Virus record (IMG/VR): IMGVR_UViG_3300020442_000712
Span: 1 to 43,513 of that record
DNA length: 43,513 nucleotides
Direction: 5' to 3' (one strand)
Source: a virus
The notes under the pieces were generated by a model, which saw nothing but the letters and a program-made list of their open reading frames with translations, was not told the DNA's origin and ran no database searches. The position numbers were made by a program, and so were the translations under genes. Positions 1 through 43,513 of this stretch are shown here, one piece after another (positions within the stretch are counted from its first letter, which is position 1; each line of letters starts with the position of its first letter).

Positions 1-299
1 CCATATACCGATGCTGAGGATGCGTATTTTACGGGAATCTGATACTCTATTGCTTTTCCAAAGAGATGTGCAGTGAAATCTTGATTGTAGTGTGCAATAG
101 TCATCCAGTTCTTCTCTGTGGTGGAAGACATTGCTCCATTATGAATGATTAGGTATACTTTCTCCCAATCATCAAATTTAGATAGAAATTTCCAACCGTC
201 TTCTTTATCAATACAAATAACAGGTTCTCTGAGTTCTTCTTCAATTACACGAAGAAAGTGAGAACCAATAAAACCTTCATGGCCAGTTAGTAGAATCAT
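1..299 (-). CDS. NAD-dependent epimerase/dehydratase, 3' part missing
   Basis: This is the N-terminal 99 codons of a gene that runs off the left edge. It starts at the ATG 299-297. The protein opens with a Rossmann dinucleotide-binding loop, TGHEGFIGS (residues 5-13), and near the cut it has YASSASVYG, the usual nucleotide-sugar epimerase segment around the catalytic Ser. Short-chain extended epimerases of this type (for example ADP-heptose 6-epimerase or UDP-glucose 4-epimerase) act on nucleotide sugars in the cytoplasm. The substrate cannot be told because the C-terminal half, with the YxxxK motif and sugar pocket, is outside the window. It is co-directional with the oxygenase upstream, whose TAA overlaps this ATG by one base, so the two are probably translated together. 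Confidence 0.85.
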   Translation of the reverse strand, partial: MILLTGHEGFIGSHFLRVIEEELREPVICIDKEDGWKFLSKFDDWEKVYLIIHNGAMSSTTEKNWMTIAHYNQDFTAHLFGKAIEYQIPVKYASSASVY

Positions 300-988
300 T
301 ATGAAAGAGGTAGAAAAAATACTTGAGTTAGTCTATAGTTGTCGTCTTCAAAAAATCCTGGTTTATCATAACTTCCATGAAGGACGTTTGTTGGGTAGAA
401 AATCATTCTATTATACTTCATTTCTGCCAAATGTATTAGTTCCCAAGGACCTATACTATCAGAAACATAATCCTCTTCCCATATTCCATTTTGTTCTGGA
501 TTAACTTGTTGTCCTTTGTAATTGTAAAATGCAGTGCCACCCTGGCATTCTTTACCCTTATTCAAATAAATCACTCCTGCCCAACCTTTAATTTCACTTT
601 CAAATGGGTAATCAATGTGTGGGATGCGAAATCTATCTTTAGACTGAGTTACGTTTACTGAAAAGGGAACTTCTAGACATGCTTTATCAAAGGCATTAAC
701 TTCTCCTAGTCTTAGTCCATATACATTATCAGCAATGCTTTTCCATACTTCATGGATATGATCTAAGTTCATATTCATATTTACCCTAGTTCCAGGTGAT
801 TTTCCACAAATTCTAGGGTTGTCTGTCGGTGGGCATCTAAGTGCTAAATTTCTAACCTTGTCTGGATTTGTATAGAAGTTGTCAATGTATACGATAGGGA
901 ATTCTTGCCATCCCATCAATTCAACTCTTGCAGTTACTTCTTCATTGACTGCAAAGGTTTCTTGTTCATTAATAAAGTACTTTTTCAT
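299..988 (-). CDS. 2OG-Fe(II) oxygenase-like protein
   Basis: This 229-residue protein has a plausible Fe(II)/2-oxoglutarate site: His124-x-Asp126 (motif PHIDYPF), distal His204 (VLHGSY) and Arg219 (NYRLTQ) as the candidate 2-oxoglutarate anchor. That order and spacing is typical of the prolyl-hydroxylase-like double-stranded beta-helix proteins common in T4-like cyanophages. The substrate is unknown. It could modify a protein or a small molecule or sugar, and its coupling to the epimerase gene downstream (TAATG overlap) makes a sugar-linked role possible. It is transcribed away from the virion genes. Its start at 988 is 26 bases from the gp13 start, so its promoter must overlap the gp13 leader or coding region on the opposite strand. 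An AGG four bases before the ATG may serve as ribosome site. Confidence 0.75.
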   Translation of the reverse strand: MKKYFINEQETFAVNEEVTARVELMGWQEFPIVYIDNFYTNPDKVRNLALRCPPTDNPRICGKSPGTRVNMNMNLDHIHEVWKSIADNVYGLRLGEVNAFDKACLEVPFSVNVTQSKDRFRIPHIDYPFESEIKGWAGVIYLNKGKECQGGTAFYNYKGQQVNPEQNGIWEEDYVSDSIGPWELIHLAEMKYNRMIFYPTNVLHGSYDKPGFFEDDNYRLTQVFFLPLS

Positions 989-992
989 GTAA

Positions 993-1000
993 CCTAAATA
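993..1000 (+). promoter_or_regulatory. Late-type promoter box CCTAAATA before gp13
   Basis: CCTAAATA, followed by CTT, lies 15 bases upstream of the gp13 ATG. It matches the NCTAAATAC variant that recurs before late genes in this window and resembles the T4 late box TATAAATA read by the gp55 sigma factor. It lies in the narrow divergent gap between the minus-strand oxygenase and gp13. Confidence 0.55.
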
Positions 1001-1014
1001 CTTCGGAGAAACTT

Positions 1015-1845
1015 ATGAATGTAGGAATGGCTAAACCTTCCAGCAGAGACGAGTTGAAAGAGTATGCTCTTAGGAAACTCGGAAAGCCAGTATTGGAAAT
1101 TAACGTCGATGATGATCAAATCGAGGATCTCATCGATGATGCCATCCAATTCTACCACGAAAGACATGGCGAGGGAATAGATAGAGTCTTTTTAAAGCAC
1201 AAGTTAATACAATCTGAGAAGGATGTGTTAGCTGGTATTGCTTCTACCACTACAGGATCCAGTTCTCATGGTGGTATTGCCATGATGGAGTATGAAGAGG
1301 GTGCAAATTATCTTCCACTACCTGATAGTATTATAGGTGTTAATAAGGTATTTAAAGCTGATTCGTCATCAATCTCTGACGGACTGTTCAACATTAAATA
1401 TCAACTGTTCCTTAATGATTTATACTACTACGGAGCGATCGATTTACTGAACTACGGTATGGTCAAGTCATACCTAGAAACTCTAGACTTCTTGATCAAT
1501 CCAGATACCCAAATAAGATTTAACAAGAAAAATAGAAGACTATATCTAGATATTGATCTAAATGGTATCGGTGGCAATCACTACCTAGTTATTGATTGTT
1601 ACAGAGAAGTAGACCCCGAGAGTGCAACTTCCGTATACAATGATTCTTGGTTGAAGAGATACGTTACTGCTTTAATTAAGAGACAGTGGGGACAGAACTT
1701 AATTAAGTTCCAAGGAGTAAAACTTCCTGGTGGATTGGAGATGAATGGAAGACAACTCTTTGACGATGCGGTGAGAGATATTGAGATCTTAGAACAGGTC
1801 TTGATGACTGAGTATGCGATGCCACCCCTAGACATGATAGGATAA
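1015..1845 (+). CDS. 13: Neck protein gp13 (head completion)
   Basis: This 276-residue protein has the position, length and sequence character of T4 gp13 (about 309 residues). gp13 joins gp14 at the portal vertex to close the DNA-filled head so that the tail can attach. The N-terminus is helical and acidic (residues 12-50), and the C-terminus carries a long amphipathic helix around DDAVRDIEILEQVLM. The chosen ATG has GGAG eight bases upstream and follows the late box at 993. Its TAA overlaps the gp14 ATG by one base (TAATG), so the two neck proteins are coupled. No catalytic motif is expected. The assignment rests mainly on family recognition plus the unbroken T4 gene order that follows. Confidence 0.88.
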   Translation: MNVGMAKPSSRDELKEYALRKLGKPVLEINVDDDQIEDLIDDAIQFYHERHGEGIDRVFLKHKLIQSEKDVLAGIASTTTGSSSHGGIAMMEYEEGANYLPLPDSIIGVNKVFKADSSSISDGLFNIKYQLFLNDLYYYGAIDLLNYGMVKSYLETLDFLINPDTQIRFNKKNRRLYLDIDLNGIGGNHYLVIDCYREVDPESATSVYNDSWLKRYVTALIKRQWGQNLIKFQGVKLPGGLEMNGRQLFDDAVRDIEILEQVLMTEYAMPPLDMIG

Positions 1846-4136
1846 TGCCATTAACACCATTCTTTTTACACGGATCACCAAGTGAACAAAGACTGATTCA
1901 AGACTTGGTGAATGAGCATCTTAGGAATTTTGGACAGGATATTCTGTACCTTCCTAGAAGGATTGTCAATGAACAAACAGTGATTAAAGAGATCACTGCT
2001 TCTAGGTTTGATGATAGTTTTAGAATCGAAGCCTACTTATCAAACTTTGATGGATTTGGAACACCATCGGATGTTCTAACAAAGTTTGGTGTCCGAGCGA
2101 CTGATGAGGTTACCCTGGTTATCTCTAAAGAGAGATATGATGACTTCATTTCTCCCAAACTTAAGTTATGGCCAAAGGAAGAAATCAAGGTTGCAACCAC
2201 TCCACAGGAAGGTGATCTTATTTTCTTACCACTTGATGATGCTCTATTTGAGATCAAGTATGTCGAAAGGAAGGTTCCTTTCTATCAGTTAAATGATCTC
2301 TACATGTATGAACTTAGATGTGAGATCTTTGAATATGAAGATGAGAGAATCGATCTTCCTAGTAATCTTACCGATGTTAATGGTGAGGAAATTAAGGATG
2401 GTATTGCTGCTGGTGGTCAACAGGTAACTATTCAGTTCCATAAAGACACCGTTGATAATGCCCTTGCAACTATTGGATATGCAAGTACTATTTTTGGTAC
2501 TAAGTCTGTACAGTATATTCAGATGTTTGATGATGGAAACTATAAAGGAACTCCAAGTGTAAGAGTTGCTAAACCAAAGAGAGGTGAGAGAGCAACTGGT
2601 ATAGTAACTAGTCTCGTCAATGGAACTGTAGAGAAAGTAGATATTACATTCGGTGGTAATAACTATATTCAAATTCCAACTATACAGTTCACGCCTCCAA
2701 ACAAACCAGCTTCATCACAAATTAAGTTCGGTAATAATGGTCTAGAACATACTAGTTACAATGATGTAACAAATGCAAATATCAAAGCAACTTCAGATAT
2801 CAATGCTAGAGTTACTGAGGATGGTAGGCTAGTATTCAGTCTATGGTTCTGGCCAAATCAATTTGATCCAGATCCTAATTTTGGTGGAGTTATTGCATGG
2901 ACTGATAAATTTAAGTTGTACCATAGAGAGACAGGCAACGTAGTCTTTGCATCTGGATCTGGATCTATTGAAAATACATCTACATTAAACTTAAATGCTT
3001 GGAACTTTATTAGAGTTGAAGTTCTAAATCAAGAAGCTAAAGTATGTGTTAACGGTAATGTAAGTAATACTTTGGGTACAGCTGACCCAACCATGGTATT
3101 CACCAATGATGATATTAAGTTGGGATCTGATGCTGGAGGTCAAGGAAAATCTCCTACTATTACTAGAGGATTTATCGGTAATCTTGATCACATTACTTTA
3201 AATCAAACAGGTGACAATGCTTTCAGTAGTGTGAGTGAAACCCTTGTTCCCACAACAGAGGCTGAACAAGAACTGGATACTCAGTCTGGAACTGTTTCAT
3301 CTTTTGTTAATAATCTTGATAATGAGTATCCAATCGTGACTGTTGGGTTAAATACTAGTAGGGAAGTTTATACAGTCACAATTGAACATCCAGGTAATGG
3401 ATACGCATCCATACCTCTACTGACCATAGATGAACCAGAATTAGGTGAACAAGCAACTGCTGTTGCAATTATGACTTCTAGAACTGGTATTCCAAACCAG
3501 GCTATCGATAGAATTCTATTGACTAATCCAGGTTTTGGATATACTGAACCACCTATTATTACTTTGAGTGGTGGAACCCCAGTATCTCCAGGTATTGCAA
3601 CTGCTATTATTTCGGAAAGAGTATTGGGTCCAGTTGCAATCACTACTGGTGGTCGTGGATATACATTTACTCCTACAGTAGGAATTACATCTACTTTCAT
3701 TCCATCTTCTGTAGGTATTTCTTCTAATATTCGTAATGCTAAAGCCGAAGCAGTTGTTGGTACAGGACTAACAGTTGTTTCAATCAGATACAGTAATGCT
3801 GGTGCTGGTTATACCTTCACACCAACTATTGATATCGGAGAGGTCGAAGCAACCGTCTACGGAGATTTTGTTCTAAATGAACTCGTCAGAGGAGTCTCGA
3901 CTGGTACTAGTGCTTATGTTACTTCTTGGGATTCTCTTAATAGAATCCTTGAAGTTTCTTTACCTAATGGCGAATTTGCAGTAAATGAAGCCATTGTAGG
4001 TGCTGGTGCAAGTTACAGAGTAGCTAATGTAGAAACAACCGTATCTAATATTCCATTCGCATCCAACGATGAAATTGAGTTGGAAGCAGATCTTATCGTA
4101 GATTTCTCCGAAAGAAATCCTTTTGGTGAAGTCTAA
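1845..4136 (+). CDS. 14: Neck protein gp14 with large LamG/beta-repeat insertion
   Basis: Residues 1 to about 190 and the last 40 or so (ending NPFGEV) look like neck protein gp14, the gp13 partner that seals the filled head. At 763 residues it is about three times the T4 protein (about 256). The extra part begins with a GGNNY unit near 270. A LamG/concanavalin-like segment follows at roughly 290-455 (AWNFIRVEVLN, then GNLDHITL). Next come four glycine-tyrosine beta repeats: PGNGY 516-520, PGFGY 562-566, GGRGY 602-606 and AGAGY 651-655, each followed by a short P-rich strand. LamG folds often bind carbohydrate, so the insertion probably projects from the neck as a decoration or adsorption element; that function is inference. 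The ATG overlaps the gp13 stop. Confidence 0.85.
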   Translation: MPLTPFFLHGSPSEQRLIQDLVNEHLRNFGQDILYLPRRIVNEQTVIKEITASRFDDSFRIEAYLSNFDGFGTPSDVLTKFGVRATDEVTLVISKERYDDFISPKLKLWPKEEIKVATTPQEGDLIFLPLDDALFEIKYVERKVPFYQLNDLYMYELRCEIFEYEDERIDLPSNLTDVNGEEIKDGIAAGGQQVTIQFHKDTVDNALATIGYASTIFGTKSVQYIQMFDDGNYKGTPSVRVAKPKRGERATGIVTSLVNGTVEKVDITFGGNNYIQIPTIQFTPPNKPASSQIKFGNNGLEHTSYNDVTNANIKATSDINARVTEDGRLVFSLWFWPNQFDPDPNFGGVIAWTDKFKLYHRETGNVVFASGSGSIENTSTLNLNAWNFIRVEVLNQEAKVCVNGNVSNTLGTADPTMVFTNDDIKLGSDAGGQGKSPTITRGFIGNLDHITLNQTGDNAFSSVSETLVPTTEAEQELDTQSGTVSSFVNNLDNEYPIVTVGLNTSREVYTVTIEHPGNGYASIPLLTIDEPELGEQATAVAIMTSRTGIPNQAIDRILLTNPGFGYTEPPIITLSGGTPVSPGIATAIISERVLGPVAITTGGRGYTFTPTVGITSTFIPSSVGISSNIRNAKAEAVVGTGLTVVSIRYSNAGAGYTFTPTIDIGEVEATVYGDFVLNELVRGVSTGTSAYVTSWDSLNRILEVSLPNGEFAVNEAIVGAGASYRVANVETTVSNIPFASNDEIELEADLIVDFSERNPFGEV

Positions 4137-4139
4137 ATA
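4132..4139 (+). promoter_or_regulatory. Late-type promoter box TCTAAATA before gp15
   Basis: TCTAAATACTT overlaps the gp14 stop codon and sits about 21 bases before the gp15 ATG. It is the same NCTAAATACT form seen at 993 and 26161 and is a candidate gp55-dependent late promoter. Confidence 0.5.
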
Positions 4140-4160
4140 CTTGTATAACTTGGGATCGTC

Positions 4161-5237
4161 ATGTTAAGTAGTCATTTTTATCACGAAATTATACGAAAGA
4201 CTATTGTTGCTTTCGGAACATTATTTAATGGAATTGAAATCCGACACACTGATAGATCGGGTGATATTCATAGTGTTGTTAAAGTTCCAATCTCATATGG
4301 TCCACAACAAAAGTTTCTAGCAAGACTAGAACAGAATAGAGATCTTGTTGATGGACCTGCGAGGGCAATTACTTTGCCTCGTATGTCTTTTGAGATGATT
4401 GGAATGAACTATGATGCTTCCAGAAAAGTCTCCACTATGCAGACTTTCAAAGCAGTCAATAAAGAAACCAATAAACTAATCAAGGGATTTATGCCAGTCC
4501 CTTATAATATTAATTTTCAACTTAGTATCCTTTCAAAATTAAACGAGGATGCTATTCAAATTCTTGAACAGATCCTACCATATTTCCAACCAGCATTCAA
4601 TCTGACAATTGATCTAGTATCTACGATTGGCGAGAAAAGAGATATGCCAATTACTCTAGAGAGTATCAGTATGGATGATAACTATGAAGCAGATTTTCTA
4701 ACTAGACGAGCATTAATCTATACACTAAACTTCACTTGTAAGACGTACATGTTTGGTCCAGTCGATCAACAGACAGGACTTATTAAAGAAGTTAAGGCTG
4801 ATCTTTACAGTGATACTGCTAACATCAAGACAGGTTCTAGACAAATGAGATATAGTGTAACACCTGTTGCAGTTAGAGATGTTACGCAAGATGATACTGC
4901 TAGAACTAATCAAGAAATCGATACAAGACATACAGAGTTCTCTGTCAATAGTGCAACTCCATTTAAGAGAGATGACTTCATCCAAATTGATGGTGAAGTT
5001 ATGAGAATCACCAAAATTACTGGTGATAGGTTGCACGTATTAAGAGGACAGTTCAGCACTATGATTGAGAATCATGATTTGAACGTTCGTATTTCTGCAA
5101 TTAATGTTCAAGATACTGAACAGATTGTAGAGGGTGATGACTTTGGATTCAGTGAAACCAGAGAATTTTTTGATAGTCAAGGTGATGTTTATAGTAACAG
5201 TACCACTGTTGACTCTGGCGCTAGGGAGATTAGTTAA
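4161..5237 (+). CDS. 15: Tail sheath stabiliser / tail terminator gp15
   Basis: The N-terminal 260 residues resemble T4 gp15 (about 272 residues), with HFYHEIIRKTIVAFGTLFN and a conserved VPISYGPQQKFLARL stretch. gp15 forms the hexameric ring that caps the finished tail, binds gp3 and the last gp18 sheath ring, and provides the face for head joining. The protein is 358 residues, so about 90 C-terminal residues (from roughly 265) are extra compared with T4. That part includes a compact beta segment around FIQIDGEVMRITKI. The start ATG follows a late box by about 21 bases. The TAA overlaps the gp16 ATG (TAATG). Confidence 0.88.
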   Translation: MLSSHFYHEIIRKTIVAFGTLFNGIEIRHTDRSGDIHSVVKVPISYGPQQKFLARLEQNRDLVDGPARAITLPRMSFEMIGMNYDASRKVSTMQTFKAVNKETNKLIKGFMPVPYNINFQLSILSKLNEDAIQILEQILPYFQPAFNLTIDLVSTIGEKRDMPITLESISMDDNYEADFLTRRALIYTLNFTCKTYMFGPVDQQTGLIKEVKADLYSDTANIKTGSRQMRYSVTPVAVRDVTQDDTARTNQEIDTRHTEFSVNSATPFKRDDFIQIDGEVMRITKITGDRLHVLRGQFSTMIENHDLNVRISAINVQDTEQIVEGDDFGFSETREFFDSQGDVYSNSTTVDSGAREIS

Positions 5238-5665
5238 TGAAAGATGAATTTGATGCTATTGACAGTTCACTAGAAGTTGAAGCTGAAGTTGTTCCTGTAA
5301 AGAAAAAGGAATCTAAACCAACTCGCACAACTCTAAAGAAGAATGATGGGGATGAGATTCAAAAAGACTACGAGTATACAAGATCTCAACTCTATTCTCT
5401 AATTGAAAAGGGACAAGAGGCTGTTGATGGTATTCTAGAAGTTGCACAAGAATCCGAGTCTGCTAGATCATATGAAGTTGCTGGTCAGTTAATTAAACAC
5501 GTTGCTGACACCGCAGACAAATTGATGGACTTGCAGAAAAAAGTAAAGGACATTGACGAAGAAAAGTCCAAAGGTCCTTCTCATGTAACTAACAATGCTC
5601 TGTTTGTTGGTAGTACAGCAGAGTTACAGAAGATGTTAAAGCAACAACAAAACGAATCTAAATAA
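5237..5665 (+). CDS. 16: Terminase small subunit gp16
   Basis: This 142-residue acidic protein lies where T4 gp16 lies, directly between gp15 and the large terminase region. gp16 forms a ring that recognises concatemeric phage DNA and stimulates the gp17 ATPase. The centre (residues about 45-115) is predicted to be coiled coil, with heptads through YTRSQLYSLIEKGQEAVDG and ADKLMDLQKKVKDI, matching the central coiled-coil domain of the family. The N-terminal 35 residues are charged and low in complexity. T4 gp16 is slightly longer (about 164). Assignment is by position plus coiled-coil architecture. Confidence 0.8.
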   Translation: MKDEFDAIDSSLEVEAEVVPVKKKESKPTRTTLKKNDGDEIQKDYEYTRSQLYSLIEKGQEAVDGILEVAQESESARSYEVAGQLIKHVADTADKLMDLQKKVKDIDEEKSKGPSHVTNNALFVGSTAELQKMLKQQQNESK

Positions 5666-5680
5666 TTAAAAAGGTCGAAC

Positions 5681-5926
5681 ATGAAGTCTTACAAAGCCCT
5701 AAAAGAAGCATATAGAAGAATTGCTCAGTATGGAAGTACGTATTCTATTACGTTTATTTTCAGAGGGCAGACTAAATTTATTCAAATGTTCTTCCCACAG
5801 AAGAGAAGACCTCTAAAGAGAGATGTTCAAGCGGAGTTAGAAAAAGTATATCCAGGCAGTAAAGTTATCTACTATATGCCTACGGAGAAAGATCCAACTA
5901 AACCATTGTTAATGATTGAACCTTAA
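5681..5926 (+). CDS. Hypothetical small basic protein between gp16 and gp17
   Basis: This is an 81-residue protein with no family I can name. It is rich in Lys, Arg and Tyr and has a central beta-like stretch (TYSITFIFRGQTKFIQMFF) with two KRR clusters, followed by an acidic tail. It sits in the terminase operon, 15 bases after gp16, with AAGG about 9 bases before the ATG, and ends two bases before gp17. Small proteins at this site are common in cyanomyoviruses. A role in packaging or simple carriage in the operon are both possible. The coding call is supported by tight packing and a codon bias like that of its neighbours. Confidence 0.7.
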   Translation: MKSYKALKEAYRRIAQYGSTYSITFIFRGQTKFIQMFFPQKRRPLKRDVQAELEKVYPGSKVIYYMPTEKDPTKPLLMIEP

Positions 5927-5928
5927 AT

Positions 5929-7584
5929 ATGGCAACTAGTGACGTATATCTTGGTAATCCCAATCTAAAAAAAGCTAATACTCCGATCAACTTTACCAAA
6001 GAACAGGTAGCTGAGTTCATTAAGTGTAAGGGTGATCCAGTTTATTTTGCCAGAAATTATGTAAAGATCATCAACTTGGATGAGGGTCTTGTCAACTTTG
6101 ACATGTATCCATTTCAGGAGAAGTTGATCAACAACTTCCACCACAACAGATTTAATATCTGTAAGATGCCACGACAGTCTGGAAAGTCAACGACTGTTGT
6201 GTCTTACCTTCTACACTATGCAATCTTCAACGATAGTGTGACCGTAGGTATTCTTGCAAACAAAGCACAAACTGCAAGAGAACTATTAGGTAGATTGCAA
6301 ACGGCTTATGAAGCACTACCCACTTGGATGCAACAGGGTATTGTTGCTTGGAACAAAGGTTCCATGGAACTAGAAAACAAATCGAAGATCCTTGCGGCAT
6401 CTACATCTGCTTCTGCTGTCCGAGGTATGTCATTCAACATCATCTTCTTGGACGAATTTGCGTTCATTCCCAACCATATTGCAGACGACTTCTTTAGTTC
6501 AGTATATCCTACTATTTCATCTGGTAAATCTACTAAGGTAGTTATTGTTTCTACCCCCAAAGGTATGAATCATTTCTACCGATTGTGGCATGATGCCGAA
6601 TTGGCTAGGAATGAATACGTTACTACAGACGTGCATTGGTCTGAGGTTCCTGGTCGTGATGAGGCTTGGAAAGAACAGACTATTAAGAATACTTCCGAAG
6701 CTCAATTCCGAGTTGAGTTTGAGTGTGAGTTCCTTGGATCTGTCGATACTTTGATCGCTCCATCCAAGTTGAAGTCCATGGCATATGATGAACCATGTGG
6801 AAAGGGACCAAGAGGAGGAGAGATATATGAGAACCCAAAGGAAGATCATGATTATATTCTTACGGTTGACGTTGCTAGAGGAGTAGAAAAAGACTACTCA
6901 GCTTTCTGTGTTTTTGATACTACTACTTTACCATATAAAATGGTTGCAAAGTATAGGAACAATCAAATTAAACCATTATTGTTTCCTAATGTAATTTTAG
7001 AATTTGCAAAAGCATATAACAATTCATACATTCTCTGTGAGGTGAATGATATTGGAGATCAAGTTGCTGCTATTCTACAATACGATTTGGAATATGAAAA
7101 CATGTTGATGACTTCCATGAGAGGAAGAGCGGGACAAGTTTTGGGTACAGGTTTCTCTGGCAATAGGACACAGTTGGGTGTCAAGATGTCTAAGACTGTC
7201 AAGAAGATTGGTGCATTGAACTTAAAAGCATTGATTGAAGCAGATAAACTTCTCATCAATGACTATGATGTTATTGCAGAGTTGACAACGTTCATTCAAA
7301 AGAACCAGTCGTTTGAGGCAGAAGAAGGTTGTAATGATGACCTTGCAATGTGTTTGGTTATCTTTGCTTGGTTAGTTCAACAGGACTACTTCAGAGAAAT
7401 GACTGATCAAGATGTCAGAAAGAGATTATATGAAGAACAAAAGAATCAAATAGAACAGGACATGGCTCCTTTTGGATTTTTGAGTGATGGTATTACTGAT
7501 GAAACATCATTTGTTGATAAAGATGGAGATAGGTGGCATCTAGATGAGTATGGAGATCGTGCTTACATGTGGGATTATTTGTGA
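5929..7584 (+). CDS. 17: Terminase large subunit gp17 (packaging ATPase/nuclease)
   Basis: gp17 drives ATP-dependent DNA translocation into the prohead and cuts concatemers. The N-terminal ATPase domain shows a Walker A variant PRQSGKST (residues 81-88), a Walker B FLDEF around 173-177, and a coupling motif VSTPKGMNHFY. The C-terminal RNase H-like nuclease domain begins near residue 305 with the metal-binding strand LTVDVARG and has CEVNDIGD and a late DD pair (NDDLAM). Length is 551 against about 610 in T4, typical of cyanophage versions. The ATG lies two bases after the preceding TAA. There is no good Shine-Dalgarno sequence, so it is probably translationally coupled. The TGA overlaps the next small gene. 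Confidence 0.96.
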   Translation: MATSDVYLGNPNLKKANTPINFTKEQVAEFIKCKGDPVYFARNYVKIINLDEGLVNFDMYPFQEKLINNFHHNRFNICKMPRQSGKSTTVVSYLLHYAIFNDSVTVGILANKAQTARELLGRLQTAYEALPTWMQQGIVAWNKGSMELENKSKILAASTSASAVRGMSFNIIFLDEFAFIPNHIADDFFSSVYPTISSGKSTKVVIVSTPKGMNHFYRLWHDAELARNEYVTTDVHWSEVPGRDEAWKEQTIKNTSEAQFRVEFECEFLGSVDTLIAPSKLKSMAYDEPCGKGPRGGEIYENPKEDHDYILTVDVARGVEKDYSAFCVFDTTTLPYKMVAKYRNNQIKPLLFPNVILEFAKAYNNSYILCEVNDIGDQVAAILQYDLEYENMLMTSMRGRAGQVLGTGFSGNRTQLGVKMSKTVKKIGALNLKALIEADKLLINDYDVIAELTTFIQKNQSFEAEEGCNDDLAMCLVIFAWLVQQDYFREMTDQDVRKRLYEEQKNQIEQDMAPFGFLSDGITDETSFVDKDGDRWHLDEYGDRAYMWDYL

Positions 7585-7778
7585 TGGACACAAAAGGTAA
7601 AGTCATAAATCTCATAAGGATTGTAATATTATTCCAGTTAGGAATAGTAGGAGCAACTATATTTGGATGTTTCCTTCCTGGAGCTAAACCATGTGATTCG
7701 GATGTGAAACAACACATTGCTAATATGATGACTGTTATCACAACATCAACATTTGCATTATACGCTGCTGAGAAATAA
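7584..7778 (+). CDS. Small membrane protein downstream of gp17
   Basis: This 64-residue protein starts at an ATG overlapping the gp17 TGA by one base. Residues 8-30 form a clear transmembrane helix (LIRIVILFQLGIVGATIFG). A short loop with two Cys and a second, weaker hydrophobic stretch near the C-terminus (MMTVITTSTFALYA) follow. One or two membrane crossings and a short loop are holin-like features, but small membrane proteins are abundant in these phages and nothing here proves lysis. Its TAA overlaps the start of the zinc-ribbon gene, so the two form a small coupled pair between terminase and tail sheath. Confidence 0.7.
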   Translation: MDTKGKVINLIRIVILFQLGIVGATIFGCFLPGAKPCDSDVKQHIANMMTVITTSTFALYAAEK

Positions 7779-7999
7779 TGAACATTGATGAAGAGTTTGA
7801 ATTTGGTCACCTAGTTCTTCATGAAAGAAAGTGTAGAACATGTGGCAAAGTTAAAGACTTGATTGATGGATTTTATCTAATAAGAAAAAGTAGAGGTGAT
7901 ATCCCGTCGTCGTACTCATATGAATGTAAAGAGTGTACTAAAACGAGGGTAAAGACTAAAAGAAGGAATAATAAGGAAGACATATATCCAGACTGGTAG
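7778..7999 (+). CDS. Small zinc-ribbon protein (CxxC-CxxC)
   Basis: This 73-residue protein has two CxxC knuckles, CRTC (residues 19-22) and CKEC (about 50-53), 27 residues apart, followed by a Lys/Arg-rich tail. The pattern is like the N-terminal zinc domain that precedes HNH or endonuclease VII-type nucleases (CxxCgxxK...F...YxCKxC). However, the nuclease domain itself is absent: the protein stops shortly after the second knuckle. It could be a stand-alone DNA- or RNA-binding ribbon or a remnant of a homing-type endonuclease. The ATG overlaps the preceding stop (TAATG). Confidence 0.7.
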   Translation: MNIDEEFEFGHLVLHERKCRTCGKVKDLIDGFYLIRKSRGDIPSSYSYECKECTKTRVKTKRRNNKEDIYPDW

Positions 8000-8038
8000 A
8001 GGGTTCATGCATTGTTTCCCCAGTCAAGAATGCTATTT

Positions 8039-8046
8039 CCTAAATA
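8039..8046 (+). promoter_or_regulatory. Late-type promoter box CCTAAATA before gp18
   Basis: CCTAAATATG lies 40 bases before the gp18 ATG in the 87-base gap after the zinc-ribbon gene. Initiation from it would give a leader of roughly 30 bases containing AAAGGGGT as ribosome site. This is where a strong late transcript for the sheath protein is expected. Confidence 0.55.
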
Positions 8047-8086
8047 TGAATAGGGAAAAGCTGAAATTCTTCAAAGGGGTCCTAAC

Positions 8087-10522
8087 ATGTCGTTAAACCT
8101 AGTATCACCAGGCGTAAAGGTCAAAGAAGTTGATCTTACAATCGGAAGAATTGATGATGTAAATGATCAGGTAGGCGCTATCGCTGGTCCTTTTGCTAAA
8201 GGTCCAGTTGACGTTCCTATTCTAATCGAAACTGAACAAGATTTACTCCAAACATTCGGAGAACCAAGTTCGCAGGACGGCCAGTTTGAATACTGGATGA
8301 CCGCCTCGTCTTATCTCTCCTATGGTGGAGTACTAAGAGTAATTAGAACTAATCACAAAGAGTTGTCAAATGCAAACGCTGTCGAGGCTTCTGTCGGCGT
8401 TGCTTTAACAAATCTATCCATTACTTCTTCCGAAGACTACTACAACAATCATACAACAGATGCCGATTGGAACTTTGCTGCCAGAAACCCTGGTACATGG
8501 GCCAACGGACTTAAGATCTGCACCATCGATGCGATGGCAGACCAGAGACTTGCAATCGGTACATTCGGTCTGAATGTCGGTTATGCAATTACTGCTGGTT
8601 TCTCCACAAGTGTTGCTGGAACAGATGGAACAGTCGGAATTGAGACTGGATACATTAAGGGTGTTATCACTAACATCGGTCCATCTTATGTTGACGTAAA
8701 ACTTACAGACAAGTATAGCATCACTAATGATAAGTGGTCTAAACTTGACTATGAGGAAGGTTCTAGTACAAACGCTTTCTTAGGTTACGACGAAGGACTC
8801 TTCGATAACACTGGTGGTCACACAGGTGGTACACCTGGAAACCACGCTAACCGTTATAGAGTCTATGACACTGCTGGTGCTGAACAGAGAGTCGAAAGAA
8901 CTCGTTTCACCGTAACCAGTGTTGGTATTGGTTCCACCCTAATCCCAATGGGAACTGATCTAGACAGTACTAAGATTTGGTACGGAGATCAAATTAGATC
9001 CGAAAACGGAACATACATTGGAAATGCAATCGGTTTCACAACCGTAGTCGATAACATTGTTATGGACACTGCTTCCACTGTTGCTTTCGCTAACACGACA
9101 TTTATTGTTATGTCGGGTATTGGTTCTGGTCTAACGGCTAGAAAAGGCAATACCGCAACTGACTGGTATAATCATCAGACTCTAGGATTAGAGAACTCTA
9201 CAATTTATTGGAAGAACCTCGCTTCTAGACCAGGTACTTCACAGTATGCTAAGGATAGAAATTCCAGACACGATGAAATTCACATCGCTGTTGTTGATGA
9301 CACTGGTTCTGTAACTGGAACTGCTGGTAACCTTGTTGAGAAGTGGACCAACCTTTCTAAGGCTGCTGACGCTAAGATGTCTCCTGCAACAGACATCAAC
9401 TACAAGAACTACGTATCCAATTTCTCCGACTACTTCTATGTCGGTGCTGCACAGACAGGTGTTGGACTTAAGTTTGCAACTCCTTCTGGATATTCAGTTG
9501 ATGCTACTGGTACTTGGGGTAAGAATGCTCAGGGTGTCACCTTCAACGGTGCTGGTCCTAAGGTCATGTCTCTTGAGGCTGCTCGCGACTACGGTCCAGA
9601 AGCAGGAAGAATGGAGACAACACTTGCTGACATCATTAGTTCCTACACAGTATTCGACAATCCTGCTGAGTACAGTGTTAACTATCTGCTTCAAGGTCCT
9701 TCTGGTGGTGCTTCCATCTACGAATCTCAGGCAAAGGCTAATAAACTAATCGCTATCGCTAATACTCGTAAGGATTGTGTTGCTTGCATCTCTCCTTACA
9801 GATCAGGAGTTGTTGGACTAACTAATTCTGACACTCAGACTTCCAACATTATTAACTTCTATGATAGTCTGTCCTCTTCTTCTTATGCAGTATTTGACTC
9901 TGGTTATAAGTACACCTTCGATAGATTCAACAACACCTTCAGATATATTCCTCTGAATGGTGACGTGGCTGGACTCATGGCAAGGACATCACTCAATGCC
10001 TATCCATGGTTCTCTCCTGCTGGATCACAAAGAGGTGTGATCAATAATGCAATTAAACTTGCATACAATCCTTCTCAGGCACAAAGAGATCTACTCTATC
10101 CTAAGAGAATTAACCCTGTTATCTTCTCTGCTGGTGCTGGAATGATTCTATATGGTGACAAGACCGCACTTAAGGAAGCTTCTGCTTTCGATAGAATCAA
10201 CGTTCGTCGTTTGTTCCTCACTATTGAGGCCACAATCGAGAGAGCTGCAAGAGCTCAACTCTTTGAGTTTAACGATGTCCTAACAAGAACTAACTTCTTG
10301 AACATTGTTGAACCATATCTTCGTGATGTTAAGGCCAAGAGAGGTATTACTGATTTTGTAGTTATCTGTGACGAGTCTAACAACACACCAAACGTTGTTG
10401 ATTCCAACCAATTCAAGGCGGATATCTTCGTCAAACCTGCAAGATCCATTAACTTCATCGGTCTCACATTTGTTGCAACTAGGACTGGCATCAGTTTTGA
10501 TGAAGTCATTGGTGCTGCTTGA
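8087..10522 (+). CDS. 18: Tail sheath protein gp18
   Basis: gp18 forms the contractile sheath around the gp19 tube. The N-terminus LVSPGVKVKEVDLTIG is the hallmark start of T4-type sheath proteins, and the C-terminal 250 residues hold the conserved sheath fold (LLYPKRINPVIFSAGAGM, then RRLFLTIEATIERAARAQL). The protein is 811 residues against about 659 in T4. The added length lies in the middle (roughly 140-520), the surface-exposed domain region, which is rich in Gly, Thr and Asn. Many C- and G-ending codons are used compared with the neighbouring small genes, as expected for a highly expressed virion gene. It has its own late box and an AAAGGGG ribosome site. Confidence 0.95.
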   Translation: MSLNLVSPGVKVKEVDLTIGRIDDVNDQVGAIAGPFAKGPVDVPILIETEQDLLQTFGEPSSQDGQFEYWMTASSYLSYGGVLRVIRTNHKELSNANAVEASVGVALTNLSITSSEDYYNNHTTDADWNFAARNPGTWANGLKICTIDAMADQRLAIGTFGLNVGYAITAGFSTSVAGTDGTVGIETGYIKGVITNIGPSYVDVKLTDKYSITNDKWSKLDYEEGSSTNAFLGYDEGLFDNTGGHTGGTPGNHANRYRVYDTAGAEQRVERTRFTVTSVGIGSTLIPMGTDLDSTKIWYGDQIRSENGTYIGNAIGFTTVVDNIVMDTASTVAFANTTFIVMSGIGSGLTARKGNTATDWYNHQTLGLENSTIYWKNLASRPGTSQYAKDRNSRHDEIHIAVVDDTGSVTGTAGNLVEKWTNLSKAADAKMSPATDINYKNYVSNFSDYFYVGAAQTGVGLKFATPSGYSVDATGTWGKNAQGVTFNGAGPKVMSLEAARDYGPEAGRMETTLADIISSYTVFDNPAEYSVNYLLQGPSGGASIYESQAKANKLIAIANTRKDCVACISPYRSGVVGLTNSDTQTSNIINFYDSLSSSSYAVFDSGYKYTFDRFNNTFRYIPLNGDVAGLMARTSLNAYPWFSPAGSQRGVINNAIKLAYNPSQAQRDLLYPKRINPVIFSAGAGMILYGDKTALKEASAFDRINVRRLFLTIEATIERAARAQLFEFNDVLTRTNFLNIVEPYLRDVKAKRGITDFVVICDESNNTPNVVDSNQFKADIFVKPARSINFIGLTFVATRTGISFDEVIGAA

Positions 10523-10527
10523 TTTTA

Positions 10528-10535
10528 AATAAATA
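10528..10535 (+). promoter_or_regulatory. Late-type promoter box AATAAATA before gp19
   Basis: AATAAATACTC, preceded by TTTA, lies 24 bases before the gp19 ATG just after the gp18 stop. It fits the NATAAATA consensus and would allow separate strong expression of the tail tube. Confidence 0.55.
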
Positions 10536-10558
10536 CTCAACGAAGAGGTTAACCCAAA

Positions 10559-11251
10559 ATGGCTAGTCAATCATTCAATCCGCCAAAAATTAAGGATCGC
10601 ACCATTGAGGATTTCAAAGCAAAACTCATTGGTGGCGCTGCTAGACCCAATCTGTTTGAGGTAGAACTTGCTTTCCCAAGTTTCATTGACTTGGGAACCG
10701 CTGAACTTGATAGATCAAGATTCATGGTTAAAGCGGCAGCTCTACCTGCCTCCAACATCAACGTTATCGACGTTCCTTTTAGAGGTAGAAATCTTAAGAT
10801 TGCTGGTGACAGAACATTTGATGTATGGACAATTACCGTCATCAATGACATCTCATTCAACCTGAGAAATGCTTTCGAGCAATGGATGAATGGAATCAAC
10901 AAGCATGACAATGCTACTGGTTTCATCAACCCATCTCAGTACCAGAAAGATGCTTTTGTTTATCAGTTGGGTAGAAACACATTGGCTTCAACTAATGGTT
11001 TCTCCAATGATATCAAGAGTGGTCTTCCTAAACCAAGTGAGAATGTTCCTGTACTTAAGAAGTATGTCTTCCATGGCGTATTCCCTACAAACGTAAGTGC
11101 TATTGAACTTTCTTACGATTCTTCAGATACTATTGAAGAGTTTACTGTAGATTTACAGGTTCAATGGTGGGATGCCTACGACGATAAGAACGAGAATCTA
11201 TTCGCAACGGATGAGGAGCCAATCGATACTCCTGATTCTCAAGGATCCTGA
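10559..11251 (+). CDS. 19: Tail tube protein gp19
   Basis: This 230-residue protein follows gp18 as in T4. gp19 polymerises into the inner tail tube through which DNA passes. Recognisable parts include PNLFEVELAFPSF near residue 30, a SNINVIDVPFRGR turn, and an FDVWTITVINDISFNLRNAFEQW segment, the last being the usual tube-protein beta sandwich plus helix. T4 gp19 is about 163 residues. The extra residues are internal (about 120-165) and at the acidic C-terminus (DEEPIDTPDSQGS). It shares the tube-fold pattern (W or LE at the end of a helix after the beta sandwich) with gp3 further downstream. Confidence 0.93.
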   Translation: MASQSFNPPKIKDRTIEDFKAKLIGGAARPNLFEVELAFPSFIDLGTAELDRSRFMVKAAALPASNINVIDVPFRGRNLKIAGDRTFDVWTITVINDISFNLRNAFEQWMNGINKHDNATGFINPSQYQKDAFVYQLGRNTLASTNGFSNDIKSGLPKPSENVPVLKKYVFHGVFPTNVSAIELSYDSSDTIEEFTVDLQVQWWDAYDDKNENLFATDEEPIDTPDSQGS

Positions 11252-11256
11252 TCTAT

Positions 11257-11264
11257 CATAAATA
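11257..11264 (+). promoter_or_regulatory. Late-type promoter box CATAAATA before gp20
   Basis: CATAAATAACTGGG lies 30 bases before the gp20 ATG. It has the NATAAATA form. Confidence 0.55.
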
Positions 11265-11293
11265 ACTGGGAATAGCCCAGTTTTATTGATAGA

Positions 11294-12991
11294 ATGGCTA
11301 AATTATTTGGTTTTAAAATACAGAAAGACGACTCTTCTGCAAAGGGGGTCGTCTCTCCTGTACCTAGGTCCGACGAGGATTCGTCGGATTATTATGTATC
11401 TAGTGGCTTTTATGGGCAGTATGTAGACATCGATGGTGTTTACAAATCTGAATACGATCTAATCAAAAGATATCGTGAAATGGCATTACACCCAGAGGTG
11501 GATAATGCTATTGAGGATATTATTAACGAAGCAATTGTTTCGGATCAGAATGATTCTCCTGTTCAGATTGATCTAGAGAATCTGCCTGGGTCTGATAAGT
11601 TGAAAGAACTTATTAGAGAAGAATTCAAAGCGGTTAAAGAACTCATGAACTTCGATAAGAAGTGTCATGAGATTTTGCGTAATTGGTATGTTGATGGCCG
11701 CATCTTTTACCATAAGGTAATTGATACTAATAGTCCTTCCGATGGTCTAAAAGAGGTCAGATATATTGACCCAATGAAGATCAAGTATGTCAGGAAAATG
11801 AAGGAAGATAAAACCCTTCAAGGAACTGTCAACAGAATTCAAAATAGTGAACGTCCAGAACTCACAGAAAATCCACAGATTGAAGAGTACTACGTTTACG
11901 AACCAGGAAATTCTCAGAAGAAAAATACTATTGGTGCCATTGGTCAACCTTTCGGTAAGTCTGGAAAACCCGTAAAGATTGCAAAGGATTCTATTACCTT
12001 CTGCCACTCTGGTTTGGTTGATAGAAATAAGCAAACGATTCTTTCGTACTTGCATAAGTCTATCAAAGCACTCAATCAACTTCGCATGATTGAAGATAGT
12101 CTGGTTATCTATAGACTATCGCGTGCTCCAGAACGTCGTATTTTCTATATTGACGTTGGTAATCTTCCTAAGGTAAAGGCAGAACAATACCTCAAAGAGG
12201 TCATGAGCCGTTATCGTAACAAGTTAGTTTACGATGCTGGCACTGGTGAGATTCGTGACGATAGAAAACACATGAGTATGCTAGAAGATTTCTGGCTTCC
12301 TCGTCGTGAAGGTGGTCGCGGAACTGAAATTACTACTCTACCTGGCGGACAAAACCTAGGTGAACTATCTGATATTGAATACTTCCAGAAAAAACTTTAC
12401 AGATCTTTGGGTGTTCCCGAATCTCGTATTGCTGGTTCTGGTGAGGGATTCAATCTCGGCCGTTCTTCCGAAATTCTTAGAGACGAAATTAAGTTTACTA
12501 AGTTTGTAGGAAGAATGAGAAAGAGATTCTCAGGTGTCTTTAACGACATGCTGAAAACTCAGTTGATCCTCAAAAACATTGTCACACCAGAAGATTGGGA
12601 GATCTTAGAAGATCATATTCAATATGATTTTATCTATGATAATCACTTTGCAGAACTGAAGGATACTGAACTACTAAATGAAAGACTGGCAGTTGTTGCT
12701 GCTGTTGATCCATATGTAGGTAAGTACTTCTCCTTGGATTATGTGAGGAGAAATATCCTGAAACAGAAGGATGAAGAGATTATCGAAATCGATAAACAAA
12801 TGCAGAGGGAGATTAAAGATGGCAAAATTATGGACCCAATGGAAATGCAATCTCTTGAGATGGGTATCCACCCTGAACAACAACCTGGTGGAGCTCTTAA
12901 CCCCGAAATGCCTATGGATCCAGGAGCTGAGGGCGGTGCCCCTGGTGGTGCCCCTGGTGGTGGAGAACAACCCAAAGGCGGAGAGATATAA
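11294..12991 (+). CDS. 20: Portal vertex protein gp20
   Basis: gp20 forms the dodecameric portal at one capsid vertex. It nucleates prohead assembly and is the docking site of the gp17 motor. The cyanophage portal signature is clear: SGFYGQYVDIDG near the start, LIKRYREMALHPEVDNAIEDI around residues 55-75, VRYIDPMKIKYVRK near 155, and LPGGQNLGELSDIEYFQKKLY near 350. The protein is 565 residues (T4 about 524). The C-terminal 45 residues are a low-complexity Gly/Pro/Met tail (GGAPGGAPGGG) absent from T4. This gene is widely used as a marker for cyanomyovirus diversity. Confidence 0.97.
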   Translation: MAKLFGFKIQKDDSSAKGVVSPVPRSDEDSSDYYVSSGFYGQYVDIDGVYKSEYDLIKRYREMALHPEVDNAIEDIINEAIVSDQNDSPVQIDLENLPGSDKLKELIREEFKAVKELMNFDKKCHEILRNWYVDGRIFYHKVIDTNSPSDGLKEVRYIDPMKIKYVRKMKEDKTLQGTVNRIQNSERPELTENPQIEEYYVYEPGNSQKKNTIGAIGQPFGKSGKPVKIAKDSITFCHSGLVDRNKQTILSYLHKSIKALNQLRMIEDSLVIYRLSRAPERRIFYIDVGNLPKVKAEQYLKEVMSRYRNKLVYDAGTGEIRDDRKHMSMLEDFWLPRREGGRGTEITTLPGGQNLGELSDIEYFQKKLYRSLGVPESRIAGSGEGFNLGRSSEILRDEIKFTKFVGRMRKRFSGVFNDMLKTQLILKNIVTPEDWEILEDHIQYDFIYDNHFAELKDTELLNERLAVVAAVDPYVGKYFSLDYVRRNILKQKDEEIIEIDKQMQREIKDGKIMDPMEMQSLEMGIHPEQQPGGALNPEMPMDPGAEGGAPGGAPGGGEQPKGGEI

Positions 12992-12994
12992 ATA
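12987..12994 (+). promoter_or_regulatory. Late promoter box TATAAATA overlapping the gp20 stop
   Basis: A perfect T4-type TATAAATA overlaps the gp20 TAA and lies 30 bases before the gp67-like ATG. This is one of three exact matches to the T4 late consensus listed in this window. Confidence 0.65.
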
Positions 12995-13024
12995 ATTTCA
13001 GTCCTAGTACTATATTAACCTGTT

Positions 13025-13330
13025 ATGGATGACTTAATTGATGCGATTGTTAGTAATGAATCTCCAACGGATATTCATGCTAAGATCAAAGATATTCTTT
13101 ACGCTAAGAGTGCAGAGAATATCAATTCCGTTCGTCCAGCTGTGACTGCATCTATGTTTGGAGGACCAAATCCATATCTAGATGACGAGTCTGCTGAGAC
13201 AGAAACTGATGAAACAGCTCCAGAAGCTGAGTCTGAAGTAGAAGTTGGAGATGAGACGGATGTTGAAACTACTGCCGAAACGGAAGTAGCCCCTAGTGAT
13301 GAGGAAGAAGTAGAACCCGCTGTTGCCTAA
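13025..13330 (+). CDS. 67: Prohead core protein, gp67-like
   Basis: This 101-residue very acidic protein lies between portal and prohead protease, the place of T4 gp67. The N-terminus MDDLIDAIVSNESP... echoes the short helix that opens T4 gp67 (about 80 residues), and the C-terminal half is almost entirely Glu, Asp, Thr, Ala and Val. gp67 is an internal scaffold component cut by gp21 during head maturation; clusters of acidic residues after small hydrophobics could supply such cleavage sites. Low complexity makes similarity weak, so the call rests on position, size and composition. Confidence 0.65.
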   Translation: MDDLIDAIVSNESPTDIHAKIKDILYAKSAENINSVRPAVTASMFGGPNPYLDDESAETETDETAPEAESEVEVGDETDVETTAETEVAPSDEEEVEPAVA

Positions 13331-13335
13331 TTAAA

Positions 13336-14064
13336 ATGAAACTCATTACAGAAGAAATCGAACAGTGTAAAGTTCTTGTCGAAAAATTAGAAGACGGCAA
13401 GAAAAACATGTTCATTGAAGGCATTTTCCTTCAAGGAAATCTAAAGAACAGAAATGGACGTATGTATCCAGTCGAAATTCTCGAAAGAGAAGTCGGCAGA
13501 TATACAGAGTCTTTTGTATCTAAAGGTCGTGCATTAGGTGAACTTGGCCATCCCGATGGTCCAACTGTCAATCTGGATAGAGTTTCCCACAAGATTACAT
13601 CTCTTACAAGAGAAGGTACTAATTTTGTAGGTAAGGCAAAACTTCTAGACACCCCAATGGGTATTATCGCTAAATCATTAATCGATGAAGGCGTTACTCT
13701 TGGAGTATCTTCTAGAGGTATGGGAAGTCTTCGTACTACAAACGAAGGATATAAAGTTGTTGGTGAGGACTTCATGCTCGCCACTGCTGCGGACATCGTA
13801 GCAGATCCTTCCGCCCCTGACGCTTTTGTCAATGGCATCATGGAAGGAGTCGAATGGATTTGGGACGCTGGTATTCTCAAGGCTCAAAGCACTGTAGCAA
13901 TGCAAGAAGAAACATCTGAACCTGCTGTAGCTGTCATGACCCCAGAGGAGAAGGTGGCTGAAGTCATCGAAGAGACTCAAGAAACTATAAATAAGTTTGT
14001 TGATCAAAAACAATTAGATGAGAAGAAGTTGGAAATCTTCCAAAACTTCTTATCAAATCTATAA
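13336..14064 (+). CDS. 21: Prohead core scaffold and protease gp21
   Basis: gp21 is the self-activated serine protease that digests the scaffold and trims capsid proteins after assembly. The herpesvirus-protease-like fold is marked by GNLKNRNGRMYP (residues 34-45), a His-containing segment ALGELGHPDGP (His72) followed by DRVSHKI (His85), and the Ser motif GVSSRGMGS (Ser125/126). At 242 residues it is close to T4 (about 212). The C-terminal 45 residues are acidic and helical and would be the removable tail. A perfect TATAAATA lies inside the last 80 bases of the gene. The ATG is six bases after the preceding stop. Confidence 0.92.
   Translation: MKLITEEIEQCKVLVEKLEDGKKNMFIEGIFLQGNLKNRNGRMYPVEILEREVGRYTESFVSKGRALGELGHPDGPTVNLDRVSHKITSLTREGTNFVGKAKLLDTPMGIIAKSLIDEGVTLGVSSRGMGSLRTTNEGYKVVGEDFMLATAADIVADPSAPDAFVNGIMEGVEWIWDAGILKAQSTVAMQEETSEPAVAVMTPEEKVAEVIEETQETINKFVDQKQLDEKKLEIFQNFLSNL
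13986..13993 (+). promoter_or_regulatory. Late promoter box TATAAATA inside gp21
   Basis: A perfect TATAAATA lies within the 3' end of gp21, about 125 bases before the gp22 ATG. With the second perfect box 81 bases later it could form a tandem promoter for scaffold and capsid genes. Because it is also coding (ETINK), chance is possible. Confidence 0.4.
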
Positions 14065-14066
14065 TT

Positions 14067-14074
14067 TATAAATA
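14067..14074 (+). promoter_or_regulatory. Late promoter box TATAAATA before gp22
   Basis: A perfect TATAAATA lies two bases after the gp21 stop and 44 bases before the gp22 ATG. A GGAG ribosome site follows in the leader. It is the likely main late start for gp22 and gp23. Confidence 0.7.
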
Positions 14075-14118
14075 AGTATAGATTTTCAATATCTACAACG
14101 ATTAGACGGAGAGTTCAA

Positions 14119-15207
14119 ATGTCTCGTGGAGATTTACAAGAAATGGAAGTAGGCACAAAGCAATCCAAGACCGCTGTTAATAGTGGTGCAAAGGCTGGTG
14201 ATCCCATGCCTTCCACTCCTGATTACGTCAAGAGTAGTCAGGCTGTTGAAGATCTGGGTGGTCCTACCCCTCAGAACTCTAAGCCTGATGACGATTCTAA
14301 CAAGTTGAAGACGCCAACCGCGACTATCAAACAAGTTAAGGATGTAGTCAATAAGGGAGCTGGAAAGGCTGATTCGATGCCCGCCGCAAAGAAAGGAGCT
14401 ATGTCTTACGAAGAAACCGAAAGCAAGGAAGAAGAGGTCATCTCTGAAGAACCTGCTACCGAAGAAACGAAAGTAGACATCAACGCTGCTATCGAAGAGG
14501 ATGTTAATGCTCTTCTAAGTGGTGAAGATCTCTCCGAGGAGTTCAAAGAAAAGGCTAAGACCATCTTTGAGGCTTCGATCAACGCAAAAATCAAAGATAT
14601 TGAAACATCTCTACAAGAGGCATACGCTACCAAACTTACTGAAGAAGTCGAAGAAATCAAAATCGGCCTCACAGAAAGAATGGATGCCTACCTAGAGTAT
14701 GTCGCTGAGGAATGGTTAGAGGAAAATGCACTCGCTGTTGAGCGTGGCATTAAGACCGAAATGACCGAAAGTTTCCTTGACGGCATGAAGAAGCTTTTTG
14801 AAGAACATTATGTATCCCTCCCTGAAGATAGATATGATGTACTTGAGAGTATGGTAGACAAGCTTGATGAAATGGAGACAAAACTCAATGAGCAGATTGA
14901 GAGGAATGTTGGTCTTAATGCAAGACTAAACGAAACTACTGCTCAAACCATCCTAAACAACGTTGCTGAAGGACTTGCAGTTTCTCAGAAAGACAAACTG
15001 GCAAATCTTGCAGAAGGTGTTGAGTTTGAAAGTGAAGAAGCATACCGTGAAAAACTAACTACCCTTAAGGAATCGTATTTCGGTTCTAAGGCAGCTAGTT
15101 CTTCGGATGAGACAGTACAACTGAAAGAGGAAGCAGAACACGTAGAACCTGCAACAGGATCTATGGCAACCTACCTACAGGCCCTGTCTTCTGTTCACAG
15201 AAAGTGA
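14119..15207 (+). CDS. 22: Major prohead scaffold protein gp22
   Basis: gp22 is the main internal core protein on which the gp23 shell assembles and is degraded by gp21. The protein is 362 residues (T4 about 269). Its first 100 residues are low complexity with repeated KxGDPMPSTP / KADSMPAAKKG-type units. From about 110 on it is strongly helical and acidic with heptad-like coiled coil through LSEEFKEKAKTIFEASINA and LDEMETKLNEQIERNVGLN. High Glu, Lys and Ala content and position just before gp23 match the family. The N-terminal extension is typical of cyanophages. There is GGAG nine bases before the ATG. Confidence 0.9.
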   Translation: MSRGDLQEMEVGTKQSKTAVNSGAKAGDPMPSTPDYVKSSQAVEDLGGPTPQNSKPDDDSNKLKTPTATIKQVKDVVNKGAGKADSMPAAKKGAMSYEETESKEEEVISEEPATEETKVDINAAIEEDVNALLSGEDLSEEFKEKAKTIFEASINAKIKDIETSLQEAYATKLTEEVEEIKIGLTERMDAYLEYVAEEWLEENALAVERGIKTEMTESFLDGMKKLFEEHYVSLPEDRYDVLESMVDKLDEMETKLNEQIERNVGLNARLNETTAQTILNNVAEGLAVSQKDKLANLAEGVEFESEEAYREKLTTLKESYFGSKAASSSDETVQLKEEAEHVEPATGSMATYLQALSSVHRK

Positions 15208-15239
15208 TTGGCTATTTTTAAGTAAAACCTTCCAGAAAA

Positions 15240-16637
15240 ATGCAACAAAACATTAACTATAACGCACTCACCGAAAAGTGGGCGCCTTTACTCGACTTCG
15301 ATGGAGTCGATCCAATTAAAGACCAACATAGAAGAAACGTAACAGCTGTACTTCTAGAGAACCAGGAGCAAATGCTCCGCGAGAACCAAGAATTCCTTGG
15401 TGAAGCTTCCCCAACCAACTCTGCTGGTACTGGTGGATTCAGTGGTTCTGCTGCTGAAGGCGGTCCTGTTGCTGGTTTCGATCCAGTCTTGATCTCCTTG
15501 ATCCGCCGTGCAATGCCTAACTTGGTCGCTTATGACCTTGCTGGTGTTCAACCAATGAGCGGACCTACTGGACTCATCTTCGCGATGCGTTCCCGCTACA
15601 CCAACCAGAGTGGTACTGAAGCTCTATTCGACGAGCCAGATACCGCATTCTCTGGTCAGAACAATTCTGAGAACCTCACCAACGGCTTCTCTGATGCCGC
15701 TGCTGGTTTCGGTACTACTTCTCAGTCTGGTTCTAACCCTTCGATCCTCAACCCTGTTGGATCTGCAACCACATCTGCTTATGATGTTGGTCAGGGTATG
15801 ACCACTGGTGACTCTGAAGCTCTCGGAGACGCTGCTGCTAATGCTTTCCAAGAGATGGCATTCAGCATCGAGAAAGTTACTGTGACTGCAAAGTCCAGAG
15901 CTCTGAAAGCTGAGTACTCCTTAGAACTTGCACAAGACCTCAAGGCAATCCACGGACTAAACGCTGAGGCTGAACTCGCAAACATTCTCTCTACTGAGAT
16001 TCTTGCTGAGATCAACCGCGAAGTCATCCGTACAATCTATAAGATTGCTGAACAGGGTGCTACAATCAACACCGCGACACCTGGCGCGTTCGACCTAGAC
16101 GTTGACTCCAACGGTCGTTGGTCTGTTGAGAAGTTCAAAGGACTTCTATTCCAGATCGAAAGAGATGCTAACCAGATTGCACAAAGAACTCGTAGAGGGA
16201 AGGGCAACGTTGTCCTATGCTCTGCTGACGTTGCTTCTGCTCTCACCATGGCAGGAATCCTAGACTATACTCCTGCTCTGAACGCCAACCTCAACGTTGA
16301 CGACACTGGTAACACCTTCGCTGGTACACTTGCTGGTAAGTACAAGGTCTACATCGACCCATTTGCTGCCAACAACGATGCTAACCAGTACTACGTTGTC
16401 GGTTATAAGGGTACTAATCCTTATGACGCTGGTATGTTCTACTGCCCATACGTTCCTCTTCAGATGGTTCGTGCCGTTGGTCAGGACACCTTCCAGCCTA
16501 AGATCGGCTTCAAGACTCGTTATGGAATCGTTGCTAACCCATTCGCTGAGGGTAACGTTTCCAACCAGGGTCTCGGAAGACTTCTTGCTAACGCCAACCG
16601 TTACTACAGAAGAGTCAAGGTTCAAAACCTCATGTGA
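15240..16637 (+). CDS. 23: Major capsid protein gp23
   Basis: gp23 forms the hexamers of the icosahedral head. The 465-residue sequence has the HK97-type cyanophage signature, for example PNLVAYDLAGVQPMSGPTG, then FRALKAEYSLELAQDLKA-like text (SRALKAEYSLELAQDLKA), and GRLLANANRYYRRVKVQNLM at the end. The N-terminal 65 residues are the removable delta domain; the maturation cleavage by gp21 is expected near the Gly/Ser-rich segment around residues 55-75. Codon use is the most biased in the window (frequent C-ending codons), fitting very high expression. The ribosome site is weak (CCAGAAAA). A terminator follows 20 bases after the stop. Confidence 0.97.
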   Translation: MQQNINYNALTEKWAPLLDFDGVDPIKDQHRRNVTAVLLENQEQMLRENQEFLGEASPTNSAGTGGFSGSAAEGGPVAGFDPVLISLIRRAMPNLVAYDLAGVQPMSGPTGLIFAMRSRYTNQSGTEALFDEPDTAFSGQNNSENLTNGFSDAAAGFGTTSQSGSNPSILNPVGSATTSAYDVGQGMTTGDSEALGDAAANAFQEMAFSIEKVTVTAKSRALKAEYSLELAQDLKAIHGLNAEAELANILSTEILAEINREVIRTIYKIAEQGATINTATPGAFDLDVDSNGRWSVEKFKGLLFQIERDANQIAQRTRRGKGNVVLCSADVASALTMAGILDYTPALNANLNVDDTGNTFAGTLAGKYKVYIDPFAANNDANQYYVVGYKGTNPYDAGMFYCPYVPLQMVRAVGQDTFQPKIGFKTRYGIVANPFAEGNVSNQGLGRLLANANRYYRRVKVQNLM

Positions 16638-16657
16638 TTCGTTTCACAACTTCATTC

Positions 16658-16685
16658 AAGACTCCCTTCGGGGGGTCTTTTTTTT
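16658..16685 (+). terminator. Intrinsic terminator after gp23
   Basis: A nine-base-pair stem, AAGACTCCC against GGGGGTCTT with one G-T pair, closes a TTCG tetraloop (16667-16670) and runs into eight T residues. It ends the virion transcript right after the capsid gene. Confidence 0.93.
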
Positions 16686-16692
16686 AGCTTTT

Positions 16693-16700
16693 ACTAAATA
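16693..16700 (+). promoter_or_regulatory. Late-type promoter box ACTAAATA after the gp23 terminator
   Basis: ACTAAATAGGAG lies directly behind the terminator and 23 bases before the next ATG, so it would restart late transcription for the membrane protein and gp3. Confidence 0.5.
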
Positions 16701-16723
16701 GGAGTGCCTTTATAAACAGTATC

Positions 16724-17287
16724 ATGACAAAATGGTTTGTTGCTGGTCTTGGGGCGGTCTTGGGAATAGGTCACGTCGCTATGATAGGACTACTTGTTAA
16801 CAAGTCAAATTTCCCAGCTGTAAATTTACCTGTAGGAGACTACACATCCTATCATGTAGAAGCAGATAAAGATGGTTATAGTATTCAATACAATGCTAAT
16901 GACCCTAAAGTAATGTCTCAAACTAGGAGTATTGATAAACCTGCTGGGTTTCTCGGTCTCCGTAGAGCTACAATTGACACCCACGAAGAATACACCATGG
17001 ATGGAGCCAAGCATCTCGGTGGTCACGAATCGGGAAAGCTCAGTGCCAGACAAGTCGAGTGTATCAAGGCGGAAGGTGGTGGACAGTCAACAGGTGCCAT
17101 GGTCGGCAGTAGTATTGGTGCTAGTTTTGCTCCTGTCTTGTCTGGCATTCCCTTTGTTGGTTGGCTTGCGACTGGTTGGGCTACTATGATGGGTCAGAAC
17201 ATAGGTGGAGATATTGGTGGACAAATGGCTACTGAGTTCGCTGATTGTGATGAGGAATTATCCCCTCCAGATATCTCTGATAAATAA
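16724..17287 (+). CDS. Hypothetical membrane-anchored protein between gp23 and gp3
   Basis: This 187-residue protein has no family I recognise. Residues 4-26 are a hydrophobic helix (GLGAVLGIGHVAMIGLLV), either an uncleaved signal anchor or a signal peptide. Residues 27-115 look soluble with beta-strand character. Residues about 118-165 are a Gly-rich hydrophobic region (GAMVGSSIGASFAP, GWLATGWATMMGQNIGGDIGG) reminiscent of glycine-zipper membrane segments. The tail is acidic with a few Cys. It is expressed from a late-type box and is followed by gp3, so a virion or cell-envelope role late in infection is plausible but unproven. Confidence 0.7.
   Translation: MTKWFVAGLGAVLGIGHVAMIGLLVNKSNFPAVNLPVGDYTSYHVEADKDGYSIQYNANDPKVMSQTRSIDKPAGFLGLRRATIDTHEEYTMDGAKHLGGHESGKLSARQVECIKAEGGGQSTGAMVGSSIGASFAPVLSGIPFVGWLATGWATMMGQNIGGDIGGQMATEFADCDEELSPPDISDK
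17279..17286 (+). promoter_or_regulatory. Late-type promoter box GATAAATA before gp3
   Basis: GATAAATAATT overlaps the preceding stop codon and lies 21 bases before the gp3 ATG, with CCGAGGAAG as ribosome site in between. Confidence 0.5.
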
Positions 17288-17306
17288 TTAAAACCCGAGG
17301 AAGACT

Positions 17307-17843
17307 ATGCCAACAGGTGCTGGCAAATTAACTGCCTGGGAGAGACAACTAAGAAACAGAAATTTCTTGTCTCCTGCTGGATTTAAATTCACTACGACAA
17401 GAGCTCCAAAAGCCGATTTCTTTTCTCAGTCTGCAACTATCCCAGGAATTAACTTAGGTACGGCTGTACAGTCAAACTACCTGAGAGATCTTCCCGTACC
17501 AGGAGATAAACTGGTATTTAATGATTTTGATCTAACATTCTTTGTTGATGAAAATCTAGAGAACTACCTAGAAATTGAGAAATGGATGAGGGGTTTGGGT
17601 TATCCAGAATCTCTAGGAGAAGCAATTCCATTAGACTTCAATGCGTATTCTGATGGAACTCTTCTCATCTTTAACAGTAATTTTAACAATACTGCTAAAG
17701 TAGATTTCTATGATATGTTCCCAGTATCCCTGACACCTATCTCATTTACCGCTCAGGAAACTGATATAAATTATATTATGGCGACAGCCACTTTTAAATA
17801 TACTATTTTTAATGTGGAGAGTTTAATCGAGGATGAATCTTGA
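17307..17843 (+). CDS. 3: Tail completion and sheath stabiliser gp3
   Basis: This 178-residue protein matches T4 gp3 in size (about 176). gp3 caps the gp19 tube at the head-proximal end and is joined by gp15. The sequence reads like a tube-fold protein: FLSPAGFKFTTTRAPKADFF, a turn PGINLG, then LVFNDFDLTFFVDENLENYLEIEKWM, the same beta strand plus helix as in gp19. The gene lies between gp23 and uvsY, its usual cyanophage position away from the other tail genes. GAGGAAG precedes the ATG by seven bases. Its end overlaps the uvsY start by 11 bases. Confidence 0.85.
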   Translation: MPTGAGKLTAWERQLRNRNFLSPAGFKFTTTRAPKADFFSQSATIPGINLGTAVQSNYLRDLPVPGDKLVFNDFDLTFFVDENLENYLEIEKWMRGLGYPESLGEAIPLDFNAYSDGTLLIFNSNFNNTAKVDFYDMFPVSLTPISFTAQETDINYIMATATFKYTIFNVESLIEDES

Positions 17844-18261
17844 ATTAATTGAAAATCTTTGGGATGAGGATTCAAAAATAGATAACGATGAGTTGCACAC
17901 AGAATCTACAAAGGTGCCGTCGTTACACTCAAAGTATTATAAAATTTATAACAATATTTTAGTCCTCAAAAAAGGACAAGAAAATAAGTACAAAGTACTC
18001 AGAAGAGACAAGTGGGAGTATTACTCTGGTAAGGCTTCCCCTGAAGTTTACGTGGAGAAACCGTTTGATTTTAAAGTACTCAAAGCAGATCTAGACAAGT
18101 ATTTGGATGCAGATGATGAACTCATCAAATGTATTTCCAAGATTGACTACTATGACATTATGCTTTCTTATCTAGAAAGTATCCTTAAGGTAATTCAAAA
18201 TAGAACTTACCAAATTAAGAACGCTATTGAATGGCAGAGGTTTATTCGCGGTTATGACTGA
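17833..18261 (+). CDS. uvsY: Recombination mediator UvsY
   Basis: UvsY loads UvsX recombinase onto single-stranded DNA covered by gp32. The 142-residue length fits T4 (about 137). Recognisable features are an acidic N-terminus, the WEYYSGKASPEVY segment matching the T4 DYYSGRGD region (residues about 57-70), and a C-terminal helix ending in an aromatic/basic stretch (YQIKNAIEWQRFIRGYD). The gene overlaps gp3 by 11 bases and uvsW by 8, so all three are translationally linked. Confidence 0.88.
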   Translation: MNLELIENLWDEDSKIDNDELHTESTKVPSLHSKYYKIYNNILVLKKGQENKYKVLRRDKWEYYSGKASPEVYVEKPFDFKVLKADLDKYLDADDELIKCISKIDYYDIMLSYLESILKVIQNRTYQIKNAIEWQRFIRGYD

Positions 18262-19714
18262 TCTTGTAATTTCCAAAAAGAATGAAGTCTTTCTAAAAGT
18301 AGAAGCAGAACCATACATTAATCAAGAACTATCAGACTTTTTTACATTTGATGTTCCTGGTGCAAAGTTCATGCCACAGTATCGTAGTAAGTATTGGGAC
18401 GGAAAAATTCGTTTATACTCTACAGCTACTGGTGAGATTTACGTTGGGTTATTAGATAAGGTTGTTTCGTGGGCAAAGAAGTCAAACTATACAGTAAGTT
18501 TTACAAATAGTAAGTTCTATGGTACTCCTTTTGAACAGAATGAAACGATTACCAAAGAAGGTGTAAAAGGATATATGTCGTCTATCACTAGACTTTCTGC
18601 TAGGGACTATCAGATTGAAGGTGTATATGATGCGTTAAAACATAATAGAAGATTACTTATCTCGCCTACTGCGTCGGGAAAATCTTTGATGATCTATGCA
18701 CTTGTTAGATATTTTACTGAAAAGAAACAACAAGTTCTCTTAGTGGTTCCAACAACTTCTCTAGTGGAACAAATGTATAAGGATTTCATAGACTATGGTT
18801 GGGATGCAGAAAACCATTGTCATATGATTTACTCTGGTAAAGAGAAATTTGATCCAAGAACAGTAACTATCACAACGTGGCAGTCTATCTACAAGTTGGA
18901 TAAGAAATTTTTTGAACAGTTTGGAGTTGTCATTGGTGACGAAGCGCACCAGTTTAAATCTAAATCTTTAGTTGGGATCATGACTAAACTTAGAGATTGT
19001 AAGTATAGGTATGGATTTACTGGAACGCTTGATGGATCTCAAACTCATAAGTGGGTACTAGAAGGATTGTTTGGTCCTAGTTACAAGATTACGCATACTA
19101 GTGATCTAATCAAGAAAGGACATTTATCTAAACTAGACATTAGAATTCTTTTATTGAAACATGCTCCTAGACATTTTGACACGTATGAAGATGAATTGCA
19201 ATACCTAATTGGGCATGAACAAAGAAATCTTTTCATCAAAAATCTTTCCCTAAGTCTTATTGGTAATACACTAATACTATACTCTAGGGTCGAGAGTCAT
19301 GGACAACCACTATATGAGATGATAAATAGTTCTGCAAACAGTGAGCGTAAAGTATTTTTTGTTCACGGTGGCGTGGATGCTGAAGAAAGAGAACAAGTTA
19401 GATCAATTACTGAACAAGAGAAAGATGCTATAATCATTGCCTCTTACGGTACGTTCTCAACAGGCATCAATATTAAAAACCTACACAATGTAGTATTTGC
19501 GTCTCCATCTAAATCAAGGATCAGGAATCTACAGTCTATAGGTAGGGTTCTCCGAAAAGGGACGGACAAGTCTAAGGCAATGTTATATGATATTGCTGAT
19601 GACGTAACGCATAACGGTCGAAAGAATTACACGCTTAACCATTTGATTGAAAGAATTAAGGTCTATAACGAAGAAGACTTTAATTATGAGTTCTCACAAA
19701 TTAAACTCAAGTAA
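18254..19714 (+). CDS. uvsW: RNA-DNA and DNA helicase UvsW
   Basis: UvsW is a superfamily 2 helicase that unwinds R-loops and branched recombination intermediates and moves T4-like phages from origin- to recombination-dependent replication. The protein is 486 residues. The N-terminal domain has the family stretch FMPQYRSKYWDGKIRLYS. The helicase core shows Walker A SPTASGKS (about 137-144), VVPTTSLVEQM, DEAH (about 229-232), and motif VI region QSIGRVLRKG. I chose the ATG at 18254, not one nine codons upstream, because alignment with T4 UvsW begins there and it gives a typical ATGACTGA overlap with uvsY. Confidence 0.95.
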   Translation: MTDLVISKKNEVFLKVEAEPYINQELSDFFTFDVPGAKFMPQYRSKYWDGKIRLYSTATGEIYVGLLDKVVSWAKKSNYTVSFTNSKFYGTPFEQNETITKEGVKGYMSSITRLSARDYQIEGVYDALKHNRRLLISPTASGKSLMIYALVRYFTEKKQQVLLVVPTTSLVEQMYKDFIDYGWDAENHCHMIYSGKEKFDPRTVTITTWQSIYKLDKKFFEQFGVVIGDEAHQFKSKSLVGIMTKLRDCKYRYGFTGTLDGSQTHKWVLEGLFGPSYKITHTSDLIKKGHLSKLDIRILLLKHAPRHFDTYEDELQYLIGHEQRNLFIKNLSLSLIGNTLILYSRVESHGQPLYEMINSSANSERKVFFVHGGVDAEEREQVRSITEQEKDAIIIASYGTFSTGINIKNLHNVVFASPSKSRIRNLQSIGRVLRKGTDKSKAMLYDIADDVTHNGRKNYTLNHLIERIKVYNEEDFNYEFSQIKLK

Positions 19715-19716
19715 TT

Positions 19717-20133
19717 ATGGAAGAAGAATTTTTTGGTTCAATTAAATTAGTATCTGGTGAAGAAATCTTCGCTGAGATTCTTCCCGTGGAAGAGAATGGG
19801 AAAACTGTTCTCGTCGTCAGCGACCCCGTAGAAATTGAAACCGTACATCTACAGGGAAATGCGGAAGGACTCAGAATGATGCCATGGTTACGTAGTCTTC
19901 CTAAAGAAGGCATCGTGGTTATTCCTATGGATAGAGTTATTACTGTTGTAGAAGCAGAAGATGATTCTGATGTAGTAGGATACTATCAAAGATTTATTAT
20001 TTCCAATCTATCTGATGGTGGAAGTGGAAAAATCAAAGCATCCCGAAAGATGGGACAACTCGGTACGGTTGCCAAATCGAGAGAGCTTCTAGAAAAGATC
20101 TGGAAGAAATCAGAGAGTACAGAAGCTGAATAG
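19717..20133 (+). CDS. Sm-like small protein upstream of gp55
   Basis: This 138-residue protein has an N-terminal beta-rich domain of about 85 residues that opens IKLVSGEEIFAEILPVEENG and continues with a P-containing strand and MMPWLRSLP, then VVIPMDRVITVVE. The same pattern (xxLxSxEEVIAxV..., then Y/L-PWL, then I-P/V-xxxxVxxxxxP) recurs in the two genes at 36514 and 36827, so these are probably paralogues. The open beta barrel and the residue pattern resemble bacterial Sm/LSm-like domains, which bind RNA, but I am not certain of that fold. The C-terminal 45 residues are basic and helical. It starts two bases after uvsW. Confidence 0.75.
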   Translation: MEEEFFGSIKLVSGEEIFAEILPVEENGKTVLVVSDPVEIETVHLQGNAEGLRMMPWLRSLPKEGIVVIPMDRVITVVEAEDDSDVVGYYQRFIISNLSDGGSGKIKASRKMGQLGTVAKSRELLEKIWKKSESTEAE

Positions 20134-20191
20134 CATATCCCTTCTGAACTCTGGCAGAGTAATTGTACTGTAATATGAGACCCGTGTCAAC

Positions 20192-20220
20192 TGGACATAA
20201 TGGTTTTCTCATGTTACAAT
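20192..20220 (+). promoter_or_regulatory. Sigma70-like promoter for gp55
   Basis: TGGACA (20192-20197) and TACAAT (20215-20220) are separated by 17 bases, and a TG pair one base before the -10 makes it an extended -10. The start would fall near 20227, downstream of the first in-frame ATG at 20219, supporting 20252 as the gp55 start. This would let the host polymerase transcribe the late sigma factor and the gp47/gp46 genes before late transcription begins. Confidence 0.6.
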
Positions 20221-20251
20221 GAATTCAAATACAATAAGAAGGACTTATGGT

Positions 20252-20734
20252 ATGCCTCCAGCAAAGACGAGAAAGAGATCTGAACACTATGTAAATAACA
20301 AGGAATTCTTGTATGCAATTGTTCAGTACAAAAAAGATGTAAAAGACGCCGAAGAAGCGGGTCAACCTAAACCACGTATCAGTAATTATCTTGGTGAGTG
20401 CTTCCTAAAAATTGCCACGCACCTATCTTATAAACCAAATTTTGTAAACTACATGTTCCGTGAGGACATGATTTGTGATGGTATTGAGAACTGTGTTCAA
20501 TACATTCATAACTTTAACCCAGAGAAATCTACAAATCCCTTTGCTTATTTTACTCAAATTATTCACTATGCATTTCTGAGACGTATTCAGAAAGAGAAGA
20601 AGCAGATGGAGATTAGAACTAAGATTATTGAAAAGTCAGGATATGATGAAGTTATGCACGTAGATGATGACTACGGCAGTTCTTCCGATTATAATTCTAT
20701 TAAGGAAGCAGTACAAACAAAGATGTATCAATGA
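20252..20734 (+). CDS. 55: Late promoter sigma factor gp55
   Basis: gp55 is the small sigma70-family subunit that directs host RNA polymerase to the phage late boxes. The protein is 160 residues (T4 about 185). It includes RSEHYVNNKEFLYAIVQY near the start, a region-2-like core with FNPEKSTNPFAYFTQIIHYA and FLRRIQKEKKQ, and an acidic C-terminus with no region 4, as in T4. I use the ATG at 20252 and not 20219 because AGAAGGA stands eight bases before it and the predicted transcription start lies between the two. The gene overlaps the next one by four bases (ATGA). Confidence 0.92.
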   Translation: MPPAKTRKRSEHYVNNKEFLYAIVQYKKDVKDAEEAGQPKPRISNYLGECFLKIATHLSYKPNFVNYMFREDMICDGIENCVQYIHNFNPEKSTNPFAYFTQIIHYAFLRRIQKEKKQMEIRTKIIEKSGYDEVMHVDDDYGSSSDYNSIKEAVQTKMYQ

Positions 20735-20904
20735 AGTTGACCCAAAAAATTATTGACGATCTCACTGAAGCATTAGCTCATACCAAAAAAGATGGTAGTG
20801 AGAATTGGAAAGATGATGATGAGATTGAAGTGTGCATCGGCGGCACATTTGCTAACGATAAATTTATTTCATTGATTAATCGACGTACTAATCCTAGACC
20901 ATGA
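20731..20904 (+). CDS. Small hypothetical protein between gp55 and gp47
   Basis: This 57-residue reading frame starts at MKLTQKIIDDLTEA and ends at INRRTNPRP. Its ATG overlaps the gp55 TGA and its TGA overlaps the gp47 ATG, both as ATGA, which is good evidence that it is translated. The N-terminus is a charged helix and the middle has a Gly-containing strand (IEVCIGGTFAN). I recognise no family. Confidence 0.75.
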   Translation: MKLTQKIIDDLTEALAHTKKDGSENWKDDDEIEVCIGGTFANDKFISLINRRTNPRP

Positions 20905-21944
20905 AGATTGCGATCATTACCGACACCCACTTTGGTGGTCGTCGCGGTAGCAAACCTTTTCATGATTTCTTTGAAAAGTTTTATAACGATGTGTTTTTTC
21001 CTACGTTGGAGGAGCGTGGGATCAAGCATTGCATCCATATGGGAGATGCTTTTGATAACCGTAAGTCCATTGATTTCTGGTCACTTGACTGGGCGAGAGA
21101 TAAGGTATATGATAGATTTAAAGACCTTGACGTAAAGGTCTGGCAGCTCGTGGGGAACCACGACATTTATTATAAGAACACCAATGAGATCAATTCTATT
21201 GATTCTCTCTTGGAGGCTTATGACAACATAACTCCAATATCTTCTCCTGGCGAGTATGATATTGATGGGTTCAAATTCTTTGGCATACCTTGGATCTGTC
21301 AAGACAATTATGATGAGACAGTATCCAAAATCTCAGAGACTAAAGTAAAGATTGCTTTCGGTCACCTTGAGGTTCATGGGTTTCAACTATACCCTGGTTG
21401 TACCCAAATGGCTGGTATTGACAAAGGACACTTTGATAAGTTTGACCTCGTTTTTTCTGGACACTATCACACCAGAAGTAATGATGGTAAAATTTATTAC
21501 CTAGGCAATCCATACGAATTGTATTGGAATGACTGTGGTGATAAACGAGGTTTTCATATTCTAGATACGGAAACATTTGAAATGGAGTTCATTGAGAACC
21601 CTTATACTATGTTCCATAAAGTCTATTATGAAGACACACCTGCTGCAACTTTCAAAGCACATCTGTACAAAGATAAAATTGTAAAACTCTTTGTCAGGAA
21701 GAGAACCGATCAGAAAAAGTATGATCGATTTGTACAAAAACTTCTAGAGAATAGTCCTTCTGATCTGAAGATCGTTGAGAATATTGCCGTCAATGATACT
21801 GAAGTAGATTTTGATGGAGAGAAGGTTGAAGATACATTAACTCTTTTGGATAAATATATCGAAGACTCAGACTTTGAGTTAAAGAAAGATAGAGTTAAGA
21901 AACTTCTTAGAGAAGTTTATATGGAAGCTTGCGAAATGGAGTAG
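20901..21944 (+). CDS. 47: Recombination endonuclease subunit gp47 (Mre11-like)
   Basis: gp47 is the metallophosphoesterase nuclease subunit of the gp46/gp47 complex, which resects DNA ends for recombination. The five phosphoesterase motifs are visible: TDTHFGG (Asp8, His10), MGDAFDNR, VGNHDIYY, FGHLEVHG, and SGHYHTR. Length is 347 (T4 about 339). The C-terminal 90 residues (helical, basic) would contact gp46. As in other cyanophages, one small gene separates gp47 from gp46. Confidence 0.96.
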   Translation: MKIAIITDTHFGGRRGSKPFHDFFEKFYNDVFFPTLEERGIKHCIHMGDAFDNRKSIDFWSLDWARDKVYDRFKDLDVKVWQLVGNHDIYYKNTNEINSIDSLLEAYDNITPISSPGEYDIDGFKFFGIPWICQDNYDETVSKISETKVKIAFGHLEVHGFQLYPGCTQMAGIDKGHFDKFDLVFSGHYHTRSNDGKIYYLGNPYELYWNDCGDKRGFHILDTETFEMEFIENPYTMFHKVYYEDTPAATFKAHLYKDKIVKLFVRKRTDQKKYDRFVQKLLENSPSDLKIVENIAVNDTEVDFDGEKVEDTLTLLDKYIEDSDFELKKDRVKKLLREVYMEACEME

Positions 21945-21947
21945 CGT

Positions 21948-22241
21948 ATGTTTATATTGTCCCTAATTGGTCATGAGGCAGAAGGTGCTTATGCTGTCAC
22001 TAATGACAATGGGGAGAAAGCGCTCTATCTGTTTACTCACGAAGATGATGCATCTAGATACGCAGGACTACTAGATGCTGACGAAGAAGAAAACGTCAAA
22101 CTGTCAGTTGTTGAAATTGATGATGAGATTGCATTAGAAACTTGCAATCAAAATAATTACAAGTACGTTGTAATTACACCTGAAGACATTATTGTGCCTC
22201 CTCAAGATTATGATCGTATTCAAGAAGATCCAATGGCGTAA
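21948..22241 (+). CDS. DUF3110-like small protein between gp47 and gp46
   Basis: This 97-residue acidic protein has MFILSLIGHEAEGAYAV, then a strand LYLFTHEDDASRYAGLLDA and the segment VVEIDDEIALETCNQNNYK. The spacing of a beta hairpin, E-D-D-A-x-R-Y-A helix and V-V-E-I-D strand is like the DUF3110 family found mostly in cyanobacteria, so this may be a host-derived gene. Function is unknown. Its last 32 bases overlap the gp46 start in another frame. Confidence 0.7.
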   Translation: MFILSLIGHEAEGAYAVTNDNGEKALYLFTHEDDASRYAGLLDADEEENVKLSVVEIDDEIALETCNQNNYKYVVITPEDIIVPPQDYDRIQEDPMA

Positions 22242-23922
22242 TTTTCTCTCCACTGGAAATCACTTCATTGAAGTAGAACTTACCAAGTCTCCTACAAATC
22301 TAATTGTGGGAACCAATGGTGCTGGCAAGTCAACTATTCTTGATGCACTATGTTTTGTTCTTTATAATAGACCTTTTCGTAAAATCTCAAAAGGCCAACT
22401 AGTAAACACAGTCAATGAAAAGGAGTGTGTGGTTGAGATTGAATTTGATATTTCTGGTAGAGACTATCTTGTTCGTCGTGGAATCAAACCCAGTGTGTTT
22501 GAAATCCATGTAGATGGAACTCTACAGGATCAACATGCTTCGCAAATTGATCAACAAAAACATCTAGAAGATAATATTCTAAAACTTAACTATAAGTCTT
22601 TTACGCAAACTGTTATTCTTGGATCGGCAACGTTCGTTCCTTTTATGCAGTTGAACTCTTCGCATCGTAGAGATATTGTTGAGGATCTTCTTGATATTAA
22701 AATTTTCTCTGGGATGGGTCAAATCCTTAGAGAGAAGATTCGTACATCTAATGATAGTATTAAGGAACTTGAGTTCAAAAAGGATACAACCGAAGATAAA
22801 ATCCAGATGCAAAAGAACTTTATTAAAGATCTGGATGCTAAAGGTAAGGAGAGAATTACAACTAAGAAAGAACAGATCTCTAATCTATTTAAATCTGTTG
22901 AGAACTTCCAAGCACAGAATGAAGATTGTGATCGTGAGGTGACGGACTTGCAGGTAGAGATGGATTCTCTTGCTGATACTAATTCGTCCCTAAAAAAGAT
23001 GAATACTATTAAGACGAAACTGGATCAACGGATACAGAATATCACATGTGATCACAAATTTTTCAGTGAGAATACGGTTTGTCCTACTTGTGACCAAGAA
23101 ATTCAGGAAGAGTTTAGACTAAATAAAATCGGAGAAATCGAGAGTAAAGTAAAGGAAATTAATTCCGCTTACGTTGATCTCAAAAAATCTATAAAAGAAG
23201 AACAAGAAAAAGAGAAACGTTTTATAGAGGTCTCCAAGCAGATCACAACCCTAACGCATGACATTTCGACCAACAATACAAGAATTTTTGAGTATCAAAG
23301 ACAAATCAGAGATCTGGAATCAGAAGTTCAAGAAACTTCCGACCAAATTGCGAATAGAAATGCTGAAAGAAGTCAACTCAAGAGGTTGCAAAGTGAATTA
23401 AAATCTGCTGAGACCGAGAAATCTACCCTTACCGAAGACGTATCTTATCTGGAGTTTGCTCACTCCCTGATGAAGGATACTGGTGTCAAGTCTAAGATTA
23501 TTAAAAGGTATCTACCTGTAATGAACAAGCAGATAAATTATTATCTGCAACAGATGGATTTCTATATCAACTTCTCTCTGGATGAAGAATTCAAAGAGAC
23601 GGTGAAGTCCCCTATCTATGATAAGTTCAGTTACGAGTCTTTCTCTGAAGGAGAGAAGATGCGTATTGACCTTGCTCTTCTATTCACATGGAGAGATATT
23701 GCTAGGATGAAGAACTCTTCTTCTACTAACCTATTGATTCTTGACGAGATCTTTGACAGTTCTCTTGATGGTGGCGGAACGGATGAGTTTGTGAAGATTA
23801 TTAGATATATTATTAAGGACGCGAATATATTCCTCATTACCCATAAGGCAGAAGACCTTACGGAGAGATTTGATAATTTGATTACGTTCCAAAAGATAAA
23901 CGGATTTTCTAAGATGATGTGA
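22210..23922 (+). CDS. 46: Recombination endonuclease subunit gp46 (Rad50-like)
   Basis: gp46 is the SMC/Rad50-type ATPase that works with gp47. The ATP head is split: Walker A GTNGAGKS (34-41) at the N-terminus, signature FSEGEKMRIDLAL and Walker B LLILDEIFDSSLDGG at the C-terminus. Between them are two long coiled coils (about 170-270 and 300-440) joined by the zinc-hook CPTC (Cys291 and Cys294). Length is 570 residues (T4 about 560). I begin at the ATG 22210 (MIVFKKIQWRNF) because T4 gp46 aligns from here; the frame is open six codons further but adds nothing conserved. The stop lies inside an inverted repeat. Confidence 0.95.
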   Translation: MIVFKKIQWRNFLSTGNHFIEVELTKSPTNLIVGTNGAGKSTILDALCFVLYNRPFRKISKGQLVNTVNEKECVVEIEFDISGRDYLVRRGIKPSVFEIHVDGTLQDQHASQIDQQKHLEDNILKLNYKSFTQTVILGSATFVPFMQLNSSHRRDIVEDLLDIKIFSGMGQILREKIRTSNDSIKELEFKKDTTEDKIQMQKNFIKDLDAKGKERITTKKEQISNLFKSVENFQAQNEDCDREVTDLQVEMDSLADTNSSLKKMNTIKTKLDQRIQNITCDHKFFSENTVCPTCDQEIQEEFRLNKIGEIESKVKEINSAYVDLKKSIKEEQEKEKRFIEVSKQITTLTHDISTNNTRIFEYQRQIRDLESEVQETSDQIANRNAERSQLKRLQSELKSAETEKSTLTEDVSYLEFAHSLMKDTGVKSKIIKRYLPVMNKQINYYLQQMDFYINFSLDEEFKETVKSPIYDKFSYESFSEGEKMRIDLALLFTWRDIARMKNSSSTNLLILDEIFDSSLDGGGTDEFVKIIRYIIKDANIFLITHKAEDLTERFDNLITFQKINGFSKMM

Positions 23923-23964
23923 CAGTTGACTTAGTGTCCCACTGGTGGGGTACAACTGTCACAT
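23917..23964 (+). repeat. 12-bp perfect inverted repeat spanning the gp46 stop
   Basis: ATGTGACAGTTG (23917-23928) is perfectly complementary to CAACTGTCACAT (23953-23964). The 24-base loop holds a smaller CCCA/TGGG stem (23938-23949), so the RNA would form a two-stage hairpin. The gp46 TGA is inside the left arm. No T-run follows; instead a TATAAT begins seven bases later. It may act as a weak or factor-assisted terminator, an mRNA-end stabiliser, or an operator next to the CobT-like promoter. Confidence 0.7.
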
Positions 23965-23970
23965 GCTGTG

Positions 23971-23989
23971 TATAATAGATGCATAGACA
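23971..23989 (+). promoter_or_regulatory. Promoter/leader of the CobT-like gene
   Basis: TATAAT at 23971-23976 is followed by TGCATAGACA at 23980-23989. The same 19-base pattern, TATAATARRTGCATAGACA, occurs before cobS at 26964 with only the two R positions differing. The ATG of each gene lies 27-29 bases after the first base. No good -35 box stands 16-18 bases upstream, so recognition may need an activator or an element other than -35. Confidence 0.6.
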
Positions 23990-23997
23990 GGAACACA

Positions 23998-26160
23998 ATG
24001 GTCAATTACGAAGTAAAAGGACAACTCGCCAAACTTCTGGCAACTGAAGATCTCGTCATCGAGAACCGACAGGTCTCCACAGCGTCGTTCGACGTAGATA
24101 AGAGGGTTCTTACCCTTCCACTCTGGGAACGTGCCTCTAACGTCGTATACGACCTTCTGGTGGGACATGAGGTTGGACACGCACTGTTCACACCTAATGA
24201 AGATTGGACCGTAAAGTATCCAAATGTTCCTAAGAGTTTTGTAAATGTCATCGAAGATGTTCGCATTGAACGTTTGATGAAACAAAAGTTCCCTGGACTC
24301 GCTAGGACTTTCTTCAATGGATATCGCGATCTTGATACTCAAGACTTCTTTGGTATCGAGGGTGAAAACCTTGACCTTCTGAGTTTTGTTGACCGTATCA
24401 ATCTCCACTATAAGATTGGTAATTTTTCTGAAATTTCTTTCAGTGATGATGAGAAACCCTTTGTTATCAGAGCATACAAAGTAAATACTTTTGACGAAGC
24501 TCTTCAACTTTCTTCTGATATTGCAGAGTTTCTGAAGCGTAAGGAAGAGGATAAGAAAACGGTTGAAGTTGAACTTCCTAATAATCCGAAGTCAGACACT
24601 CCTTCCCAAAATCAAACTCCTTCTCCCGCACCTACAGAACAATCAGTTGACGGAGAAAAAGGTGATACTCAAGATCCCGAACCTGGTTGGGATGATGAAG
24701 ATCAACCTCAGAGTTCTAATCAGGGCGGCGATCAATTTGATACAGTCACTGACAAGAACCTAGAAGAGAACATTGAAGAACTGAGTAGTAAACAGACTAG
24801 TAGCCGTGAGGATCCTGCCTACGTTGAGGTCCCTAAAGTAAATCTGGACACTGTTATTGTTTCTAATGAAGAGTTCTATGAAGAACTAGACACTTTTTAT
24901 TCTGATACTACTCACCAGTTCACTGTTGCTGGTCTTGATGATCCATTCACAGCTACTGATGCAAAGTTCAACCTATTCAAACGATCCGCACAAAAAGAAG
25001 TCAACTACCTCGTCAAAGAATTCGAGTGCCGTAAAGCCGCAGACTCTTATGCTCGTGCTACTACTAGTCGGACTGGAGTTCTCGATACAGCTAATCTACA
25101 TACTTATCGATACAATGAAGACTTGTTCAAGAAAGTGACTACTCTCGCTGAGGGTAAGAATCACGGACTCATCTTTATCCTTGACTGGTCTGGTTCCATG
25201 AGTAATGTTCTTTTGGATACTTACAAACAACTTTGTAATCTTGTTTGGTTCTGTAAGAAAGTAAACATCCCCTTTGATGTCTATGCTTTTACAAACAATT
25301 GGTACAGTCGAGACAAGAACATTGATGAGTATGGGAGGTTTAATCCTCCTCCACGTCATCACTCTCGCGAAGAGAATCAGTTTGAGGTTGAATCTACTTT
25401 CAATCTTATGAATATTCTCACTAGTAGTGTTCGTAATGTTGAGATTGATCGTCAACTGAAAACCTTCTGGCGTCTAGTTAATTCGATCGATCCTCAAGGT
25501 AGGTATGATTGTGCTTTCCAGTGGCCTAACTCTTGTGGTCTTTCTGGTACTCCTTTGAATGAAGCTTTGATTACATTGAGTACTCTCATTCCTAAATTCC
25601 AGAAGCGTCACAACGTCCAGAAGTTGCAGGTCATCACTCTTACTGATGGTGAATCTCAAGGACTCAAGTACAACGTGGTCTTCAAACCTCGTTATGAGGA
25701 AGGAGAACCTTACCTTGGACAACGTACTTGCATGTACAACACTACTTTCATCCGTGATCGTCAGACTGGACGAACCTATAAGGTTGAAAATGATTATCAC
25801 GAACTGACTACTGCTTTGCTCCGTCAACTCCGTGATCGTTTTCCTGAAAGTAACTTCATTGGTATCCGTGTTATGGATGGACGTGAGGCAGGTGGATTCG
25901 TCCGCAAGTATCTTTATTGGGAATATGATAAGTGTGCTGCGATTATGGAAGAGTGGAGAAGGAACAAATCTTTGTCCTTGACAAATGTTGGGTACAACAA
26001 GTATTTTGGACTTAACTCATCCACACTTTCCCAGACTTCAGACTTTGAAGTTCAGGAGGATGCAACCAAATCCCAAATCAAAAGTGCTTTCAAAAAGTCT
26101 CTTAATGCCAAGAAGATGAACAAAAAAGTTCTCGGTGAGTTCATGCAACTCATCGCTTAG
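23998..26160 (+). CDS. cobT: CobT-like VWA protein with HExxH motif
   Basis: This 720-residue protein has an N-terminal HEVGH (57-61), as in zinc metallopeptidases, and a following NVIEDVRIERLM helix. The middle (about 190-280) is acidic and low complexity. A C-terminal von Willebrand A domain has an intact metal site: DWSGS (Asp396), a Thr loop, and LTDGES. In cobalt chelatase, CobT is the VWA partner of the AAA ATPase CobS; relatives in cyanophages are often called peptidase. The CobS gene lies downstream behind the same leader sequence, which supports a MoxR/VWA pair. Whether it inserts metal or remodels a protein is open, since no CobN-like subunit is here. I start at ATG 23998 (AGGA upstream). 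The frame runs ten codons further upstream, but those codons lie within the promoter. Confidence 0.8.
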   Translation: MVNYEVKGQLAKLLATEDLVIENRQVSTASFDVDKRVLTLPLWERASNVVYDLLVGHEVGHALFTPNEDWTVKYPNVPKSFVNVIEDVRIERLMKQKFPGLARTFFNGYRDLDTQDFFGIEGENLDLLSFVDRINLHYKIGNFSEISFSDDEKPFVIRAYKVNTFDEALQLSSDIAEFLKRKEEDKKTVEVELPNNPKSDTPSQNQTPSPAPTEQSVDGEKGDTQDPEPGWDDEDQPQSSNQGGDQFDTVTDKNLEENIEELSSKQTSSREDPAYVEVPKVNLDTVIVSNEEFYEELDTFYSDTTHQFTVAGLDDPFTATDAKFNLFKRSAQKEVNYLVKEFECRKAADSYARATTSRTGVLDTANLHTYRYNEDLFKKVTTLAEGKNHGLIFILDWSGSMSNVLLDTYKQLCNLVWFCKKVNIPFDVYAFTNNWYSRDKNIDEYGRFNPPPRHHSREENQFEVESTFNLMNILTSSVRNVEIDRQLKTFWRLVNSIDPQGRYDCAFQWPNSCGLSGTPLNEALITLSTLIPKFQKRHNVQKLQVITLTDGESQGLKYNVVFKPRYEEGEPYLGQRTCMYNTTFIRDRQTGRTYKVENDYHELTTALLRQLRDRFPESNFIGIRVMDGREAGGFVRKYLYWEYDKCAAIMEEWRRNKSLSLTNVGYNKYFGLNSSTLSQTSDFEVQEDATKSQIKSAFKKSLNAKKMNKKVLGEFMQLIA

Positions 26161-26168
26161 ACTAAATA
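26161..26168 (+). promoter_or_regulatory. Late-type promoter box ACTAAATA after the CobT-like gene
   Basis: ACTAAATACT immediately follows the CobT-like stop and is 28 bases before the next ATG. It is identical in core to the boxes at 993 and 4132, suggesting that the next gene is expressed late, unlike its neighbours. Confidence 0.5.
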
Positions 26169-26188
26169 CTAAAAAAAGTCTGAGTGAA

Positions 26189-26704
26189 ATGAAAAGATTT
26201 CAAGATTTCATGGTAGAATGCTATTCCCATCTAGATGAGAGTAGTCTAAACCGACTCCACAGAAAGACTAAGAAAGGCGGCACTGCCGTCCTTTCTGCTG
26301 AACGTGGAGACAAATCTAAAAAGGAAAACAAAAAACGTTCTGCTCAACTCGCCAAGGATATCCGTGGTGCAGGTCTACCAGGCCCTACTAAAGTTAAGGG
26401 TAGGTGGACTGAAAACCAAGGTACTAAGGACGAGAGGAAGGTATCCGAAAAATCTTATGTAGTTTCTTCTGGTAAAAAAGGTAAGAGAAAGTTCAAGAAG
26501 GCAGTTGAAAAACTCGGTAAGAAGTATAACCAAGATGGTGTACTGATTCAGAGGAAAGGTGGTGGTGAAGCCACTGTCAAAGGAACTGCCAAAGGTCAAT
26601 GGCCTGGTAAAGGCAAAAACGTCAAGGTAGGTAAAATGAAACCTGGCCGCACTGGCGAAATGGACACCAAAATCAAAAACAAAACATTTACTTATGAACG
26701 ATAA
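26189..26704 (+). CDS. Hypothetical basic protein
   Basis: This 171-residue, very Lys/Arg/Gly-rich protein opens MKRFQDFMVECYSHLDES. An N-terminus of the MKxFxxFxxE type is common on cyanophage proteins with late or virion roles. Most of the rest is a basic, low-complexity sequence with repeated KKGK, KGGG and KGKN units and little hydrophobic core, as in nucleic-acid-binding or DNA-packing proteins. I recognise no family. The ATG at 26189 is preferred to an upstream extension that would overlap the CobT-like gene, because a late-type box lies just before it. Its TAA overlaps the next gene by 11 bases. Confidence 0.7.
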   Translation: MKRFQDFMVECYSHLDESSLNRLHRKTKKGGTAVLSAERGDKSKKENKKRSAQLAKDIRGAGLPGPTKVKGRWTENQGTKDERKVSEKSYVVSSGKKGKRKFKKAVEKLGKKYNQDGVLIQRKGGGEATVKGTAKGQWPGKGKNVKVGKMKPGRTGEMDTKIKNKTFTYER

Positions 26705-26930
26705 AAACTGGCGATCTGAATACCTTGATCTCAAAGCTGGTACTTTGACTGTACGACAACGTGAATTGTTGGAACAGGGTCCAGACAGTCTTTCTTCTTC
26801 TTGGCTCCTTCAAGCAATGCACAATGACTGGAAAAGTATCACTGGATACGTTGATCCCGACGAACCAGTAGAGAATACAGGACAGTTGCAATCTGACTTC
26901 AAATCATTCAATAGACAGTTCAATAAGTGA
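26694..26930 (+). CDS. Small hypothetical protein before cobS
   Basis: This 78-residue protein has a helical N-terminal half (MNDKNWRSEYLDLKAG, then VRQRELLEQGPDSLS) and an acidic C-terminus with Gln and Phe. No family is recognised. Its start lies inside the end of the preceding gene, and it is followed eight bases later by a strong terminator, so it ends a transcription unit. Confidence 0.65.
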   Translation: MNDKNWRSEYLDLKAGTLTVRQRELLEQGPDSLSSSWLLQAMHNDWKSITGYVDPDEPVENTGQLQSDFKSFNRQFNK

Positions 26931-26937
26931 CACACAG

Positions 26938-26959
26938 CCCCTTCCCAGAAGGGGTTTTT
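26938..26959 (+). terminator. Intrinsic terminator upstream of cobS
   Basis: CCCCTTC and GAAGGGG (seven perfect pairs) close a CCA loop and are followed by five T residues. It separates the preceding small genes from cobS, whose promoter begins five bases later. Confidence 0.9.
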
Positions 26960-26963
26960 CTAT

Positions 26964-26982
26964 TATAATAAGTGCATAGACA
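26964..26982 (+). promoter_or_regulatory. Promoter/leader of cobS
   Basis: TATAAT at 26964-26969 followed by TGCATAGACA at 26973-26982 repeats the leader of the CobT-like gene almost exactly. The region where a -35 would sit is occupied by the terminator stem, as a hairpin also is in the other copy. Confidence 0.6.
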
Positions 26983-26992
26983 ACAAACAAAC

Positions 26993-28096
26993 ATGACTTT
27001 CGCTCCACATCCTGTGACCACTGACGACCTCGTTAACTATCTTTCTAACAACAACGGCGAGCAAGTTGGTATTCCTCAACTTCTTGATGCCGCTGACCAC
27101 TTCGGTTGCTCTCTTGCTACTGTTAAAAAACGCCTCAAGGATTATAAGAATGGTATTGGTAAGTGGAACCTGACTGTTGCTGAACAACTTGAGAAGAACT
27201 TCCAATCTCCTTCTGTTGTTCCTCCCGTTGAACAAAACCTTATCCCTGTTAAAGATGATAACTTCGTCCAGTTTGGTAATTTCAAAGATATCAAAAAGAT
27301 TCTTCAATCGCGTATCTTCTATCCAGCGTTCATTACAGGATTGTCTGGAAACGGTAAAACGTTCAGTGTTGAGCAGGCTGCCGCACAACTAAATAGGGAA
27401 CTGATCCGTGTAAACATCACCATTGAAACCGACGAAGATGATCTTATTGGTGGCTTCCGTCTTATTGATGGTAACACTGTTTGGCATAACGGACCCGTGG
27501 TGGAAGCTCTTGAGAGGGGAGCTGTGCTGCTTCTAGATGAAATCGACCTTGCTTCTAACAAGATTCTGTGTCTGCAATCTGTTCTGGAAGGTAAGGGTGT
27601 TTTCCTCAAGAAGATTGGTAAGTTCGTCCAACCTGCCCCTGGGTTCACTGTGGTTGCAACTGCTAACACTAAGGGTAAAGGATCTGAAGACGGACGATTC
27701 ATTGGTACTAACGTTCTGAACGAAGCATTCTTGGAACGATTCCCTGTTACCTTTGAACAGTCTTATCCTTCTCCCAAAACCGAACAGAAGATCCTTGAGT
27801 CTCTCTGTGATGATACTGCCTTCTGTAAGCGTCTTGTAGACTGGGCAGATATCATCCGTAAGACCTTCTATGATGGTGGTGTTGAAGAGGTCATTTCCAC
27901 ACGCCGTCTTGTTCACATTGTTCGTGCTTTCTCAATCTGGAAGGACAAAGCAAAGTCCATTGCGGTTTGTGTGAATCGTTTCGATGATGAAACTAAACAG
28001 GCCTTCCTTGACTTGTATGACAAGGTTGATGCTGACGTAAATTTTGGAGACCCCGAGAATGAATCTGTGGAAAAACTGGAAGGAAGCGGTATTTGA
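26993..28096 (+). CDS. cobS: CobS-like AAA+ ATPase (MoxR type)
   Basis: This 367-residue protein is the cyanophage CobS. The N-terminal 95 residues form a helix-turn-helix-like unit (IPQLLDAADHFGCSLATVKKRL). The AAA+ core has Walker A GLSGNGKT (116-123), the ETDEDDLIGGFRL insert, Walker B LLLDEID (179-185), sensor 1 VVATANTKG, and Arg finger region FLERF. In aerobic cobalt chelatase CobS hydrolyses ATP as a ring that drives CobT and CobN to insert Co2+ into a corrin ring. The neighbouring VWA gene supplies the CobT partner; CobN is not in this window. The start is placed at 26993, since the seven codons before it lie in the promoter. pebS begins inside its last 38 bases. Confidence 0.9.
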   Translation: MTFAPHPVTTDDLVNYLSNNNGEQVGIPQLLDAADHFGCSLATVKKRLKDYKNGIGKWNLTVAEQLEKNFQSPSVVPPVEQNLIPVKDDNFVQFGNFKDIKKILQSRIFYPAFITGLSGNGKTFSVEQAAAQLNRELIRVNITIETDEDDLIGGFRLIDGNTVWHNGPVVEALERGAVLLLDEIDLASNKILCLQSVLEGKGVFLKKIGKFVQPAPGFTVVATANTKGKGSEDGRFIGTNVLNEAFLERFPVTFEQSYPSPKTEQKILESLCDDTAFCKRLVDWADIIRKTFYDGGVEEVISTRRLVHIVRAFSIWKDKAKSIAVCVNRFDDETKQAFLDLYDKVDADVNFGDPENESVEKLEGSGI

Positions 28097-28691
28097 TACC
28101 TTTCCTGAACTTTACCACCACTCAACTTGGGCAGAGTGGGAGGGGAAAGGAACCTCTCTCACCGCCAAGTTGTATGGAACTCCTAAAGACAAGTATATAA
28201 ACAAGTCTAGGGAAGTTGAGATTTGGGATGAAAAATCCTGCATCTACAACAACATCATCTATCCCAGAACAGGTGAAAACCTTCCTTGTTTTGGGATGGA
28301 TCTAATGGGATTCTTTGAGAAGAAAGTTATTATTGTTTTTGACTTTCAACATCCTGTAGAACATTATTTGTTATCTAATGACAAACTTCCTATTGCTAAG
28401 GGAGACTACAGATTCTTTGAACCAGGCAATCACTTCTCTGAAAACATCTACGTTGCTAAGTGTACGATGTCTGAAGTTGATGAACATCTTGATATGTTCA
28501 AAAAATACTTGACTGTTTACAAAGACATGTTAGAATCAAAGAAACCGAGTAAGAATATTATGCATAGTACTTACTCTGATTTTGATAAGTACATGCGTAA
28601 ATTAGATCCTGTCGGTGGTTACCTTTCCAATAAATTTGGAAAAGAAAAGGCAGAATCACTTGTAAATGATTTCCTTTTCTGTTATGGTTAA
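28059..28691 (+). CDS. pebS: Phycoerythrobilin synthase PebS-type bilin reductase
   Basis: This is a ferredoxin-dependent bilin reductase close in sequence to PebS of phage P-SSM2, which converts biliverdin IXalpha to phycoerythrobilin in two two-electron steps. The 210-residue protein (P-SSM2 about 233) keeps the strongly conserved PCFGMDLMGF and KKVIIVFDFQHP segments and YRFFEPGNHFS. Both catalytic Asp residues of PebS are present: Asp81 in GMDLM (Asp105 in P-SSM2) and Asp183 in LDPVGGY (Asp206). The ferredoxin would come from the host. The ATG at 28059 has GGAG nine bases upstream and lies inside cobS; a TTG five codons earlier is less likely. The N-terminus is about 20 residues shorter than in P-SSM2. 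Confidence 0.93.
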   Translation: MNLWKNWKEAVFDTFPELYHHSTWAEWEGKGTSLTAKLYGTPKDKYINKSREVEIWDEKSCIYNNIIYPRTGENLPCFGMDLMGFFEKKVIIVFDFQHPVEHYLLSNDKLPIAKGDYRFFEPGNHFSENIYVAKCTMSEVDEHLDMFKKYLTVYKDMLESKKPSKNIMHSTYSDFDKYMRKLDPVGGYLSNKFGKEKAESLVNDFLFCYG

Positions 28692-29565
28692 TGCATGGTC
28701 ACTACTTTATGATGTTATTAATGGCACACTTGATGATGAATACCCAATCATGAGCAAGAAGAAAAAAGAACAAAAAGTCCCTGGTGTAGACGTTTCTGAT
28801 TACTATCATGGACTAATTCCCGAAAGCGCTAAAGTTCCTATCAAACGATATTCGGCAGATGATCCCAGTCAGGAGTTTTGGAAAGAAGATGGATTCAGCT
28901 TGACTGGTAATCCTGCACCTCCAGCCCCAGACTCTATCAGTCTAGATTTTTCTGGTGTTGCTGCAGCTCAACCTGTAGATACTTTTTCTAGTTATGGAAA
29001 AGATGTTATCTCGTTTGACAATTTTAGTTCTGCTGAAGAAGCAAGTGACTGGGTAAAAGAAAATGGTGGGTATGAATATACTCCTGGCCCATTTACTACT
29101 GAAGCCGATATTGATGATGCCTATGCACATCATTTCCCAGATCGAAACTGGGTTTACGAATCACCTGATGGAGGTAAAACTGTGACTCGCCGCCGCCCTG
29201 GTGATGATTATACTAAGAAAGAAGTAATTCAATCTCCCGACCTTCCCGAAACTCCCAAGAACGAAAATGGAGTTTGGAAGTATCACGAAGATGTAATCCT
29301 TAAAGAAATTCGTGATTATCTTTCAGGAACCTATCGAGCTCACTATACTTCGCAAGAGTCTAAGACCCAGACTCTTGACCTTATTGAAGGTATTGGAGAT
29401 GCAGAAGCTTTCTGTCGATCCAATGCTATTAAATATCTCTCCCGCTTTGGAAAAAAAGATGGGAAATCTAAATTTGACATCCTGAAGGCAGTACACTATT
29501 GTATCCTTCTCTACCACTTCTCTGGACTCTGTGACAACAACTCTACCCCTTATGAAACTTTCTGA
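28684..29565 (+). CDS. DUF3310 protein with long variable N-terminus
   Basis: The C-terminal 80 residues match DUF3310 (often labelled nucleotide kinase in phages, though without a P-loop): HYTSQESKTQTLDLIEGIG, AEAFCRSNAIKYLSRFGKKDG, and ILKAVHYCILL. The family is helical and its activity is not established. The first 210 residues are Pro/Asp/Ser-rich and look poorly folded apart from one segment FSSAEEASDWVKENGG. The start is uncertain. I use the ATG at 28684 that overlaps the pebS stop; other in-frame ATGs are at 28666 and 28750, none with a good ribosome site. It overlaps gp45 by 14 bases. Confidence 0.8.
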   Translation: MVNAWSLLYDVINGTLDDEYPIMSKKKKEQKVPGVDVSDYYHGLIPESAKVPIKRYSADDPSQEFWKEDGFSLTGNPAPPAPDSISLDFSGVAAAQPVDTFSSYGKDVISFDNFSSAEEASDWVKENGGYEYTPGPFTTEADIDDAYAHHFPDRNWVYESPDGGKTVTRRRPGDDYTKKEVIQSPDLPETPKNENGVWKYHEDVILKEIRDYLSGTYRAHYTSQESKTQTLDLIEGIGDAEAFCRSNAIKYLSRFGKKDGKSKFDILKAVHYCILLYHFSGLCDNNSTPYETF

Positions 29566-30220
29566 TAGTACTATCAACCTTCTTCGTAATTTTTCGACCA
29601 TCAACCAGTCGATCCTTTTCAAACAGGGTACAAAGCTTCGCACCATTTCTGTCATGAAAAACATCCTGGCAGAAGCCAATATTGATGAGGACCTTCCTCA
29701 AGAGTTTGGCATCTATGATCTCGGACAGTTCTTGAATTCTCTTAGTCTGTTCCAAGATCCCGACCTTACCTTCACTGGCGAAAGTCATGTGACTATCAAG
29801 GAAGGTCGCCAACGATCAAAGTATTTCTTTGCAGATCCTAGTGTGATTGTTTCTCCTCCTGAGAAATCTATTACCCTCCCATCTGTGGATGTTGAGTTCA
29901 CTTTGAAGAGTGCTCAACTTGATCGTCTTCTTAAAGCTGCATCTGTTTATCATTTGACCGACCTCTCTGTTATTGGAGCGGATGGTGAAATTAAACTGAT
30001 GGTACATGATCGTCGTAATGATACCTCTAACGATTTCTCTATCGTTGTTGGTGAAACTCAGAAGAATTTCTCTCTCCACTTCAAAGTGGAAAACATCAAG
30101 ATTGTTCCTGGAACTTATGATGTGTCTATTTCTAAGAAACTTCTTTCTAAGTTCAAGTCTTCGGAATATGATCTGACCTATTACATTGCTCTAGAACCTG
30201 ATCTAACTTGGAATGACTAA
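29552..30220 (+). CDS. 45: Sliding clamp gp45
   Basis: gp45 is the trimeric processivity clamp of the T4-type polymerase and also activates late transcription with gp55. The N-terminus MKLSDSTINLLRNFSTINQS matches T4 gp45 closely, and later segments FGIYDLGQFLNSLSLF and FADPSVIV fit the same fold. Length is 222 (T4 about 228). I place the start at the ATG 29552 and not seven codons upstream because T4 gp45 aligns from here. It ends overlapping the next small gene by eight bases. Confidence 0.95.
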   Translation: MKLSDSTINLLRNFSTINQSILFKQGTKLRTISVMKNILAEANIDEDLPQEFGIYDLGQFLNSLSLFQDPDLTFTGESHVTIKEGRQRSKYFFADPSVIVSPPEKSITLPSVDVEFTLKSAQLDRLLKAASVYHLTDLSVIGADGEIKLMVHDRRNDTSNDFSIVVGETQKNFSLHFKVENIKIVPGTYDVSISKKLLSKFKSSEYDLTYYIALEPDLTWND

Positions 30221-30452
30221 GATATGGAGGATCTGGAAGTATGCTCTAGGATCCTTTAATGATTCCACCACTAAAAAATATGATAATGCTATTTGTGGTA
30301 TCAGATCATTTATCATGTTACAATTAGTGGTGACTAATGTTTTTATCGTTGCAGGCAATATTCGCCATTGGAACGATCATTACACACCTCCTCATTATGA
30401 ACATATTTGTGACAGACCAATCGCCTCGAAAGTCGGCACTGGTCCTTCCTGA
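30213..30452 (+). CDS. Small hypothetical membrane protein after gp45
   Basis: This 79-residue protein starts MTKIWRIWKYALGSFND. It has one hydrophobic helix (residues about 31-47, SFIMLQLVVTNVFIVAG) followed by a His/Tyr-rich tail (HWNDHYTPPHYEH). Similar small proteins (W-K-Y-A-L-G-S-F start, then a membrane helix and I-R-H-W) are common in cyanomyoviruses, but none has a known function. Its 3' end overlaps the next gene by 56 bases in a different frame, longer than the other small-gene overlaps here, so either both are read or the C-terminal tail is less constrained. Confidence 0.6.
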   Translation: MTKIWRIWKYALGSFNDSTTKKYDNAICGIRSFIMLQLVVTNVFIVAGNIRHWNDHYTPPHYEHICDRPIASKVGTGPS

Positions 30453-30924
30453 TAAACATGTCGTGAAAATGCCACTAGAGTGCTGTCAGATGTTGTCTAT
30501 CATCTACAGTAAGTGGTATTTGGATTGGGGTGTACTGTACAAAAAAGACGGTACGCCCTATAATACTAAGAAGGGTGCATTCCGTAATCACCCATGCACT
30601 ATTTGGGCATCAAAGAATGTCAACAATCTTGCATGGTTGATTCAACACGGTTGTGCATTGACAACTGAATATTTGTATCGTTATGGAAAAATCCATTCGT
30701 GTAGTAAAACATTGTTTGGTGCGAAGAAAATCTTCCATCGACAAACTGGAAAAGCTATTGTATGTCATTCAATGGCTCAAGATTTTGTAAGGGCAATGCC
30801 AGATGAGTTTAAATTTGACACAAGCATTGACACTTTTACTGCTTACAAAAATTACATTAGGAGCAAACCTTGGGTTGCATCTAATTATCTTCGTGACGAA
30901 TCCCGAAAACCAAATTGGGTCTAA
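30397..30924 (+). CDS. Hypothetical protein with conserved DKHVVKMPLE motif
   Basis: This 175-residue protein opens MNIFVTDQSPRKSALVLPDK and then HVVKMPLECCQMLS. This DKHVVKM-type N-terminus is a family I remember from phages and some bacteria with no assigned activity. Cys, His and aromatic residues are frequent (GCALTTEYLYRYGKIHSC), and a C-terminal basic stretch YIRSKPWVASNYL follows. The frame is open 20 codons further upstream, where it reads as a hydrophobic stretch, but the conserved protein begins at the ATG 30397. It ends six bases before gp44. Confidence 0.7.
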   Translation: MNIFVTDQSPRKSALVLPDKHVVKMPLECCQMLSIIYSKWYLDWGVLYKKDGTPYNTKKGAFRNHPCTIWASKNVNNLAWLIQHGCALTTEYLYRYGKIHSCSKTLFGAKKIFHRQTGKAIVCHSMAQDFVRAMPDEFKFDTSIDTFTAYKNYIRSKPWVASNYLRDESRKPNWV

Positions 30925-30930
30925 TTGATT

Positions 30931-31875
30931 ATGAGTGATGAATTTCTTTGGGTTGAAAAATATCGACCCAAGACTATTGATGAATGTATTCTTCCTGATT
31001 CTATCAAGAAGACATTTAAAGACTTTGTTGCAGCAGGAGAACTGCCTAACCTTCTCCTTGCAGGACCACCTGGAATTGGTAAGACTACAGTCGCCAAAGC
31101 TTTGTGTGCAGAACTGGGTGTAGATTATTATGTTATCAACGGATCCGATGAAGGACGCTTCCTAGATACTGTACGAAATCAGGCCAAGAACTTTGCATCA
31201 ACTGTCTCTTTGACTGGAGATGCAAAACATAAGGTCATCATTATTGATGAGGCTGACAATACTACTCATGATGTACAACTCCTACTTAGGGCGAATATTG
31301 AATCGTTCTACAAGAATTGTAGATTCATTTTCACCTGCAACTACAAGAACAGGATTATCGAACCACTACATTCCCGTTGTAGTGTCATCGACTTCTCCCT
31401 CAATGGAAAACAAAAGCCTGCGGTCGCTGCTTCCTTCTTCAAGCGACTCAACGATATCTTGGACACCGAACGGGTTGATGCTGACAAAAAGGTCCTCGCA
31501 GAACTCGTCAACAAACACTTCCCAGACTGGAGACGTGTACTTAACGAGTGCCAAAGATATTCTGTCGGCGGTAAAATTGACACAGGAATCCTCGCAAGTT
31601 TTTCGGATGTAAGTGTAAATGATCTCATTCAGAACCTTAAGAACAAAAAGTTTCCTGAAGTACGTAAATGGGTTGTCAATAATCTGGACAATGATTCTAG
31701 TGTACTTCTGCGTCGTGTTTACGATGCTCTTCATGATGCCCTTGAAGGTCCTAGCATTGCTGCTGCTGTCCTCATTATTGCTAAGTATCAGTATCAAATT
31801 GCATTCGTAGCAGATCAGGAGATCAATCTCTTAGCAGCATTAACTGAAATTATGGTGGAGTGTGAATTCAAATGA
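30931..31875 (+). CDS. 44: Clamp loader large subunit gp44
   Basis: gp44 is the AAA+ ATPase subunit of the loader that opens the gp45 ring and places it on primer-template DNA. Motifs: VEKYRPKTIDE at the start, Walker A GPPGIGKT (45-52), Walker B IIIDEAD (103-109), and SRC (149-151 region) as Arg-finger motif. Length is 314 (T4 about 319). The start is the ATG 30931; the TTG two codons earlier is unlikely. In T4, RegA represses gp44 translation at its start site; here the sequence around the start is AT-rich (ATTGATTATGAG), compatible with such control. It overlaps the next gene by four bases. Confidence 0.96.
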   Translation: MSDEFLWVEKYRPKTIDECILPDSIKKTFKDFVAAGELPNLLLAGPPGIGKTTVAKALCAELGVDYYVINGSDEGRFLDTVRNQAKNFASTVSLTGDAKHKVIIIDEADNTTHDVQLLLRANIESFYKNCRFIFTCNYKNRIIEPLHSRCSVIDFSLNGKQKPAVAASFFKRLNDILDTERVDADKKVLAELVNKHFPDWRRVLNECQRYSVGGKIDTGILASFSDVSVNDLIQNLKNKKFPEVRKWVVNNLDNDSSVLLRRVYDALHDALEGPSIAAAVLIIAKYQYQIAFVADQEINLLAALTEIMVECEFK

Positions 31876-32108
31876 CTATTGAAGGACGACCTTACTTGGG
31901 ACCTGATGATACTTACGAAAAACAACGTAAGGTAAGGTTTCAAGATGCTATCGATGATTATCTTCTAGACGATCAAGTGTCTAGCAGACAAATCTATGAA
32001 GAGATGTTATCATGTATTGATGATACTCTCTCATACTATGAGAAAAATGCAGAAAGAGTCAGAGGATTGAGAAATCTGATGACGGGACATAAGGAGTGTG
32101 AATTCTAA
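31872..32108 (+). CDS. Small acidic hypothetical protein after gp44
   Basis: This 78-residue charged protein is mostly helical (DAIDDYLLDDQVSSRQIYEEM, then IDDTLSYYEKNAERVRGL), possibly a short coiled coil. No family is recognised. ATGA overlap with gp44 and TAATG overlap with the next gene show it belongs to the same coupled operon of small genes before gp62. Confidence 0.65.
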   Translation: MTIEGRPYLGPDDTYEKQRKVRFQDAIDDYLLDDQVSSRQIYEEMLSCIDDTLSYYEKNAERVRGLRNLMTGHKECEF

Positions 32109-32287
32109 TGATTACTGAAAAAGAACTAAAGCATCATCGTCTTCAAGCCTGGTTGCGTGAACACAAGTGTGATGATATTGAATACCTTGGTGAGAAGAAT
32201 GGAGACTACTGGTATCGTATTGGTCCGCATGAAATCACATCAGATCAATTTGAAGATATTGAGTTCGCTGGGGAAGTGGAAGTATGA
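32108..32287 (+). CDS. Small hypothetical protein (59 residues)
   Basis: The frame begins MITEKELKHHRLQAWLREHK and ends IEFAGEVEV, with an internal beta-like IEYLGEKNGDYWYRIG. Start and stop overlap both neighbours (TAATG and ATGA), which is the main support for translation. It is acidic overall, and no family is recognised. Confidence 0.65.
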   Translation: MITEKELKHHRLQAWLREHKCDDIEYLGEKNGDYWYRIGPHEITSDQFEDIEFAGEVEV

Positions 32288-32469
32288 GCAAGGAGAAAGT
32301 AAGAGCCCAAGTGAAATCTAGATTTTACTATTACTTCTGGGGTGCTGCTACTATTGCAGTTGTTGCTGGGCAAATTTATGTTGGTAGTGGTTATAGAATC
32401 ATGGCCAAGAGTACAATTCAACTTCAGCAATTCTTTGCTGAGATCGTAGGGAATAGATATGGACCTTAG
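32284..32469 (+). CDS. Small membrane protein (61 residues)
   Basis: A basic N-terminus (MSKEKVRAQVKSR) precedes one transmembrane helix at about residues 15-36 (YYYFWGAATIAVVAGQIYVG), then a short amphipathic tail. The topology would put the N-terminus in the cytoplasm by the positive-inside rule. It overlaps both neighbours by 4 and 11 bases. Function is unknown. Confidence 0.65.
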   Translation: MSKEKVRAQVKSRFYYYFWGAATIAVVAGQIYVGSGYRIMAKSTIQLQQFFAEIVGNRYGP

Positions 32470-33583
32470 TTCACAGGAAGCTACATACGCTGCTGATCAA
32501 TTCATCAATTACTTTTCAAATACTGGAAGAATTGATGAGTATCTTCGTGCAGTTAAATTAGATCGCATCGCAAGTCAACCTACTGCTCTGCCAGGTTTTG
32601 GTCCAGAGGATGACTTGTTTAGTGATTTTGATATGCATCCTAGTGATATGGATATTCGTGTTTATCCTGCGGGAGATACGAATGGGTTTAGTAACTCTTA
32701 TTTTAATGAGAGACTACAAATTACTATGTCTCATGTGTTTGAGAATTCCATTCCTGGCAAATCATTGAAGTGGATTGTTCAGGAACAAAACACAAATAAA
32801 ACTTTAGGGTTCATTAGGTTCGGGAGTCCTACAATCAATTCTAAACCACGTAATGAGTGGTTGGGTGATACACCAGAATTGAGTCGGTTTAACAGACATG
32901 CCATCATGGGGTTTGTTATTGTTCCAACCCAACCTTTTGGATTTAATTACTTGGGAGGTAAACTACTTGCCCTCCTCTGTTGTTCTCATACGGCAAGAGA
33001 ACAAATCAATGCCAAATATGATTCAGATATTTGCTTGTTTGAGACAACCTCTCTGTATGGGTCTACAAAGTCATCCTCTCAGTATGATGGACTCAAACCC
33101 TACATGAGGTATAAGGGACTCACTGAGAGTGATTTTACACCACTCCTACATGATTCTGTGTTCAAAGACCTGAACAAGTGGTTCACCATTCGCAACGGCG
33201 ATAAACTACTGGTCAAAGAAGATGCCTCTAGTAGAAAACTTAAGATTCAAACTAAGATGATCTCCATCATCAAGAAGTCTTTGACTGATCTAGATAAGTT
33301 GTCTGAGTTCAATAAGGCTATTGCAAGTGCAAAAGATCTGACAGAACAAAAAAGATTTTATATGTCCGACTATGGATTCAGCAACGCTCGTGAGGTTATA
33401 CTTGGAACACAGGAAACTTTGCATCCTGGCCAAAATTATGACAAGTTCCACATGGAGAACTTGATTGCTTGGTGGAAAAAGAAAGCTAGTAAGAGATATG
33501 AAAAACTGAAGTCTGATGGAAGACTCAGAACCACACTTGAAACTTGGAATGTAAACCCCGACGAGATCGACATTATCCGATGA
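32459..33583 (+). CDS. Possible DruA/DUF4338-like protein between gp44 and gp62
   Basis: This 374-residue protein is not found in T4. The core (about 105-240) reads LGFIRFGSPTINSKPRNEWLG, then NRHAIMGFVIVPTQPFGFN, GGKLLALL, and CLFETTSLYGSTKSSSQYDG. That order resembles DUF4338/DruA, the domain of the Druantia defence system (G-x-I-x-F-x-S, R-D-E-W-I-G, R-F-L-I-x-P, then E-T-F... and a G-x-x-Y-x-A segment). The match is from memory and not strong. The C-terminal third is helical and Lys-rich. Similar genes occur at this place in cyanophages, so it is probably an old phage gene rather than recently captured defence DNA. Function is unknown. The stop overlaps gp62 (ATGA). Confidence 0.55.
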   Translation: MDLSSQEATYAADQFINYFSNTGRIDEYLRAVKLDRIASQPTALPGFGPEDDLFSDFDMHPSDMDIRVYPAGDTNGFSNSYFNERLQITMSHVFENSIPGKSLKWIVQEQNTNKTLGFIRFGSPTINSKPRNEWLGDTPELSRFNRHAIMGFVIVPTQPFGFNYLGGKLLALLCCSHTAREQINAKYDSDICLFETTSLYGSTKSSSQYDGLKPYMRYKGLTESDFTPLLHDSVFKDLNKWFTIRNGDKLLVKEDASSRKLKIQTKMISIIKKSLTDLDKLSEFNKAIASAKDLTEQKRFYMSDYGFSNAREVILGTQETLHPGQNYDKFHMENLIAWWKKKASKRYEKLKSDGRLRTTLETWNVNPDEIDIIR

Positions 33584-33969
33584 GTTACGAACTAAAAGAG
33601 TATTTGAATTCTATCAACTTCACAAAAGAAGATTTGATGAAGGATGAGGATCCTATGTGGGAGAAAAAATATCCTGCCTTTATTGTCAATAAGTGTCTTG
33701 CTAGTCATATCGATTGCATCATGTTTGCGAATGAGATGAACATGAATGGTCACCTAGGTTCCAAACTCCAGTATGACTTTTATCTAAATAGTCTTAGGAA
33801 AAAGAAGAGATTTTCTCCCTGGCTCCGTAAGGAAAAAATCAAAGACCTTGATGCAGTCAAAAAATACTATGGCTATAGTAATGAGAAGGCAACGCAAGCT
33901 TTGAAGATTCTAAATAAAGAACATATCGACTTTATTAAAAAGCGAATTGACGTTGGAGGTACAACATGA
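33580..33969 (+). CDS. 62: Clamp loader small subunit gp62
   Basis: gp62 is the single small subunit that joins four gp44 copies in the clamp loader. The 129-residue protein (T4 about 187, so shorter) has the cyanophage pattern AFIVNKCLASHIDCIMFANEM, YDFYLNSLRKKKRFSPWL, and a C-terminal helix with YGYSNEKATQALKIL. Position before regA agrees with the T4 order 44-62-regA, though several genes separate it from gp44 here. The ATG at 33580 overlaps the preceding stop. A frame extension upstream of it lies inside the previous gene and is not conserved. Confidence 0.88.
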   Translation: MSYELKEYLNSINFTKEDLMKDEDPMWEKKYPAFIVNKCLASHIDCIMFANEMNMNGHLGSKLQYDFYLNSLRKKKRFSPWLRKEKIKDLDAVKKYYGYSNEKATQALKILNKEHIDFIKKRIDVGGTT

Positions 33970-34400
33970 CTGCGTTTGCAGAACCTGAAGTGAAGTGGTC
34001 TTCGGACCAAATGATTGAAGTTACATTAAATGAACCAGATGACTTTCTGAAAGTAAGAGAGACACTTACCCGTATTGGTGTTGCCTCTAGGAAAGAGAAA
34101 AAGATTTATCAGTCTTGTCATATTCTCCATAAGCAAGGTAGATATTATATTGTTCACTTTAAAGAACTGTTTGCTCTTGATGGTAAGCACGCAAATCTTA
34201 CGGTGAATGACGTACAGAGACGTAATAGAATTATTAATTTGCTTGCTGATTGGGGACTTATTACTATTGTTAACCCTGAACTTATTGTTGATGTTGCTCC
34301 CTTGAATCAAATCAAGGTTCTCTCTTATAAGGATAAGGGTGACTGGACTCTAGAAACTAAGTATAATATCGGTAAGAAAAAGAAAACAACACCAGTGTGA
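33966..34400 (+). CDS. regA: Translational repressor RegA
   Basis: RegA binds start regions of several early mRNAs, including those of gp44, gp45 and itself in T4, and blocks ribosome entry. The sequence aligns closely with T4 RegA (about 122 residues): MIEVTLNEPDDFLKVRETL, then YQSCHILHKQGRYYIVHFKE and LLADWGLITIV. Here the protein is 144 residues, with a 17-residue N-terminal extension and a basic tail KKKKTTPV. The ATG overlaps gp62 by four bases. Its own TGA overlaps the next gene's GTG. Confidence 0.95.
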   Translation: MTAFAEPEVKWSSDQMIEVTLNEPDDFLKVRETLTRIGVASRKEKKIYQSCHILHKQGRYYIVHFKELFALDGKHANLTVNDVQRRNRIINLLADWGLITIVNPELIVDVAPLNQIKVLSYKDKGDWTLETKYNIGKKKKTTPV

Positions 34401-34993
34401 AAAAAGAACTATTTTCGGTTCCTATACATTATGGATTTATCTCTAGCAATGATTTTTTAAAAGAAAAATTACTTCCTAGAATAGAGTTAACCCGAGACAA
34501 AGTAGAACTCCCAGAAGATTGGGACACTAATAAATTAATCACCTCATTTAATCATAACGATTTCAATGAGATGATTTTTGATGACATAACATATTATTCT
34601 TATATGGATTGTATTAGTGATGCCTTCGGTAATACAGGGCCTACCAAGATTCAAAAATTATGGTACAATTATTATGCTGATGGTGAATTCCAAGAGATTC
34701 ATAATCACATAGGTGATATTTTTAATCCCACTCACATGTGTGGTGTTCACTTTCTTCAGTATGATAAAAGAATACATGAACCTCTAGTCTTCGAGGATCC
34801 CATGATGAAACTTAGAAGTTATGGGTGGGAAGCAGTAACTGATTATGAAGAGACATTTACTGTTGATGCTTCGGAGGGAGATGTAGTATTCTTTCCACCA
34901 TACTTAGATCACAAAGTTAAGAGCGGAAATCCTACCCCAGATTATCCTAGGATTACTGTTGCTTTTAATATACAATTCTTTGATAATGAATAA
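34397..34993 (+). CDS. 2OG-Fe(II) oxygenase-like protein (second copy)
   Basis: This 198-residue protein of the family of putative 2OG-Fe(II) oxygenases has an unusual metal motif EIHNHIGD (His102, His104 and Asp107 as candidates), a distal His172 (DHKVKSG), and Arg185 (PRITVAF) as 2-oxoglutarate anchor. The pattern H-x-H plus later H/R recurs in the gene at 40221, so those two are probably related. The start is GTG at 34397 and overlaps the regA stop as GTGA; no ATG is available upstream in frame. The substrate is unknown. The gene lies in an accessory stretch between regA and hsp20. Confidence 0.75.
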   Translation: MKKELFSVPIHYGFISSNDFLKEKLLPRIELTRDKVELPEDWDTNKLITSFNHNDFNEMIFDDITYYSYMDCISDAFGNTGPTKIQKLWYNYYADGEFQEIHNHIGDIFNPTHMCGVHFLQYDKRIHEPLVFEDPMMKLRSYGWEAVTDYEETFTVDASEGDVVFFPPYLDHKVKSGNPTPDYPRITVAFNIQFFDNE

Positions 34994-35723
34994 CAAATTT
35001 ATTTTCGATGTAGACGGTACATTGACTCCCAGTAGAAAGACCATTGATCCTAACTTCCGTAGGTTCTTTTTGGAATTCGCTGAGAGTCATATTTGTTATC
35101 TAGTCACAGGAAGTGATAGAAAGAAGACTCTTGAACAGGTTGGAGAAGAGATCTGTAATGCTTGTGTACGTGTCTATAACTGTTCTGGAACGGATGTATA
35201 TGAGGAAGATCGAAATGTTCGTAGAGTGAATTGGGACGTGCCTGATGACCTTGTAGATCACTTATACGAGGAGTTAGATCGTAGTGAGTTCCCCATTCGT
35301 AATGGATTGCACTTGGAGTACAGACCAGGTGGACTCAACTTTAGTATTCTTGGTCGTGGTTCTGGGGAAGGATGGCATCGAGATGAATATGTTAAGTGGG
35401 ACAAAAAATATAAAGAGAGAAAAAAGATTGCTTCTAGACTTAAGGAGAAGTTTTCCGACATAGAAGTTCAGGTCGGTGGACAAACTGGATTGGATCTTGC
35501 TCCTAAGGGAAATAATAAGAGCATGATACTTTCTGATTTTTCTACTTTAGATAAGTTACATTTTTTTGGTGACATGATGGACGAGGGAGAAAATGATTAT
35601 CCATTAGCCAAAGCTGTAACGGATATGGGGGGTATACCGTACCACGTAAAAAATTGGAAGGAAACCCGAACTATTTTAAAGGGTTTTCACGACCTAGATC
35701 CTGGAAGGAAGTTGTATAATTAG
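34986..35723 (+). CDS. Phosphomannomutase-like HAD protein
   Basis: This 245-residue protein matches the eukaryotic-type phosphomannomutase branch of the HAD superfamily. It has FDVDGTLTPSRKTI (nucleophile Asp7 and acid Asp9), a cap with NGLHLEYRPGGLNFSILGRG, a GGQTGLDLAPKGNNKSM segment, and the metal Asp in FFGDMMDEGENDYPLA. PMM converts mannose-6-phosphate to mannose-1-phosphate, the precursor of GDP-mannose sugars. This type is normal in eukaryotes and scattered in bacteria and phages, so lateral transfer is plausible. The start ATG 34986 overlaps the oxygenase stop by eight bases. Whether it is a mutase or only a phosphatase cannot be judged here. Confidence 0.82.
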   Translation: MNNKFIFDVDGTLTPSRKTIDPNFRRFFLEFAESHICYLVTGSDRKKTLEQVGEEICNACVRVYNCSGTDVYEEDRNVRRVNWDVPDDLVDHLYEELDRSEFPIRNGLHLEYRPGGLNFSILGRGSGEGWHRDEYVKWDKKYKERKKIASRLKEKFSDIEVQVGGQTGLDLAPKGNNKSMILSDFSTLDKLHFFGDMMDEGENDYPLAKAVTDMGGIPYHVKNWKETRTILKGFHDLDPGRKLYN

Positions 35724-35777
35724 TATGTCGCCTTAGGGGACATCAAAATCAAATCTCGCTTTAAAAGGAGAAGTACA

Positions 35778-36212
35778 ATGGGAAACCTTCAACGCTATCA
35801 GGCAGCAGATCTACCACAGTTGTTTGATCGTATCACTCGCAACGCAATCGGTATGGACGATTACTTCGACCGTATCTTTACGTTGAACGAGACACAGGCA
35901 AACTATCCACCATTCAATCTAGTGCAGATCAACAATGTTGAATCTAGACTAGAAATTGCTTTGGCTGGATTTAGAAAGGACGAAGTTAACGTCTACACTG
36001 AATTTGGGAAACTCTTTATTGAGGGACAAAAAGAGGACACAGAATCCCAAACTACCTATGCCCATCGAGGCATCGCTCAAAGATCTTTCACTAGAAGCTG
36101 GACTCTTTCTGATGATACTGAAGTTCGCTCGGTAAACTTTGAGGATGGGCTATTGACGATTGAACTTGGTAAAGTAGTTCCAGATCATCATGCAAGGAAG
36201 GACTGGTTCTAA
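35778..36212 (+). CDS. hsp20: Small heat-shock protein Hsp20
   Basis: This 144-residue protein has the alpha-crystallin domain at about 45-135: VESRLEIALAGFRKDEVNVY, LFIEGQKE, then RSFTRSWTLSDDTEVRSVNFEDGLLTIEL. Phage Hsp20 proteins of this kind are conserved in cyanomyoviruses and are thought to stabilise photosystem or phage proteins during infection. The leader (35724-35777) holds a small hairpin (ATGTC 35725-35729 with GACAT 35739-35743) and a strong ribosome site AAAAGGAG 9 bases before the ATG. The gene stands alone between PMM and a terminator. A thermosensor role for the hairpin is conceivable but unsupported. Confidence 0.92.
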   Translation: MGNLQRYQAADLPQLFDRITRNAIGMDDYFDRIFTLNETQANYPPFNLVQINNVESRLEIALAGFRKDEVNVYTEFGKLFIEGQKEDTESQTTYAHRGIAQRSFTRSWTLSDDTEVRSVNFEDGLLTIELGKVVPDHHARKDWF

Positions 36213-36236
36213 ATACTAAGGAATATCGTCGCCGCA

Positions 36237-36277
36237 GGGGGTAACTGGCAAAGACCAGTTGACACCCCCCTTTTTTT
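36237..36277 (+). terminator. Intrinsic terminator after hsp20
   Basis: GGGGGT and AACTGG (36237-36248) pair with CCAGTT (36255-36260) and ACCCCC (36264-36269) around a CAAAGA loop; GAC (36261-36263) bulges. Seven T residues follow at 36271-36277. The right arm also contains the -35 box of the next promoter. Confidence 0.92.
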
Positions 36278-36287
36278 GTGCCATAAT
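36259..36287 (+). promoter_or_regulatory. Consensus sigma70 promoter inside the hsp20 terminator
   Basis: A perfect TTGACA (36259-36264) is separated by 17 bases from CATAAT (36282-36287). The transcription start would be near 36294. It is the best host-type promoter seen in the window and lies directly before the structured non-coding stretch and the Sm-like/polymerase operon. Confidence 0.75.
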
Positions 36288-36293
36288 ATATTT

Positions 36294-36513
36294 GTTGAAT
36301 CGACGGGTTCAACGGGGAGTGACTGAATAACCCTGTTGGAATTAGGCGGGGTAATGTAAATGGTTAGAGGTGGTACTCGCCTTCCCTAAAGGAAGTGAAC
36401 CCGAACCAAGGGAACCATTGTTGTTATGTACTAATTTTCGCTTTAGCGATTCCCATAACTTGAGGGTACGAAGTATTCCCTCCTCCCACCCTACACAACT
36501 ATTAAAGAGTAAG
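36294..36513 (+). ncRNA. Highly structured leader or small RNA, unassigned
   Basis: No convincing reading frame fills this stretch, but stems follow one another. First is TTCAACGGG with CCCTGTTGGAA (36308-36341). Then comes a cloverleaf-like unit closed by AATGGTT (36359-36365) and AACCATT (36413-36419), enclosing GGTG/CGCC (36369-36381), TTCC/GGAA (36382-36394) and CCC/GGG with a seven-base loop (36400-36412). Next is GTTATG/CATAAC with an inner TCGC/GCGA (36423-36459), and last GAGGGTAC with GTA-TT-CCCTC (36462-36482). A pyrimidine-rich stretch and the Sm-like gene follow. With the promoter at 36259 it could be a 5' leader with regulatory structure or a separate small RNA. Coordinates are approximate at the 3' end. 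Confidence 0.6.
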
Positions 36514-36834
36514 ATGACCATCAAATTAGTACTTCTAAAATCTAATGAAGAAGTCATTGCTGATGTAACTGAACTTGTTGACAACGACGATAAGACAAAA
36601 TATATTGTATTAGGTAATCCATACTGTTGTAAACTCGTAGAGAACCCTGAGCTTCTCACCGAGGACACTGTAGAAGGAGAGACTACATATAGTGTTCAGT
36701 ATTATCCATGGATGCCTTTGACATCCGAGAAGAGAATCCCAATCAGTCCAGACTGGGTTGTTGCCATCACTGAACCATGTGAGATGGTAATGAAATCATA
36801 CACAGACAGGATGAAAGAAAAAGAAGATGGATGA
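36514..36834 (+). CDS. Sm-like small protein, first of tandem pair
   Basis: This 106-residue protein starts at the ATG 36514 (MTIKLVLLKSNEEVIADVTE). The frame continues upstream for 48 codons, but that part lies in the structured leader. The domain has the same pattern as the proteins at 19717 and 36827: a strand ending SNEEVIADV, a C-containing loop, YYPWMPLTSEKRIPI, and a final strand VVAITEP plus a short helix. I read it as an Sm-like or similar small beta barrel, possibly RNA-binding. It overlaps the next paralogue by eight bases and is the first gene of the polymerase operon. Confidence 0.78.
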   Translation: MTIKLVLLKSNEEVIADVTELVDNDDKTKYIVLGNPYCCKLVENPELLTEDTVEGETTYSVQYYPWMPLTSEKRIPISPDWVVAITEPCEMVMKSYTDRMKEKEDG

Positions 36835-37117
36835 AACCACTAATGTACAAATCATCATTTTAAAGAATGATGAGGTTTTGATTTCTGCGATTGAAGAAGT
36901 TGGCGCTGAGATTGGTGATCCCAATTGCAAACTTACTTCTCCCTATAAAATTCTAGGTAAACATGAAACTGACAAACCTCCACATGAGAGACTTGTTCCA
37001 TGGTTATCTGACTATACTGATGACACAGAATTGATGATGTCATCTGAGAGTATTCTAACTCTCGTTGAGCCACACAAAGCACTAATTGACGCATACTTGA
37101 AACTCGCTACGACATGA
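36827..37117 (+). CDS. Sm-like small protein, second of tandem pair
   Basis: This 96-residue protein has the same layout as its upstream neighbour: VQIIILKNDEVLISAIEEV, a P-Y-K-I-L strand, RLVPWLSDYTDDTEL, and ILTLVEPHKALIDAYL. The repeated VPWL / YPWM turn and the terminal V-x-P helix suggest tandem duplication followed by divergence. Its TGA overlaps the polymerase ATG by four bases, so polymerase translation may depend on it. Confidence 0.78.
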   Translation: MDETTNVQIIILKNDEVLISAIEEVGAEIGDPNCKLTSPYKILGKHETDKPPHERLVPWLSDYTDDTELMMSSESILTLVEPHKALIDAYLKLATT

Positions 37118-39615
37118 GGTTTTACACCAACGTTTTTCAGATCGGAAACTATATTTTGGTCAGGGGATATGAGGACGGAAAACATTTCAGTGATAGGACA
37201 CAGTTCCATCCAACGTTCTATGTTCCTACAAAAAAGAAAAGTAAGTGGAAGACATTAGATAACGTTGCTGTGGAACCAGTAAAACCTGGTACGATCAAGG
37301 AGTGTAGAGAATTTATTGATAAGTATTCTCAGGTCAATGGATTTAACATCTATGGCAATGAGAGATATGTTCACCAATATATTTCTGAAAAGTATCCTGA
37401 GGATGAAATTAAATTTGATGTTAGTAAGATTGATCTAATCACTATTGACATTGAGGTATCTGCTGAGAGTGGATTCCCCGATGTCTTTAATTGTGCTGAG
37501 GAGATCCTTCTCATTACCATTCAGAATTACAATACCAAAGAAATTATTACTTGGGGAACACGGCCATATACAACTAACAATAAAAAGAATCATCGATATA
37601 TTGATTGTCATAATGAAGAAGGTCTAATCAATATTTTCCTTGAGTGGTGGGAACAACATACTCCAGAAGTTATCACTGGTTGGAACTGTGAACTGTATGA
37701 TATTCCATATCTCGTCGGCCGTGTAGATCGTCTGATGGGTGAGAAGGTTGCAAAGAAGTTCTCTCCATGGGGTATTGTTAGGAAGAATGAGTTTACTATT
37801 GCTGGTAGACAGAATATCTCTTATGAACTTGCAGGTATCTCTGTAATCGATTATCTTGATCTGTACAAGAAATCTCCCGCAACTCCTAATCAAGAGAGTT
37901 ATAAACTGGATCATATTGCCTCTCAGGAACTTGGTCAGAAGAAACTTGATCACAGTGAGTATGATACTTTCCGTGATTTCTATACCAAAAACTGGCAGAA
38001 GTTTGTAGACTATAACATCGTTGACGTGGAACTGGTTGACCGTCTTGAGGATAAACTCAAGTTGATTGATCTATGTTGCACCCGTGCATATGATGCTAAG
38101 GTTAACTTCAGTGATATTGCCTATCAAGTTCGTACTTGGGATGCTATCATTTACAACTATTTGAAGAAACAGAATATTGTTATTCCCCAGAAAGAACGCA
38201 ATCAAAAGGATGAGAAGTACGCTGGTGCATATGTAAAAGAACCTAAACCTGGTGTGTATGATTGGGTTGTGTCCTTTGACCTTAACTCACTGTACCCTCA
38301 CCTGATCATGCAATACAATATCTCACCTGAGACTCTGCTTGATAAAAAACATCCGAGTGCGACGGTAGATAAACTATTGAATCAGGACATCACATTTGAG
38401 ATGTACAAGGACTATGCAGTCTGTGCTAATGGTGCGATGTTCCGCAAGGACAAGAAAGGATTCTTGCCTGAATTGATGGAGAAGATGTACAACGAACGTG
38501 TCATCTTCAAGAAACGAATGCTGAAGGCAAAACAAGCCTATGAAAAAACTCCTACCAAAGATCTTGAGAAAGAGATTGCTAGGTGTAACAACGTTCAAAT
38601 GGCTAAGAAGATTGCTCTTAACTCTGCTTATGGTGCCATCGGTAACCAGTACTTTAGGTACTACAAACTTGCCAATGCAGAGGCAATCACTCTTTCAGGT
38701 CAAGTAAGTATTCGTTGGATTGAAAACAAAATGAATAGAAAAATGAATTCTATTCTAAAAACTGAGGATAAAGATTATGTTATTGCTTCTGATACCGATT
38801 CTATCTATTTGCATATGGGTCCTCTGGTTGAGGCTGTATACAAGGGAAGAGAGAAAACTACTGAAGGCGTTGTCGCGTTCCTTAACAAGGTGTGTGAGAA
38901 ACAACTTGAGCCTTATATTGAGAGTTCTTACCAAGAACTGGCGGACTACGTTAACGCCTACGATCAAAAAATGATCATGAAGCGAGAGAATATCGCAGAC
39001 CGTGGTATTTGGACCGCTAAGAAAAGATACATCTTGAATGTATGGGACAGTGAAGGCGTTCGTTATGAGAAAGCTAAACTGAAAATTATGGGTATTGAGG
39101 CTATCAAGACTTCTACTCCTGCTCCTTGTAGGGTCATGATTAAAGATGCACTCAAATTGATGATGACTGCTACCGAAGATGACGTTATTGATTTTATCGA
39201 GAACAGTAGAACTGAGTTTAGTAATCTCCCACCAGAAGAGATCGCTTTCCCACGCAGTGTATCTGATGTGAACAAGTGGAAGTCTAATGCGACTATGTAT
39301 GAGAAGGGTTGTCCCATTCACGTTCGTGGAGCGATTTTGTATAACCACTGGACTAAACAAAAGAAGTTGCAGAACAAATATCCTGCCATCCAGAGTGGTG
39401 AGAAAATTAAGTTCTGTTATTTGAAAACTCCTAACTGGATGCATGAGAATGTCATCTCTTTTATTGGCGACTTCCCTAAAGAACTTGACCTTGAAAAGAG
39501 TGTTGACTATGAGTTACAATTTAATAAGTCGTTCCTAGAACCTATCAAAACTATTCTGGATTGTATTGGTTGGGATATTGAACGCAAAAATACATTGGAG
39601 TCTTTCTTCTCATGA
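37114..39615 (+). CDS. 43: DNA polymerase gp43
   Basis: gp43 is the family B replicative polymerase with 3'-5' exonuclease. The exonuclease Exo I is LITIDIEVSA (residues about 108-117), and Exo II/III regions follow. Polymerase motif A is DLNSLYPHLIM (Asp389), motif B is KKIALNSAYGAIGNQY, and motif C is ASDTDSIYL (Asp560 and Asp562). Length is 833 residues (T4 about 898). The C-terminal LESFF-S tail resembles the clamp-binding end of T4-type polymerases that docks on gp45. The ATG overlaps the second Sm-like gene. No intron or intein is seen. Confidence 0.97.
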   Translation: MRFYTNVFQIGNYILVRGYEDGKHFSDRTQFHPTFYVPTKKKSKWKTLDNVAVEPVKPGTIKECREFIDKYSQVNGFNIYGNERYVHQYISEKYPEDEIKFDVSKIDLITIDIEVSAESGFPDVFNCAEEILLITIQNYNTKEIITWGTRPYTTNNKKNHRYIDCHNEEGLINIFLEWWEQHTPEVITGWNCELYDIPYLVGRVDRLMGEKVAKKFSPWGIVRKNEFTIAGRQNISYELAGISVIDYLDLYKKSPATPNQESYKLDHIASQELGQKKLDHSEYDTFRDFYTKNWQKFVDYNIVDVELVDRLEDKLKLIDLCCTRAYDAKVNFSDIAYQVRTWDAIIYNYLKKQNIVIPQKERNQKDEKYAGAYVKEPKPGVYDWVVSFDLNSLYPHLIMQYNISPETLLDKKHPSATVDKLLNQDITFEMYKDYAVCANGAMFRKDKKGFLPELMEKMYNERVIFKKRMLKAKQAYEKTPTKDLEKEIARCNNVQMAKKIALNSAYGAIGNQYFRYYKLANAEAITLSGQVSIRWIENKMNRKMNSILKTEDKDYVIASDTDSIYLHMGPLVEAVYKGREKTTEGVVAFLNKVCEKQLEPYIESSYQELADYVNAYDQKMIMKRENIADRGIWTAKKRYILNVWDSEGVRYEKAKLKIMGIEAIKTSTPAPCRVMIKDALKLMMTATEDDVIDFIENSRTEFSNLPPEEIAFPRSVSDVNKWKSNATMYEKGCPIHVRGAILYNHWTKQKKLQNKYPAIQSGEKIKFCYLKTPNWMHENVISFIGDFPKELDLEKSVDYELQFNKSFLEPIKTILDCIGWDIERKNTLESFFS

Positions 39616-39767
39616 AGTATGTTGTATGCTGGACAGACTCTGGTTTATATAAACCAGAAAATTGTAAGGTTATAGAATCAAAAGAAACTGCTGATTACCT
39701 TGTCAAACATATGAAAAAGTTGTATAATCACGTTAGGGTATACAAAGCGGACAAGTATGGATCATAA
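39612..39767 (+). CDS. Small hypothetical protein after DNA polymerase
   Basis: This 51-residue frame starts MKYVVCWTDSGLYKPENCKV and ends RVYKADKYGS. Its ATG overlaps the polymerase TGA (ATGA) and its end overlaps the cytidylyltransferase start by 11 bases, so it is well placed for coupled translation. Two Cys and a beta-beta-helix-beta pattern are visible; no family is recognised. Confidence 0.7.
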   Translation: MKYVVCWTDSGLYKPENCKVIESKETADYLVKHMKKLYNHVRVYKADKYGS

Positions 39768-40224
39768 AAAGAGAATCCTAACTCTTGTCACTGGTGGATT
39801 TGACCCAATCCACAGTGGACATATTGCTTACTTTAAGAAAGCTAGAGAACTTACAAACTATCTCGTAGTAGGTTTGAATACTGAAGAGTGGTTGAAACGT
39901 AAGAAGGGTCAGTACTTTCAATCTTGGAAGGAAAGAGCAGAGATCATTCGACATCTTGATATGGTAGACGCAGTGATTACCGTTGAAGATGATGATAAAG
40001 GATCTGCATGTAAAGCTATTGAGACCTGTCTCGACATTGCAGATACTGTTGTGTTTGCTAATGGTGGAGATCGCGGTAAAGATAATACTCCAGAACTAGA
40101 TCGATTCTGTAACGATGCTAGAGTGGAGTTTTATTATGGTGTTGGCGGCTCTGATAAATTGAATAGTAGTTCATGGTTGCTCCATGATTATTTTCAAAGA
40201 CAACGGAGAATCTTAGGTATATGA
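39757..40224 (+). CDS. Cytidylyltransferase-like nucleotidyltransferase
   Basis: This 155-residue protein has the nucleotidyltransferase HxGH motif in TGGFDPIHSGHIAYFKKAREL (His19, His22) and ends the core with SSSWLLHDYF. The size and motif order fit the class of HldE-C, glycerol-3-phosphate cytidylyltransferase and related enzymes that activate a phosphorylated sugar or alcohol with CTP or ATP. The GGDRGKDNTPELDRF region resembles the HldE/RfaE C-terminal domain. The partner substrate is unknown. Together with the PMM-like and epimerase genes it could serve sugar-nucleotide synthesis, but they are not adjacent. Confidence 0.85.
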   Translation: MDHKKRILTLVTGGFDPIHSGHIAYFKKARELTNYLVVGLNTEEWLKRKKGQYFQSWKERAEIIRHLDMVDAVITVEDDDKGSACKAIETCLDIADTVVFANGGDRGKDNTPELDRFCNDARVEFYYGVGGSDKLNSSSWLLHDYFQRQRRILGI

Positions 40225-40883
40225 GTGATCTTAATATTGAGTGGACGGCTTTTTCTCCTCCCAATGTACCTTTGTTGCAGACTAAACTCCCTGATTATAT
40301 CATGGATTATCTGTGGGAAAGAATTGAACAGGCTAAAGCTGATAACATTCCATGGGGAGATCGACTTGCTGGAAATATTAGTTCCAGTTTGTTGATGTAT
40401 GATATTGATAATTATTTTCTAGATAATATTATTGGACCAGTAACTGAAAGATTGGTCAATGATAACCCTAGAACTTTTGCTCCTTCTTTTCATGAAAGTG
40501 TGTTTGAGGAGTGGGATTTAAAATTCAAAATGAACATGTGGGTAAACTTTCAGAAACAAACTGAGTTTAATCCAGTACATGCTCATAGTGGATGTACTTC
40601 TTTTGTAATCTGGATGAAGATTCCTACAGACCCAGAAGAACAACACAATCTAGATCTTCCTTTCAAAACTGATGCTGCTTCTGATTTTGCCTTTGAGTAT
40701 ACTAATATTCTAGGTGAACATCAGACTATGACAATTCCTATGAGTAAAGAGATGGAAGGTGTTATGGCCGTCTTCCCATCAAAGTTGAGACATAGTGTAT
40801 GTCCCTTCTATAGTTGTGACGAAGATCGTATTAGTATCTCAGGGAATCTTCTGTGGGATATATCACCTAAAAACAAGGACTAA
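40221..40883 (+). CDS. 2OG-Fe(II) oxygenase-like protein (third copy)
   Basis: This 220-residue protein has a candidate metal site HAHSG (His120, His122), a distal His191 (LRHSVCPF), and Arg203 (DRISISGNL) as 2-oxoglutarate anchor. The HxH in place of HxD agrees with the protein at 34397 and with the group of putative 2OG-Fe(II) oxygenases found in marine phages. Its N-terminal 100 residues are helical and resemble part of that family. The ATG overlaps the cytidylyltransferase stop by four bases. The substrate is unknown. Confidence 0.75.
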   Translation: MSDLNIEWTAFSPPNVPLLQTKLPDYIMDYLWERIEQAKADNIPWGDRLAGNISSSLLMYDIDNYFLDNIIGPVTERLVNDNPRTFAPSFHESVFEEWDLKFKMNMWVNFQKQTEFNPVHAHSGCTSFVIWMKIPTDPEEQHNLDLPFKTDAASDFAFEYTNILGEHQTMTIPMSKEMEGVMAVFPSKLRHSVCPFYSCDEDRISISGNLLWDISPKNKD

Positions 40884-40889
40884 ATTATT

Positions 40890-41891
40890 ATGGATTTTCT
40901 AAAAGATATTGTCAAAGAGATCGGAGATGACTACACAAAACTCGCATCCGATATTGATGATGCTGAAGAATACGTTGACACAGGTTCGTACATCTTTAAC
41001 GCACTTGTATCAGGTAGTATTTTTGGTGGTGTATCTGGGAACAAGATTACTGCTATTGCTGGCGAGTCAAGTACTGGAAAAACTTTCTTCAGTCTTGCAG
41101 TTGTCAAAAATTTCCTTGATAGCAATCCTGATGGGTATTGTCTATATTTTGACACTGAAGCCGCTGTTAACAAGTCTCTACTCGCAAGTCGTGGGGTGGA
41201 TTTGGATCGCACCGTTGTTGTCAATGTCGTAACAATTGAGGAGTTTAGATCAAAGGCACTTAAGGCAGTTGATATATACTTAAAAAAACCAGTAGAGGAT
41301 CGCAAACCTTGTATGTTTGTGTTAGACTCTCTTGGTATGCTTTCCACTGAGAAAGAGATTACTGACGCACTCAACGACAAACAAGTCCGCGACATGACCA
41401 AATCACAACTGGTCAAAGGTGCATTCAGAATGCTCACTCTTAAGTTGGGTCAAGCAAATATCCCCATGATTGTAACCAACCACACCTACGATGTCATCGG
41501 CGCTTATGTACCTACAAAAGAAATGGGAGGAGGCAGTGGACTCAAGTATGCAGCTTCTACCATCATTTACCTTAGCAAAAAGAAAGAGAAAGACGGCACC
41601 GATGTCGTTGGAAATGTTATCAAAGCAAAGACTGCTAAGTCGCGTTTAAGTAAGGAGAACAAAGATGTATCAGTGCGTCTTTATTACGATGAGCGTGGTC
41701 TTGATCGATATTATGGTCTTCTTGAACTCGGTGAACTCGGTGGTCTCTGGAAGAATGTTGCAGGTCGTTATGAAATAGACGGTAAGAAAGTTTATGCAAA
41801 ACAGATCCTCAAAGAACCAGAGAAATACTTTACGGAAACTGTTATGGAAAAACTTGACGAGATCGCTCAGACGGAATTTAGCTATGGATAA
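40890..41891 (+). CDS. uvsX: RecA-like recombinase UvsX
   Basis: UvsX catalyses strand exchange and primes recombination-dependent replication with UvsY and gp32. The 333-residue sequence (T4 about 391) has Walker A GESSTGKT (58-65), MAW-type VVVNVVTIEEF, Walker B FVLDSLGML, and loop regions SQLVKGAFRMLTLKLGQ and TNHTYDV. AAGGAC lies nine bases before the ATG. It is flanked by two oxygenase genes, a mixed order not seen in T4. Its TAA overlaps the next gene's start by eight bases. Confidence 0.95.
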   Translation: MDFLKDIVKEIGDDYTKLASDIDDAEEYVDTGSYIFNALVSGSIFGGVSGNKITAIAGESSTGKTFFSLAVVKNFLDSNPDGYCLYFDTEAAVNKSLLASRGVDLDRTVVVNVVTIEEFRSKALKAVDIYLKKPVEDRKPCMFVLDSLGMLSTEKEITDALNDKQVRDMTKSQLVKGAFRMLTLKLGQANIPMIVTNHTYDVIGAYVPTKEMGGGSGLKYAASTIIYLSKKKEKDGTDVVGNVIKAKTAKSRLSKENKDVSVRLYYDERGLDRYYGLLELGELGGLWKNVAGRYEIDGKKVYAKQILKEPEKYFTETVMEKLDEIAQTEFSYG

Positions 41892-42429
41892 ATTCATCAA
41901 GACTGTTGAAGTCTTTGATGAGTCTACTTGTAAAGCTATTATAGATGTTTTTGAAGAGTCTCTCAACAAAGAGAGAATTGAAAACATGTATACACCTCAG
42001 TTTACTCAAGTAAATCTAAACAAAGAATCTAAGTACAAGAAATTTGTACAGGTTCTATCCTACAAGTTCGTGGAAGTAATGAAGCGATACAAGTCGGAAA
42101 TGCCTGAGTATGCTGAGTGGTTCCCTGAGAGAGTTTTCTTTGAAGAGTTCAGAGTAAAAAAATACGAACCAGGGTCTAGTGACCAGTTTGAACTTCATGT
42201 TGATGTTGAGGATCATGCTAGTGCCAAGAGATACCTGGCATTTTTATGTTATCTGAATGATGATTTCTTTGGTGGAGAAACTGATTTCCCTTACAACAAA
42301 TTGACAGTCAGACCCAAAACTGGTACAGTGCTTGTGTTCCCTCCTACATGGCAGTATCCACATAGGGGTATTCCTGTGAAGAAAGGAAGTGCTAAGTACA
42401 TATTGAGTACTTACCTACATTATTATTGA
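41884..42429 (+). CDS. 2OG-Fe(II) oxygenase (fourth copy)
   Basis: This 181-residue protein has the clearest Fe(II)/2OG site of the four: His105-x-Asp107 (ELHVDVED), His160 (YPHRGIP), and a Lys171 or nearby residue in SAKYILSTYL as the 2-oxoglutarate anchor. The sequence also has GGETDFPYNKLTVRPKTG, which is typical of prolyl 4-hydroxylase-type domains. The substrate is unknown. I start at ATG 41884, which overlaps uvsX by eight bases; a frame extension further upstream lies in uvsX. gp41 begins one base after its stop. Confidence 0.85.
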   Translation: MDKFIKTVEVFDESTCKAIIDVFEESLNKERIENMYTPQFTQVNLNKESKYKKFVQVLSYKFVEVMKRYKSEMPEYAEWFPERVFFEEFRVKKYEPGSSDQFELHVDVEDHASAKRYLAFLCYLNDDFFGGETDFPYNKLTVRPKTGTVLVFPPTWQYPHRGIPVKKGSAKYILSTYLHYY

Positions 42430-42430
42430 T

Positions 42431-43513
42431 ATGGAATCCATTGAAAACACTGTACTCCGAAATTTTATTTTGGATGCAGAGTATACTAGGAAGGTATTGC
42501 CTTTCGTCAGACCAGAATATTTTGACAATTTACATGAGAGAACCATATTTGAAGAATGTGCTAAGTTCATTGTAAATTATAATAATCCTGCAACAGTAGA
42601 AATCTTACAGATTGAGTGTGAGAAACGTAAGGATATCAATGATGAGACCTATAAAGAAATCTGCCAGTGGTTAGATAATATTGACGACTCTCCAACAGAT
42701 GATCAGTGGTTGATTGATACTACAGAGAAGTGGTGTAAAGATAGAGCGATTTATCTTGCCCTTGTCGAGAGTATTGGAATTGCAGACGGTAATGATAAGA
42801 AGAAAGGAATCGATGCCATTCCCTCTATTCTTCAGGATGCACTTGCAGTAAGTTTTGACCACCATGTAGGTCACGATTACATTGAAGATGCTGAGGAACG
42901 ATTTGCTTTCTATCACCAAACGGAGGAGAGGATTGCGTTTGACTTGGAGTTCTTTAATAAGATTACAAAAGGTGGACTAGTAAATAAGAGTCTCAATATT
43001 GCACTTGCTGGCACTGGTGTTGGTAAGTCTTTGTTCATGTGTCACATGGCATCCGCTTGTCTTCTTCAAGGAAAGAATGTTTTGTACATTACCATGGAGA
43101 TGGCGGAAGAAAAGATTGCAGAACGGATTGATGCTAACCTGTTGAATGTTCCTATTCAACAACTTAAGGATCTTCCAAAGATGATGTTTGATACCAAAGT
43201 GAGTAAACTTGCTGAAAAAACACAGGGTGCTCTTATAATTAAAGAATATCCCACCGCATCTGCACACAGTGGACACTTTAGGTCACTTCTTAATGAGCTG
43301 CAACTTAAGAAGTCATTTAGACCTGATATTATTTTCATTGATTACCTTAATATATGCGCTTCCTCTAGGTATAGCAAGATGGGTAATGTCAATTCATATT
43401 CTTATATTAAAGCTATTGCAGAAGAACTTAGAGGACTGGCTGTTGAAGCAAACGTCCCTATCGTTTCTGCCACGCAGACCACTCGTTCTGGTTATGGTAG
43501 CTCTGATGTTGAG
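42431..43513 (+). CDS. 41: Replicative DNA helicase gp41, 3' end outside window
   Basis: This is the first 361 codons of the DnaB-type hexameric helicase that unwinds DNA ahead of gp43 and recruits the primase (gp61 in T4, not in this window). The N-terminal helical domain (1-150) is followed by the RecA-like core with Walker A GTGVGKS (194-200), ITMEMAEEKIAERID, and Walker B IIFIDYLN. T4 gp41 is about 475 residues, so about a quarter of the protein lies beyond the right edge. It begins one base after the oxygenase stop. No ribosome site better than an AT-rich leader is seen. Confidence 0.95.
   Translation, partial: MESIENTVLRNFILDAEYTRKVLPFVRPEYFDNLHERTIFEECAKFIVNYNNPATVEILQIECEKRKDINDETYKEICQWLDNIDDSPTDDQWLIDTTEKWCKDRAIYLALVESIGIADGNDKKKGIDAIPSILQDALAVSFDHHVGHDYIEDAEERFAFYHQTEERIAFDLEFFNKITKGGLVNKSLNIALAGTGVGKSLFMCHMASACLLQGKNVLYITMEMAEEKIAERIDANLLNVPIQQLKDLPKMMFDTKVSKLAEKTQGALIIKEYPTASAHSGHFRSLLNELQLKKSFRPDIIFIDYLNICASSRYSKMGNVNSYSYIKAIAEELRGLAVEANVPIVSATQTTRSGYGSSDVE

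What the first reader, a model, noticed from the sequence alone, without database searches (positions are those of the whole stretch)
36259..36513. Promoter-driven, densely folded non-coding region upstream of Sm-like genes and DNA polymerase
A perfect TTGACA and a CATAAT 17 bases apart start a stretch without a credible gene. About 190 bases hold at least four nested or consecutive stems, including a three-arm unit closed by a seven-pair helix (36359-36419), a GTTATG/CATAAC hairpin with an inner TCGC stem, and a GAGGGTAC hairpin. Other intergenic gaps here are under 120 bases and weakly structured. It could be a riboswitch-like leader, a binding platform for the Sm-like proteins encoded directly downstream, or a free small RNA.
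Basis: partly seen in the sequence, partly recalled or inferred. Interest (0 to 1): 0.75.

Follow-up and report, generated by a model that had tools for sequence, protein, structure and literature searches.

The report
Cyanophage manA RNA at transcript start
The stretch is a copy of the manA RNA, a known but functionally unexplained structured RNA of viruses that infect marine cyanobacteria; a comparison of about 150 copies shows that it always starts exactly at a strong promoter or at the end of a transfer-RNA gene and sits before many unrelated genes, which suggests a self-standing RNA rather than a switch for the gene beside it.

Summary
Window 36294-36492 (+) is a full-length manA RNA (Rfam RF01745, 127.5 bits, cut-off 55.2). 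Its energy is unremarkable (z -0.65), but covariation is overwhelming. Upstream lies a terminator of hsp20 whose 3' arm contains the -35 box; the promoter puts +1 at the first hairpin.

Comparison of 152 non-redundant copies adds points that the papers I could search do not state. (1) All 152 have at the 5' boundary either a TTGACA/TATAAT promoter (142) or a tRNA 3' end (10). (2) Fifteen have a tRNA 3-18 nt downstream; some sit between tRNAs. (3) The pseudoknot, query-marked in 2010, covaries: GGGAG/CUCCC in about 210 sequences, GGGUG/CACCC in 65. (4) An unmodelled hairpin follows manA in 46 of 152 and was found only there. (5) One copy per phage genome, none in 300 host-family genomes apart from a phage-sized contig, about 40 downstream gene families. 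(6) S-SM2 has the same promoter and gene but no manA.

This argues against a riboswitch specific to the downstream gene and for an autonomous or processed phage RNA. In this window no terminator or tRNA separates it from the DUF6561/gp43 operon, so a cis role is not excluded. New member of a known kind.

The parts
35778..36212 (+). Hsp20 small heat-shock protein gene (upstream neighbour)
   Evidence: PF00011 E 1.5e-13, phrog_432 E 1.8e-55
36237..36277 (+). intrinsic terminator after hsp20: GGGGGU/ACCCCC and AACUGG/CCAGUU stems, then T7; overlaps the -35 box
   Evidence: read directly from the sequence; the same arrangement in S-SM2
36259..36264 (+). -35 box TTGACA
36282..36287 (+). -10 box CATAAT (17-nt spacer, TG extension)
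36294..36492 (+). manA RNA (RF01745); predicted transcript start at 36293-36295
   Evidence: cmscan 127.5 bits, model 1-192, E 4.8e-33, 36296-36492; own model R1 36294-36492, 154.4 bits
36294..36313 (+). P1, 5'-terminal hairpin (36294-36301/36306-36313)
   Evidence: all six counted pairs show double changes
36315..36330 (+). core GGGAGUGACUGAAUAA; GGGAG 36315-36319 is the 5' strand of the pseudoknot; A36322-C36323 pairs with G36356-U36357
36330..36352 (+). P2 hairpin (36330-36337/36345-36352)
36359..36419 (+). tRNA-like four-way junction: P3 36359-36365/36413-36419; D-like arm 36367-36378; middle arm 36381-36395; T-like arm 36400-36412
36371..36408 (+). predicted loop-loop pairing UGGU 36371-36374 with ACCA 36405-36408
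   Evidence: both motifs in 214 of 214 sequences that span both loops; invariant, so no covariation test
36423..36459 (+). P4 GUUAUG/CAUAAC with inner UCGC/GCGA
   Evidence: outer helix: all seven pairs with double changes
36462..36482 (+). P5 GAGGG/CCCUC
36483..36487 (+). CUCCC, 3' strand of the pseudoknot
   Evidence: covaries with the 5' strand
   Evidence: T4-GC 176 in S-SSM7
36827..37117 (+). second DUF6561 gene, phrog_483
37114..39615 (+). gp43 family-B DNA polymerase
   Evidence: phrog_262

Best explanation
It is a manA RNA (identity practically certain). Shown by comparison: it starts at the predicted +1 of a strong sigma-70-type promoter with its first hairpin as the 5' end; it folds into a compact body closed by a GGGAG/CUCCC pseudoknot around a tRNA-like four-way junction. 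Inferred: in phages of marine picocyanobacteria it is an autonomous RNA element with a defined 5' end, made early in infection, whose body is released by termination, by tRNA processing (RNase P/RNase Z) or by cleavage in the AU-rich stretch behind it, and which works in trans or as a stable RNA. Genes behind it, here the DUF6561 pair and gp43, share its promoter rather than being its specific targets.
For: Identity. Covariation: 91.9% of cells paired against 78.6 in shuffles and 35-47 in slid controls, 34 pairs with double changes; pseudoknot GGGAG/CUCCC or GGGUG/CACCC. 5' end: 142/152 promoter, 10/152 tRNA 3' end (with L345, L236, L420, L460 read by eye); the -10 box to P1 is 3-6 nt in 94/94 of an earlier set. 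tRNA operons: Thr-manA-Ala-Asn (L236), Asn-manA-Val (L417), Thr-manA-Asn (L446). Terminator within 95 nt in 25/152 against 2 in shuffles; P-SSM7 has promoter-manA-terminator. One copy in each of 14 complete isolate genomes. Phage-specific: 1 of 300 host-family genomes, on a 189-kb contig. Downstream genes: 42 families; at 95-99% RNA identity only a third of pairs share the gene family. S-SM2: same promoter, same genes, no manA.
Against: No transcript data. In this window, and in 81 of 152 copies, no terminator or hairpin element follows and an ORF usually starts 12-50 nt behind, so the RNA is made as a 5' leader there. Recurrent partners (gp32, DUF6561, talC: 60 of 148) could mean cis function. 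Metagenomic contigs may be chimeric at this conserved element, which would inflate the apparent switching of genes.
Confidence: 0.5

Rival explanations
1. Generic cis-acting leader: the 5'-terminal hairpin and compact fold protect early mRNAs from 5'-end-dependent decay, or act on RNA polymerase like the put RNA of phage HK022 (processive antitermination), so any gene placed behind is expressed through the terminators that often follow.
For: P1 lies at +1; half of the copies run into an ORF; terminators or the terminator-like hairpin directly follow 71 of 152; downstream genes are diverse.
Against: Copies inside tRNA operons would be cut away from what follows; S-SM2 has the same operon behind the same promoter without it; one copy per genome although many early operons could profit.
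Confidence: 0.3
2. Metabolite riboswitch in the 5' UTR, as proposed in 2010: a ligand changes the fold and thereby the expression of the next gene.
For: Complex conserved fold, 5' UTR position, some metabolic genes (talC, purS-like) downstream (PMC2864571).
Against: No common theme among about 40 gene families; a tRNA or terminator may follow directly; in the cases I read the terminator or ribosome site does not overlap the fold; no copy in hosts.
Confidence: 0.12
3. Binding platform for the Sm-like (DUF6561) proteins encoded next to it.
For: DUF6561 is the second commonest downstream family, 20 of 148.
Against: 128 of 148 copies stand before other families; S-SM2 has the genes without the RNA.
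Confidence: 0.04
4. Chance hairpins without function.
For: Folding energy within the shuffled range.
Against: Rfam match E 4.8e-33 and massive covariation.
Confidence: 0.005

Closest known systems
manA RNA motif (Rfam RF01745; Weinberg et al. 2010, PMC2864571)
   Same: Full-length match over the cut-off, all helices, pseudoknot strands, marine T4-like cyanophage, potential 5' UTR.
   Different: Belongs to a subgroup (core ...GAAUAACCC, P2 ACCCUGUU/GGCGGGGU, 127 bits against about 195 for typical copies) also found in S-SSM7, S-SSM4 and 47 IMG/VR contigs; lacks the 3' hairpin seen in 46 of 152 copies.
wcaG RNA motif (RF01761)
   Same: Also a marine cyanophage RNA and riboswitch candidate of unknown function (PMC2864571).
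   Different: Another family; no match in the window.
T4 stable RNAs C and D (species 1 and 2)
   Same: Small stable phage RNAs; rnaD begins one base behind tRNA-Arg in the T4 tRNA operon, like manA in L265 (tRNA-Arg, 0 nt).
   Different: No sequence/structure match: best manA-model score in the region 4.2 bits, E 0.38, and not on rnaC/rnaD. An analogy, not a homology.
put RNA of phage HK022 / EAR element (processive antiterminator RNAs; from memory, not tested)
   Same: Structured RNA in the transcript, followed by terminators and various genes.
   Different: No demonstrated effect on polymerase; no homology tested.

Membership tests
manA RNA RF01745 | covariance-model score over the gathering cut-off, full length | tested here: met
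   127.5 bits against 55.2, positions 1-192 of 192
manA RNA RF01745 | conserved core and pseudoknot strands | tested here: met
   GGGAGUGACUGAAUAA 36315-36330 and CUCCC 36483-36487
manA RNA RF01745 | marine or cyanophage origin | tested here: met
   IMG/VR virus record with T4-like phage genes; nearest named relatives S-SSM7, S-SSM4
manA RNA RF01745 | potential 5' UTR position | tested here: met
   RNA ends 36492, ATG at 36514, same strand, no terminator between
riboswitch | binds a ligand | not testable with these tools
   needs in-line probing or similar
riboswitch | expression platform that competes with the aptamer fold | tested here: inconclusive
   none seen by reading the window, P-SSM7 and other copies; no exhaustive search for alternative pairings was run
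riboswitch | functionally coherent set of downstream genes | tested here: not met
   about 40 families, tRNAs or terminators
free-standing small RNA gene | own promoter with +1 at the RNA's 5' end | tested here: met
   sequence level only, not mapped
free-standing small RNA gene | own 3' end (terminator or processing site) | tested here: inconclusive
   met in 25 (terminator) and 15 (tRNA) of 152 relatives; absent in this window
free-standing small RNA gene | separate transcript seen | not testable with these tools
   no RNA data held
T4 rnaC/rnaD | homologous sequence and structure | tested here: not met
   no match with the manA model, filters off

The most novel reading that the evidence does not exclude
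manA is not a riboswitch but a phage-only, tRNA-like stable RNA with exact ends, made from a dedicated promoter or cut out of tRNA precursors, that moves between genome sites and acts in trans during infection of the commonest photosynthetic cells of the sea.
Probability: 0.4. Interest if true: 0.75.

Novelty: new member of a known kind. Interest (0 to 1): 0.5.

Why it matters
manA has been an orphan riboswitch candidate since 2010 and Rfam still files it as cis-regulatory. The rule found here (5' end always at a promoter's +1 or at a tRNA end, one copy per phage, unrelated genes behind it) turns its function into a direct question: is there a discrete RNA in infected Prochlorococcus or Synechococcus cells? 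If so, phages of the ocean's main primary producers carry a tRNA-like regulatory RNA, an analogue of the T4 RNAs C and D, and annotations built on 'cis-regulatory' need correction.

Tried and rejected
Folding energy against shuffles (z -0.65; sliding windows): not informative. tRNA search: ARAGORN sees no tRNA in the window, so the cloverleaf is tRNA-like in shape only. Reading frame through the RNA (GTG 36370): rejected, since the gene starts at 36514 and relatives keep that start. Host origin: 1 of 151 genus and 1 of 300 family genomes, on a phage-sized contig. Homology with T4 rnaC/rnaD: no match. A covariation test of the UGGU/ACCA loop pairing was impossible because both are invariant. 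Gene switching on a dereplicated set (356 different against 39 same) is biased by the dereplication; the less filtered count (112 changes on 231 tips, shuffled mean 157, minimum 148) is the one I use: gene and RNA are partly linked but switch often. Literature: the few papers in the held library that name manA give no transcript data on it.

Full report
What is there. The window is a virus record of 43,513 bases with T4-like phage genes; its nearest named relatives at this element are cyanophages S-SSM7 and S-SSM4. Between hsp20 (35778-36212) and two DUF6561 genes followed by gp43 DNA polymerase lies a full-length manA RNA: 36296-36492 by Rfam (127.5 bits, cut-off 55.2, E 4.8e-33), 36294-36492 by my own model. 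The finding is therefore a member of a family described in 2010 as a riboswitch candidate (PMC2864571) and treated as cis-regulatory since (PMC9964418; Rfam update PMC7779021).

Check of the observation. The promoter hexamers, the seven-pair helix and the named hairpins are at the stated places. The -35 box is at the same time part of the 3' arm of a terminator that closes hsp20 (36237-36277, read from the sequence). Folding energy is ordinary (z -0.65), so 'densely folded' is not a valid argument; conservation is. On 42 diverse sequences the structure pairs in 91.9% of cells (shuffled 78.6, slid 35-47) with 34 pairs changed on both sides. The first alignment was built from sequences fetched by the exact core, so its core is invariant by selection; sequences fetched by another route (the 3' hairpin, or the variant GGGUG) vary.

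The pseudoknot. In 2010 it was drawn with a question mark. Sequences with GGGAG at the 5' strand have CUCCC at the 3' strand (about 210), those with GGGUG have CACCC (65); fewer than ten break the rule. This is compensatory change and settles the pseudoknot. The four-way junction 36359-36419 has the plan of a tRNA cloverleaf, with UGGU in the D-like loop and ACCA in the T-like loop in 214 of 214 sequences that span both loops; that they pair is inferred.

The 5' end. In 94 of 98 non-redundant copies a TTGACA/TATAAT promoter stands so that P1 begins 3-6 nt after the -10 box, that is at about the expected start of transcription. In the larger set of 152, 141 show it by the script, and L345 by eye; the other ten have a tRNA ending 0-2 nt before the RNA: L059, L111, L236, L265, L405, L417, L420, L435, L446, L460 (L236, L420 and L460 read from the printed sequence, L059 a tRNA-Gly-like sequence that ARAGORN does not call). 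No copy has neither. The background is 48 tRNAs in 1.11 Mb. Two quite different ways of making the same RNA 5' end suggest that the end itself is selected (inference).

The 3' side. Fifteen of 152 have a tRNA 3-18 nt behind the last strand; S-SSM7, the nearest isolate, shows this at the window's own locus. Twenty-five have a terminator within 95 nt (2 in shuffles), 46 a conserved hairpin AGACCUAAGAUGCAACU...AGUCGGGCAGAUGGUCU, 31 of these with a T run. That hairpin was found 120 times; 91 of the 93 newly fetched loci also hold manA beside it, and those without a match have the hairpin at a contig end (no Rfam match; stems with compensatory changes). It looks like an optional 3' domain of manA that the Rfam model does not contain; a 2011 note that some manA RNAs carry 'modular structures' may refer to it. 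In 81 copies, this window included, neither follows and the next ORF usually starts within 50 nt.

Genomic habit. Fourteen complete isolate genomes have exactly one copy, at different places: before purS-like (P-SSM2), gp32 (P-HM2), talC (P-RSM6, P-TIM40), behind gp23 or its equivalent (P-HM1, P-RSM4, S-SSM5, P-RSM1, MbCM1), behind pstS (P-SSM4, S-SSM4). In the environmental set 42 gene families follow it, gp32 22, DUF6561 20, transaldolase 18 (families named from their first residues and). Eight RNA sequences occur unchanged before more than one family, and at 95-99% identity only a third of pairs share the family; assembly chimeras may contribute, but the isolates show the same habit. S-SM2 has hsp20, the same terminator-promoter and the same genes without the RNA: -10 box, then GGAGG and ATG. 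Hosts lack it.

Reading. A riboswitch for the downstream gene should keep its gene and contact its control signal. This RNA keeps its own 5' end and fold, and little else. I therefore hold it most likely to be an autonomous phage RNA (0.5), with a generic cis leader or polymerase-acting RNA as the main rival (0.3). The steps not shown are transcription, release and target. For this window alone, where the mRNA follows directly, the RNA is at least also the first 200 nt of the DUF6561-gp43 transcript if that promoter is used.

Comparison. The RNA is a member of RF01745. It resembles in habit the T4 stable RNAs C and D, of which rnaD begins one base behind tRNA-Arg, but it does not match them.

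Noticed in passing
L099:4150-4190, L044:4575-4615 (-) and 118 further places: Conserved hairpin AGACCUAAGAUGCAACU...AGU(C/G)GGGCAGAUGGUCU, not in Rfam, found only directly 3' of manA (120 places; those without a manA match are at contig ends); possibly an unmodelled 3' domain of manA.
   Followed up: partly
L402:4920-5103, L438:2775-2958, L440:1002-1191, L428:10146-10325 (-), L437:4318-4496, L472:10468-10647 (-): Very diverged manA-like RNAs (27-62 bits) in virus contigs that look unlike T4-like cyanophages, without an obvious TTGACA/TATAAT promoter; L440 keeps GGGUG/CACCC.
   Followed up: partly
L158:280-473: manA RNA (152 bits) on a 188-kb contig of the flavobacterium Nonlabens xiamenensis; the size suggests a cyanophage genome in that assembly.
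   Followed up: no
window 34959-35723: HAD/phosphomannomutase-like gene (PF03332, E 4.3e-25) a few hundred bases upstream; by its first residues it looks like the family that follows manA in 7 environmental copies (not compared directly), perhaps the 'mannose' link in the name.
   Followed up: no
L054, L091, L095, L116, L249, L237 just 3' of manA: TAAATA (possible T4-like late promoter), then a short hairpin with a T run ending at the ATG of the next gene: looks like an early-transcription stop built into a late start.
   Followed up: no
L030 and L037, downstream of manA: Another TATAAT followed some 8 nt later by a hairpin GUCGCCUUCGGGGAC, i.e. a second transcript that may begin with a hairpin.
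   Followed up: no
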